From the NCBI RefSeq assembly GCF_003473485.1, contig NC_053046.1:43361832-43425831 (forward strand): a DNA stretch of 64,000 nucleotides, read 5' to 3'. This DNA is from Medicago truncatula (taxonomy: Eukaryota; Streptophyta; Magnoliopsida; Fabales; Fabaceae). Of this stretch, positions 1 to 64,000 are shown piece by piece. The translations under genes and the position numbers were made by a program. Within the stretch, counting starts at the first letter, position 1. Each line of letters starts with the position of its first letter. Under the pieces are notes generated by a model. It was not told where the DNA came from. It did not search any database and was given only the letters and a program-made list of their open reading frames with translations.

Positions 1-111
1 CAACTTCTTGAAACATAGGCGCCAAAACTAATGTTAAGCCAACAAATCAAACTAATTATAATTCGAAGTCGACTATGCATCCATCAACTTCATCTATATT
101 ATTTACAATTT

Positions 112-197
112 GTCCTCGTGAGCTTAGCTCACTTGGTAAGAACAATGCATATGCAAGGTTTGGGGTTCAATCCTCGACCACCACAATAAAAAAAATC
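112..197 (+). mobile_element. tRNA-derived SINE, short copy
   Basis: The copy starts with a tRNA-like head (gtgagcttagctcacttgg) that acts as the pol III A-box region, followed by a B-box-like ggttcaatcctcg and an A-rich 3' tail. An 8-bp direct repeat, tacaattt, flanks it at 104-111 and 198-205 and looks like the target-site duplication. The same head occurs in the better SINE near 39.5 kb, so both belong to one family. This copy is shorter and lacks the distal body. A and B boxes with an A tail are established SINE hallmarks; family membership is inferred from the shared head. Confidence 0.6.
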
Positions 198-205
198 TAC
201 AATTT

Positions 206-2167
206 TAATTTTCTTTTTTGGTCAAGAATTTTAAATTTTTTTTAATAAAACGAATTATCAACATATCCATTTTTATAGGGTTTTTTTTAGTCATTCAATT
301 CATATGTTCTATATATAACAAATTAACTCACTATCTCTAAAAAAACAAATTAATGAATCAACCACTTTTGAATCATGCACTTTTATACGGTGACCAATCA
401 TCTATTTTTTATGTTGAACAATTATATGTACACACACTAACATTGAGACAGACAATGCTAGATTATTTTTTTTGCGCTAATGCATATAAATTAGGAAAAA
501 TAGTTATTATAAAATTTTAATTAAAATTATTTTTATTTTGATTAAAATATATGTTGACATTTTGCGCTTTTTTATTATAACAAACTATACTTATATTTTA
601 CAATGACACCAACAATATAAGAATTATAATATAAATTCTTATTTTTTTTTAATAATACCATAAATATAACATTCTCATAGAGGTAGATTTATTTAAGAGT
701 ATAATTAAAGGTGAAAAAACCACCGTAAAACATTTATTCCCTTTCCGTAGTAACTGTATAAATTATTCTATAACTCAAATTTTATTTATCATATTTATTT
801 TCATAAAAACAATAAAAAAAAACCAACTATACTAATTTAAGATTTATATATAATTATTTATATTTTTCTCCAATTTATCTATTTTATTAGTTAACATATC
901 TATATATATATTAATGTAAGACTCACTCAAAAAAAAATTAAAGTAAGATTATTCAATTTAAAGAAATTCACTTTTAGCATCTCTTATTTTTTCAAATTCA
1001 CTTCATTTCCCTTTTATGCATTCAAATTCTCTTCAATTTCGCTTTTATATATTTAACATAAATATAGCAACAAATTATATCTGATTTTGTTTTACATAAA
1101 AATCTCAATAAACGATGTATATTAATTTGATTTTATCCATTAAATATATAATTTAATTTTTTAATTCATTTTTAATAAGAATCAAAATTAAATTTTACTT
1201 AAATTTACTAAAACACACGAAAGAGAGCTTGAGAAGGATTCAAGGATTCAGGGACTCTCTCCTGTTAGCAAAAGGAACAATGTCTTGGTTGCACGTTTCA
1301 CTGCATCATAACAATTACAGGATGATCTTCAAGGTCCAATAACAGGTGTAGATATAGCTCAAGGTCCAAATCAAGGAGGTATAGACGTGGTAGTGGTTCT
1401 TCAACAACTTGATGATCATATTGATCATATCCAAGGTCCAATTCAAAAAGGTGTAGAGATTGATCAAGTATCGGTGGCTCTTCAAGACTATGCGCGTACA
1501 AGGACACTTGCTCAGATATTTGGTTATAGCAAAAATGTTGAGCATGGAGATTTCATGAACTATTCCAAGACGACAACAATGAGTTGATTTCGATATGTTT
1601 TGTTCACAATTTTGCTGAAAATGCAGAATTGCTGAAGACTATTCCATAGAATTTAGTTGATTTCGATACGTTTTGTTCACAATTAATCAGTATTTTTTTT
1701 TTTTACAGGTACGTAGCCATTAACTAAATCAACATTACCTAACTGTCACCCTTGTTTTCAGTATTATTTTTTGGCTTTCGTTGTCTTGTATCAAAATGTA
1801 TGGTGTTTCCTTATTTTTATGAATGTCTAAAGCAAATTACAACTTTTAATATAGTTCTTAAGTTACATTTAGAATTTCAACAATTAAAACAATGAAATAT
1901 CGCCTTAACAGAACATCTTGATATTGTTGTTCCTATCTAGACGAACCTTGTTTTGCTACGCGCTTGTGCCTTTTTCCTTGATTGATGATATAAAAATTCA
2001 ACATGTCTTGAATTGCTAGGGGCGTTCATTATGCATAATTGTGTTATAAATTGCTAACACTTATCAAATTATCGTGATATAAAAATTCAAAAAGAAAGTA
2101 ATAGATGTAAAATATTTACAAATTACAAGTAGTAGCATCTGAAGAGTACAACAGGGACACAACTATT
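206..2167. other. AT-rich intergenic DNA, no gene seen
   Basis: No convincing reading frame or splice structure is visible. The small open frame at 1387-1587 is rich in short sequence repeats (the word caaggtccaa recurs) and matches nothing I recognise. A short direct repeat of about 30 bp, containing ttgatttcgata and ttttgttcacaat, occurs near 1582-1611 and 1654-1684. Part of 470-660 resembles, in the opposite orientation, the body of the Helitron-like element at 38.15 kb. Confidence 0.5.
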
Positions 2168-2169
2168 AT

Positions 2170-3390
2170 CTAGTGTACGTGCCTGCATTGGCAGGCTGCC
2201 ACAACAAATGTGTCAGTAGGGTTAAACCAACAAACCTTCCTTGAATTTGGATTCCCAACTGGTATGTCAAGCACATCGGAGAATTCCAGCAACTTCTCTT
2301 TATTACGTTGGTCAAAAAATATCTTTACTTTAATCATTTGCTTTTCCTGCAGTAACGATATTTGGTTTTAGAAGCTTAAAAAGAGAAGTGGTTAATTATG
2401 CATAAAAGCAAGCAACCATTCATTGTTATATATGACTTACTTGCAAGTTACAAGCATGCCTCATTTTCATGCTACATAAAACCAGAAAACCTTTAAATTT
2501 TACTTAGTCGCAGCTGCCTGCGAAATACTTGGTAAAAGATTAGCTAAATAGAAGCATAATAACATCTGTTTGACCAATTAATTTCATTATTCCAAGTAAG
2601 TGTAACGTGAAATGAAAAATAAGTGGTATAATGCAAGAGGATTGTTCGTGAATGTGAAGTAGGATATCCCTTTCCTCTCCTACCAAAGAGGATTTTATGG
2701 AGCAATTTAAGAGTATAATCAATCTTCTTTCCGGATAATTTAAGTACCACTGAAGCATAAAATACAAGAGTCATAAAAATTACTAGCTGCTACGATGCAA
2801 AAACATGTATCTAAGGCATAAAGTGCGTTATAAACATGAACATGAAAAATTATAAGAGAAAATTCATATCACACAATTAAGGGTAACTATGAATCTGAGG
2901 TGAATACCTTTTCAATTTGAAATTATTAGGATGCATCTATGTCATATGATTTCTACCAACCTCGAAATTGATTTCCTTTCACGTAGAGGACAATTGGTTG
3001 TAGGAGTTGTTGACTCTGTCTCCTTCAGTTCCTTTATTTTCTTTTTCACCTCCTAATGGTCATTTCCCCTCCCGCACTTTTTTAATCCTTTCTCAACTTC
3101 GATATCTTCAGAACCATCGTCATTTGACTTATCGTCAACCTTATCCTTACCATCCAACCCCTATTCTCGGCTTTTCTTTTCTCCTTTTCACAGTTCTTAT
3201 GTTTGACTTCAGGAATATCCTCTATCCTCTATCTCCTTTTGTTCCTTCGTTTTCCTTTTTCACCTTCCACCCTTCAACCTTTCCTTTCCTACATTTTTCA
3301 AATCCTTCCTCCACTTTGACATCTTCATTTGTCCAATGTTGTATGCAGAGCAGCTGTAGTTCCTTTGAATTATCAGTGAAAGATTAGGGC
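2170..3390 (-). pseudogene. DEK-type chromatin-associated protein, decayed copy
   Basis: Minus-strand pieces match plant DEK proteins (DNA-binding chromatin proteins) in the right order. A Lys/Glu-rich region at about 3340-2960 ends in RERKSISRLVEII. Next come remnants of the motif DAS..FQIEK at about 2915-2900, followed by a possible splice donor. An exon at about 2752-2660 reads VLKLSGKKIDYTLKLLHK and then ILFGRRGK, the most conserved DEK stretch. A last exon, 2346-2170, begins EKQMIKVK and contains NKEKLLEFSDVLDIPV. Frames are broken: two in-frame stops fall between DAS and FQIEK, the acidic region shifts frame repeatedly, and the last exon diverges after DIPV into an unrelated tail. The Lys/Glu region contains two diverged copies of a unit about 210 bp apart. 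No start exon is seen. It could be an old duplicate or a gene fragment; I judge it non-functional. Confidence 0.72.
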
Positions 3391-3399
3391 TTACAATGT

Positions 3400-6024
3400 A
3401 CTTGTATTTAAATATTGTGATCCATACTACATTACCCCTGAATCATACTGCAGGGGCAGCCACAATCCCCCACAAGAACCATTTGGGTCAAGCCCAAGGG
3501 CAGGTCGAACAAGCAGAAAGGTCTCACCCGCTTCGCTCTTTCAACCTTGCCCACTTGCAAGAACCTATGAGTCATACTCAACAAAACAAGATTAAGACCA
3601 TCCTCCAGCTAGAGTAGTGGAATAACACAACTATGAAAGATACAAAACAAGATTATACATACACTCCTAAAAATATATTGTGACAAATAAAATTTGACGT
3701 TATAGGAAAATCATACCTTATTTTTTTTTGAGTTGTTATTGATAAAAGACACTATATACATCTATCTTTTACTTACTTTTTATCTTATACACCATACAGA
3801 AATTTGGATATACATAAACAAGAAAATAAAGAGACACTATTTCGTGTCAGTTTTTGATATTCAAATATCATTACTCTTTTATTTTACATCTATGACATTC
3901 TTTGACATCCGCTTTGATGCGTTGAGGAGGGACATCACCACAACATTTCCAATCACAAAGCTTAAGTTTAAGTTTTTCTTTTTTGATGAGAGAAGATTAG
4001 GTATCATTTACTTGACCATTTATGTAAAAATGGATATTGCATTTGTTACTTTTCTTTCATGACAATATATGGTTTTGTAGTCAAGACTTCTTGAAGCGAT
4101 ATGAATATTACATATTTTTAGAATATTTTTACACAAACAACTTGTCACATTTCAATAATCAAATGGGAAACAATGCAATTAGATATAAATCAAACACTTA
4201 AGATTAACCATATTTATAGGCCACTCCTGCTAACTCAGAGGACACAACAAAATAGTTTGGGCAAATTCCAAAAACAATACCTCTCACAATAAAATCAAAA
4301 CGTGCAACTCAAAAAAGCATTAAAATTATCAATCGCAGTCAAAGAGTGTTAATCTGAGCTACTCTTCTCCGCATATACTCCAAAACCGTTTCCAATGGCT
4401 GAAGAGAGTACGTAATTTGGCTCTTCAAAAATGGAGAAATTACACTGATCTCCCATGAAGTCTCTTTGGAGGACACAAACATGACTTAAAAAAAATGTTA
4501 TTTTTCTGTTTCGGTTTCTATTGATGATGATAATCTTCATCCACTAAACTTAAATTTCTGCCATTTTTTGCAAGTTTCTCTTTATTTCAAATTTCAACTA
4601 TCATAACTCGCTGCTTTCATTGAAGAATACCCAAAAAAAGCCAGACTATTAACTTCTGTCTGAACAATGTAATTTTTTTTTTTCGCATAGCAATACAGCC
4701 TACAGGGTATTTGTTATTATGTCTGAACAGTGTCTAACGCAAGAGTGTCTACTGTATTTCATAAGTTGTTGGATTTAATGGATTATGGCTAGAAAAAAAA
4801 ACAATAATCCCTCCATTTATCACTTTTGAAGAATAATTTTGTTTCAATTTACCTGTCACTTTTATATTTCAATGCAATATTAAGAAGAATAAAATGAGAA
4901 CGGAATTTATCCAACGAGAACCAAAGAAAAAGACTTGTGCTTTACGTCTTTTGTGTTGGAACTTGGAATGTTGGGTGTTGAGTGTAGAGAAGGTAAATCA
5001 GATCATTAGTTTTTCTTTTTATAAAAATAATTTGATAGAAAACGGTGTCAAACATTAGAGAAAATCACCGTAAAATAACTTAGAGGGATGTTCGTGTCGT
5101 TTAAATAGACCTTCAAAAAATATGAGCGTATTTTTCCCTTAAAAAAAATTCCAATCATAATGTCTTAAAACACATCACCTTTCATCTCTATTTTTCAGAT
5201 CTATTTTCACCGTTATTTGTGAAATAAAGTCCGCATTAAAAACGAATAAAAGATATAAATCCATAAATCAAAAATTGGCATACCAACACTATAATGATGT
5301 TTCTACCAACAAAAACACTATATCGTTTATTTCTTTAAGACTAACTTTTTGGTTCGATAAATTGATAAGATAGATATTTAGTACTTCTCTAAAATAATCA
5401 ATAACCAATGAGTTGTTTTTTTTTTCTTTCAGAGATGAATGAAAGGAAGAAACAAATGACGGAATGTAATAATAAAATAAAGAAAAATGATATTAGAACA
5501 ATCATTTTCTACAACTTTTTTGACAACTTTCTCTCTCATATTTACATTATCTTTTTACTTTTTCTCTCTATTCCTTTGATCTTTGTGTCACTACCATTTC
5601 CTTTATAAAATTTTGACTGTCATAAAAGTTGACACATATATCGATGTTCAAATAACACAACTTTAAACTAAACAAAAACGTACCTTTACAGCAAAAAAAA
5701 CACCTTAAAAACAATAACTAATAAGGAAGTTAAAATATACTTGTAAATTGGCCAGTTATATACGAACGCATTCTTCAGCTTCGCTTCACCGGTCCAGAAA
5801 ATAAAGTATGAGCACAGAAGCACGAATTTGTATCAAAATATAAAAGGACACACCAACGATTGTCAACAATTGACACACCAAAAGTTACGATACGTAAACA
5901 ATAGCTACGCTGGTCCAGAAAATTGCATCTAATAAATTCCAAAATTCAAAATTAAAGAAAAAACATGATAAAAATACTGTTTCTCAACCTCACGCCTTCC
6001 TAAACAATAGCATCTATTTCAAAA
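3400..6024. other. Intergenic region, no gene supported
   Basis: Only short spurious frames occur here. At about 4808-4870 the sequence atccctccatttatcac resembles one end of a Stowaway-like MITE, but I could not place the partner end. Two related short words containing tctgaaca lie near 4660 and 4722. The last 100 bases before 6025 probably belong to the HSP90 3' UTR. The stretch 3440-3620 is GC-richer than its surroundings but codes for nothing I recognise. Confidence 0.45.
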
Positions 6025-9000
6025 TTAATCGACCTCTTCCATCTTGCTACCCTCTGCATCAGCATCAGCTTCCTCCAATGGTGGCATGTCAGCATCAGCT
6101 TCTGCTGCATCCTCATCAATGCTAAGTCCAAGCTTGAGCATCCTGTGAATCCTGTTGCCAAAGGTGTTGGGCTCATCAAGGCTGAATCCAGAGGTAAGAA
6201 GAGCAGTCTCAAACAGCAAGAGGACAAGATCCTTCACAGATTTGTCATTCCTATCAGCATCAGCACGTTTCCTCAGCTCCTCCATAATGGGATTCTCAGG
6301 GTTGATTTCCATTGTCTTCTTGCTTGACATGTAACCAGCCATGCTGCTATCCCTCAAAGCCTGTGCCTTCATGATCCTCTCCATGTTGGCAGTCCAACCA
6401 TACTCACCAGTCACTAGACAGCAAGGAGAGTCCACAACTCGGTCAGAAACAACCACTTTCTCAACCTTGTCGCCCAACACTTCCTTGATCACCTTGCAGA
6501 GGTTGTCAAATTTCTCCTTCTGTTCATCCATCTTTTTCTTTTCATCCTCGCTCTCATCAAGTTTCAAACCTTCCTTAGTTGCAGATACCAGCTTCTTTCC
6601 CTCAAATTCCTTGAGCTGGCCAACAGCATATTCATCTATAGCGTCAACCATGTAAATCACTTCATATCCCTTCTTCCTAAGTTTCTCAAGGAAGGGGGAA
6701 TTCTCAACAGCTTTCTTGCTTTCACCGGTGATGTAGTAAATGTCATTCTGTCCTTCCTTCATCCTGGTAACGTAGTCCTTGAGGCTGGTCATGTCATCAC
6801 CACTCTTGGTGGAGTGGTACCTGAGCAAATCAGCAAGCTTTGTCTTGTTTTGAGAATCCTCATGGATACCCAGCTTCAAGTTCTTAGAGAAGGCCTCATA
6901 GAACTTGTTGTAGTCTTCCTTGTTCTCAGCAATTTCAAAGAAAAGCTCAAGGCACTTCTTCACCAAGTTCTTCCTTATGACCTTGAGAATCTTGTTCTGT
7001 TGAAGCATCTCTCTTGAAATGTTAAGTGGGAGATCTTCAGAGTCCACAATACCCTTCACAAAGCTAAGATACTCAGGCATCAACTCCTCACAGTTGTCCA
7101 TGATGAAAACACGGCGGACATACAGCTTGATGTTGTTGGGCTTCTTCTTTGTGTCAAAGAGATCAAAAGGTGCTCTCTTGGGTACAAAGAGAACAGCCTT
7201 AAACTCCAACTGACCCTCAACTGAGAAGTGCTTAACAGCCAAATGCTCTTCCCAATCATTGGTGAGACTCTTGTAAAAAGCAGCATACTCATCCTTTGTA
7301 ATCTCCTCGGGCTTCCTCATCCAAATAGGTTTTTGCTTGTTCACCAAAGACCATTCATTAGACACCTCCTTAATCTTTTTCTTTTTCTTCTCTTCCTTTT
7401 CTTTCTCCTCATCTACTTCCTCAACCTTACCCTCCTCTTCCTTCTTCTCTTCCTCATCCTCATCATCAGAAATCTCTTTCTCAATAGTCTTCTCAACCCA
7501 AAGAGAAATTGGATAGCTGATAAATTCAGAATGTTTCTTAACCAAGTCCTTCAGACGGCGTTCCTCAAGATACTCAAGTTGATCCTCCTTGAGGATGAGA
7601 GTTATCTTAGTTCCCCTGCCAAGAGCTTCGCCAGTTGTGTCCCTAGTCACAGTGAATGACCCTCCAGCTTGAGACTCCCACACATACTGTTCATCATCGT
7701 TGTGCTTTGTGGTAACAATAACCTTCTCGGCAACAAGGTAGGCAGAGTAGAAACCAACACCAAACTGTCCAATCATGCTCACATCAGCACCAGCAGCTAT
7801 GGCTTCCATGAATTCCTTGGTACCAGACCTAGCAATGGTACCTAGGTTGTTCACCAAATCTGGAACAAAAATACATAGAAATATTAGTAAACAACATAAA
7901 ATATCACACGACACAGTGCTGCTACATAAACCAATTTCAGGCTAAGAAAAGGGAGAAAAAAAAAGCATATTAACTTACCAGCTTTGGTCATTCCAATCCC
8001 ACTATCAATGATAGTCAAAGTGTTGTTGGTCTTGTCAGGAATAATGTGAATGAACAACTCTGGCTGAGAATCAAGCTTGCTCTTGTCGGTCAAGCCCTCG
8101 AACCGAATCTTATCCAAAGCCTACATCACAACATTCCATCACAAGAATCAGAACAGCATTCATACCCACAACAACAAAATCATCTATCACATCAAACATT
8201 CATAAAACCCAACCCAAAGATCCAAAGTAATAGTAACAATTATACTTCCAAAAACATGGAGTTCTAGTCACAAACAACTTCCATTCAAAAAGGAAAGAGT
8301 TGATTGTAACAATAACATCGCATATATGTGATTAACATAGATTATTTGTCACATACAACTTTCATTCATATAATTAAAGGACCAATTCAACTTTCCTTCA
8401 AAAATTAAAGTGCCGATTATATCAATAACCTTCATAGTATATGATTTAAGTGAAAACGTTAAACAGCAAAAAATAGATCACATAATCAGTATTGATATCA
8501 ATACAAGCCGGACTAATTAAAATTCAATTTAAATTTAGGTATTTCATGTATGACTCTAATATGAATCAACAATGAAAAACATATTCGGTTCAAAATCAAG
8601 AAAACGTTAATTAACCGAATAGAACATTGATTTAAATTTGATTTTAAATTGTGATTAATGAAACCTAAACATGACTAACAAATCATCACTGTGTTCAAAC
8701 AACAACAACGGAAAAATCACAAAGATGCTAAACAACGCCACCAACTAAAACCCTAAAAGTATGTAATCAATTAACATAAACCCTAAAATTGAAAAAATAA
8801 TCCAATAAAAACGATAACAAAAGAAATCATCAAAATCATCATAATAAAATAGAACCTAAACTAGATCGAACCCTAATAAACAAAAAAAAAAAGAGCGAAG
8901 AGGAAGAAGCTTACATCGGAAGCATTACTGATGAGTTCACGAAGAAAAATCTCCTTGTTACTGTAAAAGGTGTTGATGATTAGACTGAGAAGTTGATTGA

Positions 9001-9037
9001 TCTCAGCCTGGAAAGCAAACGTCTCTTGTTCCGCCAT
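6025..9037 (-). CDS. HSP90: Cytosolic heat shock protein 90 (699 aa, 3 exons)
   Basis: ATP-dependent cytosolic chaperone that matures client kinases, receptors and NLR immune proteins with co-chaperones. Exons are 9037-8915, 8120-7979 and 7859-6025; all junctions are GT-AG and the joined frame gives 699 residues, the usual length for plant cytosolic HSP90. The N-terminal GHKL ATPase domain (about 1-210) shows [19 protein letters not shown], the [14 protein letters not shown] helix, DSGIGMT and [15 protein letters not shown] Glu/Lys-rich charged linker follows (about 215-265), then the middle domain and C-terminal dimer domain, ending in MEEVD, which binds TPR co-chaperones and marks the cytosolic form. 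No signal or transit peptide is present. The start is fixed by the conserved [12 protein letters not shown] box and imperfect heat-shock elements lie upstream (separate entry). Whether this is the heat-induced or the constitutive paralogue cannot be told from sequence alone. Confidence 0.98.
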
Positions 9038-9136
9038 TGCCGATCTGGAAATTTTCGTAGAGAGAGAAAGTGTTTTGTTTTGTTGTATTGTAGGGAGAGA
9101 AAATAAGAGAGAGTTGCAAAGTGTGAGGAGAATGAG

Positions 9137-9222
9137 ATATTATATAGTGAGTGTTAGCTAGGGTTTTCTCGATCCTTCTTTTTTTTTTTTTTTTTTTTTG
9201 GTATAGTTTTTCTAGATCCTTC
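9137..9222 (-). promoter_or_regulatory. HSP90 core promoter: TATA box and imperfect heat-shock elements
   Basis: Read on the minus strand, tatataa lies at 9146-9140, about 100 bp before the HSP90 start codon. Just upstream are two identical 13-mers, ttctcgatccttc (9166-9178) and ttctagatccttc (9210-9222, differing at two spacer bases). Both fit the heat-shock element pattern TTCnnGAAnnTTC with one mismatch in the central GAA. A run of T at 9179-9199 separates them. HSEs near plant HSP90 TATA boxes are established; that these sites bind HSF is inferred. Confidence 0.4.
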
Positions 9223-10826
9223 TATTTCTATATTTATGAACTAAATAATTTTATTTGGGTCCACTTTACTCTCAAAACTAACCACTTGGATGGGAAGCGT
9301 GGACTTGGTTTACTTCTTCTCCTTTTTTTATTTATCTACAGCAATAATATTTTTTTTATGATAGTTGGGTTTGAACTAAGACTTTGTATATATTATGTAT
9401 TATTCTTATCAATTGAGTTAAGTTTACGATAACTTATAACAATAATATTTGATACTCACGTGATAGGTTTTATCAAACATTTAGTTAGTTGATTTTAATT
9501 TTTAGCAAAATATTAACGGATGTCTTTAGGCTTTGGGTATTTAAGGAAGCTAATATAATAAAAAAATAGAATTTGTGTAGTCAAATTTTTTAAAGTGTAA
9601 AGAATATTTTTTACAATGCAATTTTTTTACTTTTGTTTTTCATAATCGATGCCTCAGACACTAATTAACTTGATCCTTTTTTAAAGATAAATTACTATGA
9701 TTTTTATTTTATTTTATGAAAGTATAATTTTTACTAAAATATAGTTTATAAGAAATTATTTTTTTATTATTTTTTTTAAAAGCAAAGAAACACCATACAC
9801 CGACGACTTATGCGATAATCCCGTGATCATACTTCAAATGGTAGAATATTTAAAGTTTGTTGGTAAGAGGTGGGAACTGAAAATAGGCTAGGTCATTCGT
9901 CACGAACTATGGACCGGTCCAACTTTTTTAAAATCCGGTCAAACATAACTCGTTTAATAACTAGGTCAAGTTTAGACTTTTTAAAAAGTCTGTTAATTTA
10001 AATAATTCAGGTTAAGGTTTATAAAAACTATTAGATCTATCAGACCGACTCGTATATGAGTATATTACATTTTTGTTATTATTGTTGACTTTGTTTACTT
10101 TTTAAAAGCTTATTAAGTTATCATTTAAGAATCATATGACTCTTTGATTCTATCACGTGTAAATTTAAATCAACACGTGTATTGAGTTTTATTCTATCAC
10201 GTCTATACTAAAAAGGATAGCACATCCTTCTCCTTTCAAAAAAGTTTAGGAATGTGGGAAGTTAAGACGATTTGAAATGCACTAAAAATTACAAATTGGT
10301 AGTTTTGTGTATTAATAGAATGAGTAGTGTTAACTCGTATCTTCAAGGCACATGTTAAGAAACCTAAAAGAAAAAATATTCTCTAAATTTTATGCATTTA
10401 ATTAATTAAAAAGTTAAAGATTAATTACAATGCACACAATAATTATTTATATATTTGAATCATTAACTTGTATTTTGATGGCACAAGTTAAGCATTACAC
10501 TAATGCGGTGGTTGAGACTCTATAAATTGAAAACGTAACTCCATTATCCTATTCACACTTTGCAAAACAACAAAAAAATCAATATGAAAATGAGTAAACT
10601 TTGTTATGTCTACGGACAAACTTTGTAATATATGTTAGAGTAAAATGAGGTGGAAAAGATGATTATACCCTTTTGGCCTAAAAAAACTTCCAGCACCTAC
10701 TTGCTACCGACCGTAACCTCCCACGTTATGTTTTCCATTTATTTCCTTTTGATTTCCCATTCTTCAATTCTAATCACACCACCACCTTAAAAAAAATGGT
10801 GTAAATATTAACCGAATTTTCCAAAA
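9223..10826. other. Intergenic region between divergent HSP90 and SFT2 genes
   Basis: These 1.6 kb separate two divergently transcribed genes and hold both promoters. The sequence is AT-rich and no gene is seen. The segment at about 9890-10060 (containing ggaccggtccaac and gatctatcagaccgactcg) has a composition unlike its flanks and resembles dispersed plant repeats, but I cannot classify it. The 5' UTR of the SFT2-like gene should lie within the last 100-200 bases. Confidence 0.4.
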
Positions 10827-13800
10827 ATGGAGGGGTGGTTTTCAACGTCAAGTTCAGCTAATGACGATCAGCAACAGAAAGCAGGAGGTTCGTCTTCATC
10901 TTCTTTGCTTGCTGATTGGAATTCATACGCTTCTTCTCAACAGGATCAGGATCCTTCTAATTCCGCCATCAGCTTCGATCTTGAATCTGCTGTTAGATCT
11001 GCCAATAACACCGTCACCGGCACTTTCAGCGTGTAACCTCTTCAACTCAATTGCATTCTATATTCTCTTGAATTGGTATTTTTTTTTTTTGTATATCACG
11101 ATAACAGTATACAGTGTTGGGAGGAATTAGTGTTTTAAGCGTGTTCCAATTTGTCAAGTTAGTCCATGTATTTAACCGCTTACTATCAATAGGTTCTTTT
11201 AGTTTAATCACTTACTATCAATTTGATATATATTTAACCACTTACTACTATCAATTTGGTCCCTGACGTTAGAATCGAATTTGGTCTCTGACTTTTAGAA
11301 GGACTGATATGAGTCAGAGTCAGGGATGTTTTTGAAATATTCATAATATCAAGGATCTATTTGAGACCGGGATGTAGAATCAGGGACCAATTTGGTGGTT
11401 TACTCTTGTGATCTGATTCCAAATTAAGCTCACGTTTCCATTATATTTAGGTATTTCATTGATAAGATCACAAAAGCAATATGGACTAGCAAAATGCTGT
11501 GGAAGTTTGGTTTTTAAGACAATTGAATGAAATGAGAATGGGAGATTGTAAATGAGTCAGGGGCTGTTTGGATTGACTAATTTGAACTTATTTACTAGCA
11601 TATGCATTTGTGAGACAATTTGGGAGAGCTTATGGAAATAGCTTACAACATCTGACATGTCCATAAACTATTTTCAGCTTATTTCCTTGAGCTCTCTAGG
11701 ATAACTTGTGCAAACAACTTATAGCTTATATGAAAACCATTTGACTTTGTTTTATCTTTTGTTATAAAAATAGCTGACACATTATTACTTATGTGATAAG
11801 CGCTTAATTAACCAGTTTATCGAACACGGCCTTAATACTTCTATGGACCCTAATGTTAAGCTTTGGTTAGATCAGGGAGAGTCATTTCAGACAGGTATAG
11901 GAAGGTGGTTGGGAATGGGAGCTTTAACTATATTACGATGATTAGGCTTCACATATCTCTTGTTGTAAGTGTTGTTTACCAGTTTCTTAATTCTCCTTGA
12001 GATAGTCATTCATAGTTGTCAAACAAAGAAGCCCGTTAGCTGCTATTTCTTTGTTATGTTTCATTTTTTAGTCGTGGCAATCATGACCACTATTCGTGGC
12101 AGAAATCATACACTTCTCTTCTCTATTGTGACTATTAGGTCTCCAGAAACATTTTTTTGCCCCTGTCATATGCTTGTTGCGGATTGATTTTGGGAGAAAG
12201 TTGGGATTTTGTTCCTCTCTTTTTCAGATAAAAGAATTCAATCCTTTATTTCTCCCCACATGTTGATCAAACAACCTTAACATTAAAACTTGAGAGCTTC
12301 CTTCTTGCCAAGCTCACTATGGTCAAGTCTGGCAGTTTTGGGCCTCATTTTGGTGACTGTTCTTTACATGCTCTTTTTTCATTTATGATAATCTGCCCTG
12401 TTTTCCCTTTCGGCTCTTTTGAGTCTACAAGCTCGGTTATTTGCATTTAAGTTTTTTTTAATTTCTGATCTTTTTTTTGTTTTCTGGTTTTCCCAAATTA
12501 GTCTCAATTATTTTTTGGGTGTTTGTAGTTCAAACTCATTATTATTGGTCTTGCATGCGCTATTTTTGAGTTTATCACTTTGCAGTATTTATTTCCTTGA
12601 TTATTGTAATGTTTAGCTTAAGGCCGATGATTTTGTATTATTAGTTATGATATGCCTTGAATCTTAGCGTGTGTAGTATAATTTACTTAACTTTTATCTG
12701 AAATTTTGGTATAGCGGCCATCCTGCTGCAGCGTGTTTGGCGCCAGCCTCTACTTGCTACTACCTGGGACTTATAACTATGTAGTCAGTGTAATGTAGCA
12801 ATTCAAAGAGGCTAAAGGCTCTCCTGGAAAAGGATTGATCCTTGACAATAGAGGCTATACCGATTTTTTTACCCACATGGATGCAGATTGGGCTGACATC
12901 TCAAGTCATGTATAGGCCATTAACTTTAGGTTACTGTGTTTTTATTGGAGGTAATCATATTGGTTGGAAGAACAAGCAGAATATATATTGTTGATAGATT
13001 TAGTGTGCAGAATACTTAAGTTTTTCTTATGGCTAAAACAATTTATTTTTGAACTAAAATTCTGTTAGTAAGGACTATGAGTCTTATCTGTGATAATCAA
13101 GCTTCCTTATAGGCTTATACATTGCCTCTAATCCAGTTTTTCATTAGCAAACAAAGCATATTGAGATAAACTGTCAGTTTATCAATTAATCCCAATGATC
13201 AACTGGCAGATATGTTTACTAAGTTACTCTGGAGTTCAAGGACAACATACATATGTCATATATGCACTAGCATGAAGAGAACTTTGGAGATTCACCATGC
13301 TTCCATTTCTCATGCTTAGTTTTCAGTTGTATTTAACACACAACTAGTTAGTGATAAGTTTCAAGGAAAATTGAAACTATTTGTTTGTTCCCTTGGAAAT
13401 GCTTTAACTTATTTATTCCTTCTGTAAAACGCAGAATCCAATTTTCTTACTGCAAGTGTTGTTAGCCATTTATTTAAAATTATTCTTGAGATAGTCATTC
13501 ATTGCTGTAAATCAGTAGGGCAACATAGCGGTGTGATAATAGAGGAGTGAAGCAAAGAAGCCTGTTAGCTGCGTTGTATTTTTAAGTTGTGGCAATCATG
13601 ACCACTATTCATGGCAGAAACCATGCACTTCGCTGTTAAGACTTTTAGGTTTTCAGAAACCTTCTTTTGCCCCTGTCATATGCTTGTTTCTGACATATTT
13701 AGGGAGAAAGATGGGATTTTGTCCCTCCTTTATTCAGCTAAAAGAATGAAATAAATCCTTTATTTTTCGGTACATGTTCGATCGAAGAGCCTTCATGTTT

Positions 13801-15980
13801 AAACTTTAGACCTTCCTTCTTGCCAAGCCCACTACTCCCTGGTGTCATTGTGGTCAAGTGTGTCAGTTCCAGGCGTCATTTTGTCGACTTGTCTTCACAT
13901 TATTGCAGTTGTTGCATGTTCTATTTTTTGGTTTATTACTTGGCAGTATTTGTTTCCTTGATTATTGTAAATGTTTAGCTTATGAACAATGATTTTTTAT
14001 TATTAGTTATGATATGCCTTGAATTTTGAGCATTATGTGTATAGTATAAATCACTCAACCTATATCTATAATTTCTGTATAGAGTCCATCCTGCTGTGGT
14101 TTTCGGCTCAGTCATTGTAGTGTAGTAGTTCAAATATTGAGTTACACTAAAGGCTCTCCTAGAAGAGGATTGATCCATGCAATAAAAGTCATACTGATTT
14201 TGTTGCTTAAATGGATACTAAGTGGGCTGGAAGCTCTAGTGGTATCCAGACGGTCAACTTTAGGTTATTAAGAAGCAAAATATTGTTGAAAGATCTAGTG
14301 GATAGACAACAATATACCAAGTTATGACTCTTATCACACGTTTACCCATTACCCATATGGCTAAACCAATTTGTTTCTGAACTAAGATATTTTGAGTGAG
14401 GACTGAGGAGTATGAGTCTTATTTGGTATAATCAAGCTTCGTTATACATTGCCTCTGATCCAGTTTTTTTTTGTAGCAAATAAAGCATATATTGAGAGGT
14501 TGTCATTTTATCCAAAAAAGGTTTTATCTAGAAAGACGACGATATCATTTAATCCCAATGATCAATTGGTGTATATGTTCACTTAGTCACTCTGGATGGA
14601 CTCCAAGTTTAGCATACATGTCACAAGCTTGATGCATATGTCATACATGCATTGGCATGAAGAGAATTGTTGAGATTCACCATTCTTCCAATTTCCTATG
14701 CTTAGTTTTCAGCTGTATTTAACAGTCAGTTATTGATAAGTTTCAAGTAACACTGAAACCATTTTTTCTCTTGGAAATGCTTTAGCTTATCTATTATTCC
14801 TGTAAATTGTAGAATGCAATTTTCTTCAAGCAACACTGAAATCGTTTGTTTTTCCTGAAATTATGATTTCGAGTAATTAAACGGTTTTCTTTTAATAATT
14901 GTTAGTGTTTCTAAAAGTGTGAGAGATATACCTGGAAACTTCCAGTCTGCGACTAGCAGTGTTCCCTCTGGGAAAGCACTCCTGTATTTTGGTTTGTTTC
15001 TGGCGAGCGGAGTCTTCTTCATTTTCATTGCATTTACCTTGTTCCTGCCTGTGATGGTGGTTATGCCCCAAAAGTTTGCTCTATGCTTTACTCTTGGGTG
15101 TGGATTTATTATTGGATCATTTTTTGCTCTAAAAGGGCCAAAGAATCAACTTTCTCACATGTTTTCAAAGGAGGTAAGTTACCAAAATTTCATGTCTTGT
15201 TGTTTTCAAGTTTAAAAAATAGCTTCACATTTCATTACGTATACATGTTGCTTCAGTGTGTTCATTTGATTTTTTAGTATAATAGTCCCTATGATTTGAT
15301 TGCATGTTTTTTATGCCTTCTCCTGACTCTGACCTCCTTTATGAATATTTTTCAGAGGCTCCCATTCACACTGGGGTTTATACTCAGTATGTTTGGTACC
15401 ATTTACGTATCAATGGTGCGTCATAGCTACATTCTATCTGTTGTATTCTCCGTTGTACAGGTATCACTTTCATGGATCCTTAATAAGTTAGAATGTTTCT
15501 GTGTTGCTTCGTCTTTCCCTTCCCTTCCTATTAGCATTTGCTGTGGATTTGAATTATAGTGGCTGTATAGTAAAATCTTGAATTTAAATATAAATCAATC
15601 CTTTTATATGGCATAAACTTGATAAATTTGAGACTTCCTATTTCCACACTTGTAGTGGCTGGATTTATATGATGATAGGTGTTGGTTCCATTTCCATGAC
15701 AGGCGTTACATGATTTCAGCAACTATAGTGTGGAAATAGATCTTCCTTTAGATACTTTTGCATATACTACTTATTATGTTTCTTTTGGCTTGAAAAAAAA
15801 CTATTTATTCTGTTTCTATCCAAAGCTATCAATCTTGTATTGAAAATGATGTTTAGATTATACTTGCAGGTTCTCTCACTCGGATACTATGCTATATCAT
15901 ATTTTCCTGGTGGATCTGCTGGAATGAGATTTCTGACTTCTGCTTTAATGTCCAGAATAATGACTTGTTTTGGGAGGTGA
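10827..15980 (+). CDS. SFT2-like vesicle transport protein (229 aa, 4 exons)
   Basis: Membrane protein of the Got1/Sft2 family, which in yeast acts at the Golgi in fusion of endosome-derived vesicles with syntaxin SNAREs. Exons are 10827-11032, 14906-15173, 15356-15460 and 15870-15980; all junctions are GT-AG and in phase, giving 229 residues, typical for plant SFT2. A hydrophilic Ser/Gln-rich N-terminus (about 1-80) starting MEGWFSTSSS is followed by VRDIPGNFQ and four hydrophobic segments (from about GKALLYFGLFLASGVFFIF, ALCFTLGCGFIIGSFFAL, FTLGFILSMFGTIYVSMV and LSVVFSVVQVLSLGYYAIS). The tail reads YFPGGSAGMRFLTSALMSR and ends in CFGR. Intron 1 is 3.87 kb and carries a tandem duplication with Ty1/copia fossils. 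The predicted exon 1 donor is GTAACC; no alternative start is likely. Confidence 0.95.
11562..11832. mobile_element. Possible hAT-like MITE in SFT2 intron 1
   Basis: About 270 bp is bounded by ggggctgtttggat on the left and tatcgaacacggcc on the right; the right end inverted reads ggccgtgttcgata, an imperfect terminal inverted repeat. Inside are the words agcttat and ataagc typical of a dispersed plant repeat. A related copy, gccctgtttggataaac, begins at 58604. I see no clear target duplication, so superfamily assignment is weak. Confidence 0.4.
12785..13330 (+). mobile_element. Ty1/copia fossil, RNase H end of pol, copy 1
   Basis: Plus-strand translation shows recognisable pieces of the C-terminal part of copia pol: the RNase H words DADWAD and GYCVFIGG, then LICDNQASL, and the conserved NPNDQLADMFTKLL near the end. 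No LTRs, integrase or capsid region remain. It is a fragment with many breaks and is not functional. It lies in the first unit of the intron duplication, in sense with the host gene, and is old. Confidence 0.75.
14090..14710 (+). mobile_element. Ty1/copia fossil, RNase H end of pol, copy 2
   Basis: Second copy of the same fossil, in the second unit of the intron duplication. The order of copia landmarks is the same as in copy 1 (GLIHAIKVILILLL-like start, asset of DNQA region, and the terminal NPNDQL motif), but it is more decayed. It has no LTRs and multiple breaks. Its presence in both units shows that it was copied by the segmental duplication rather than by a second insertion. Confidence 0.65.
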
Positions 15981-16203
15981 TTTGGTTTTGGTTATTATTG
16001 TTATACATTTTATGGGGGGAGGGGTAAACTTTGTCTATAGATAGGTGAAACTTTGAACTGACCCAGAACAGGATAATGCTGAGTTGAAACATCATCTAAC
16101 ATGTCCTGAGATTTCAATGTTTGTTGCCACCTCTTAATGAGAAAATTGGTTGATCTCTTTGCCATAAGTTGTAATCTTTATTGCATGCGTATGGGTATGA
16201 ATA

Positions 16204-16479
16204 TCACTGTTTCACAATATTTTGTACCAAATAGAGTATCATTGGACAAGAGTGAATTGTTCAAATTCCACTATGCGATAGCGTAGTAGCACCCCAAAGT
16301 CACTATTTAACAACATTGATTCTAATTAATGAGATTAATTTCGTACTTGTTCATAAAAGTATTTGGAAGGCTTATTAAAATAATCCCAAAACAGTTTATT
16401 GAAATATCATGCAATATAAAATACTTATGTACCAGATAAGTTCAATAAGTTCTAAATAATCCTTGATGATATTTTCGTA
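16204..16479. repeat. Dispersed 276-bp repeat, copy 1
   Basis: The segment matches 48198-48472 over its whole length, at roughly 85% identity by eye. Both copies run from cac-t-tttcacaatatttt through tcatattggac-like words to a shared sharp right edge, ccttgatgatattttcgta. The 3' part, gtaccagataagttcaata, is identical in both. It lies between the SFT2-like stop and the PPR fragment. Words such as caaattccactatg also occur in looser relatives at 25.3 and 31.5 kb. This is a transposon-derived repeat of undetermined class. Confidence 0.75.
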
Positions 16480-16983
16480 AAACCATCCGGCCCTTTCTCC
16501 ACCATCTGAACTTTAAGCCGAGACACTTCCTTCAACAAACCACCTCTAACATGAGCAGATATCAACGAATCGTAAGTAATAACATTTGGAGAAAAGCCAT
16601 TACTTTCCATATCTTTAAGAACCTGCAAAGCCTCTTTGGGACGTCTAACCTTCGCAAAAACATCTAACAACGCATTATAAGTAACTCTATCAGGAACAAA
16701 ACCCGCAGACTTAATCCGGTCAAACACATTTACAGCTTCCTCATATAACGAACCTTGACGACAACAAGTGATAAGTGTATTATAAATATACAAATCCGGA
16801 ACAACTCCATTTGTTTTCATAGAATAAAAAATGGCAGTAACACGAGACCAAGGCATACCCATTTTGCCATAAACATTCAAAATGGAATTGTAAGTAACAA
16901 GAGTAGGGGTATAACCATCACGTTGCATTTTGTTGAACACAGAAACAACATCATTATAACGACCTTTACTAGCATAAGATTAA
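16452..16983 (-). pseudogene. Pentatricopeptide repeat protein, internal fragment
   Basis: The minus-strand open frame of about 177 codons encodes roughly five PPR motifs, including FNKMQRDGYTPTLVTYNSIL, VPDLYIYNTLITCCRQG, FVPDRVTYNALLDVFAK and FSPNVITYDSLIS. The phrase order matches the middle of large P-class PPR proteins of the At5g02860/At2g18940 type (organellar RNA binding, normally over 800 residues). Here the frame is closed by a stop just before YASKGRYNDVVSV, and homology ends abruptly at VEKGPDGF. The last residues and the stop come from the neighbouring dispersed repeat (16204-16479). With both ends missing, it is a gene fragment, perhaps moved by a transposon. An in-frame ATG exists at 16940, so a short protein could in principle be made. 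Confidence 0.8.
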
Positions 16984-18204
16984 TGGATTGTTATCCCAAT
17001 AAAACATTTAATTTAAGGATGACTCGGAAGTAATCAACATTTGTACTAGTGTACTGTACAAGAGTAGTTGCAGAAAGATAGACAATAATAAACACTTCAT
17101 TTGTAATTATATCAAACAAGGAACTTTAGATAAGATGGCTCCAAAATTAACGATAGAACCCATCTGCATCATCCATTATCATATAAGCTGCACAGAATTG
17201 CGTATACAACAAAATTCAGACATATTATGCAGATCATACAATTGAAATGCAGAATAGCAGAGTTTGTAGTTCATGGCCAAACAGGTTAATTATCCAGTGT
17301 TTGTAGAACAAGTCCAAATAAGGTTAAAAATAAAGGGTGGTGGATATCACACACAAAATGTTTTTGGAAAAGTTGTGCCACAATAAAGGAATATTTAAAA
17401 ATCTGTATACAAATTTGAAACAAAACCTATTTCTCTTAGGTTTTATTGTATGATTACAAATTCCTATAAAATTTTAAAAATAATAATAATAATTCCCCAC
17501 AGACCAAAAATAGATTTAGATTATTCTTAAGCCCCTTCAGATTTCAGAGATTTATAGATTGATTCCTAAAATTTCAATTTAGGTGTAAAACCCAACAACT
17601 ATAGTAAGACTGTGAAATGGATAATGTAATTTTTCATCGAAAATAATGCATTAAATCATAAGGGTGGCGAACTTCTTAATAAAGGAATATTTCACACCAT
17701 TTCCTTTTTTTATAGAGTATTAAAATATGTTAAGGGTGGCGAAAGTAACACATTAATTAGTAAAAATGAACATTGAGGAGAAAAGTAGGAAAAATAATTT
17801 TTTATTAAATATTTGTGTTTTTTTATCCTTGTGATACTCAGTGCTTCACCATATATATATATATATATATATTTGAACTGATGAGTGGGCCTTGGCAGTG
17901 AAACTTTGCATTTTATGGCACATAGAATTAACCAAGAACAGAAGTTATAAAGAAATCGTCACATTGTGAAGGGGCGAGCATGAACTTAGAGGGTATAGTG
18001 CCGTCAACATCTTTTACTTACAACCTAGTTCCGTCCCTGGTGATTAGATTTACCGAAGCTATGTGATTTATATGGAAAACATACGATATGCACTGCCTAC
18101 TCAAAAGAACGTTAATAATAATATTGTATTATAAACCACGACGTAAGTTTATCAATATATTAAGTAAGAAGCAATCTGCTGGGAAGAAAAAAAAAAAATG
18201 TTAC
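16984..18204. other. Intergenic DNA, no gene seen
   Basis: AT-rich sequence between two gene fragments. It contains a perfect (AT)11 microsatellite at 17851-17872 and two copies of the word aagggtggcgaa (about 17660 and 17736). I looked on the minus strand for further exons of the NUS1-like fragment and found none. Confidence 0.5.
17851..17872. repeat. (AT)11 microsatellite
   Basis: Uninterrupted dinucleotide repeat of 22 bp in intergenic DNA, likely polymorphic in length. Confidence 0.95.
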
Positions 18205-18560
18205 CTCTATGGATTTTGCATTCTTAATTGTGTGAAATATGGCCTCCTTTGACTTTTTCAACACTCCTATAATGTGGAGTTCAAAGAAAACATTATAATA
18301 CAACCCAGGTAAAAGAAAGTTTACCATCACTAATCATCCAAAGCTTTCATACCATTCATGTCATAGAGGCATACATTTTTTATACCAAGTGAGTCCAGCT
18401 ACTGCAGAAGTTGAACAACTTTTGAAGTCTGATGAGCATCTTCACTCTCTATGACAATGGCAAGGTACTGAAGCTTTGCATAGGAAGAGACTTGTATCTC
18501 TTAAATACTCCATAAGAGATGAAATAGCCTTCAAACAAATTAGCCATGACTAATACATGG
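18205..18560 (-). pseudogene. NUS1/LEW1-like (dehydrodolichyl diphosphate synthase subunit) fragment
   Basis: The minus strand carries two exons matching the NgBR/NUS1/LEW1 subunit of cis-prenyltransferase, which makes the dolichol carrier for glycosylation at the ER. The upstream exon (about 18560-18353) reads GVFKRYKSLP, then in another frame LQYLAIVIESEDAHQTSK and LDSLGIKNVCLYDMNG. The downstream exon (18266-18205) reads VLKKSKEAIFHTIKNAKSIE. Junctions still fit GT-AG in the correct phase. Two lesions are visible: a one-base loss after KSLP, which shifts frame before AKLQYL, and a TAG where family members have Trp in the QLLQWLDS motif. N-terminal and C-terminal exons are absent from the neighbourhood. 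It is a recent-looking genomic (intron-bearing) fragment, not a processed copy. Family recognition is from memory of LEW1-like sequence. Confidence 0.75.
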
Positions 18561-18986
18561 ATACTCCCAGTTGTTAACCACGTTAAAAAATGTGGTTAAT
18601 TCTGTAGAATAAATGATTAAATCAATTTACGACTAAAATTATGGTCAATTCAGTTTATCCAATTTAGTGAAAACTCATTTCAGTACAATCAAATCCAAGT
18701 ATCACATTGTGGAATCAAACAAAGTAGAAACCAAAACGAAAAATCATTCAGAAATACTGTTATGTATGAAATACACATGAATGTCTTGCCTCTAAAAAAA
18801 TGTTGGGCTAGAAACTAAATAAACTGCTCACTATTTGAGTACAACTCTTCTGGACCTTTTCTGTGTTTAATCAGGATTCGATAGATCATATCTAACCTTA
18901 CAATTCATACCAAAAGATTCAAATTATATGAATGGTAAGATGTGACATTAGATTCTACAATAAAATTTGAGGATGACTCTTTCCAT
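18561..18986. other. Intergenic DNA and probable 3' UTR of uL14m
   Basis: No gene is seen. The portion nearest 18987 should contain the 3' UTR and polyadenylation signals of the minus-strand ribosomal protein gene. Confidence 0.5.
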
Positions 18987-21932
18987 CTATGCAATATGCC
19001 CAGCTAAGGTAAGGATCTTGACATGCTTCTTCTGCCTCAACTCATGAGGAACTGGTCCGAAAACTCTGGTCCCAATAGGCTGCCCTTGTTTGTCAACAAG
19101 CACGACAGCATTGTCGTCAAACTTGACCTCACTGCCATCACACCTCCCCTTTGGCATTGCTGCGCGAACAACTACGGCAAATACAACTGCTCCCTTCTTC
19201 ACTTTTCCATTAGGATGTGCTTCCTTCACTGATGCTTGTATCATATCACCTAATCTTGCTCCTTTCTTCCCTGCCAACGCGCGTATGCACATCACCTTTT
19301 TAGCCCCAGAATTGTCCACAACCTTCAGAACAGTCCTCATCTGTATGAAGGTTCGTTGTTGCTGCAAAAAGGAAGACATTGTTTTCTTCAGGAAGGAATC
19401 ATAACAGTGTGTGTAAGAACTAAGCATGGATTTGTGACTCATTTTAAGAAGACATGTATCTTTGCATTGCATGGAAAAATTACTGTTGTTTTCTACAATC
19501 TAGGTTTAAGATTACCAATACTGTGTTTGGCAAGCATAAGAAAATAATGTTAAGGAAATTATAATAATTGAAACATGATCCTGCAACTGATTCCTACATG
19601 TACCTGAGAAAAATAACTGTTGCATGTCATCTCATGTGACGTGGTAAATAGACCAGGGGAACTGTTGCTTAATCCACCGAACAGAGAACGGCCCACTAGT
19701 TTGGTTTTTCAACACATGAAACAAAAAACTAACAAGTTAATAAAAATATTTATTAAGTGGATAAAGCATCACCTTATCAACATAAAAATTCTTGAGCTCG
19801 CGTTTGACTTGTAAATAGGGGGAGGGAAGGATTAGTGGCACAAGTGCAAACTGCCAAGATAGAGTTATGCAGCTTAATATATGAAATTTCAGAGTGGTTG
19901 CAAAATGTAGTGGTTTCAATTTATTGCAAAAGCAACAGTTTGCAAATGGTCCATGTTTTAGGGAGCAAAATGACCATATAATAATGAAACTACAACATGG
20001 TTGTAGTAAACTAACAAATTGGACATCACCACCAAAAGGATAGAATCAATGATTTGCAAGACATAGAAAACAGTTATTCTCTTACAATTAATATTTGACT
20101 TTGGGGAAGCTCGCATTTTAACTTCTGATGAAAAGGCATTTTTTTTAATGGTCTTGGAAAGCTGGATTGATTCATATCTATTATCTATTTCCGGAAGAAG
20201 CCAAGCTACAAACCAGCTCCATATAAAGACAGTGCTGTAGAGAGTTGAGGCATCTCCAAAATATAAGCAAAAGGTGCTGAATCGCGTAAATTATGCGTCT
20301 TTTGTTATTTTCTTTGCACTATGTTTGTGTGTGTTCCAATTATTGATCCTTTGTTAGTGTGATTTTTCTCAACACACACAAACCCAAGAACACAGAAATA
20401 TTGTATAATTGTATAAAGTTCTGAACAAAATATAGAAGCTTGTGAGTATCATCATTCTTGGAATTTTCCCAAAATTTGTTACTTCTTGGAAAGGGTATGT
20501 GAGTGTGCACTTATGAAAAAGCAACATTTTGTGGGGTTATTGGACTTGTTCTAGATAATAGGTATCTTGATATTGTATCTGATTGCTAGTGAAAGTTTAT
20601 AAAAGTGGAATATAGGCCTTGACACTTGACTTTCATGGTCCCTAAGTTTTCTCCGTAAGCTCAAATCACACAATGTATACAATTATCCAAGAGATATACT
20701 TCAAAGAGAACAGGGCTGGCAGACATGGAGTACATTGTAAGAAAAAGAAACGGGAATGTAGAATACAATTGCACATAATGCATAACAATATCAAGGTAGC
20801 TCAGTTCAGTCTCCTCGACAAAGCTAATGGTAGTAAAATGAAGGAGCAACCCGGCTGCTAACCTAGAAGAAATTTAACTTATGGACGGCAACATCTGGTC
20901 GTGTTCCCGCCCCAATTTCAGTGAAAACAAAACTTAAAAGAATACTTGGAGATGCCAGAAATAGGCACTTTTGCATAGGTAGTAACTAAGAAAATTCAAT
21001 GCTAAACAGTCACCTAAAAGGAGATAAACTGCATTATCTATGATACATGGGTACTTCTATAAGGTTACAGCCTACAGCACCTTTACAAGTTCCCATTGTG
21101 TACACATGGGGATGCAGTAGACGTACTACGGTAATTTTTCTAAAATTTTTGCTACAGAATACATTGCAATGCAGTGTAGTTTCCAAAGCAATGAATCAAT
21201 ATTGCTCAAGTACAAGCCAGTGAATGCAAATCTAAATATTTTGGTACTATAAGAAACATACTAGTTATTTATTTTGAACATGAAAGGCAAACATCAGATT
21301 CTTAAAGAAAAACAAGACTGAATTCAATGGCCTACAGTCAGATCCTGTGTCCTACGCCTCTTATGCCTCCTAGCATATAGTCTAATAATATTGGACCTTG
21401 GGCGATCACCAAATTCACTAGTAATAATGTGATACTGGCATCAAGTGCAACCCAAATTGTGGTTGTATCGTAGTTTCAACTTTTCAGAATCCCTGTAAGA
21501 TTTGGAACTCAAGACACAGAGATCACCAGAAATATCAATACTGAAATAAAATTTCTCCAATTTTCAACATGCAAAAGAAAACTCTACAAATAACTTCCAG
21601 ACAATAAGTGAAAACTCACAGCACATTAAAAAAATCTTACTGATACGTTAAATCAGTGCAGTCAGACATCAATCTAATAAATATGTGGTGAAAGTCATAT
21701 CAAGAGCTTGAAAGTGGTAAATTTAGCTAGTCTCTTAGGAAAAACATAATTGTAACAAAATGGGCTTTAAAGTTCCATTGAACTACAAAAACTAATGTAA
21801 CATCAGATTTTGATCAAATAAATCTCTTTTCTTTTTTTATTGATAAATAATTTCAGTTGTAAAAATGGAACACAAGAAGCAAACATAAAACAACATACCA
21901 CGAGAACATCTGGAAGCAAAGGTTGCAGCCAT
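18987..21932 (-). CDS. HLL: Mitochondrial ribosomal protein uL14m, HUELLENLOS type (166 aa)
   Basis: Large-subunit protein of the mitochondrial ribosome; the Arabidopsis homologue HUELLENLOS is needed for ovule development. Coding exons are 21932-21899 (MAATFASRCSR), 19695-19604 (VGRSLFGGLSNSSPG through NSYFSQ) and 19361-18987 (QQRTFIQMRTVLKVVDNSGA to the stop). Splice phases agree and the joined frame gives 166 residues. The N-terminal 45 residues are Arg/Ser-rich with no acidic run early on, as expected of a mitochondrial presequence. The uL14 domain covers the remainder with KKGARLGDMI, GAVVFAVVVRAA, DDNAVVLVD and GTRVFGPVPHELR. A 28-base leader exon part (21960-21933) follows an AG acceptor, and a pyrimidine-rich exon ending at 23267 with a GT donor is a plausible 5' UTR exon. 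The start-codon exon lies between two near-identical 400-bp repeats. The HLL versus HLL-paralogue (HLP) distinction is uncertain. Confidence 0.93.
21420..21820. repeat. 400-bp direct repeat, copy A (uL14m intron 1)
   Basis: Matches 22110-22511 almost perfectly; I count only about eight substitutions and one A-run length difference, about 98% identity. The shared block starts agtaataatgtgatactgg and ends gattttgatcaaata. Copies are in direct orientation about 690 bp apart. The unit has no terminal repeats, A-tail or coding potential that I can see, so a local duplication is more likely than transposition. Confidence 0.92.
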
Positions 21933-22109
21933 CTTCAAAAGTTGCAATCTTTTATATTCCCTAAAAAAAATGAAGAGCCAAAGGACATGAGATTTTAATA
22001 GGCACAAATGAAGAATACCAAAAAGGGAAATGCTTCTTCAAAATGCAAATAGTTTGAGAGAATTTCCAAAATATATGTTTGCAAAATTAATATATTTATA
22101 ACAGTGGAA

Positions 22110-22511
22110 AGTAATAATGTGATACTGGCATCAAGTGCAACCCAAATTGTGGTTGCATTGTAGTTTCAACTTTTCAGAATCCCTATAAGATTTGGAACTC
22201 AAGCCACAGAGATCACCAGAAATATCAATACTGAAATAAAATTTCTCCAATTTTCAACATGCAAAAGAAAACTCTACAAATAACTTCCCGACAATAAGTG
22301 AAAACTCACAGCACATTAAAAAAAATCTTACTGATACGTTAAATCAGTGCAGTCAGACATCAATCTAATAAATATGTGGTGAAAGTCATATCAAGAGCTT
22401 GAAAGTGGTAAATTTAGCTAGTCTCTTAGGAAAAACACAATTGTAACAAAATGGGCTTTAAAGTTCTATTGAACTACAAAAACTAATGTAACATCAGATT
22501 TTGATCAAATA
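22110..22511. repeat. 400-bp direct repeat, copy B (uL14m 5' UTR intron)
   Basis: Second member of the pair. It lies upstream of the start-codon exon on the minus strand, inside the proposed 5' UTR intron (23266-21961). The high similarity indicates a recent duplication or ongoing gene conversion. Confidence 0.92.
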
Positions 22512-23266
22512 TGAGACATAACTGTATGGTGGTTGTGTCCACACATAGTGGCTGATCTTGTCCAAAATATTGGGAGGAGCGGAAAGTACAAACTAAAATA
22601 TTGTTAAAGTCATATAAATATAAGCTTTCCTCTTAAAAAAATGCATCAATTTTGTTATGTTTAACCATTGTATCACTCGTAAAAAACACACAAATCAAAT
22701 ACTAATAACATAAAGCAGCAAGAAATTCAACAAAAAAAGAAACTCATTTGCATATTGCCTTCCAAATTGACACCTATTCAACACCATTGACACTCTTGCC
22801 AACATATCCAATACAAAGTCTTACTAAATTGCTAATTGAAATAATAAAATTTTGAGACAATGACATAATTCAATGTAATCACACATGTCAATGTTGCGTC
22901 GGCATCAGACACAGGACACACCTTCTATCGATCATGAGTGTCGGTGCTACAAAGCCAGAAACCCACATAAAAAAACAAATTACAAACATAACAGAGACAA
23001 GCTATGGTTTCATTAAATTTGAAATTCATTGATTTGAAGATTTGTGAAGTATATGAAAATTATTAGGGTTTATGTAAAACAGTGGGAAAACTCGCTAAAA
23101 ATTGTTGTAGAACCTTAAAATTTATTTTTTTATAACCTACGATATAAACAAGAAAGAGATGGAAGGTGAGTTATTGCGTTGTTGAGAAATGGAAGAAGAG
23201 GAATTGAAAATGAATAAAAGATTGGTGAAGTTTGAAGAATGAGAAGAGAAGAGAAGACAAACAAAC

Positions 23267-23400
23267 CTGAGAAACTGAAGAATGAGAAGAGAAGACGGAG
23301 TCGGAGAGAGAGAGCCGCCGCCGGAGTCAGGCTGTCAGAGGGAGAGAATTTCGGGCGAAGCAGAAGCAGGTGAGGTTGGAGATACACCTGCAAAATAGTG
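23267..23400 (-). other. Probable 5' UTR exon of uL14m
   Basis: The minus strand is rich in CT and in ggcggcggctctctctctcc-like sequence typical of plant leaders, and ends in tttctcag followed by gtttgt, a good donor. A matching acceptor (tttttttag) occurs at 21961 just upstream of the start-codon exon. The 5' limit is a guess; no transcript evidence is available. Confidence 0.45.
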
Positions 23401-24855
23401 CCTAATGTATTACGGTACGAGACTTCCTCAACTAATTGATTGATTTTGTTGTGTTTGATATAGTTAATGGTTAGACTAGTTTTTTTTTCTTTCCTACTCA
23501 CCTACACGTGCAATTATGAAAACTAATCTTTAAGTCAGACTATAATGAATGTCAATCTCAAAAGATTTAGCACCAGCACGTTTATGATTTAGTTTGAACT
23601 CAAGACATATGGTTGAACTATAAAAAAATTATTAGTTCACTACCAAATAAAAAATATCTATTACTTCTAGAAAGGACATGTGGCCCAAGGCGCTGCTTCA
23701 GCTTACTTCTAGAAACCTCTAGAACACGCCTAAAATATTTAAATACCACTATTATTTGCCGTCTAAGTAAGCACAAATCAGATTTATAGAGGGCTATATA
23801 TACAAACTTTGAGAGTCTTCTCAAGGCATGACCAATACGATACAAACTCTAATACGATTATTGTACTTTTTGCAAGTACACCTAGGAACCTGAGCAATGT
23901 GAGACAAATAACAATCTACAAGCAACTTCAAAATCGACTTCAACATCCACCCTCACGTCTAGCGTGGGCTCGTGTCCAATTTCCACATTGTAATCTTAAG
24001 TAATCTGGCTCTAATATCACGTTAAATAAGTCTGGATTTAACCCATTTATTGTTGGCCTAGTGGTTGACTTGGGATCTTGGAGTTTGCTTCCCCAGAGGT
24101 CTCAGGTTCGATTTCCTCTGATGCCAATTTCGGTGGGCTAAGTCTATACAGAGTTTGCTTTGGCTTTAAATGGACCCCGCAAGTGGGCGGTGGGGTTGGT
24201 CCTCTCGGATTAGTCGATTCTTGGATCAGATATCAATTTTTTTTTTTTTAAAAAAAAAAAGGATCCCGTCCTAAAAGTTAATTCAAATGATAAGGGTACT
24301 CAAACATATTTATACACTCAACAACCTAGGAACCTGAGGGACAAATAACAAACTACTAACAACCTCAAAAGTGACCTCAACATTATCCATATATACCAAA
24401 CCCAAATACACCATTTTATAACCAACCTCTTATGAATTACACTTATCAACAAATTCTTCAAATGACTACCAACAAATAGAACCACCAATAAGTTATGGAG
24501 TGATTGATTATGTGATTGGAGGAAGTGGAAAATAACAATGATGAAAGTGATAACAATATCATCTTGCTTGTTGATCTTTATTAAATGCAGTCTATCTTTA
24601 CATGTTATAACAATGGAGAAAAGTGAAAACGATTAATTTTTAAGTTCTTATGCATTATATATGATTATATAAATAATTTTAACAAAATATGCGTAAAGTT
24701 GCGACCATTATTTATATATCGCAACGTCCATTGCCGTCTTCTCTCCTCTTCTCACATTTGTCACTCACTCTACCAATTGATTGATGATTCTCTAATTTCT
24801 CATTTCTCATTCCTTCTCCAAATTGTTTGTTTTAGGGTTTTAGAATTGAGAAGCA
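23401..24855. other. Intergenic DNA with a SINE and diverged repeats
   Basis: No gene is seen between the divergent uL14m and CCCH genes. Two diverged copies of a block of about 75 bp (cctaggaacctgag through gacctcaacat-like words) lie at about 23880-23955 and 24325-24395, on either side of the SINE at 24050-24249. Near 23950 the words gtgggctcgtgtccaattt and ggctctaatatcacgtta look like the edge of a retroelement, but I could not define it. The final 130 bases are the pyrimidine-rich leader of the CCCH gene. Confidence 0.45.
24050..24249 (+). mobile_element. tRNA-derived SINE (Au-like) with T-rich 3' end
   Basis: A perfect pol III A box, tggcctagtgg (24054-24064), is followed 41 bases later by a B box, ggttcgatttcc (24105-24116). 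The body contains cccgcaagtgggcggtgggg and ctcggattagtcgattcttgg, words I associate with the plant Au-SINE family, and it ends in a run of 13 T. This is a different family from the SINEs at 0.1 and 39.5 kb, which end in A. I could not find a target-site duplication. Confidence 0.72.
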
Positions 24856-27800
24856 ATGGAGAAAGTAGACACTGAAATCATCCCTATGCCTTTCCCTCCT
24901 TACCGTCGATCTCACTTCCGCAGCCATACTTACACCACCCTTCTCCGTATTCTTTCCCACCTTTCTTCTTCCACCGTTCCTGGTACATTATTCTTATTCT
25001 TATTCTTATTGTTGTTGCTTCTACTTTTACCTTTTGTTTTACTACTGCCAAAATCATTGATTTTACTTTAGTTGAATGTAGAGTGATTTACATAAAAGTG
25101 AATTGAACAATAAATTTCAGTGTAAAAACCACATTTAGACTCAAAAGCTACAAAACCTAGCTTCAGGTTAGAATCAACTCTGGAGGCTAAATTAATGGTT
25201 CTCGAGGTCAACTAGGCATGTTAAAATCAATCAATTTTACACCTCAAGAGTCGATTTTGGTTGTTCCAAACATAGGCTAAAGCGCAGCAGAATTTGAACA
25301 AACTATTTAGTACAAAATGTGTTCAAAGCGGCGGCTATAGTGGCGTTATAACAATATTGCATAGCGGAATTATATCAATCCGCTATCCGTGATTGAGTGA
25401 TCGAGTCAGCACAGTTAGTTATAGGAACATGGTTTTGTTTCGCTCTGTAGTACCAGTATTCTGCTTGCACAGTTAGTTACAAGGTTAAGACATTTTTTGG
25501 CTAGCTGTGCTATATTACTCTATTAAGGGCTGTGGTTGCAGTGTCAAGAGACATAAAAAATCCTTCATGTCTCACAGCTAGGGTTGCGGTAGCGATTGCC
25601 CCTTTTCGTTTTTGATATTATTGATTTGAATGATTGTTCAGTTCAGTTTCTTTTGTTAATTGAAAACACAAGGGTGTTCCTTTTCTTCAATATATTTAAA
25701 GTGCACTTTTCCCCCTTAACTTTAAAAAGTTGCGATTTTGGCCCCCTATGTACAAAATCTACAATTTTGGTCCCCTAAGATTTAGCCCCTTTGCATCTTT
25801 GGTCCTTTTGGTCAATTTTGACCAAGTCAACGCTGATTTGGCATGCCACGTGTGTAATTAGCCATTTTTTAAAAATAAAAATGTAACATGTTAAATTGTT
25901 GAATTAAAAAAATTTTAAAAAAAGGAAGAAGGAGAGGCACGTTCATCTTCCAAAAAATTAAAACTTCATATCCAATATGCAATTACTTATTTTGCTTACA
26001 ATGTTTGTATTGTTCAATGGTGACATGCCACTGTCAAGTCGCAACGCAACTATGCACAACTGTATATCCAATATCCAATTACTTATGGATCGAAGTAACC
26101 AAGAGAAAACGATGATGGCTCACAACCATGTTTCATCGCCTTCTGTTTCGTAGGTATGAACAGCCAGAGTTATTGAAGCTTAAACTGTCTGATTCAATGT
26201 TGCTCTGATACCCTTCACGTTATATTTTGTCCCTAGGTGTAATAAGACCTGCAATGTTGGAAAGTAACTGAATTAGATAAAACCATATATATCCACTTTA
26301 TAGAAGTTTTTTAAGTTGTGGTGATTTAGAAAGGGGTAAAAACATTTGAGGTGATTTTTCATTTGAGGTGATCTGCAATGTAAAATGAAATAATTTAGAA
26401 AGGGGGAAAAACATTTGAGGTGATTTTCTGAATCTTTTTATGAAGGTTGTTATTGTTGTTGACGAGATTGTTGTTGTTGTTGTTGAAAAGATTCATGGTG
26501 TATTTGATGGAGTTTCTGGGTTTTGGTTGAGAAGAAGATGAAGTTGTTAAGAAAATGATGAGAAGATGAAGTTTTAATTTTTTGGAAGATGAAGATTTTC
26601 TGGATTTTCACGTGCCTCTCCTTCTTCCTTTCCTTTTTCATTTTTTTAATTCAACAATTTAACATATTACATTTTTATTTTTAAAAAATGGTTAATTACA
26701 CATGTGGCATGCCAAATCAGCGTTGACTTGGTCAAAATTGACCAAAAGGACCAAAGATGCAAATGGGCTAAATCTTAGGGGACTAAAAATGTAGTTTTTG
26801 TACATAGAGGGCCAAATTCACAACTTTTTAAAAGTTAGGGGGGGGAAAGTGCACTTTAGCCTATATTTTTTTTAGATATAAAAAAACTTCCTGTCACAAC
26901 AAAAATATAAATAATTTGATGTCACAGATAAGGTTAAGGTTGCGGTTGCAGACATTTTTAACTTGCCTGTTTTTTTTTTTACATATTTGTTGATTGAAAA
27001 ACAGAAGGGTGTTCTTTTTCTTCATTTTTTTAAAAACTTTTTTGTGAAGTTTCCTGTTGGATTTTGAATTAAAGCTTATTTGTTTGGTTGTTGTTATGGA
27101 TCAAATTGATGATAGGTCATATTTCAATGCTGCACTTTTCATATTTTTTTGCTACACTCTTTGTTAAAAAATTTAATAATTTTTCTTCCTCTTTCAAGAT
27201 AATGGCAATGTTGGAATGGGGCAAGAAAACCAGGAAAAGGAGCCTGAGAACTCCGAGTTAAAAGTTGGTGCTGATGTCAAGGATCCCAAGGGTCCAATAC
27301 CCTTGAAGGAAATACATGATGTTCATGAGACCATTGAAAGTGTTGGAGACAAGGGTAAGGATTTGAGTGCCAATGCTATGGTCCTAGATGATGCAGCAGC
27401 ATTTCTTATGGGAGGAGATGAACAATCTACACAAACAGATGGTTTTCATTTGGAACAAACGATAATGGACGAGTTGGAGCTTGTTGTAAAAGGGGATGAA
27501 GATCCTGTTTGTGATGATAGTTTAATCCCCTTGAACTGCGAGAAACAGAATAGCGGTAGTGAAGTTGATTTGATGGATTACCGAGTAGAACATGTTGAAC
27601 ATCTGCGTTCTGGTACAAATACGTCTGAAAGTGTAAGTGAGGTGCAGTCGCAAGTACAAGGGGAGCTTAATCAACTTGACGTGGAAGGCTTTAATGTGTC
27701 CGAGTCAACAAAGGGACAAGCTTCCGATTCCGTAATTAGTAGTACATCAAGCATACAGATTGAAAGACAACAGAAGGAAACAGAATTGGTAACGCTGGTT

Positions 27801-30664
27801 TGTCCTCTAGCGGGATCTATTCCTACTATTCAAGAGGGTGAATTTGAGAAGGAAGAACAGTATGGTCATAAGGTTGATGAAGCAACTCATAGTTCTTTAG
27901 ATCTTGATACAAATACTGAAGCATTGAATATGACAGAAGATGGTGGATTGCTAGACTCTACAATTTTGAAAGATAAATGTGAAACACAAAATGAAGAGAA
28001 ATCAGAGAAGTTAATTTGTGTGAAAAATACAACAAATTCTTCCGATATTCTGATCGACGAAGGAGATCTAGAAGAGGGAGAAATTTCTGGAGAAATTTCA
28101 ATGGATGGAAACACATTTGACGTGTCTTCTGCAGATGCTATAGTTTCAGAACAGATGAAATTGGATGAGATTGAGAAACCCGGGAGTTCATTTGAAAACA
28201 TGACTTCTCCTTTCAATACGGGTATCTCCTTTCAAGGCTTTCCATCTAATCTCTTTACGGTAAATGCAATTCAAGATACACCAACATTAACCAAAAATCA
28301 AGTCTTGCGCAAAGGATTCATGGAAGAAACCTCTCACGGGAACTCGTCTGTAGTACAGGTATGGATTTCACCGAGTATTTTAGCACAATATTCAATGATA
28401 ACCTACCTTTATTTTAGTTACCTTTACATTGTGTTCTGTACTCACCACCAATGATGAATGGAAGATATTCGACGATGATCCTTCCTTTTGTAATTTTTAA
28501 TATATCGCCCTATTTGAGTTTGTTTGGGAAAATTTATTTAAGGTCAGAATAATGTTCTGAAGTACTTTATCATCAACCATATCCTTCGGTATCCTATTTA
28601 GAGTTCCATAATATAGACAACTATTCAACAATGTTAAAACTTGGTGATGTTTACTTTTCTTTGATTAATTATTGTTCATATGCAGCAGATTGTTGATGCC
28701 AGCAGAAATGAACAAAGTGGTCCTGATCCTAAGAAGAAGAAAAACAAAAAGGTGTTCTTCTGATATTGTTGGCTTGTTATATTTTCTTTCTTAATGTTGT
28801 ATTGAATTTCTAAACTTGTGATATGGGTTTTGAGGCTAGCTGGTTTTTCCTCCTCTGAAGTCACCCCAACATCAGTTGGTACATTATCTACTATTTATGA
28901 AGAAGAGAATTGCTAGCAAAACACTCTCTAACACTCTTTTCAACACACGTTCTTCCATTTATCAAAATTAATATATGTTCTACTGTGTTTATGTAGGACC
29001 CACATCATTTAACTGGCAACTGTATTAACTGGCAACTGCCAATCAACTCCGAGTGTAACTGTCTAACTGTATTAACTGGCAACTGCCAATCATCTAGGAG
29101 TTGCTGACTGACGCTTGTCAGTCAGCTAGAGGCAGTTAGTTTATGTCTATAAATAGACTTTTCAACCTAATGTAATTAAGACTAAGAAATCAATCTAACA
29201 GAATTCACAAAAACATATTTTATTCACAAAAACAGTTTAATAATTTTAATGCAAGTGATGCTTATATTTTTGGCGAACTATTGATCATTTGCAGCAGATG
29301 GTTGATGCCAGTGGGAGCAAACGTGGTCCTGGTTCTCAGGAGAAGAAAACTAGAAAGAGGGTATTATTCTGATTTTATTAATATATCTTCCTTTATGTTG
29401 TATTAATGCCTTTAACTTGTAAATATATTTTGAAGCCAATTAATTTCACATCCTTTGAGGTCATTTCAACATTGGTTTATTAATTATCTGCTAGTTACGA
29501 GAATAATCCTTAGTTCTATGTTTTTGTATTACTGATGATTTCTTTATTTGATAAAATTTGCTCTGCAGAAGAAGTATCGAAAGAACAAAGCAGAAAAGAA
29601 CAGAGAGCCAGGTGGTAAAAGGCCAAAGTTTATTCCAGAACAAAAACCAAAACCTAAACAATGTCGCCATTATATGAAAGGAAGATGCCATGAGGTTATA
29701 TTAAACTCAGTTATATTAAACCTCGACTTATTCTTCACTTTATATCATGACACCTTTATGCTTGTTTTAAATTTCTTTTATTATTCTTCATTATACTGTT
29801 ACATTAGACGGGATAGGATTAGAAATGACGACGTTACAGAGAGAATTGGGGTAGCACTTAGTAGAAAAGATGGTGGAAACTAGACTTAGGTGGTTTGGGC
29901 ATGTAGAGAGAAGACATGTAGATTCTGTAGTAAGGAGAGTAGATCACATGGAGAGTAGTCAAATCACTAGGGGGAGAGAAAGACCTAGAAAAACTATTAG
30001 ACAAACTATTTAGAAAGATCTAGATATTAATGAGTTGGACCTAGAGTAGATCACATGGAGAGTAGTCAAATCACTAGGGGGAGAGAAAGACCTAGAAAAA
30101 CTATTAGACAAACTATTTAGAAAGATCTAGATATTAATGAGTTGGATAGAAATATGGTATTAAGAGCATTATGGCGTCGTTTGATCCATGTTTAGTGGGA
30201 TAAGGCTTGGTTCTTGTTGTATTGTACCATTACACAATACATACGAGAATTTGTTATTCTAGTATTGATGCTTCATTTAACTTTTTGATTCTTAAGAAGG
30301 TAAAAATTATATATTTGTTAATTGGAACATAGAACTTGCATGAATATTCATTTATATATGGGATTAATGAGCCATGTCTTTAAATAACAAGATAAATTTC
30401 ATGTTGATATTTTACTTGTCATGTTAGAAGATTTCCGTATTCATGACTTGAATTACAATCTTGTAAACGTTCTTCTTTTTCAGTTATATAATTTGACATT
30501 TGAATTTATCTGAACCCTGGAGAGTTTATTGTGGTTTTGTGGAAACTGAAAGTTACCTCCAGGGCCGAACCAACGCATATAAGGCCTTTTTATCAAGTAA
30601 ATTTTTAAAAAAAAAATTAAGGTTGTGATTCCGTTGCTTGCCTTACCCTTGGGCCGACCCTGGT

Positions 30665-30729
<65 letters not shown>

Positions 30730-32671
30730 TCTCTATATTGAAAACTATCAATTCTTACTTTCTCTTGCTTTGATCAAAACAAATTTGACAGGGGGACCAG
30801 TGCAATTTCTCACATGATGCTATTCCTTTAACAAAGTCCGTGGTATTGGTCTTTTTAAAATATCACTCCCTATTATTCTTTTCATGTTTAAATATGTATA
30901 TGGTCCCTGCAAATATATGCCACCTTTTGGTTTTAGTCCCGGTAAATTTTTGTTTTTTATCCTTGTAAATATACCACTTTTCTCTTTTTTGTTTTAATCT
31001 CTGTAAAATTTGTTCTTGTTGGAATTAGTCCCTGTAATATGTGTCTAATATTTGTTTAAGTCCTTCTGTTGTCTGTATTAGAGGGCCTAAAATCAAATAC
31101 TTTGCATATTATGGGACTAATTCCAACATGAACAAATTTTTAAGAAACTAAAACAGAACATCAAAAATCAAAATATAAAAGGCTGTTCATCGCTGTATCT
31201 TCGTAAGGATGAAAAAACAAAACTTTTACAGGGACCAAAAACATTTAAGCTTTCTTTTCATCAAGTTGTAACAAAACCAAGAGAAATTTACAGAACCTTG
31301 TTGATTTTGAAATTGCAGCCATGTGCTCACTATGCCTGTGGCTCTTGTATGAAAGGGAATGATTGCCCATATGATCATCAGCTTTCCAAGTATCCTTGTT
31401 CCAATTTTGTGTCTAAAGGCTCCTGTTATAGAGGTCGTTGTATGTTTTCACACCAGGTACGACATCCTATTCAACTTTACTTGTTGTAAATGACTTAATG
31501 TCAACGAACGTAATAAATAATCAATGTTGTCATATAGCGGCTACACTGACGCTATAGCATAGTAAAATTTGAAAAACCAATATTGTTCCGTGATACTATT
31601 TGTACAAATTGTTGTTAAATAGTAGCATAGTGGAATTTGAACAAACTTCTTTTTCTGCGATCCACAATTTACAACACTGTAAATAACGGATTTGCATTGT
31701 ATATTTATTCTCTCTTGGATTAAAACGAGCTCTTTCTCATTTAGGTGCAAACCAGCCAAGATATACCTACGCCTACAAATGCTTGCAAACCAGAGTTGAA
31801 GTCTCCTCTTTCGTCAGGAAATACAAATTTCAGTACACCACTGAATAATCATGGCACTGGTTCTGTCCAACAAACCAACTCCAATTCTAAGGGAATTTAT
31901 TCTCACACCAATGTAGAACATAAGGTGACAGACGTTTCACAGACAAAGCCTACCTCAGCACCCAAAGGAATTAGATTTATAAATGTTGCTAACTTATCAC
32001 CTACTACACCAAAACAAGACACGGTACAACCAAACAAGGGAAATCTTGTCCACGGTGGAACATGTGCAGATAAAGGTCAAAATACTGTGGAAATTTCTAA
32101 AAAAATTCCAGCTGTCATGCCCAAGGGAGTCAACTTTCTTTCTTTCGGCAAAGGTTCTGTTTGCAGTTTTAAACTTTCTATTCAATCCACTGCACAAGAA
32201 ATGATATTGAAGTTGCCTCAGTCAGTCAATTTTGGTTTGTCTGAACATTCAGTTTCACTGCTGAATAAGGATGATCATGGAAAAGCTATTGACATAACTG
32301 CACAAAATTTACCACAAACTGCGCTATTCTCACATGAGATTTCAGACAAAAACCAATCCATGGCAGAACGAATGAAATCAAGGTTTCTGGAGAAAGATTC
32401 AACCGATGATTCTGTGAGGGATCACAGCCATTGTAAATCAGCTCAAGAGGTAAATAAGGCATCTGATAATTCTCAGGCTTCAACTGTGACCTCAGCTACG
32501 CTTCTTGCTAGTCCCTTTGTTTCACTTCAATCTTCAGAAGGCCTGGTATCTGGATGTCCTAAACAAGCATCAAACATAGGCCAAAGGGCACTCATTTCGA
32601 CTTTAGCTTTTGCGGCGGAGCATGAATCAAATATTAAGATGAAATGCCCTACTGGTGCTTCACCTGTATGA
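24856..32671 (+). CDS. CCCH-type zinc finger protein (885 aa, 8 exons)
   Basis: Nuclear CCCH protein resembling Arabidopsis C3H7 (At1g21570), probably RNA-binding. Exons are 24856-24982, 27199-28358, 28686-28751, 29295-29360, 29569-29694, 30792-30839, 31319-31456 and 31745-32671; GT-AG junctions and phases give 885 codons. The long N-terminal part is acidic, including GDLEEGEISGEIS. Exons 3-5 are Lys/Arg-rich (probable nuclear localisation). Fingers follow: CRHYMKGRCHEGDQCNFSH (C-x7-C-x5-C-x3-H, split between exons 5 and 6), CAHYACGSCMKGNDCPYDH (same spacing) and CSNFVSKGSCYRGRCMFSH (C-x8-C-x4-C-x3-H). The third finger has four rather than the more usual five residues between Cys 2 and Cys 3. 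Exons 3 and 4 are duplicates of one another. The C-terminal 308 residues are Ser/Thr-rich with repeated PKGI/V motifs. Introns hold a long inverted-repeat transposon, a LINE fragment and repeats. An off-frame tail follows the stop (see findings). Confidence 0.92.
25285..25395. repeat. Fragment of a dispersed repeat in CCCH intron 1
   Basis: Words such as agcagaatttgaacaaact, agcggcggctatagtgg and catagcggaatt recur in similar form at 31535-31680 and, more loosely, in the 16.2 and 48.2 kb repeats. It looks like a decayed non-autonomous transposon; the ends are not resolved. Confidence 0.35.
25697..26858. mobile_element. 1.16-kb DNA transposon with 240-bp terminal inverted repeats
   Basis: The two ends are long inverted copies: about 25697-25938 (taaagtgcacttttccccc ... 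ggagaggcacg) and about 26611-26858 (cgtgcctctccttcttcc ... ggaaagtgcacttta). Internal landmarks match in reverse order, for example tttggcatgccacgtg and cacatgtggcatgccaaa, or gaccaagtcaacgctgattt and aatcagcgttgacttggtc. The 670-bp centre codes for no transposase, so it is non-autonomous. The sequence tatattt occurs at both edges but a clean duplication is not resolved. Long TIRs suggest a Mutator-like or foldback element. It lies in intron 1 of the CCCH gene, so the pre-mRNA could fold into a long hairpin. Confidence 0.82.
28900..29215. mobile_element. Probable LTR-type fossil plus MITE fragment in CCCH intron 3
   Basis: The left part, gctagcaaaacactctctaa to aggacccacat, resembles half of the MITE family at 55144. 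The right part holds two copies of ttaactggcaactgccaatca, a tataaata box and an A/T-rich end, a composition typical of an LTR. No internal region is present. It is an old fragment separating the duplicated exons 3 and 4; its family is not determined. Confidence 0.35.
29802..30228 (+). mobile_element. LINE (RTE-like) reverse transcriptase 3' fragment in CCCH intron 5
   Basis: The plus-strand translation contains RLRWFGHVERRHVDSVVRRV, GRERPRKTI and DLDINELDRNMVLRALWRRL-like residues, the standard C-terminal end of plant RTE-type reverse transcriptases. It is followed by ataaggcttggttcttgttg, typical of their 3' ends. The rest of the LINE is absent (5' truncation). A perfect 105-bp tandem duplication is present within it (29936-30040 and 30043-30147). 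It is in sense with the host gene. Confidence 0.8.
29936..30147 (+). repeat. Perfect 105-bp tandem duplication within the LINE fragment
   Basis: Copy 1 (29936-30040) and copy 2 (30043-30147) begin agagtagatcacatggagag and end attaatgagttgga with no difference that I can see; two bases (ct) separate them. Perfect identity inside an otherwise decayed LINE indicates a recent event. Confidence 0.92.
30665..30728. repeat. Compound (TA)n(TG)n microsatellite
   Basis: A TA run with one interruption passes directly into a TG run, inside CCCH intron 5, just before the exon 6 acceptor region. Confidence 0.95.
30895..31245. mobile_element. Decayed TIR element in CCCH intron 6
   Basis: The left side has repeated phrases such as tggtccctgcaaa and ttttagtcccggtaaa; the right side has the inverse form, ttacagggaccaaaaac. 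A central pair, gttggaattagtccctgtaa and tatgggactaattccaac, is also inverted. It belongs to the same broad class as the elements at 37801 and 39675 but is more diverged. No coding sequence is present. Confidence 0.55.
31535..31680. repeat. Fragment of a dispersed repeat in CCCH intron 7
   Basis: Contains catatagcggctacactg, tagtagcatagtggaattt and acaatttacaacactg, relatives of words at 25.3, 16.2 and 48.2 kb. It is a decayed non-autonomous transposon fragment with no clear ends. Confidence 0.35.
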
Positions 32672-35600
32672 TCAGAGGAAAATAAGTAAAACAATTGCAG
32701 CTTGGAGTTCAAAAAGAATAGCATTGCTAAAATTGTTTTCAATCCATGAAGCTCTTGGTGATTTGAATCAAGGCACTTCCTAGCTTATTGGATGATAACC
32801 AGGTAGGGGGTTGTTTAGTTTATTATGTTTCCATTTCTCTCGTGGTATGATTGCAGGAAAAGTAGCACTTACTATCAATAACAGTTATTTCTCATTTTAT
32901 ATTTGAAATTAAATGGGTTTAGACCAAATGAACAATTGGAATTTGATTGCATTCAACATGATTATACGTAAATCCTTAGTTCAATTGTTATTTTAGAGCA
33001 TATTTATTTTAATATAGCAGTTTCAATTTCAATAGTCCTTGTGTGCTCTTTAGAACTCGACAATGTAAATTGGCTTATCTTGTTACAACTCAACTTTATT
33101 GCGTACATTGTAGGTAATGCACTCATGCTGTTCTTTATCACAACAGATTTGCAAAGGTGGATTTCTCCATCTACCTGTCAGTCACTCACACAAGCAACAT
33201 TCTTTGCTTCTGGAAATGACTTGAATTTTGAAGTGGTTAATGGGTTTTAAAATTTTGGTTCTATGATTGTACCTATTAAACTTGGTCTGGTGTTTGCTTG
33301 TGCAGGTAACTTTGAGCAAATTGGCTGTCTTTTAAGATTTTGCACGAAAAGCTGCTTAAACCAGTTGTTTGATCTTAGTTTCTTATAATTCTGCAGGTGT
33401 ATATATTTTGTATTTAACAGTAGTACTAGAAACTTCTAATTTCTGAATATTTTTTGGGAGAAATTCTGAAGAAAAAAATGATTGGAGCAATATATGGCTG
33501 AATGATCTTATTACAATTTTTTTTTCCCATTTCATTTGCTATCATTTCTAGTTTACAGTGTTTGTTCAACCATTTTAGTTTTAACTGTCTTGATCTTTGA
33601 TATCCTAATGAGTCGAACTGAGTAGTTATATAAAGGGTAAAGCTCCGAGACTATATTTAGAGTGAAGATTCATTTTAGTCCCTTCAAAAAAATTGACATT
33701 CAATATTGTTTTTCATAGTAATAATCTTTGGAAACAATAAAAAATAGTCCCTGGGAACTCTGTCCTGATTTTGTAAGAAATCAGTTCATGCATTTTAGAC
33801 CGGATATGTACTTAAATTCAAACTCATTTACAATAAACTCATTTTTAACCAAATTTCATGTCTCAAGCACCAAATTTCAGCTTGTGTTGTGATAATGCAA
33901 ATTAAAGGCACCAATAAGTATTAAAGATAGACCCGACATTTTCACACATCAAACTTCCAAGTCAAACCAATATATATCTTTTGCGGAAATCATGAATACT
34001 ATACCAGCAATATATATCTACCATCATTTTATGACTTTAACCCAGCAACTCTAACACCCAAATCTTTTAAAATGACCAATAACTTGGTAAAACAATAAAC
34101 TAGTATCTACAGAACAAAGCTTGACAGCATATTAAAACTAGTTTTTTTTTCTTTGAGAGGGTGAAGCATAAAACTAGTTAGTAACCACAAAACATGAAAT
34201 TCAGTCGAACATTACTCATAACTGCAGGAATCATCTTTAATAAAGTTCCTAAAACAAAAGCATTATACTTCCACATGGTGGAAATTACATTAAATTCTGA
34301 TAAAAATCTAAATATAAACAATTTTACATTAAATTCATTTTTAACTAAAGTCAATGTAATAAAATCAATTCACTCAAAATAAATTATCATCACCACTAAA
34401 TTAAGCAATTGATTCGACTTTATATGCAAGGATTCATTTCTACTCTGGCAATAGGTTAATTAGTAATTAGTATTTTTTAGATAATCATGGATATCCAATA
34501 AGCACATGTAATAATAAGTCTAACACACACTTAGACTTTGTCATGCTAGGACTAATCTTTGATAATTTGACATGTAGAGTGTAGATGCAATAACATTGTC
34601 ACTTTTACATTATAGAAGTAAAAAGAAAAGTCAGAAAAATAAAAAGGTGAGTAACCTCATGAAGCTTCAAAACTAGTGTACTTTATTTATTTCCAAAGTA
34701 CAAAAAAAAGCAAAAAGCCTTAGAAGTGCCCGTGGAATTCGATTAGACATGTTCAAAGTACTGTGGCTGGTTGGTTAGGGTAAAAGGATGATATTTTGCT
34801 CACACTTTAATTTCCAACCATTACCTCTAATAATTTATACTTTGAAAAGTGATTTGGAAACAGAAATCCTGAAGTTAAGGATATAAAGACAGCGATGATG
34901 GGATCATACAATGATTTGATCTTTTAATTTGACCATTATTTTGGTGGAGCGTGTGTGTGAAGATAATTATGTAGTATGTATGAACATATGAAGATTATAT
35001 ACGGCGATTAAGGCACATTATTTTAATTTAACAATGCAATTATTAATAGGCATAAGACATCTTAGTGGGTCACTTTCAACGGTTTCTAAAAGTTTAGTGT
35101 ATATGTTATTGAGCAAAACACAAGTTAATTAATGAATACAATCATACATGATCACTCTTTTAGGGTTCATTTACTTAAAGTTGGACAGTGAAAAAAATAT
35201 ATTTTAAATTACGGTTTTATATTGCTAAAAAAGGATGACGAATGTGGCAGATGGAGTTGCCATTATGGTCAAAATACAATTAGAAACCTTCAAATCTTTA
35301 TATTGTTGATGCAATTGCAACTTGTCAACCGAAAACTAAAGATAGAGGTCAGTAAACGTATGTTTGATTGTGCGGCGGATGAGACAAACTAAAAATGGAA
35401 ACTGATTAGGTGACGACGGATGAATGCAACGGTGACAGTGTGGTGTTTCAGCACGGTAGTGGTGTGGTCTTTACGATGAAACGAAGGTGCCTACAAACAT
35501 GTTAGCACTTCAACGCTCAAGTCAATGTAGGGAACAAGGTTGGATGTGTAAAAGTGTGTGGAAAATGAACTGTATCTTAAGGGTGACGTGAAATCACCCT

Positions 35601-36510
35601 TATATAGGAGGAGATGCTAACTACTTCCGTAAAATGCGACGTCTCATCATGAAGCCATTAGGAAGTGCAGGTGCGTGATTCAGTGCGGTGGTACACACTG
35701 TTGCTGGCATGCTCACGCATGACACCACCCGTTGGTCTAAAAGATTTTGTCCACGTGTTGTCACATGATTGGTCTTCTGATTGGTCCAAAACAGAAACTA
35801 TTTTTTAAAACTTCAATTTCATCGAGTATTTAATATTTTTATCACCGCAGAAACAAACATACATTAAATGCACTAATTAAACCCTTTTTAACGAGTTTGC
35901 TCATGCTACGGAGTAGGTGATACATCTCCATTATAGAAAAATGGCAATGCCTGACCAAAAAAAAAAAAAAAGATAAATGGCAATGCTTGATTTGACTTAT
36001 TTGGTCTTTTCTCTTTGATTTTGGCGAGCAATAGTTGTTGGAGAAAATTGAACAATAATTAGAAAGAAACAACGACTCCAATTGTTTCTAATTGACAAAG
36101 ATTTGTGATATTGATAAGGATCAAGACTCCTAAACGTGTGGATTTTGGAAGAGTAACTTGGCAGTTCTTCATAAATAATTTTGGATGGCTAGGGAGGGAT
36201 CTATGATTGCTATAGCTTATTGATTAGATTTTCATTATGTCAATAAATCATGTTTATGGTTCAATCAATTTGCATTATTATTGGTGATTCAAAAGTCCAA
36301 TTGATGTACATCGAATTTAACACTTGCTGACTCTAATGCACGTGTGCCATGCATTAAGGACAAAAGTTCCTATGATGTTACACTTGTAGACCATATATTA
36401 AGGGGTCCACAATCATGAAATCTCTACCCCTATTCTCTATGTTTCTCTCATACTAGCATTTCAATTTGAATAATTTGGGGCATGGGGCATGGGGGTGTTA
36501 TTATCATATA
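32672..36510. other. Gene-poor region downstream of the CCCH gene
   Basis: The first few hundred bases are probably 3' UTR of the CCCH gene; acceptor-like ttgcaggtaact occurs near 33300. After that I see no gene. Near 33665-33760 the phrases attttagtcccttc and aatagtccctggga mark a remnant of the TIR repeat class. The stretch 35340-35790 is GC-richer and contains a perfect 8-bp hairpin, aagggtga/tcaccctt (35579-35601), followed by tatatagg; it may be part of an old retroelement but is not classifiable by eye. Confidence 0.4.
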
Positions 36511-36716
36511 ATTAAATTTTTTTTTTAAGCAAAAGAATGGATGCATAGGGATCTCCTGCCACAGAATCCTAATCATATATAATAAGAAAGAAGTACAAAA
36601 AGTGAGTGGGGACAAAACCAAGACCCTCAAGAAAATTAAAAGCTAACAGGAAAAACAAAAACCCAAAACAAAAACAAGAGAGAAAAGACCCGCAAAAGAG
36701 CTAGTGAGGCGAACGG

Positions 36717-37226
36717 CTAGGAGGTACCCATCTTGAAACCTTTGCATGCTTTGGACTGTTGCTTCTTGCTTTTCTTCTTTCTTGGGACCACAAGTTGAAA
36801 TGGTTGGCCAGTATCTCTTGCTAAATCAACAGTTTCATTTTTCTGACCCATGTTAGCCCAAGAATCACTCAAAAAATCTATAGTTTGCTGGGCCACAGAA
36901 GGGACGAGTCCTAAAACTTGCATATCGTGAGTAACATTGGCACTAAAATTAGACAAGTTAGGGTCGGTCCCAACTATGGAATCATTCATTCCTAATTCAT
37001 GCTCAAAGTCATTCAGAGTATGATCATTACCGTAATCCATATCAGTCACCGCATCACACCAAGGGTCAGTGATACGCATATCAGCAAAAGAATTGCTATG
37101 TTGATTCCCATTATGAATCTCAACCTGAGCTAAGGTGTCTTCCACTTGCACATGAAGAGTTTCAACAGTAGAAGATGCCTCTTCCACTAACTTAATAGCA
37201 TCTCCTACGTTCATTGTAGTTGTCAT
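36717..37226 (-). CDS. 169-aa open frame, possibly LINE-derived or retroposed
   Basis: An uninterrupted frame begins MTTTMNVGDAIKLVEEA and ends in PFQLVVPRKKKSKKQQ followed by KACKGFKMGTS. The N-terminal two-thirds is acidic, and the C-terminus is a Lys-rich patch. The phrase SDSWANM...PFQLVV with KKKSKK resembles the linker between the ORF1-like and endonuclease regions of plant L1-type LINEs, but no reverse transcriptase or endonuclease follows. A T-rich leader-like 3' segment and a run of 10 A (read on the minus strand, 36529-36520) lie about 190 bp beyond the stop, which suggests a poly(A) tail and retroposition. I found no clear target-site duplication. Function is unknown; it may be a domesticated or simply undecayed LINE fragment. 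Confidence 0.5.
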   Translation of the reverse strand: MTTTMNVGDAIKLVEEASSTVETLHVQVEDTLAQVEIHNGNQHSNSFADMRITDPWCDAVTDMDYGNDHTLNDFEHELGMNDSIVGTDPNLSNFSANVTHDMQVLGLVPSVAQQTIDFLSDSWANMGQKNETVDLARDTGQPFQLVVPRKKKSKKQQSKACKGFKMGTS

Positions 37227-37800
37227 CTCTCTAAACCTTATAATATCAAAATGACTAGAGCTAGTAGTAAATCAAAATAAATACTACATATTTTATGGAA
37301 AAATAGTTATTAATTTCATAAAAATCCAGTCATGTAATGAAATTGAAAATCTACTTTTATCTTTGTGTTCTTTTTAATAAATAAACTTTTATCTTAATTA
37401 GTTCCGTTGATTTTAACACATGTTTAGAAATGCAATGAAATCATCTCCTAGATATCTAGACTTGAGGGCGTTAAATTTCCTTTGTAAATACTACCCCCTA
37501 TTGTCCTTGTTGCAATGTTCATCGGAGAAGAATCAATATGTATCCGCTCTATACGAATCAGATGTATTAATTATCACTAAATTTAATAGTGAATATTTTT
37601 TTATTGAAAAATGCTAACTTATGCTCTAAGGACACAAGATAAAGATCTAAAAATAAAATTAAGAAATAAATGTTGCATTGAAAATATAAGGTTTTGAGTT
37701 TTTAAAATTATGAATGCACAATTTACAAGATTAAATTTCTACATATATTTCTTATCATGTGCACTTAAGGCACAAGTTAGCAAAATGCTAGTTAACTCTA

Positions 37801-38131
37801 GGCTAAAATATGGTTTTAGTCCTTGTAAATATGTCTCGTTTTGGTTTTAGTCCCTGTAAAAAAAAAATTGTTTTTGGTCCCTGCAAAATTTTTTGTTTTT
37901 GAAAATAGTCCCTGACCCCACTTTTGTGATGATTTGCATACGTGACACATTATAACTGAACCAATTTTGTAGTTTTTGATCCCTGCAAAATATTTTGTTT
38001 TTAAAAAAGGTCCATGCAAAATTTTTTGTTTTCATGGACTATTTTCAAAAACAAAAAATTTTGCAGGGACCAAAAACAGGGACTAAAACCAAAACGAGGC
38101 ATATTTGTAGGACTAAAACCATATTTTAGGC
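37801..38131. mobile_element. 331-bp MITE with 9-bp target duplication (MULE-like)
   Basis: Terminal inverted repeats are ggctaaaatatggttttagt on the left and actaaaaccatattttaggc on the right. It is flanked by a perfect 9-bp duplication, ttaactcta (37792-37800 and 38132-38140). Inside are further inverted copies of ggtccctgcaaaa and ttttgcagggacc, so the whole unit can fold. A 9-bp duplication is the Mutator-superfamily length. An uninterrupted version of the target is present at 38705-38760. Confidence 0.9.
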
Positions 38132-38151
38132 TTAACTCTATTCAAATTTTA

Positions 38152-38663
38152 TCTATACTATATATTAAGAAAACTATCTCTTTCAGCTCTTTTGGACTTA
38201 ATTTTTTTTTCTTCAAAAAATGCCCTTGATTTTTAATAAAAATAACATGTAAAAAATATATAAGAATAAATTTAAATATTAAAATAAAAGTCTAACAAAC
38301 ACAAATGTCCAGTTTTTTCCTTTATCATTTAAAAAGTGTAACAAACTATATGATTATATTTATACTTACTTTTTCATTATCTCAATTATACCATTAAATA
38401 ACAACTTTTTTTATAATAAAGATTGTTGTTGGTGTCATTAAAAAAATAAGAATTTAGATTTTTTTTTTTGTTATATTGTTGGTTTTACTGAAATAGATAA
38501 TCATTATTAGTTTGATTTGTTATAATTTGAAAACAAAAAATATTTATATTTTTACTTTTAATCAAAACTAAAATTTCATAAAAAACACCATTCTTAATTT
38601 TCAAACTTTAGCGCAATAAAAAAAAAGGAAAGACGGACACTCTAGTGCCCGTCTTTTCGCTAG
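38152..38663 (+). mobile_element. 512-bp non-autonomous Helitron-like element
   Basis: The element starts TCTATACTATATATTAAG directly after a host A and ends in CTAG directly before a host T, as Helitrons do. The 3' end has an 8-bp stem, aaagacgg (38629-38636) pairing with ccgtcttt (38649-38656), extended by three more pairs after one mismatch, and the terminal CTAG follows three bases later. This matches the CTRR plus hairpin rule. There is no target duplication, and the uninterrupted site at 38705-38760 confirms insertion between A and T. No Rep/helicase is encoded. Confidence 0.85.
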
Positions 38664-38704
38664 TGATATAATAAAAAACATAATTATATTTTGCACCTTA
38701 ATTA

Positions 38705-38760
38705 AAAATGCTAGTTAACTCTATTCAAATTTTATAATATAATAAAAAATATAATTATAT
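38705..38760 (+). repeat. Uninterrupted copy of the MITE/Helitron target site
   Basis: This 56-bp stretch equals the three host pieces around the two insertions when joined: 37782-37800 (aaaatgctagttaactcta), 38141-38151 (ttcaaatttta) and 38664-38689 (starting tgatataataaaaaaca), with two substitutions. It therefore acts as an empty site inside the window. Confidence 0.9.
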
Positions 38761-39468
38761 TCATCAAATAATTATTTTTCTTGATTATTAGTTTTTGATT
38801 TTTTTTTTAAGAAACTAAACTAACCCATCCAGATTGAGACCTTGACGAGGGCACCCTTCAATCCTTTCTTTGAAATTTTGTTTAATAAGATTATCAATTG
38901 AAGAGTACTTTTGAACTGCTAACATTATATATATTGATGTTAATTGGAATTTATTTTATATTTGAGTCTACAATATTGTTCTTTTTTAGTTTGTTTATAT
39001 TTGAGTTAAGAAGGAGTATGTAGATATATTAATAATCTTGTGTACACTAAAACCATACATCCTTTTGCCAATTTTTTCCACACACACATCAAAGTGGCCT
39101 ATCTACGAACACCACTAGAAATTGAGGCTTACTGCTAAAATATTTGCCGACAATAAGAGCCAAAAACATAATCAAGGGACTCATGTATTTGAAGGGAGTG
39201 GTGGTAATGAGTTCTTATGCATGATTAATATGTTGCTCTACTAATTAATAGGTTTTCTCAGTCGAAGATATCTTGCAACTACTTTATTGTCGGACAAATA
39301 TTCAAATATCTTCCACTGATCTTATTCTAATAGATTTTCTCCACTCGTAAATATATGATAAACACCTAGCTAACAGCCAAAACCCTAACTAGGGGAATAT
39401 AAACAAAGTTAAAAAATATTATATTAATCACCAATATATTTTATTGGTTCTAAAGTTATAGGAGTCAG

Positions 39469-39601
39469 ATTCCCATGAGCTTAGCTCATTTAGTAAGGGA
39501 TAATACACAATATGTGCAGGGCCGAGGTTCGAACTCCGGACACCTCACTTATTCATCTTTAAGGTGAATTTCTCTAGTCACTAGGCTACTTGACAAAAAA
39601 A
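39469..39601 (+). mobile_element. tRNA-derived SINE with 15-bp target duplication
   Basis: The head, tgagcttagctcatttagta, supplies the A box and ggttcgaactccgg the B box. The body includes tcatctttaaggtgaattt and ctaggctacttgac, and it ends in an A run. The perfect 15-bp repeat aaagttataggagtc flanks it at 39452-39466 and 39602-39616. It is of the same family as the copy at 112. Confidence 0.9.
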
Positions 39602-39674
39602 AAAGTTATAGGAGTCGGTCAATTTAATTATTCAAATAGCAAAACTCCAAAATAATCAATACAATTAAAAATAA

Positions 39675-40193
39675 GGTTTAAATAAGTTTTTAGTCCCAGT
39701 AAACATAACAAATTTTAGTTTCGGTTCTCATAAAAAAAGAGACATATTTTGGTGTCTATTAAAAAATTCAACACACAGTTTTAACCCTGTTAAGTTAAAA
39801 TTTGTTTAATTATACTTAAAATTTTAAATTTTTTACGGTTATGTTAAGAATATAAGAAACTCTATTACAAAAAATTATATATATTTTTTTTAACATGTAA
39901 TGAATTAAATATGAATTTTTCGAAACACCAAAATTTCAGGATTAAAGTAATAAAAATTTGGACTTAAAAAATCAAATTTTGAGCTAATTTTATGTGGAGG
40001 GACTTTGTATAATGTTGTAAATTACTATGTTAAAAATCATTCAAACATTTAAGCTTAACTAAACAAAGTTTAATTTTACAAGGACCAAAAGTATGTGATG
40101 AATTTTTTTATAGGGACCAAAACATGTCACTTTTTTATGAGGACTAAAAACAAAATTGACTATATTTTTATGGACAAAAAAATTATTTAACCC
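39675..40193. mobile_element. TIR element of about 519 bp (MITE-like)
   Basis: The left end, ggtttaaataagtttttagt, is inverted at the right end as aaaaaaattatttaaccc, with further inner matches (tagtcccagtaaac versus tttacaaggacc-like words). It contains no open frame of note. No target duplication could be defined. Confidence 0.65.
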
Positions 40194-41790
40194 AAAAGGA
40201 CTGAAGTCATTGATTATTTTCAACTTTGAAAACATTTAAAAAATTTGATAATATTATACCAAATTGTTACATCCCTCTAATTTTGTTAATATTTTTTTTA
40301 ATATTGTTAATATTATTCATGTTTTGTGTAAAGCAATGGGTACTTGAAGGCCCGACAAAGTCACTTGTTTTTTTTTTTTTAAGGAAAAGTCACTTTTAAT
40401 AAACAAACAACAATGTTGATGAAATAATAAAGCTTCAACCTTAAAATCAAAGGTACACAATTATAAGTGTGAGTCCAAGCCATTCAAAACGATCTTGTAT
40501 TTCATTCCTATTCATCATGTGATATGCAATTTATACCATAAGATTAAAATAAGACAACCTACATTCAACTATGATAATTTGAGTTCAAAATACAAAATCA
40601 AAACATGAACTATAAGATTATGCCAATTTATATCAACGATTGCGTGATTGTGTGAATATTTCAAAACCATAAGCTACAAACTGTAGATGTGTTCATAACA
40701 TGTCCTGAGGGAAAGCATCAATGAGATGATTTTTCAAAATTTAAGAAAACATTAAAGTAAAAATGGTGGGGGTTAGAGGATGAATCGTATAATTAGGCTA
40801 ATGCAAGAATTCTCATATCATATATATAAAAATAAAAATGGTGTCTTTTGTCTCTTCTTTTGAATGTTATGGGGTCCCTTGATTCTGCTTCTTTTGGCTG
40901 ACATTCCTTTTTTATAGTGTCTTTTGATATCCTTTGATTCATTCTTATTCCTTTTTTTTTTTGGTGGCCAATGAAATATGTTATCTTTTCTTTTTTGCTA
41001 CATATAATTTGTTGCTATCATTATATCTGTTTATTTTAATCAATGTTTCACTTTCTTAGCATCTTCAACCTTTTCTAAATTAGTTATAAAAAAAGCATAG
41101 GGCCAAAATTTTGACCTATGGTACAAAACCTATATATATATATTTTTAACCTAAACCGTTAAATTGAATGTATCAAATTCAATCAAGATGCATAGTTGGC
41201 TATGTAGCTGGGCTTGGAACTTCCCCATCTGTATACAAAATGAAGCAGATGGGACAATTGAGGAAGATTTGGAAATCATGCAAAGACTTATGATGCACAG
41301 AAAATATAGCATGAATAATAGTTCCTCTATCAAATCAGGGGATTCATATTCAATGTTCATTGATATGGCAACGGACATTGTGGTGCCCTAAAGTTGTATG
41401 CCTAGTAAAGGTTGATATAGCTTTGCATGCGTGTGTTGAGATTTGACTCATTGATTAGTTAGTAAGAATTCCATTATTTTATAATTTATCATATACATGT
41501 ATGTAGCAAATTCACAGCAAAAAGATTTCAACAATTTCACAGTGTCAGATGTTGACTGTTCACTTCAGATCGGATGATGCAGAACAACTATTGCGTCCAC
41601 ATAGTAATTGTGTTATATCCAAATTCATATAATCACTAATCAGTGTGGCCTCGAGGGATGAGTGTGCATCCGCGAGACCCCATTTTGAGAGGAATACCAA
41701 TTTTTGTTATGTATTGATATTGATATTGATATTTAAATTTTACATCATCATATTAATATATAATTTCAAAAATTATAACAAAATATTTTA
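40194..41790. other. Intergenic DNA, no gene supported
   Basis: AT-rich sequence. An open frame at 41164-41391 (plus) overlaps one of the same length on the minus strand and lacks family resemblance or splice context. The words gcctcgagggatgagtgtgc and cgcgagaccccattttgag near 41650 are GC-rich and look like the end of an old retroposon. Confidence 0.4.
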
Positions 41791-42076
41791 CTCTTCATCC
41801 CATAATAAATGAGTCATTTGCACAAAAAAAATGTCCAAAATAACTGAGTCATTTCACTTTTGAATACAATCTTATTTACTTTGTTTTCCTTTATAACTCA
41901 AATTAATACTACTTTCATCACTCACAATTCAATATATTTCACTTTGCATTTATGATAGTGGAAAATACATACTTAACAAGAGCACTTAAAACCATTTTTC
42001 TCCCACCTTCATTTATACATTTTTTTTAATATGTGTGAAATGAGCAAATGACTCGGTTAATTTGGGACAGAGGGAG
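41791..42076. mobile_element. Stowaway-like MITE (Tc1/mariner type), 286 bp
   Basis: The left end, ctcttcatcccataataaat plus gagtcatttgc, mirrors the right end, gcaaatgactcggttaattt plus gggacagagggag. It is flanked by TA on both sides (41789-41790 and 42077-42078). The consensus ctccctc-gtccca end is that of common plant Stowaway elements. Confidence 0.8.
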
Positions 42077-42078
42077 TA

Positions 42079-44697
42079 TAAGAGAAATGATATTTCATAT
42101 TTGTAAAATCATTTTTTGACAATTTTCTCTCTCAAACTCACATTATGTTTTTACTTTCTCTGTCTATTGGTTTTATCGGATGGTTGGCACTTCATTAACA
42201 ACACTCAATTGATTTCAATAAATAACCATGTAACATAAATGACATTCACATTTCCTTGACCATGATTCTTCTCATTTCAATGTCTTCTTAGTTTATTTGT
42301 ACACATCATCCCTTTCAAAATCGAAGACTAACTTTACCGTTCTTCTTTCACCATCATGATGAGATTTTTCTATAGTAAGATAAATCGGGTTATTGTTGCT
42401 TGATGACGAACCTAATTAGCCTGTCATCTATAACTTTATATATCACTTGTGTGAAAAAGCATGTCACTCTATCAACTTCATTACCAAGTTTAGAAACATT
42501 GAGCTCAACAATGTTCTCCTTTAGAATCAATATTTGGTTTCAAATCAACTTAAATTTCAATAATGTTTTGTTTCAATTCAACGGAAGTCTCAACAATGTT
42601 TGGTTTCAATTCACTATAATATTCAACAATATTAATCATGTCTTGAAAATCAATGAAGCCTCTCAAATTTTGAATCAAAGCAAGGGTTAAACAGCAAGTG
42701 CATTCAATCGGATAATTATTTTTTGAAGGAATTGGTTAAATTTGTTAGAAATGATATATTAAAAATATCTTAATCAATATTGTTACTAGAAGTTATTTTT
42801 ACATATGCTGCACTTAGAAAGCTGAAAACGACTTTTTACATTCTTCCAAACATATATATAACTCCCAAACATAATTTTACACACCTAAGATATATATAAC
42901 AAATTAGATTTTAACATTACGACCTCCGGTTAAGTTTGAAGAGATATTTTATCATCTCATCTAATTGTCTTGGATAGTCTTATTTTCATTTTGCGAAGTT
43001 ATCTTTTACTTTTTTTTTTTGGGAAAACATAGGTTATCTAATTATTTTGATTAGCGATAAGTTCCAATTCTAAATTAATACAAGAAGCTACTGTAACTCC
43101 ATAGCTTGATAGCTTCCACTCTTTGCCAACATAGCTTTATTGTTTTCTTTTATTTCTTTGGAGAAAAAAACCATGTAATTTCACTACAACCAAATTTTGG
43201 ATATTGGAGAAAAATCTCTTAAATTTTGCAGAATGGAGAAAAATATCTTTAAGAAAGAAGTTTTATATGGCTAATACACCTACGAAGTTCAAGGGTTGAC
43301 ATAAAATACATGGAAGAAGGAGAATAAATGTTTATGTGGGACTGTATATGCAATACGCTTCATCCGAGGACTATAAACAATTCGTCCGGTGTGCTTGTTG
43401 GTCTTTGTGCCGACAAGCATTTTCTTTAAAAACATGCACATAAGTTTTGTCGTTCATTTAAATGACCGACTATCTCTATTTTTGTCTGAGATTGAACGTT
43501 GACTACCTGCTTAAGAGATTCAGTTATTTAAAATTGTGTCATATCGTTTTTTTTATTAGAGTTTTGTACAATTTAAAGTTGAGAAATTCAAAGTGTAGCA
43601 AGCAAGTAGCAACCACCACATCAAAGGCTCATCAACTGGAACCACACAAAAAGGAGATGGACCACACTAAATGGACCTAGCTAATTAAGATTAAAGGAAA
43701 AAATTATCTTCTTGATTAACTGAATAGAGAGCTATTACACTCAACCATCATATTGTCTATTCTATTTGATTATCAACCTATCACTATATCTTAAGATAAT
43801 TACATCACCTTAATCACCCGTTTTAGAAAAGTGCTAAAGTCATTTTTCCGTTCTATATGTCACTAGTGCTAGTGCTACACTTATATCTATCCTTGTTTCC
43901 AACCAAACTTAGCACTTCATATATGAAGATAAAAAGTGATTATTACGGACTTACTTTTATGTTTTAGTTTTAAAAATATAAGAAAAATTGTTTTTAGTCA
44001 TTGTTATTTTGGTCGATTCTCTTTAATATTTGTTTATAGGAACTAAAATTGAAAATTGATACACTTATTAAGATGGAAATGATATTTTCCCTCAATTGTC
44101 ATGCCTCAAACCAAGTACCAGAAGATTGGAAGATAGAATCTTGCAATTAAGTACGAAAATGATATTTTAACTTAAATATTTACTATGAGAAAAAGATATA
44201 CTTTAAATTTTAATATGACATAATGGTGATGTTAAAATTAAAATTCAATAAAAGAACATCCATTTCCAATTATTTATTTATTGCTAAATTAAAGTAGAAA
44301 ACAAGGTTGGCACCAAAAAAAAAGGGTAGGAAACAAGGTACTCAACAAGTGTCCACGTGAGGAACAAAAAATGTAAAATGTTTACATAATTTTCAGCTCC
44401 ATTATTTTAATGTCTCACAAGTCCAATATTAATGAAACACTATAACACCTTGGATTACAATCAGACTTAAATTTTCACAAAGTTTCAACCCCACCACTTG
44501 AGAGGTTAAGCATCAAGAATCACTATAAATACAAGACTTTACCTGAATGAAAAACCAATAACAATCATAGACATGATTATGTCCTTATTTTTGAACATAA
44601 CCTGTTACATTATGTTCATTTGTTCATAGCTTCTTCTCTTCCTCTATAAACAAATTCTAAAACACCCCCTTTTTTTTTCTTCCTCTTATCATAAACA
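42079..44697. other. Intergenic DNA and promoter of the receptor-like gene
   Basis: No gene is seen. The open frame at 42400-42690 repeats short phrases (ttcaacaatgtttggtttcaa-like) and is unlikely to be coding. The last 150 bases before 44698 form a CT-rich leader. A tata-like ctataaata at about 44523-44531 could serve the receptor gene. Confidence 0.4.
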
Positions 44698-47600
44698 ATG
44701 TCTACAAACTTAAATAATCTGTCACTTTTTCACAAAACCTTTTCCCTCACCTTGTTTCTTTTCTCAGTAAATTTTCTTTTCTTTCCATGTTGTAACTCTC
44801 TTGATGAACAAGGCCAAGCTCTTATAGCATGGAAGGAGAGTTTAAACACTACTTCAGATGTATTAGCATCTTGGAACCTTTCAAACCAAACACCATGTAA
44901 TTGGTTTGGTGTGAAGTGCAATTTACAAGGAGAGGTAGAAGAGATAAACTTGAAATCATTGAACTTGCAAGGCTCATCATTGCCTTCAAATTTTCAACCT
45001 CTCAAGTCCTTAAAGGTTCTTGTCCTCTCGTCAACCAACATAACAGGAAGGGTTCCAAAAGAATTTGGAGACTATCAAGAGCTCATTTTCATTGATCTCA
45101 GTGAAAATTATCTCTTTGGAGAAATCCCAGATGAAATTTGCAGGCTAAGCAAACTTCAAACTTTAGCTCTTCATACAAACTCTCTTGAAGGAAATATTCC
45201 ATTCAACATAGGAAATTTACCAAGTCTTGTGAACTTGACACTCTATGACAATAAACTCAGCGGCGAAATTCCGAAGAGTATTGGCTTATTAAGTAAGCTT
45301 CAAGTATTCAGAGCTGGAGGCAATAAAAACTTCAAGGGTGAGCTGCCATCGGAGATCGGAAGCTGCACCAACTTGGTCATGTTAGGTCTTGCAGAAACCG
45401 GCATTTCCGGTAGTATTCCTTCTTCAATAGGGATGCTAAAAAAATTACAGACCATAGCCATTTACACAACTCAGTTGTCAGGCTCTATACCAGAAGAGAT
45501 AGGGAATTGCAGTGAGTTGCAGAATCTGTATTTGTATCAGAACTCAATTTCTGGTTCAATTCCACCTCAAATTGGTGAGCTCAGAAAGCTTCAGAGTCTA
45601 CTTTTATGGCAAAACAATATGGTAGGAGCAATTCCAGAAGAGCTTGGAAACTGCAGAGAGCTCAGTGAGATAGATTTGTCAGAAAATCTTCTCACAGGTA
45701 GCATACCAATCAGTTTTGGAAAGCTATCAAATCTGCAAGGACTTCAACTGAGTGTTAATCAGTTGTCAGGTATTATACCACCTGAAATTTCAAACTGCAG
45801 TTCTTTGATTCAGCTGGAAGTTGACAACAATGCTATTACTGGTGAGATTCCTTCTGTTATTGGCAACTTGAGAAACTTGACTCTCTTCTTTGCATGGAAG
45901 AACAAGCTAACAGGAAAAATCCCAAATAGTCTTTCAGAGTGTCAAAATCTTCAGGCACTTGATCTTTCATACAACAACCTAACTGGTTCGATACCAAAAC
46001 AACTATTTGTGTTGAGGAATCTAACTCAGCTTATGCTTATTTCCAATGATTTGGAAGGATTAATACCACCTGATATAGGTAACTGCACAAGTCTCTACAG
46101 ATTGAGGTTAAATCAGAATAGATTGGTTGGTACCATTCCATCTGAAATTGCCAACTTGAAGAACTTGAATTTTTTGGACTTGCACTACAATCATCTTGTA
46201 GGGGAGATTCCATCTCAGTTCTCTGGTCTTAGCAAACTTGGAGTGCTTGATCTCTCCCACAACAAGCTCTCAGGGAATTTAGATGCTATTTCTAACCTTC
46301 ATAATCTTGTTTCTTTAAATGTTTCCTTCAATGAATTCTCTGGTGAATTGCCTAACTCACCATTCTTTAGGAAACTCCCTTTCAGTGATCTCACTGGAAA
46401 TAAAGGTCTTCACATTCCTGATGGTGTTGCAACTCCAGCTAACAGAACAAGAGCCAAATGTCGTGTTAGATTAGATATGGAGATTATATTGCTCATTCTC
46501 TTGAGCATCAGTGCAGTACTAATACTTCTCACAATCTATGTTCTGGTTCGTGCTCATGTTGCTGACGAAGCATTCATGAGAAATAACAATTCGGTGACAA
46601 CTTTGTATGAGAAGTTTGGATTCTTCTCTATTGATAACATTGTCAAGAATTTCAAAGCATCTAATATGATTGACACCACAAATTCTGGAGTTTTGTACAA
46701 GGTAACAATTCCAAAAGGCCATATACTTACAGTTAAAAAGATGTGGCCAGAATCTAGAGCTTCTAGTTCTGAAATTCAAATGTTAAGTTCAATCAAACAT
46801 AAGAATATCATCAACCTTCTTGCTTGGGGATCCTATAAGAATATGATGCTGCAGTTTTATGACTACTTCCCTAGTCTGAGCTCATTGCTTCATGGTTCAG
46901 AAAAGGGAAAGTTAGAATGGGATACTAGGTATGAAGTCATCTTAGGCCTAGCTCAAGCACTTGCATATTTGCACCATGATTGTGTGCCTTCCATATTTCA
47001 TGGAGATGTCAAAGCAACAAATGTGTTATTAGGTCCTGGTTTTCATCCTTACCTTGCTTACTATGGCCGGACAAAAATTGCAAGTGAAAAGGGTGAAAAT
47101 ACTGATGCCAATCCAGTTCAAAGACCTCCCTACTCCGAGAGTTCTTATGGATACATAGATCTTGGTAATTTATCTATCTATCTATCTATCTATCTACAGG
47201 TCTATCTTTATGATCTCATTTCCCGCCTAAAACATGTTTTAGTATCTATGTTTTTAGGCAGGTTTCACTAGTACCAGTTTTTCCACTATATTTAAGTTAG
47301 TTTGAGTAGTAATTTTCAATACTTTACATAAACCATTGCACAGTACTTATTTTTATTGTTTTGGCATGTGTACAGAGCTTGACTCGTTGCAGAAGATCAA
47401 TGAGAAAACTGACGTATACAGTTTCGGTGTGGTCCTACTTGAGGTGCTGACAGGAAGGCACCCATTAGATCCAACTCTGCCAGGAGGTATACACTTGGTT
47501 CAATGGGTTAAGAATCACTTGGCTAGCAAAGGAGACCCATCTGGAATTCTTGACTCAAATCTTAGAGGGACTAAACCTACTGTTATGCATGAAATACTAC

Positions 47601-47704
47601 AGACTCTAGCTGTGTCATTACTATGTGTCAGTACAAAAGCTTATGACCGTCCAACAATGAAGGACACTGTTGCAATGCTCAACCAATTTCGATACTTTGC
47701 TTAG
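44698..47704 (+). CDS. LRR receptor-like kinase, subfamily XI (RGI/RGFR-like), predicted pseudokinase (931 aa)
   Basis: Exons are 44698-47164 and 47376-47704, joined at codon 823. A signal peptide (about 1-35), an LRR N-terminal cap with CNWFGVKC, about 20 LRRs of the type LxxLxLxxNxLxGxIPxxIG, a transmembrane helix (about 594-616) and a kinase fold follow. The RAGG word at 205-208 fits the RxGG signature of root growth factor receptors. Family members are usually near 1,090 residues; here several C-terminal LRRs seem missing between HLVGEIP and SQFSGLSKLG. The kinase keeps the ATP lysine (K680), HGD (768-770, usual in this clade), K772 and N775. However, the glycine loop is reduced (TNSGVLYKV), DFG is YYG (788-790) and APE is DLE (821-823). 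Loss of the DFG aspartate predicts no catalysis. The second exon is well conserved (TDVYSFGVVLLEVLTGRHPL). The frame is open throughout, so it is likely expressed as a receptor-like pseudokinase, or is an early pseudogene. Confidence 0.93.
47172..47196. repeat. (TCTA)n microsatellite next to the receptor gene splice donor
   Basis: About six TCTA units begin seven bases after the exon 1 donor (47165) in the 211-bp intron, so length changes could alter the spacing of splicing signals. Confidence 0.9.
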
Positions 47705-48197
47705 AATGTATTAAAGGGAGTTTCAGTAGTGCATGCTAAGAATATAGTTTCACATGCATCTTCTAACTGTTCCTTTAATTTCTCAGATGGCTTAATCTGT
47801 TGAATAGAGCCATGCAAGATTGCAAGTTGTAGAGAACCCATGATTGTGAATGATGTAATGGAGTGCCAGTTAGAGCAGGCAAGAATTACTAGAGTAATTA
47901 AATGTAATCTTAGATATAAAATGCAAATTTCAATTATCCATAATAAAATGCATTCTAGAACCTTTAACTCAAGTTTTTAGTCTAATTGGCTTCTCATCAA
48001 TGTGACTGACATAAAAGATCTCCTTGGCCACAAATCAATGTGACTGTTTTAAGTTTTATTTGCGGCAAACAATCTAAAATTTAAACAAAAGGTCACGTTT
48101 GGATAAACCGATGCTGTCAATTGCGGATCACCATAAGTAACAGTTTATTCAAATTCTGCTTATCTGCTAGGCAGCAATGCTATAGCGCAACTATAGC
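47705..48197. other. 3' UTR of receptor gene and intergenic DNA
   Basis: The first 240 bases probably hold the 3' UTR; aataaaatgca occurs at about 47941. No further gene is seen. Confidence 0.45.
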
Positions 48198-48472
48198 CAC
48201 TATTTCACAATATTTTGTACTAAGTAGCGTATCATTGGACGACAGTGATTTGTTCAAATTCCACTATGCAATAGTGTAGTAGCACCGTATAGCTGCTATT
48301 TAACAACATCGATTCTAATTCATGAGCTTAATTACATGCTTATTCATAAAACGGTTGGACGGCTTATAAAAATAAGCTCAAAACAGTTCAGTGAAATATC
48401 ACATGTAATATAAATACTTATGTACCAGATAAGTTCAATAAGTTCTAAATAATCCTTGATGATATTTTCGTA
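48198..48472. repeat. Dispersed 276-bp repeat, copy 2
   Basis: Counterpart of 16204-16479. It ends at the same right edge, gatattttcgta. Beyond that edge the two loci share nothing, which marks one true boundary of the element. Confidence 0.75.
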
Positions 48473-50062
48473 TGCCAGAAGTGATGAAACATCCCTAACT
48501 ACCAACAAAGGAAGTTCAAGAAAGAGAGCAACCTAGAAGATTGTGGAAGCTAAAACAAGAATCTCCTAGGGATATGATATGTGTAATTTGGGCATACAAA
48601 CTAAGATTCCTAAATTGCATCCCTATCTTTCTCCCTCACACACACAGCCTTTGAATTCAAACAATGACCACATGGTCCCATCCCATGTTCAATTCCTCAC
48701 ATACCATGTTCCAGCTGAAAGAGACTTTCCAGCGATTGGAAACCTCCTTCAGAAGCACAGATACTAAGATTGTATACCAATAATTACCAATAATCATATC
48801 CACATGCAGGACCACTATAGTGGAATGAAGATAACATATATAAGGAATACACAGCAAATGCATATCCAAATATGGTCAATGGAATTTTCTATCAAATGCA
48901 AGGCTCACAAAATTTCCTGTAAAGACAAAAAGTATCGTATTATACTGTTTAATAAGTTGTTTCTTACATTACTTTTGTCTCTACCAAGGAAAAGGACTAA
49001 AAAATAATTCAGAACAAAAGCCTGAGGACCAAGAAATACTTGAATACGAGAACTCATAGTGAGTTTGTCATCTTGTAAAGTCAAGTTGCTTACATTATTC
49101 TAAAAATACTCTATTTTCTCACATTTTCTTTTTCTTTAAATTCAAACAATGTTTTGTACCCTCATCCATGCATGTGTAGAATTTTTTATTTACATAACAA
49201 AAAGTTTAACTCTAATCTAAGTCGCAACTTAAAACTTTGGCTCTTTCTAAGAATGTGTTTTATGCAAGATCAAACTGAAAACCTCGTCCACAAACTCAGG
49301 ATTACTTAGTGCCGGAAACAAACACATGATAACACCAAAGCTTGAAATCAATTACACCGAAGCTTGAAAATGCTTCACAAAATTCAACAACATCATAACA
49401 CATTGAGAACACCGAGAAGCAAAAAGCATCCAAACAAAAGCTTAACAAACTAAGTCACACCCATAACGCATTAAATTCATTGGTATTGGTACTAGTTTGA
49501 TTAGAGAATACTAATAATAATTGAATTATCATTTTGTAGGCAACAAAAACATTAACAACATATCCAAATTTTCAATCTCTTTTCACCAAGAGAAAAGAAT
49601 CTCAATAAAAAAAGGCAACCAAGTTCATATTCAAAACCTATGAAGAACTAACAGACACCGACATTAAATACTAGCAACTCGATTGACATGGACATGGACA
49701 CCAGACAGACACACAACGCTAATTTGAGAAAATAACATCATTGGATGCAATTACGTGTGTCAATATCGTGTGTCAATAACATAAGTCGGACATCAAACAA
49801 GTCCTCAATCAAAAGTATCGACCCTAGAGAGGTCTCAACCCTAAATTTCTTTTCTTTTCACAACATTGACAACTCAAACAGAACAAACAAAGCTAAATAA
49901 CAGATAAAAATATAATCAAAACAAACAAACAAATGATAATGTAAAACATTAGATTTCATTCACTAAATTAAAAACAAAACTCAAATTCCATTCATTCAAA
50001 TCCAACAACATAATCAAAACCAATTATAACAATACAAACAAAAAACAAAACCCTAATCAAAA
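48473..50062. other. Intergenic DNA, no gene seen
   Basis: Open frames here are short and on both strands. Near 49680-49800, words such as gacatggacatggacacc and gtgtcaatatcgtgtgtcaa resemble a dispersed legume repeat seen also at about 22890 and 63820. The last 100 bases are the probable 3' UTR of RPL26. Confidence 0.45.
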
Positions 50063-50503
50063 TCAATCAACATTCTGCATAATATCTTCAGCACCAAACT
50101 TAGTACCCTTCTCCTTATCAGCGGCAGCACGTCCCTTCGCCTTCCTCTCAAGCAACGACTTCCTATCCTTATCCAATCTCAGCTTAGTAACAACAACTTT
50201 GGAAGGATCAACACCAACATTAACAGTAGAACCATTAACTTTCTCACGAGTAATACGTTCAATATGAATAACCCATTTTTTGCGATAAACTTGAACGATT
50301 TTACCTTCACGGCCTTTGAATGTTCCTCTAACGACTTGAACTTCATCGTCTTTGCGAACTGGTATGGAACGGACGTTGTATTTGGATCGGAGATCGGTGG
50401 AGAGTGGTGCGCTCATTATCACACGGCGGAGACTTGATGGGGCCGTGAAATGCGCCTTTCGACTCTTTCGGCGGCTGCTTGAAACTCTTGGATTGAACTT
50501 CAT
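50063..50503 (-). CDS. RPL26: 60S ribosomal protein L26 (uL24), 146 aa, intronless
   Basis: Cytosolic large-subunit protein near the peptide exit tunnel. The single exon reads [20 protein letters not shown], then [20 protein letters not shown], the KOW motif [20 protein letters not shown], and [18 protein letters not shown]. It is 146 residues, the usual plant length. The upstream in-frame ATG at 50515 would add four residues (MKKK) that family members lack, so 50503 is preferred. Plant RPL26 genes are commonly intronless. The promoter carries a telo box and site II elements (separate entry). Confidence 0.97.
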
Positions 50504-50549
50504 CTTCTTCTTCACCTCTCTCTCTCACACACTCTCTCTGAATGAAGAA

Positions 50550-50621
50550 TTAGGGTTTCGATTTCGAACCTCAAAACCTTGTTTTGTGATGATGGTGAAA
50601 GATTGGGTTTGGGCTTGGGCC
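50550..50621 (-). promoter_or_regulatory. RPL26 telo box and two site II elements
   Basis: ttagggttt (50550-50558), which reads aaaccctaa on the gene strand, is the telo box. tgggct (50610-50615) and tgggcc (50616-50621) are adjacent site II elements. This pairing is established for plant ribosomal protein promoters and supports growth-linked, TCP-type control. The elements lie 50-120 bp before the start codon. Confidence 0.7.
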
Positions 50622-51487
50622 TTTCGGATCTCCGATCAAATAGCAACTTCTGGGATTGATGTTTGCACCCTCTTTGTTCTTGTATGTAATACTTTGGACG
50701 ATGTCTAAAAATAACCTTGTAAAATAAAAAAGATAAATAATATTTATACAATTATTTTATGATAATTTTTTGACAACTCAAAAAATATTTATTTTCTCAA
50801 GTTTTATTCTAGAAGCGATGTGTTATTATAAGTTTTTAAAACAATTTATTTGATCTTATTAGGGATGTTAAACAAATTTGCACCAATGAATATAGGATAA
50901 AATTCGTCAGAAACATGAAACTGAGTAATGTAAAATAAGTAGATATTTTGGTTATCAATCAATTAATGGATACAAAGATGGAGTTCATGGTATTCTTACC
51001 TGTCGGTTTTCATACATGTTAGTAAATGAGTAAAATTAATAATATGTCATATTTTAATATAAAACTTCTCCACATGAAAGAAACTCTTACATAATATTCA
51101 AATTCTTGTTTATTGTTGATAAGAAATTTCATAGTCAAATTGAAAATGCAATGTATTAATATTTTTTATGTTTTTATGTGTTAATGCTTTTTAGAGTTGT
51201 CAAATGATGATGAAGAAATCCTACACAATACAACTAATAATTGCTTTTTAACATAATTGCATTTGTTAATAAATATTGTTAATAAATAATGTGATGGATG
51301 TTAGTATCTGCATATACACAGAGATATTTCAAAATCCGCTAAATATTCATTTAGCTTGAATATATTTGTATCCAATAGAGCATGTAGTGGATGTCTATTT
51401 GTGTTAATGAATATTCATTGTCATATCTCATGTACTTTTATTGTTAAAAAATGAAGAAAAAAAATGTATTACATCATAAATAATATA
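50622..51487. other. AT-rich intergenic DNA, no gene seen
   Basis: Nothing but AT-rich sequence upstream of RPL26; no splice structure, repeat ends or conserved frame recognised. Confidence 0.5.
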
Positions 51488-52020
51488 TATAATATTTTTT
51501 TTGAAGAAGCTAAAATGAAATTAATTCAAAACGCAAAGAATCCTAGCTAGCACGAGGAAGGCTAGGCTAGGAGACTTAAATAGCAACATACAAAGGAAAA
51601 ATGTACCATATGTATGCGGAACACTAAAACAAACACTCATACATCAAATAAAAACTTTTACAAAAAACACCCTCCATTGAGGGCCCCCGAAACCAATAAA
51701 AACTAAACACCAAAACCACAAAGTCATCTCCCAAAACCAAAGTATAAACGCCCTCCAAAATAACTATCAAACCTACCAAAAACTTGTGCAACCGCACCTT
51801 GCTTCTCATCTGCAGTTGAACGCCATTAAGCACACCACTAACATCCATGTATTTGAGAAACCCCATCAACAGTAAACTCATAGAAGAAGACCCACAAAAA
51901 TCATAACCACCACAAGCACAATCACAAAAACTAGCAGCACCACCACCACCAAAACTACCATTAACCACCACAAAAATCACCATTACTCGTCACCAAAGAC
52001 CAGCACCAGTCACCACAATT
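51488..52020 (-). mobile_element. Probable LINE or retroposon 3' end
   Basis: Read on the minus strand, the segment is G/T-rich with an open frame at 51983-51624 (MVIFVVVNGSFGGGGAASF...) lacking family resemblance. It is followed by ttttagcttcttc and a run of 8 A (51501-51494). The composition, T-rich trailer and A tail fit the 3' end of a plant non-LTR retrotransposon. The ggtggtggt-like start is low complexity. No reverse transcriptase is visible. Confidence 0.4.
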
Positions 52021-52254
52021 TTGAAATGCATATTTATCATAAAAAGTTTTTTGACTAAATATTTATCTTAAAATTTAAATATAAGAAGTATTGTGATTAA
52101 TTGGCAGTATAAACAAATATACACTAAAATCCATTTTAGTATCTCACAATTTTGTTGCTTCTTGCAGGTCATTTAAATCTCTGACAAAAAATAATAACAA
52201 ATTAGTCCCTCATATTTTCATACGGACGGCAAATTATGCCCTCAATTAATCTAT

Positions 52255-52947
52255 GACTGGTGCTAGTCACACAAAAAAAAAAACTAGTTACACTCAAATT
52301 TATTTAAAATTTTACAATAATACCAAAATTGCACTCTTCATGTAAATTTTTAAAAACCCATCTTTTATGATCATTCTGAACCCTTACCCCCTTTCATCCA
52401 CAAATCACCATAGGTGTGCAACCAATATCTGAATCAACATCTTTGTTATTGATCTGTACTATATTCATAAAGGTTAGTGAATTTCATTTTCAATGAGTTT
52501 CTATTTGTTTTGGTATGAGATATGTTCAATTTAGGTTAGTGTAAATTAAGTTTACTTATGTTCAATTTAGGTTAATGTAAATTTAGTTTACTTATGTCAA
52601 TGTAAATTAAGTTTACTTATTATGTTCAATCTAGGTTAATGTAAATTTAGTTTACTTATGTTCAATCTAGGTTAATGTAAATTTAGTTTACTTACGTTCA
52701 ATCTAGATATAAGAGGTTAGTGTAAATTCAGTTTACTCAATCTAGGTTAATGTAAATTAAGTTTACTTATGTTCAGTTTACTTATTCAATCTAGGTTAAT
52801 GTAAATTTAGTTTACTTATGTTCAATGTAAATTAAGTTTACTTTCAATTTAGGTTAATGTAAATTTAGTTTACTTATGTTCAACTTAGGGGTATATTAGT
52901 CATTCTAAGGTGTAACTTGTTTTTTTGGGGTGTGACTAGCACCGGTC
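52255..52947. mobile_element. 693-bp MULE-type MITE carrying a minisatellite
   Basis: Terminal inverted repeats of about 36 bp start gactggtgctagtcacac on the left and end gtgtgactagcaccggtc on the right. A perfect 9-bp duplication, ttaatctat, flanks it (52246-52254 and 52948-52956). The centre is mostly a tandem repeat array. It encodes no transposase. Confidence 0.9.
52526..52886 (+). repeat. Minisatellite, unit about 35 bp, about 10 copies
   Basis: The unit is close to ttcaatctaggttaatgtaa followed by atttagtttacttatg. Copies vary in length: some lack the ttcaatctaggtta half. Each unit contains gtaaatttagtttac, an imperfect palindrome. The array lies entirely within the MITE at 52255-52947. 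Confidence 0.93.
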
Positions 52948-52956
52948 TTAATCTAT

Positions 52957-53765
52957 TCTTGTATGATGAAAGTATTATTAACTAAAGTAACATTATCATT
53001 TCACAATTGTCTCGAAAAGGATTATAACTATGCCATTTGAAGCTACAAAATCAAAACTTTTAGTATTGAGTTGATACCTCATGAACTGATGTAATGGTGA
53101 TGACTTACTCCTCTCACAAAAAAAATACTCTCAGTTAAGTAATATTATGATTTTTGTACCAAAAAAAAAGAAGTAATATTATGATTTATGAGCCGTTACT
53201 GAAGAGTTCTCAGACAGGTGCATCCAACCAGGTTCTGCAAGTCTCCATCATTATGAAAAACAATAAAAATCAAAAGTTGCCATTATATCATCAATACCAC
53301 TCATACAGCTCTAGAAGCTGTAAATTCTAATAATGGCTTTAATTGGATAAATAATCATGTTGCTGATTTTTCTAGAGTAAGTAGACTTTAAAACAATCTT
53401 ACATCAATTGTTTACATCATATCAGACAGCACCATCAAAAAATGGGCACACAGTGTGCTCACAAGTTGTAGCATCTCCTAAGTGGTGCTTTCTGCTTTAT
53501 CTCACTCAGCCTCAATGTAAAAAAGAAAGTAGCTTCAGTGAACTCAGACAAGTGCAGTCATGTTTGTGTGCTCAAATGCATTATGGCCTTGAGCCACAAA
53601 ATGAAGCAATGAAATGCTGGTTTTATTGCCATAGCATTATGAGACAATGGACAGCCCTACCATAATACACACTATACAAATACAATACATCAAACATGAT
53701 GGTCCATGGACCCCACCAAATGGATTTCAGATTAGTCTATGAAATTTGGATGTCCCAGTTGTGCA
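52957..53765. other. Intergenic DNA and probable 3' UTR of the RecX-like gene
   Basis: No gene is seen. The stretch 53200-53765 is less AT-rich and likely contains the 3' UTR of the minus-strand RecX-like gene. Confidence 0.4.
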
Positions 53766-56700
53766 CTATGGAGGATTCTGCTCATGCCTATCTAGTTTGT
53801 TTACTATGATGCTAATGACATTCCAGTCAAAACCACGATATTGAAGCCATCGAATAATCCTTGATTTCCTTGTCTCCTTCGGAACATTCTGACCTTTGAA
53901 CCACTGCTTTGAGGCCTGAACATAAAGATGATCAATGGATTGCTTTGACAAGCCAATAACTGTCTTCTCTTCTCCAGCACAATCATTGTTGTCCTTAAAA
54001 ACCACTTCAACTGCTTTTTCAGCATCAGTTTGACTAACTCCTTTCTTGAACAGTGCCTGCAACAAGAATTAAAGTCCATCACACAAAAATATTTTCGTTG
54101 ATAATAATAGTAGCAAGTATATGGTTCTTAAACGCATGCGCGACCATGAAAACAATGTCACAGGCCATGCCTTATCCATAAGCTCTCTAGTATTATAAAG
54201 TAATAGGACATAATTATGAAATGAACAAAAAAGTAGATGCACATTGCTAGGTTAATTTGCAAGATGCTGTCACAATGTACGACATCTTTCACTCCTAATA
54301 CTACATAAGTTAAAATGAAGATGAGTTTAGCAAGCACAGTATAATCGAGATACCGACAAAATATTTCGTCTTTCGACTTGCTACGAAGCTAATAAGTAAT
54401 AACTAAAGACAGCAAAGTGTTGGCAGTGTATTAGAAAGCAAAAAGTACAAGGATGAACAAAAGGCCGGAATAGACTAGCTTACTTGTTTGATCCGTCTCG
54501 GCCCCCAAGTAGACGAAGACCATCTAGATTGAGAATATGATTCAGCATACAGCCTATCATTGATGAACCCTCTGAAACAAAGGGATAAAATCATAAAACA
54601 TGACCATAATCCCAAAGAATGTATTAAAATTCAGCAAATTCAGTTTTTTATAAATGAACTTGAAAAGGTACATTACGAAAAGTACTACACGTGATTCTTT
54701 TCAAACTGCAGAGAAGGTTTACTGAACTAGTCAGACATTAAATTTTGTTGCAAACATGCTGTTTCACACAGATACAAGAAGCACTATCATATATTCATAT
54801 TAATATCAATCAAATTGGTTTATATAAACTTTGAAATTTTTGGATTCTTGTATGATAGATTATTTTAAATAGAAACCTGCATATATAAATTAATGATGTG
54901 CTTGAACTAATATTTATTATAGAGTATGTACTTTTTTTTTTGTCTCCATTCCTTTTTCCCTATTGTCTGTTGTCTAAACATGTTACATCCATCTTCTCTT
55001 CACGCAAAAAATGGAGGAAAGATAGCTCATCAGCTTCGAGGATCTAAACAGTTAAAACTCTTATAAAGGTGTCGCTATGTGTTGATAATCTAAAAAATAT
55101 CGATATTATCAACTACATCAAAGTTAAAATGGTAAATTAATAAGAGGAATGCTAGCAACACTCTCTTTTGAGAACTCTCTCCAGCACTCACTCTTTTATT
55201 GGGTGAAATCAATGTAGGACCTACACTTTGGAAATGGAACCCACATAAAGTGGTGGGACATACATTGATTTCACCTAATAAAAGAGTGAGTGCTAGAGAG
55301 AGTGCTCAAAAGAGAGTGTTGCTAGCATTCCTCAATTAATAAACATATTCCTAACTACACAGGGTGGATCACTCTAAAACACTCAAAAGTCAAAACAATC
55401 ATTCTTCTTCTACACCGGATTATCTAGCTACTATTCTCATGGAGACCCTGCGACTGATTTTACGTTAGCTAGAGTTGCATCTGTTATTACGGATGTTAAG
55501 TCATCTTCATGACAGCCATCTGTATCTGTTATTGCAGACATCTTATTTTCAAGGTCAAAAATCGCGTAACGTACATATTCTTACTTAGTTAAACTGAATA
55601 GAACATGATAAAAACTGGATTTTAGAAAAGAAAACAAAATTTCTTATAATGGTAATGTTAGGATACTGGGTTGGACTTATGCCCAATAAATGGGTGTTGA
55701 ATAGGAAAACTGGAGAGGGATGGCTGATGTGGCAATTAGTTGGAATATGCAACATGATTATAAGGGGTGGAAGTAAGAGAGGGAACATTCATTCAGAAAT
55801 ATTGCTAGAGTTTGTTAGGAGATTTTCTCTCTGGTAGGAGCATATTGCTCTGGTTAGGAGTTCTTGAACTCTGGTTATCCTTTCTTTTTCCGTTTCCACC
55901 ATTGTAAAGCTCGAGTTCATCACTTTTCAATTCAATAATATACGGTTAAATTATTTATTTTACTGGGTTCTATCAGGTACATTTGGAAATGGCTGATAAA
56001 TAACAGTCCAACAATTTTGTTATGAAGTTAGCTACATACTGTCTCTGGAGCTTGTTTATCACTGCCTCCACTGCATCAGGAGAGAATCTCTTGCTAAGCA
56101 ATTTCTTTCTCAACTCAACTGCTGTGAGTGCCCTGCGGAGTAAGAAGATAGGCATGCTTAAAAGAAAAGACAGCATTTGGCATTGAATGTATATGCACGG
56201 TCCTAAGTCCAAAATGTAAAAAATATTAGAGGCATGTTATTTGAACCATTTTTGGGACAACCAAAGATATACAAAGAAATGTAGGTAGTGGCACGAAAAC
56301 CAGAGCAATAGAGAGAGAAAGTAAGAACACAATGAGAGTATGAGAGAGAGTTGTCCCAAAAGTTGTTACAAAATGGTTTTACAAATATCATTTCTCAAAA
56401 TATTAGCGGACTTGAATCATTATAAAATTTCTTCCCTTTGTTAATAACTTACAAGCAATAACAAATCCAGGTAATTAAATGTTTTGATAGTTGATTGATA
56501 CTGTTAAAAATGTTTCAAAAGGAGATAGTAATTACATTGCAGAAGTAACACAATATGCTTTGAAATGATCGTTTAGCTCTGTGGTTTTATACTGCCAGTT
56601 TTCTTCAGATATGTGACAATTGCCTTACCTCGGTAGGAAGCACAGTCACAATTGAATGTCAGTGTTAAGAACACGTGATGTAAAGAGACAAGAAAAACGA

Positions 56701-59137
56701 TATATTTATCACGAAAATGTTTGATTTCTCTTGCACTAAATTAGGAAAACATAATGCTTCATATTCTCTTCAATTTGGCTGACCATGCAGCATAATAAAC
56801 TATTGTTGTGTTGAACAAGTTATGTTTCAAGTTGGAGATGAGGGAACTAACCTAGATGCAAGTAATTTGACAGCCGATTGTTCAGCATCATTGGTAAATT
56901 TGTCAACACGTATGAAATCCTGTTCACAAGAATCTCCAACCTCTTCCATTTGTTCAGAACCTAGAATCCACAAATTAACATGATCGGAACAACTTTATTT
57001 CTTAGATAAAAAAGTTGTAAGTGTTATAAGTTATAACTATGATTTTAAAGCTTACTAAATGATTTTGTAGCTGAATATTCTGTCACAACAAATTGATAGA
57101 AAGAATTTAAATTGGCTAAAACAGGATATGAAAAAACACTTGATGCTAAAATTTTAAAAGGTAAATTGGAAAAACAAATGAACACGGTGAATCAAGAAGC
57201 ATAAACCTATCATGATCATCCATCCTAGATATTAATGATTAAGGAGATTCTATCAAGCTCTAGAGAAAATTAATGTTGGTTACCCATAAGATAAGACAAA
57301 TACTGTTTTTCCTTTCTTCCCAGTTTCCCCCCGTAATAATTTCAAATTTTTGTTAAGAGCTTACATTTATTCAATTTATCAGATACAATGACCCTCAACT
57401 ATAATGAAAACTCTGAACCGCGAACAATCTCTCAATAAATGGAAAACACTAGTCTTTATACATATACAAAATTTATTGAACAGTTTAGCACTCGGTTAAT
57501 CATGGTTTAAACGGCAAATAATCAACTGTCTAGGGATGATTTAAAAAGTGAACAAATAGTGTCCAAAATATATAGCCGGCCACAAAGTAAGCTCCGATGT
57601 GTGTCTAACACAGATCTAGTTCCCCTGACCCAATTTTTTGTTACATCTAATCCTGCAGGTGTATCCTAATAAACTCACCACATAGATAAGTTATAACTTC
57701 ACCTACAGCATGCTGGTACTTTGGTAATTGGTACAATGTAAGAATATCATGTCACCACACTTTAAGTAACCGATCTCGTGCCAAGCATCAAATTTAATTG
57801 TAAGGCTTAAACTCACAGTTCTTTAGTGTCTAGATACCTCGTGAATTGGTAGTACTGATGTAGTTCTGCTGTGTAGTGAAACACAAGTAACTCCAAAATG
57901 ATAAAATCAGTGTTTTCAAAACTGAATGAACGGACCAACCAGTTGAACCTTGAATTGACTTTTATTATAGGTCGGTTATTTTCACGGTTTCATCTCTGTT
58001 CGGGCGGTTTAAGCTAGTTGAACCATGACCTAGAAGCCTCGCCGGTTCAATGTCTAGTTAGGTTTTTAAAAAATTGGATAAATAGAATGACGTCATAGGC
58101 CAAATTTGGATTAACTTAATGGAAGATTTCAATCAAAATAAGTTTATATTCTTAAGAAAAAGTACTCATAGGCTAAGTGTTCGAGCATAAGTTAAATGTG
58201 AAAGCATCTATAACTAGTTTACCTTCTTCACTATCATCAAAGAGCAACTCACTATGAAATTCATCTAGATTTTGAGAAGTTTCACAATGTGCAATTGTTG
58301 CATGCCCAATTTTCCCATCATTTATCTTGATTACACTTCCATCAGCAAAACTACAATACTCTAAATGACGAATTTTCACCCTGCATGATGTGTTAGGAAT
58401 GTACCTAACAGCAACACAACAAGAACTAAAGTCTCTCCTCTTGAAGCATTCAATCCGAAACTTCCAAATGTTCCTGATTTCAATTTCAATAACCAAAAAA
58501 CACAAGTCATAAAAAAAAAACAAAAGTTATAAGAATCATGACCAAAACATTACAAAATCATGACAAAAACATTACTACAAAATATGGCCCTGTTTGGATA
58601 AACAACATATTTGAAGCTTATAGCACAAGCGCTGACGTATAAGCTAAAAACAACTTACTAACAATGTCTTAAGCTGTTTCCATAAGTTCTCCCAAACAAT
58701 CTCACGAAACTTATGAGAGTGGATAACCTCAAATGAGGAACTAAAAGCTTGAATTTTTACAAGAATTTCCATCAACCCATTACAACCAATTGGTTAGCTA
58801 AATTTGAACTCAATTATTAATTAAAAACTGAAAAAGAATCAAACTTTTCTGTGATTTTATTAAAAGCTTGAATTTTTACACGAACTTCCATCAACCCATT
58901 ACAATTCAACCAATTGGGTATCTAAATTAGAACTCGATTATTCATCTAAACTGAAAAAGAATCAAACTTTTCAGTGATTTGGTTTTTCAACTGTAGCAAA
59001 CAAATGGGTCATAAATTTTTGGAGATAAATGGAATAATATAAAATAGTAGTTACCTGGGAATTGAATAAATGCGAGGTTGAAGATGAGATGTGATTTTGA
59101 AGCCAATGTTTCCCGCTAAATTTCTTGCCATGTTCAT
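53766..59137 (-). CDS. Organelle-targeted RecX-like protein (304 aa, 6 exons)
   Basis: RecX proteins bind RecA and modulate its recombinase filament; plant homologues are expected to act with organellar RecA. Exons are 59137-59055, 58473-58223, 56960-56852, 56132-56040, 54571-54484 and 54056-53766; all are GT-AG and phase-consistent, giving 304 residues. The N-terminus, MNMARNLAGNIGFKITSHLQ followed by PRIYSIPR, is basic without acidic residues, like a transit peptide. Exon 2 encodes a poorly conserved spacer. The RecX domain starts near SAVKLLASRALTAVELRKKL, continues SPDAVEAVINKLQRQGF and NDRLYAESYSQSRWSSSTWG, PRRIKQALFKKGVSQTDAEK, and ends with RKSRIIRWLQYRGFDWNVIS. These are the three-helix repeats of the family. 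Introns contain a MITE, a solo LTR and other repeats. Chloroplast versus mitochondrion cannot be decided. The second ATG (MAR) two codons downstream is an alternative start. Confidence 0.93.
55144..55333. mobile_element. 190-bp MITE, nearly a full palindrome, 9-bp target duplication
   Basis: It runs from gaggaatgctagcaacactc to gagtgttgctagcattcctc, with inverted similarity extending about 72 bp inward from each end. The perfect 9-bp duplication aattaataa flanks it (55135-55143 and 55334-55342). It lies in RecX intron 4 (56039-54572). The class is MULE-like by duplication length. Confidence 0.9.
55656..55975 (+). mobile_element. Solo LTR (probably Ty1/copia), 320 bp, fossil
   Basis: It begins tgttaggatactgggttgg and ends tactgggttctatca, the TG...CA ends of an LTR. 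A terminator-like region (cattgtaaagctcgagttc, then ttcaattcaataata) precedes the end. Flanking ggtaa and ggtac may be a worn 5-bp duplication. No internal region remains, so it is a remnant of recombination between two LTRs. It lies in RecX intron 4. Confidence 0.6.
57912..58072. repeat. Possible hAT-like repeat fragment in RecX intron 2
   Basis: It starts cagtgttttcaaaactg, a CAGTG end typical of hAT-derived repeats, and contains words such as ggaccaaccagttgaacc and gccggttcaatg common in dispersed plant elements. Ends are not confirmed. Confidence 0.35.
58604..58735. repeat. Relative of the 11.6-kb hAT-like MITE in RecX intron 1
   Basis: ggccctgtttggataaac, agcttatagcacaagc and tttccataagttctcccaaa match the style and order of words in 11562-11832. 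It is only partial. Confidence 0.4.
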
Positions 59138-60393
59138 GTAACCAAAATTTGCGTCGTAGGAAGGATTTCTCACTCCTTGTTTCTTTTCATTTTGCACCCT
59201 CTTCTTTTTCTGTTTTTTTGGTCCCTCTTAATAAAACGTATATACTTAATACCTATGATATTCTTGCTTAATTAGCCCTCAAATTTAATGAAATCTCAAA
59301 GACTAAAAAACCCCTCGAATTTATTAAAAAAAAAAAAAAAGCTCCTCAAGTTGTTCATCGGGTCGTAACTTTCGATCGATATTTTTTGTGAGTAAAGTCC
59401 GATCGGATTGTGAGTCTCAATGAACATTTTTATGAAAATGTGAGCAATTTGAGAGCTTATTGAAAATCAACACTTGAATGTTTTGTTTTCAAAACTTTTG
59501 GTATGAGTATTCAAAATGGATCGTTCAAAAAATTTAACACAATATTGATATGTCTCGCGATATTTATTGTCCCGAGAGTTTCATGAGATAAGATTTTTCA
59601 ATATTTTCCCTAAATTATGTCCCACCACATCCGTTGATTTATGGCAAGGAACGAATTTGATTGGGCAATTGATTTTCCCTAGTAATCCGGGACAACATGT
59701 GTCTAGAGAAATATCATGTGTTTGCGATGTATACATCCCCAATTTACAGTTAAATTGAGCAATTTGGATCCGTTTGGATTGACTTATTTTTTAGCTTATG
59801 AGAATTAGTTATGTAAAAATAAATAAGTTTTTATGTTGGTTTATAAGTTCTCACAAACGACAATTGTATTAATTTAGAGTTCCACTTGTAGGTAGCATAT
59901 GTTTGGATTTAATTCTTTACCACAAATTTTAAGAAGCTACAAATTGTAGCTTGGAGTTAGACGCAGGTTTAAAGACTATCCACCACAAGAAACAATTTTT
60001 ATTCCATCGAACTTAAGTACTATTTAAATAGGTTCGACCTTATAAAAAATTCATTATCCATTTGAATCTAATTATTATTGAATGGCTGATTAGGAAGTTA
60101 TGATTTGGTTTACAATAATGAATTTTTCAAATCTAAATTAACTGAGAGTTGTATATATTTGACTTCTTATAGGTTGTATGATAGAATTATTTTCAATCTT
60201 CCTTTATCAATAAAAAAACTATTTTAAAATCATATAAATCAAAAAGCTCAAAGAAATAAAGGCCATTGAAACGATACGTTATTTTATAACTCTAGATCAA
60301 ATCAAATGGTAATAAAGAAGATAATGTATGAAACTAAAACTTTTACTACCAAAAAAAGAATGTAACACTTCTACGGAATACTGACAATGAATT
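59138..60393. other. Intergenic DNA, no gene seen
   Basis: The first 100 bases hold the probable leader of the RecX-like gene. The remainder is AT-rich; a fragment starting gatccgtttggattgactt at 59766 resembles the hAT-like repeat family. The open frame at 59567-59758 shows no family resemblance. Confidence 0.45.
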
Positions 60394-61350
60394 TCAATCC
60401 ATTCTCCAAGCATACAGAAAGTGAAGAAAACTTTTGGTGGATGAATTCTCATCTACTAAGTCATAGCTACCACTATCCTCATTTCTTTCTGTGCATTCTC
60501 TGCTATTAGAATCATCTGTTTCCAAAATTCCTGGCTTGAAAATAAACACGGCAGGGCCTGAACCAAGGTCATTGAACAACCAATCATGCACATCCCAAAA
60601 GATTTGCACAGGTAAATTATTCACCATTACTATTTCATTTCCTCTAAATTTCCAATTCAGGTTCATTATTCTACTTGCCAACATTCCATCTATGCTAATC
60701 CACATTTCTGGATCATCAGGTCCAGAAAGGGAAGTCTCGATAACGACATCATGTTCTGGTTTACCCTCCTCTAGCATGGCTCTTGTACAAAACAACTTCT
60801 TCCCTTGCACATTCTCTTTCTTGCATAACAATGTAGCTTCTTCTGAGGATGGTTTTGATTTGGTTCGCACATAAGCATCATTCGTTAAATCTCCAAGTAA
60901 CAAAAGTACCTCTTTCTTGTAAACCAAGGCAACATAATAGCCTGAGCAAGGCTGTGGATTTGTGGAGAATTTTGCGTGTCGAAAATCCCAATAGACATCT
61001 ACTCTTGCACCTTCTATTTCAAAGGATTTGAGACCTTTTTTTCCCCAAGATTGTCCGGATGCTAAATCAATCTTGCAGGTAAATTTGTTTTCTTCAGATG
61101 GTTCTTCGACGCTCATGGAAAGAGAATGTTCTATGAGGTTTTTGCACCATGTCACTGCAACATTGCGAAATGAATCTCCTAATTTTGTTTGATAGACATA
61201 GATAACAGAACTATGAGGGGTTAAATTTTGTATGGCCTTATGCTTTGAAGATTTTTTCCATGGTGGCGGCTCAGGAATGCTCATTGGCACAACTTCGACA
61301 AGAGAATTAGCCGTTGGCATTGAGCATCGGCTATATAACTCGGATAACAA
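60394..61350 (-). CDS. DUF868 family protein (318 aa)
   Basis: Plant-specific family of unknown biochemical function; a single uninterrupted exon encodes it. Landmarks in order: SVIYVYQTKLGDSFRNVAVT with WCKNLIEHSL, CKIDLASGQSWGKKGLKSFE, ARVDVYWDFRHAKFSTNPQP with SGYYVALVYKKEVLLLLGD, KKLFCTRAMLEEGKPEHDVV, and the strongly conserved LNWKFRGNEIVMVNNLPVQI with FWDVHDWLF and AVFIFKPG. The C-terminal 40 residues are acidic and Ser-rich, then end FLHFLYAWRMD. No signal peptide or membrane segment is obvious. The first Met is taken as start; a second Met ten residues on is an alternative. A TATA-like atatataa lies about 80 bp upstream. Confidence 0.92.
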   Translation of the reverse strand: MLSELYSRCSMPTANSLVEVVPMSIPEPPPWKKSSKHKAIQNLTPHSSVIYVYQTKLGDSFRNVAVTWCKNLIEHSLSMSVEEPSEENKFTCKIDLASGQSWGKKGLKSFEIEGARVDVYWDFRHAKFSTNPQPCSGYYVALVYKKEVLLLLGDLTNDAYVRTKSKPSSEEATLLCKKENVQGKKLFCTRAMLEEGKPEHDVVIETSLSGPDDPEMWISIDGMLASRIMNLNWKFRGNEIVMVNNLPVQIFWDVHDWLFNDLGSGPAVFIFKPGILETDDSNSRECTERNEDSGSYDLVDENSSTKSFLHFLYAWRMD

Positions 61351-62686
61351 CTCAAGATTGAGCTTGCAAATGTTTATGATTTTCTTATAGGATTGAAAGT
61401 TGTTACTCTTTGTCCTCCAATGAAATTATTATATAAAAGAAACTTATAATAGGTAAAACCATAGAAATTTCCTACAAATAGAACAACAATAACGATGAAC
61501 AATCATCATCTTTCACCTCTTGTAGATTCAATAGCAACGTAAAGAAACAATATGCAACATAATAGCCGTAACATTCTGAAATATGTGAAAACTAAAAATC
61601 GTTATGAGGAATAAAATATATGTTGAGGATGTTAATGAGGTGCCAACAATATTAGCTTCTTCTTTTTATTGTTGTTATCTATTAATAGGTTATTGTTCTT
61701 AAGTTGAAAATAAAAGCAAGTTGCAATCTACTAATTATAGAAATGTCAAGTTTAGAAGAAACCTAACAAGCTTTATATTTTTATAATTAGGCTTGCTGGT
61801 TTTTGTTATTGGTATTCACAAATTAGAATATAATGATAATTCTATTTTAATTTGGTTTACATGTTTATTTATTTTCAAATATTGTTTTTGGGTGGTTTTT
61901 TTTTTTTGGCAGAAGTCTCATTCATGGTAGTTGTTGATCCATCTTTACGTCATGACTGATAAGCATTATTATGCTTTAAAATAAGTCCCTTAACTCAACT
62001 ATCATAGCAATAACCAAAGGGGGTTTGATAATTAATTACTTATTCAAGAAATGTTTTGTTGGTAGGTATGTCAATAATAAAGAAGTTTCATATCCGATGA
62101 AAATAGATTAGTCCAGTAACATGTTTCATGTCCAGACCAGTTGTGTGACTGCTCTTAATCGATTGTGATGATCCCTCAAGATTCAGACACCCCTTATGAG
62201 CTAACATTTTTGTCATATGAATATGAATTTATAAATAAGTTGTTTATACAATCAAATCAAAAGAAGAAATGGACTAAACCTTGAATAGGCACAGCATAAA
62301 CTGTTTCTACAAGTTATCTTAGAGAGATTATAAAAATAATCTAAAAATGACTTGTAAATTTGTTTAGCATTCATGCATGTTTTTGTCATGAAATAAGTCC
62401 AGTTAAACTATATAATGGGTTATGGGTAGTTGAGTTCATAGAATGCAAAAATATACCTTAACATAAAAATTTGTCCTGTAGAACAAAACCTCATGATTTT
62501 AGGAGTATAATACATACCATTATAAATTACAAAGTAGCATGACAAAAATAGATAAAGATCACACGACAAACTGATCTTAAGGCCTCAAAGTCTATATAAA
62601 AATCATGTGAGGTGCACATCAATAACAATCACTATACACAAATACATTATATAAATTAAAAAATATATATTAACCTGAAATCTTCA
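61351..62686. other. Intergenic DNA, no gene seen
   Basis: This stretch holds the DUF868 promoter and the 3' UTR of the KIN-14 gene. It contains no recognisable frame, SINE or MITE ends. Confidence 0.5.
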
Positions 62687-64000
62687 TTATAATACAAAAA
62701 ACTTTCCTCGTGGTGTCGACCGGCTTCTTTTAAATTCATGCATAGATGTATTGGTTCCTTCCTTAAGATTGCGACCTTGAACATTTAAAAGTTTGTTTTC
62801 AACTTTACTAGCAGACAATGGTTCAGCTTCTTGCATAATTCTTCTGCATGTGACCAAAATAAATGCTTATTTAAGGTTTCTAAAGATAAAATTAAGAGTA
62901 GAAAATTTCAGTGGTTCTTTTAGCCATACCTTGATTCATGGTTCTGAGAATTCCTTGAGATGTTGTGACGCATCTTTTTAACACTTAATACACCATTCAC
63001 TGCAGACTCCATAAAAGTAAAGTCATTTTCTGGCTCAGAATAATCACACTTTTGAGGCGCCTCCACGATTTCACCGGTAATATCCATGTCAGGAATCAAT
63101 TTAGGTATTAAATCGGTCTTTTGAATCCTAAAGGGCGATCGTTGATGATGTTTTGCCTTGACCTTATTGTCAGCTTTGCTATTCCTAACACCACTTTGTC
63201 TTACTGCCGCAAATGGTTGTTTGACCTGTTGCTCTTCGTGTTCTCGATGAACTTTCCTGAAGCTTACTTTCTGGGCGTTAAAGAGAGGTTCATAAACAAA
63301 ATCGTGTTTCACTGGCTCTTGTGGATGTGGTGTCATTGTCATTGTGACAATAGATTTATTTACTGGCACTGTTCTAGCTGTAAATGGATTCTTCGAAATT
63401 GGTTGGTTTTCTAGATTGTCGATTTTGGTCTTGCTTTTAATGACAGAACCTCTATCAGTAGATATTGATCTCCTAATTGGAGGTGATGGTGACCTGCCCC
63501 TCCCTGTGCTCACTGACTTTTCTTCAGACAGAAGAGACATTTTTGGTATGGAGTCCTTGTCCATAAATGTTGAGGGAAATCTTGGCCTTCTTTGTTTGCC
63601 CGAAGAATAATTTTTAGCCTGAAAATATAATTTCAATTTAGAAAATGCAAAGTATGTACTTCAGTATGCTATATAGAACCAACACTTCAAAGCGACGGTG
63701 TGTCTGGTATCTGACATGACATGTTTCACTGTCCGACGTGTGAAGTTACATTTGATTACTTTAATTTTCTTAAACTATTACCAGTGTCTACATGCAAGTG
63801 TCGTGTCTGGTGTGTGTTTGTGTCCGTGTCCGTGTCCGTGTCCGTGTCAGTATTTCATAGTCGGTATGACATATTAGCCAAGTATGAACCTAAAAAAAGA
63901 ATCTTTTCTTATATTTGAGACCGGAGGGAGTATTACTTTAAACATAAATGTATTATAAATGGTTGTGTGTGCATTCAATAACCTCAGAGCTTCTATCATC
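62687..64000 (-). CDS. KIN-14 family kinesin, C-terminal tail exons (partial)
   Basis: Three exons of a minus-strand gene that continues beyond the window: 64000-63983 (DDRSSE, partial), 63618-62930 and 62843-62687. Phases and GT-AG sites agree. The protein reads AKNYSSGKQRRPRFPSTFMD, SLLSEEKSVSTGRGRSPSPP with IRRSISTDRGSVIKSK, then SEPENDFTFMESAVNGVLSV, and finishes FKRSRSTPRGKFFVL. This basic, Ser/Pro-rich tail with the terminal RSRSTPRG motif is that of plant KIN-14 kinesins with an N-terminal calponin-homology domain and central motor. KIN-14 members move to microtubule minus ends and act in organelle or nuclear positioning and spindle work. The motor and CH domain are outside the window, so the exact subfamily member is not determined. 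Confidence 0.88.
63820..63848. repeat. (GTGTCC)n minisatellite-like run
   Basis: Four perfect gtgtcc units and one partial, in the intron between KIN-14 exons. It is part of a dispersed repeat with related words near 22890 and 49680. Confidence 0.85.
63917..63936. repeat. One end of a Stowaway-like MITE
   Basis: tatttgagaccggagggagt is the inverse of the common plant Stowaway start (ctccctccggtctcaaata). The partner end was not found nearby. Confidence 0.4.

Follow-up and report, generated by a model that had tools for sequence, protein, structure and literature searches.

An RGF-receptor-type gene of Medicago truncatula with retained peptide motifs, a five-repeat deletion in its ectodomain and a degenerate kinase domain

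Plant receptor pseudokinases are established, which makes a dead receptor kinase alone unsurprising, and excerpts of PMC7158045 put the share of eukaryotic kinomes said to be inactive at 10-20%. Concerning receptors of RGF peptides, the portion consulted of PMC7555646 names Medtr5g045910, Medtr7g059285, Medtr3g060880, Medtr4g105370 and Medtr1g097580 as homologues of RGI1-5; the word "pseudokinase" is absent from the main text of that paper. The peptide MtRGF3 was reported to repress nodulation, its Medicago receptor being unidentified as of 2023 according to passages of PMC10448048. The gene described here lies in a stretch of 64,000 nucleotides that was analysed as a whole (the window) and that covers 43.36-43.43 Mb on contig C5 of Medicago truncatula.

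This LRR-XI receptor gene reads on the plus strand, as do all of its features given below, and its product of 931 aa is encoded by two exons, 44698-47164 and 47376-47704. Exon 1, delimited by its open frame, a GT donor and Pfam matches (LRRNT_2, LRR and Pkinase), comprises a signal peptide recognized by eye, the LRR ectodomain, a transmembrane helix (46477-46551, residues 594-618, a hydrophobic stretch of the translation also identified by eye) and the kinase up to the APE-equivalent site. Exon 2, placed by its AG acceptor, frame continuity and identity to the chromosome 3 paralog (70.6% over 109 aa), holds the remaining kinase C-lobe and ends at a premature TAG. The intron is of the GT-AG type, with the donor after 47164 and the acceptor before 47376, at a site common to all six modelled paralogs. 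Unspliced read-through of this intron was considered and rejected: the frame closes after 35 codons and the kinase is broken. Six bases into the intron stands a perfect (TATC)6.5 microsatellite (47171-47196), which could vary in length among accessions.

A whole-genome protein search returned one close paralog, at C3:27391005-27393842, in two overlapping matches, one covering residues 2-528 of the exon 1 product at 74% identity and the other residues 402-820 at 57%. Five more distant members, on C4, C7, C5, C3 and C1, showed identities of 47-56% (best-scored candidates). Two-exon models of these six paralogs, built from the same genome, formed the comparison set; their introns are GT-AG in five cases, with a GC donor in the C1 member, and DFG and APE are present in all six. 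The best PDB match was 5hyx, RGFR1/RGI3 (At4g26540), with an E value of 4.6e-241, and a FastTree phylogeny of the seven Medicago sequences placed the window gene as sister to the chromosome 3 RGI homologue with a support of 1.000. Matched by chromosome, the five genes of PMC7555646 would correspond to the paralogs on C5 (20.1 Mb), C7, C3, C4 and C1, Medtr3g060880 being probably the sister copy of the window gene; none of the five numbers seems to fit chromosome 5 near 43.4 Mb, where numbering should stand at about Medtr5g097. Main-text passages checked from papers citing gene numbers of its region do not mention the window gene.

Residues of the kinase domain named in a preliminary description of this DNA (YYG, DLE, TNSGVLYKV from residue 661, K680, HGD and N775) were all found at the places assigned to them. 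DFG is replaced by YYG (47059-47067, residues 788-790) and APE by DLE (47158-47164, residues 821-823, a codon series split by the intron, with its final two bases, 47376-47377, in exon 2), and the glycine loop is degenerate (46672-46689, residues 659-664), two of its three glycines being gone through G659D and G661T. An intact kinase of the RGI/RGFR clade, as defined by these three elements, is consequently not encoded here. The beta-3 lysine K680 (46735-46737), HGD (768-770) together with N775 (46999-47022), E692 and the DVYSFG segment are retained. HGD was considered as a lesion and rejected, since the intact chromosome 3 copy has HGD too, which makes it an inherited feature.

A motif scan of 48 loci matched its pattern in 27 and failed to match it in 21; the matches comprise 16 distinct HxD-to-DFG stretches, of which 15 have DFG, and YYG occurs solely in the window gene. 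Of 86 kinase residues that do not vary among the six same-genome paralogs, the window gene keeps 63, against 87-98% for the paralogs in leave-one-out comparisons, and the 23 lost positions are spread over both lobes, beyond the catalytic sites. Judged by these counts, its kinase lesions go beyond ordinary divergence among paralogs. Pfam Pkinase scored 43.0 bits on exon 1, above the cut-off; exon 2 alone gave 19.4 bits for Pkinase (below the cut-off) and 26.9 bits for PK_Tyr_Ser-Thr (above). As far as primary sequence can tell, the predicted product is a receptor-like pseudokinase, that is, a kinase fold with catalytic residues lost. An atypical kinase that is active despite YYG would agree with the conservation of K680, the HGD aspartate and N775, and the plant pseudokinase ILK1 was reported active in the abstract of PMC9403797. 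With APE, the aspartate of DFG and two glycines of the loop missing together, however, residual activity is the least probable of the readings weighed here.

The ectodomain keeps both peptide motifs. RxGG, here RAGG (45310-45321, residues 205-208), acts in RGF peptide recognition according to excerpts of PMC8708909 and PMC11534595, and RxR is represented by RLR (46099-46107, residues 468-470), a motif that in RGFR1 touches the C-terminal end of the peptide (excerpts of PMC6749341 and PMC8708909). Up to the deletion described hereafter, 130 of the 136 ectodomain positions invariant in the six paralogs are conserved; leave-one-out controls ranged from 87 to 97%. The window gene lacks five LRRs that each of the six paralogs has, a loss of 119 aa relative to the chromosome 3 copy and 121 aa relative to the other five, and its LRR array is thus not of full length. 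The deletion junction, NHLV/GEIPSQ (46198-46212, residue 501/502), is in frame and sits just past RxR, both motifs lying upstream of it; two overlapping query stretches were needed by phmmer for covering RGFR1 5hyx. In the intact copy, the two repeats that border the deleted segment share the sequence found around the junction, and an exchange between such similar repeats would account for the survival of frame and LRR register. In a single-sequence structure model of residues 1-591, whose mean pLDDT of 62.7 is too weak for arguing geometry, LRR strands and helices run through the junction (10-residue blocks of 74, 60 and 76).

Since an assembly can collapse LRR repeats, an artefact of the assembly or of the gene model, with collapsed LRRs and a wrong base at the stop, was also considered. 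However, the junction is a clean hybrid with the LRRs in register, and many independent kinase substitutions would be untouched by a collapse; such an artefact is judged very improbable. The preliminary classification as an RGF-receptor-type pseudokinase holds for the RGI/RGFR-type LRR-XI sequence (5hyx, RxGG and RxR) and for the lost catalytic motifs, but it had overlooked the five-LRR deletion. In HAESA, a related receptor, the contacts of SERK1 involve LRRs 15-21 together with the C-terminal cap (PMC4848090, consulted in part). The window receptor would, on this analogy, have lost the greater part of its co-receptor face but kept the final LRRs and the cap, through which some co-receptor contact might still be possible.

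The receptor pair arose by segmental (collinear) duplication. Minus-strand exons at 43424521-43429724, which start at window position 62690, extend past the window end and probably belong to one multi-exon gene, and a second minus-strand exon stretch at 43431103-43431444 both have partners beyond the chromosome 3 copy, in the same order and orientation. Two genes situated between the receptor and this block, at 60394-61425 (DUF868) and at 50063-50524 (which we take to be ribosomal L26-like), had nothing near the chromosome 3 locus among the matches listed. For the receptor pair, dS was 0.61 in the part of the ectodomain preceding the deletion, 0.41 in the 92 codons behind it and 0.56 in the kinase; the neighbour pairs gave 0.69 (first pair, 1010 codons) and 1.18 (second pair, only 105 codons). 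Because a receptor-pair dS of about 0.6 compares with the legume Ks peaks of 0.3-0.6 reported in the portion consulted of PMC6499179, the duplication is likely to be the papilionoid whole-genome duplication.

Other segments of the region have relatives elsewhere. Approximately positions 250-1440 of the locus C3:27388000-27397000, upstream of the chromosome 3 receptor, match C5:43437134-43438635, downstream of the window gene, which indicates that part of the collinear block was rearranged. Window positions 27180-28454 (plus strand) hold an open frame of 424 aa with no Pfam match; at another place on chromosome 3 (C3:24418047-24419288) lies a copy of it, 90% identical, that contains one stop; this duplication is probably younger than the receptor pair. 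An ORF at window positions 36717-37271 (minus strand) has at least 86 matches genome-wide, many with stops, and no Pfam match, and this dispersed repeat is probably a transposon fragment.

Evolutionary rates of the window gene and the intact chromosome 3 copy were compared by relative-rate tests. With C4 as outgroup, unique changes numbered 30 v 25 in the ectodomain (p 0.59) and 44 v 14 in the kinase (p 0.0001), the window gene being given first, and the kinase/ectodomain comparison gave a Fisher value of 0.019. Restricted to sites with agreement among five outgroups, counts were 6 v 11 in the ectodomain and 21 v 3 in the kinase (Fisher 0.0008), and the direction was unchanged with each of the five outgroups (Fisher 0.009-0.036). 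The control pair C7/C5b showed no asymmetry in four tests (Fisher 0.36-1.0), and a second one, C3/C4, gave Fisher values of 0.05-0.43 over three tests (0.05 in one).

Free-branch codon models returned omega values for the window copy of 0.30 in the ectodomain, 2.9 in the ectodomain behind the deletion and 4.6 in the kinase, which did not differ from 1 (p 0.18, 0.84 and 0.62, respectively) in models of little power, probably because the outgroups were saturated at synonymous sites. In the shared-clock models, both copies were assumed to have an equal neutral length of 0.344 substitutions per site each, an assumption on which every omega and stop-count claim for the window copy depends, and the 92 codons behind the deletion were excluded. 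Omega was then 0.25 in the ectodomain and 0.41 in the kinase of the window gene, against 0.16 and 0.16 in the intact copy, and an omega of 1 was rejected for both domains of the former (p 2e-21 and 1.4e-9, respectively). Between copies, kinase omega differed (p 2.3e-4) and the ectodomain difference was marginal (p 0.07); within the window gene, kinase and ectodomain differed from each other (p 0.007). When both copies were constrained to one kinase-to-ectodomain ratio of omega, the shared-clock model was not rejected (p 0.17). The check on dN/dS with ectodomain and kinase taken apart, as proposed in the preliminary description, therefore had a divided outcome: neutrality was rejected with the shared clock, but without it the model lacked power.

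Read under the clock, these values indicate that selection released the kinase while holding the peptide-binding part, and this pattern is more in keeping with a peptide receptor that does not signal than with an ordinary old pseudogene. The same kinase omega of 0.41, below 1 under the clock, would also agree with a signalling pseudokinase, in which the dead kinase assists active receptors, RGI or others, as their scaffold or allosteric partner; receptor pseudokinases in such roles are known, e.g. BIR2, CRN and GHR1 (excerpts of PMC7158045), and the retained K680, E692, HGD, N775 and DVYSFG agree with a role of this kind. Against it, the lost kinase invariants (23 of 86) reach both lobes and go beyond catalytic sites, the tail is cut, and the five missing LRRs belong to the side that touches SERK1 in HAESA, so that a scaffold role appears improbable.

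The window gene had been described as free of any stop or frameshift. Its frame is indeed open for 931 codons, and no frameshift appeared in the alignment of its translation to the intact chromosome 3 copy, but the in-frame TAG at 47702-47704 is premature when judged against that paralog, since a tail is encoded behind it. The remnant of this C-terminal tail (47705-47803) continues in the same frame past the stop and holds ASSNCSFNFSDG, where the paralog has GSSTCSYNFSDG; the frame behind the TAG reads ...KNIVSHASSNCSFNFSDG, like the paralog end KNVLLHGSSTCSYNFSDG, and a blastn match to the paralog covers 61 nt at 83.6%. No 3' intron skipping the stop was seen on inspection by eye. The premature stop takes away only the tail, and the good preservation of the sequence behind it suggests that it is young.

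With the tail removed in this way, a gene that has died only recently stays a close competitor. According to this alternative, a redundant duplicate whose kinase was relaxed earlier has recently lost its function, and its frame is still open since the loss is recent. The in-frame stop with a well-preserved tail behind it, the loss of five LRRs and the slightly raised ectodomain omega (0.25 v 0.16, p 0.07) would all be in line with such a history, as would the fact that a neutral phase taking no more than some 7% of the branch often enough leaves no stop by chance. That limit is a hand calculation from three expected stops, set against the absence of stops. The decay must, however, be recent, since whole-gene neutrality predicts 2.1 stops for 5% of the branch and 4.2 for 10%, and the excess of change in the kinase over the ectodomain requires an earlier, kinase-specific phase. 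A single late neutral phase for both domains fitted worse (p 0.04), needed 17% of the branch and predicted 7.3 stops, whereas the first 926 codons contain none (P 7e-4). A dying duplicate is a serious candidate, one to which we give somewhat less than an even chance.

The explanation that we favor, tentatively and at just short of an even chance, is a retained peptide-binding receptor pseudokinase without normal signalling, which probably dampens the pathway. An RGI3/RGFR1-type ancestor would have been duplicated with survival of two copies, of which that on chromosome 3 still carries signalling-receptor motifs. In the window copy, selection for kinase activity would have been relaxed while the peptide-binding ectodomain was still preserved, and unequal exchange between LRR units would have excised five LRRs on the juxtamembrane side. 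The product may be a membrane receptor whose RxGG and RxR still let it bind sulfated RGF/GOLVEN peptides. Lacking, on this view, both phosphorylating activity and normal docking of SERK co-receptors, it would act as a sink or competitor lowering peptide signalling. The analysis itself established the exon structure, the kinase lesions, the LRR deletion, the early stop, the collinearity and the uneven divergence; translation, peptide binding, weakened SERK docking and dampening are what we infer for the gene. The five-LRR deletion makes a decoy more natural than a signalling scaffold; the readings are nevertheless not exclusive, as the scaffold is partly counted within the favored explanation and the genomic evidence is shared. 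The more specific idea of a hormone-sink receptor, with peptide surface kept, docking LRRs excised and kinase dead, forming in a legume a built-in dominant-negative brake on the peptide class to which MtRGF3 belongs, is, taken as a whole, unlikely.

If expressed, the window gene could represent a natural peptide-hormone decoy in the legume RGF/GOLVEN pathway, and the route from receptor to decoy would, if this is true, consist in the loss of whole LRR units together with kinase decay. If it is a dying copy, it would exemplify domain-by-domain decay after segmental duplication. A receptor-family list that treats all RxGG proteins as signalling receptors would misjudge this gene. An RGF-receptor duplicate with kept peptide motifs, excised LRRs of the presumed co-receptor side and a dead kinase was not found in the literature searched, which covered main texts of mostly openly accessible papers.

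Compared with described systems, the window gene resembles RGI3/RGFR1 (At4g26540) and RGI1-5 in its LRR-XI ectodomain with RxGG and RxR. Unlike RGI1-5, and as measured against the genome's own paralogs, it has lost five LRRs, DFG, APE and the glycine loop, and its tail is cut. With BIR2, CRN, GHR1, PAN1/PAN2 and DRIK1 (excerpts of PMC7158045) it shares the organization of a membrane receptor whose catalytic motifs are lost. It differs from these pseudokinases in belonging to the RGF-receptor clade and in stemming from a collinear duplication, and further in that it keeps its peptide motifs and has lost the LRRs of the presumed co-receptor side.
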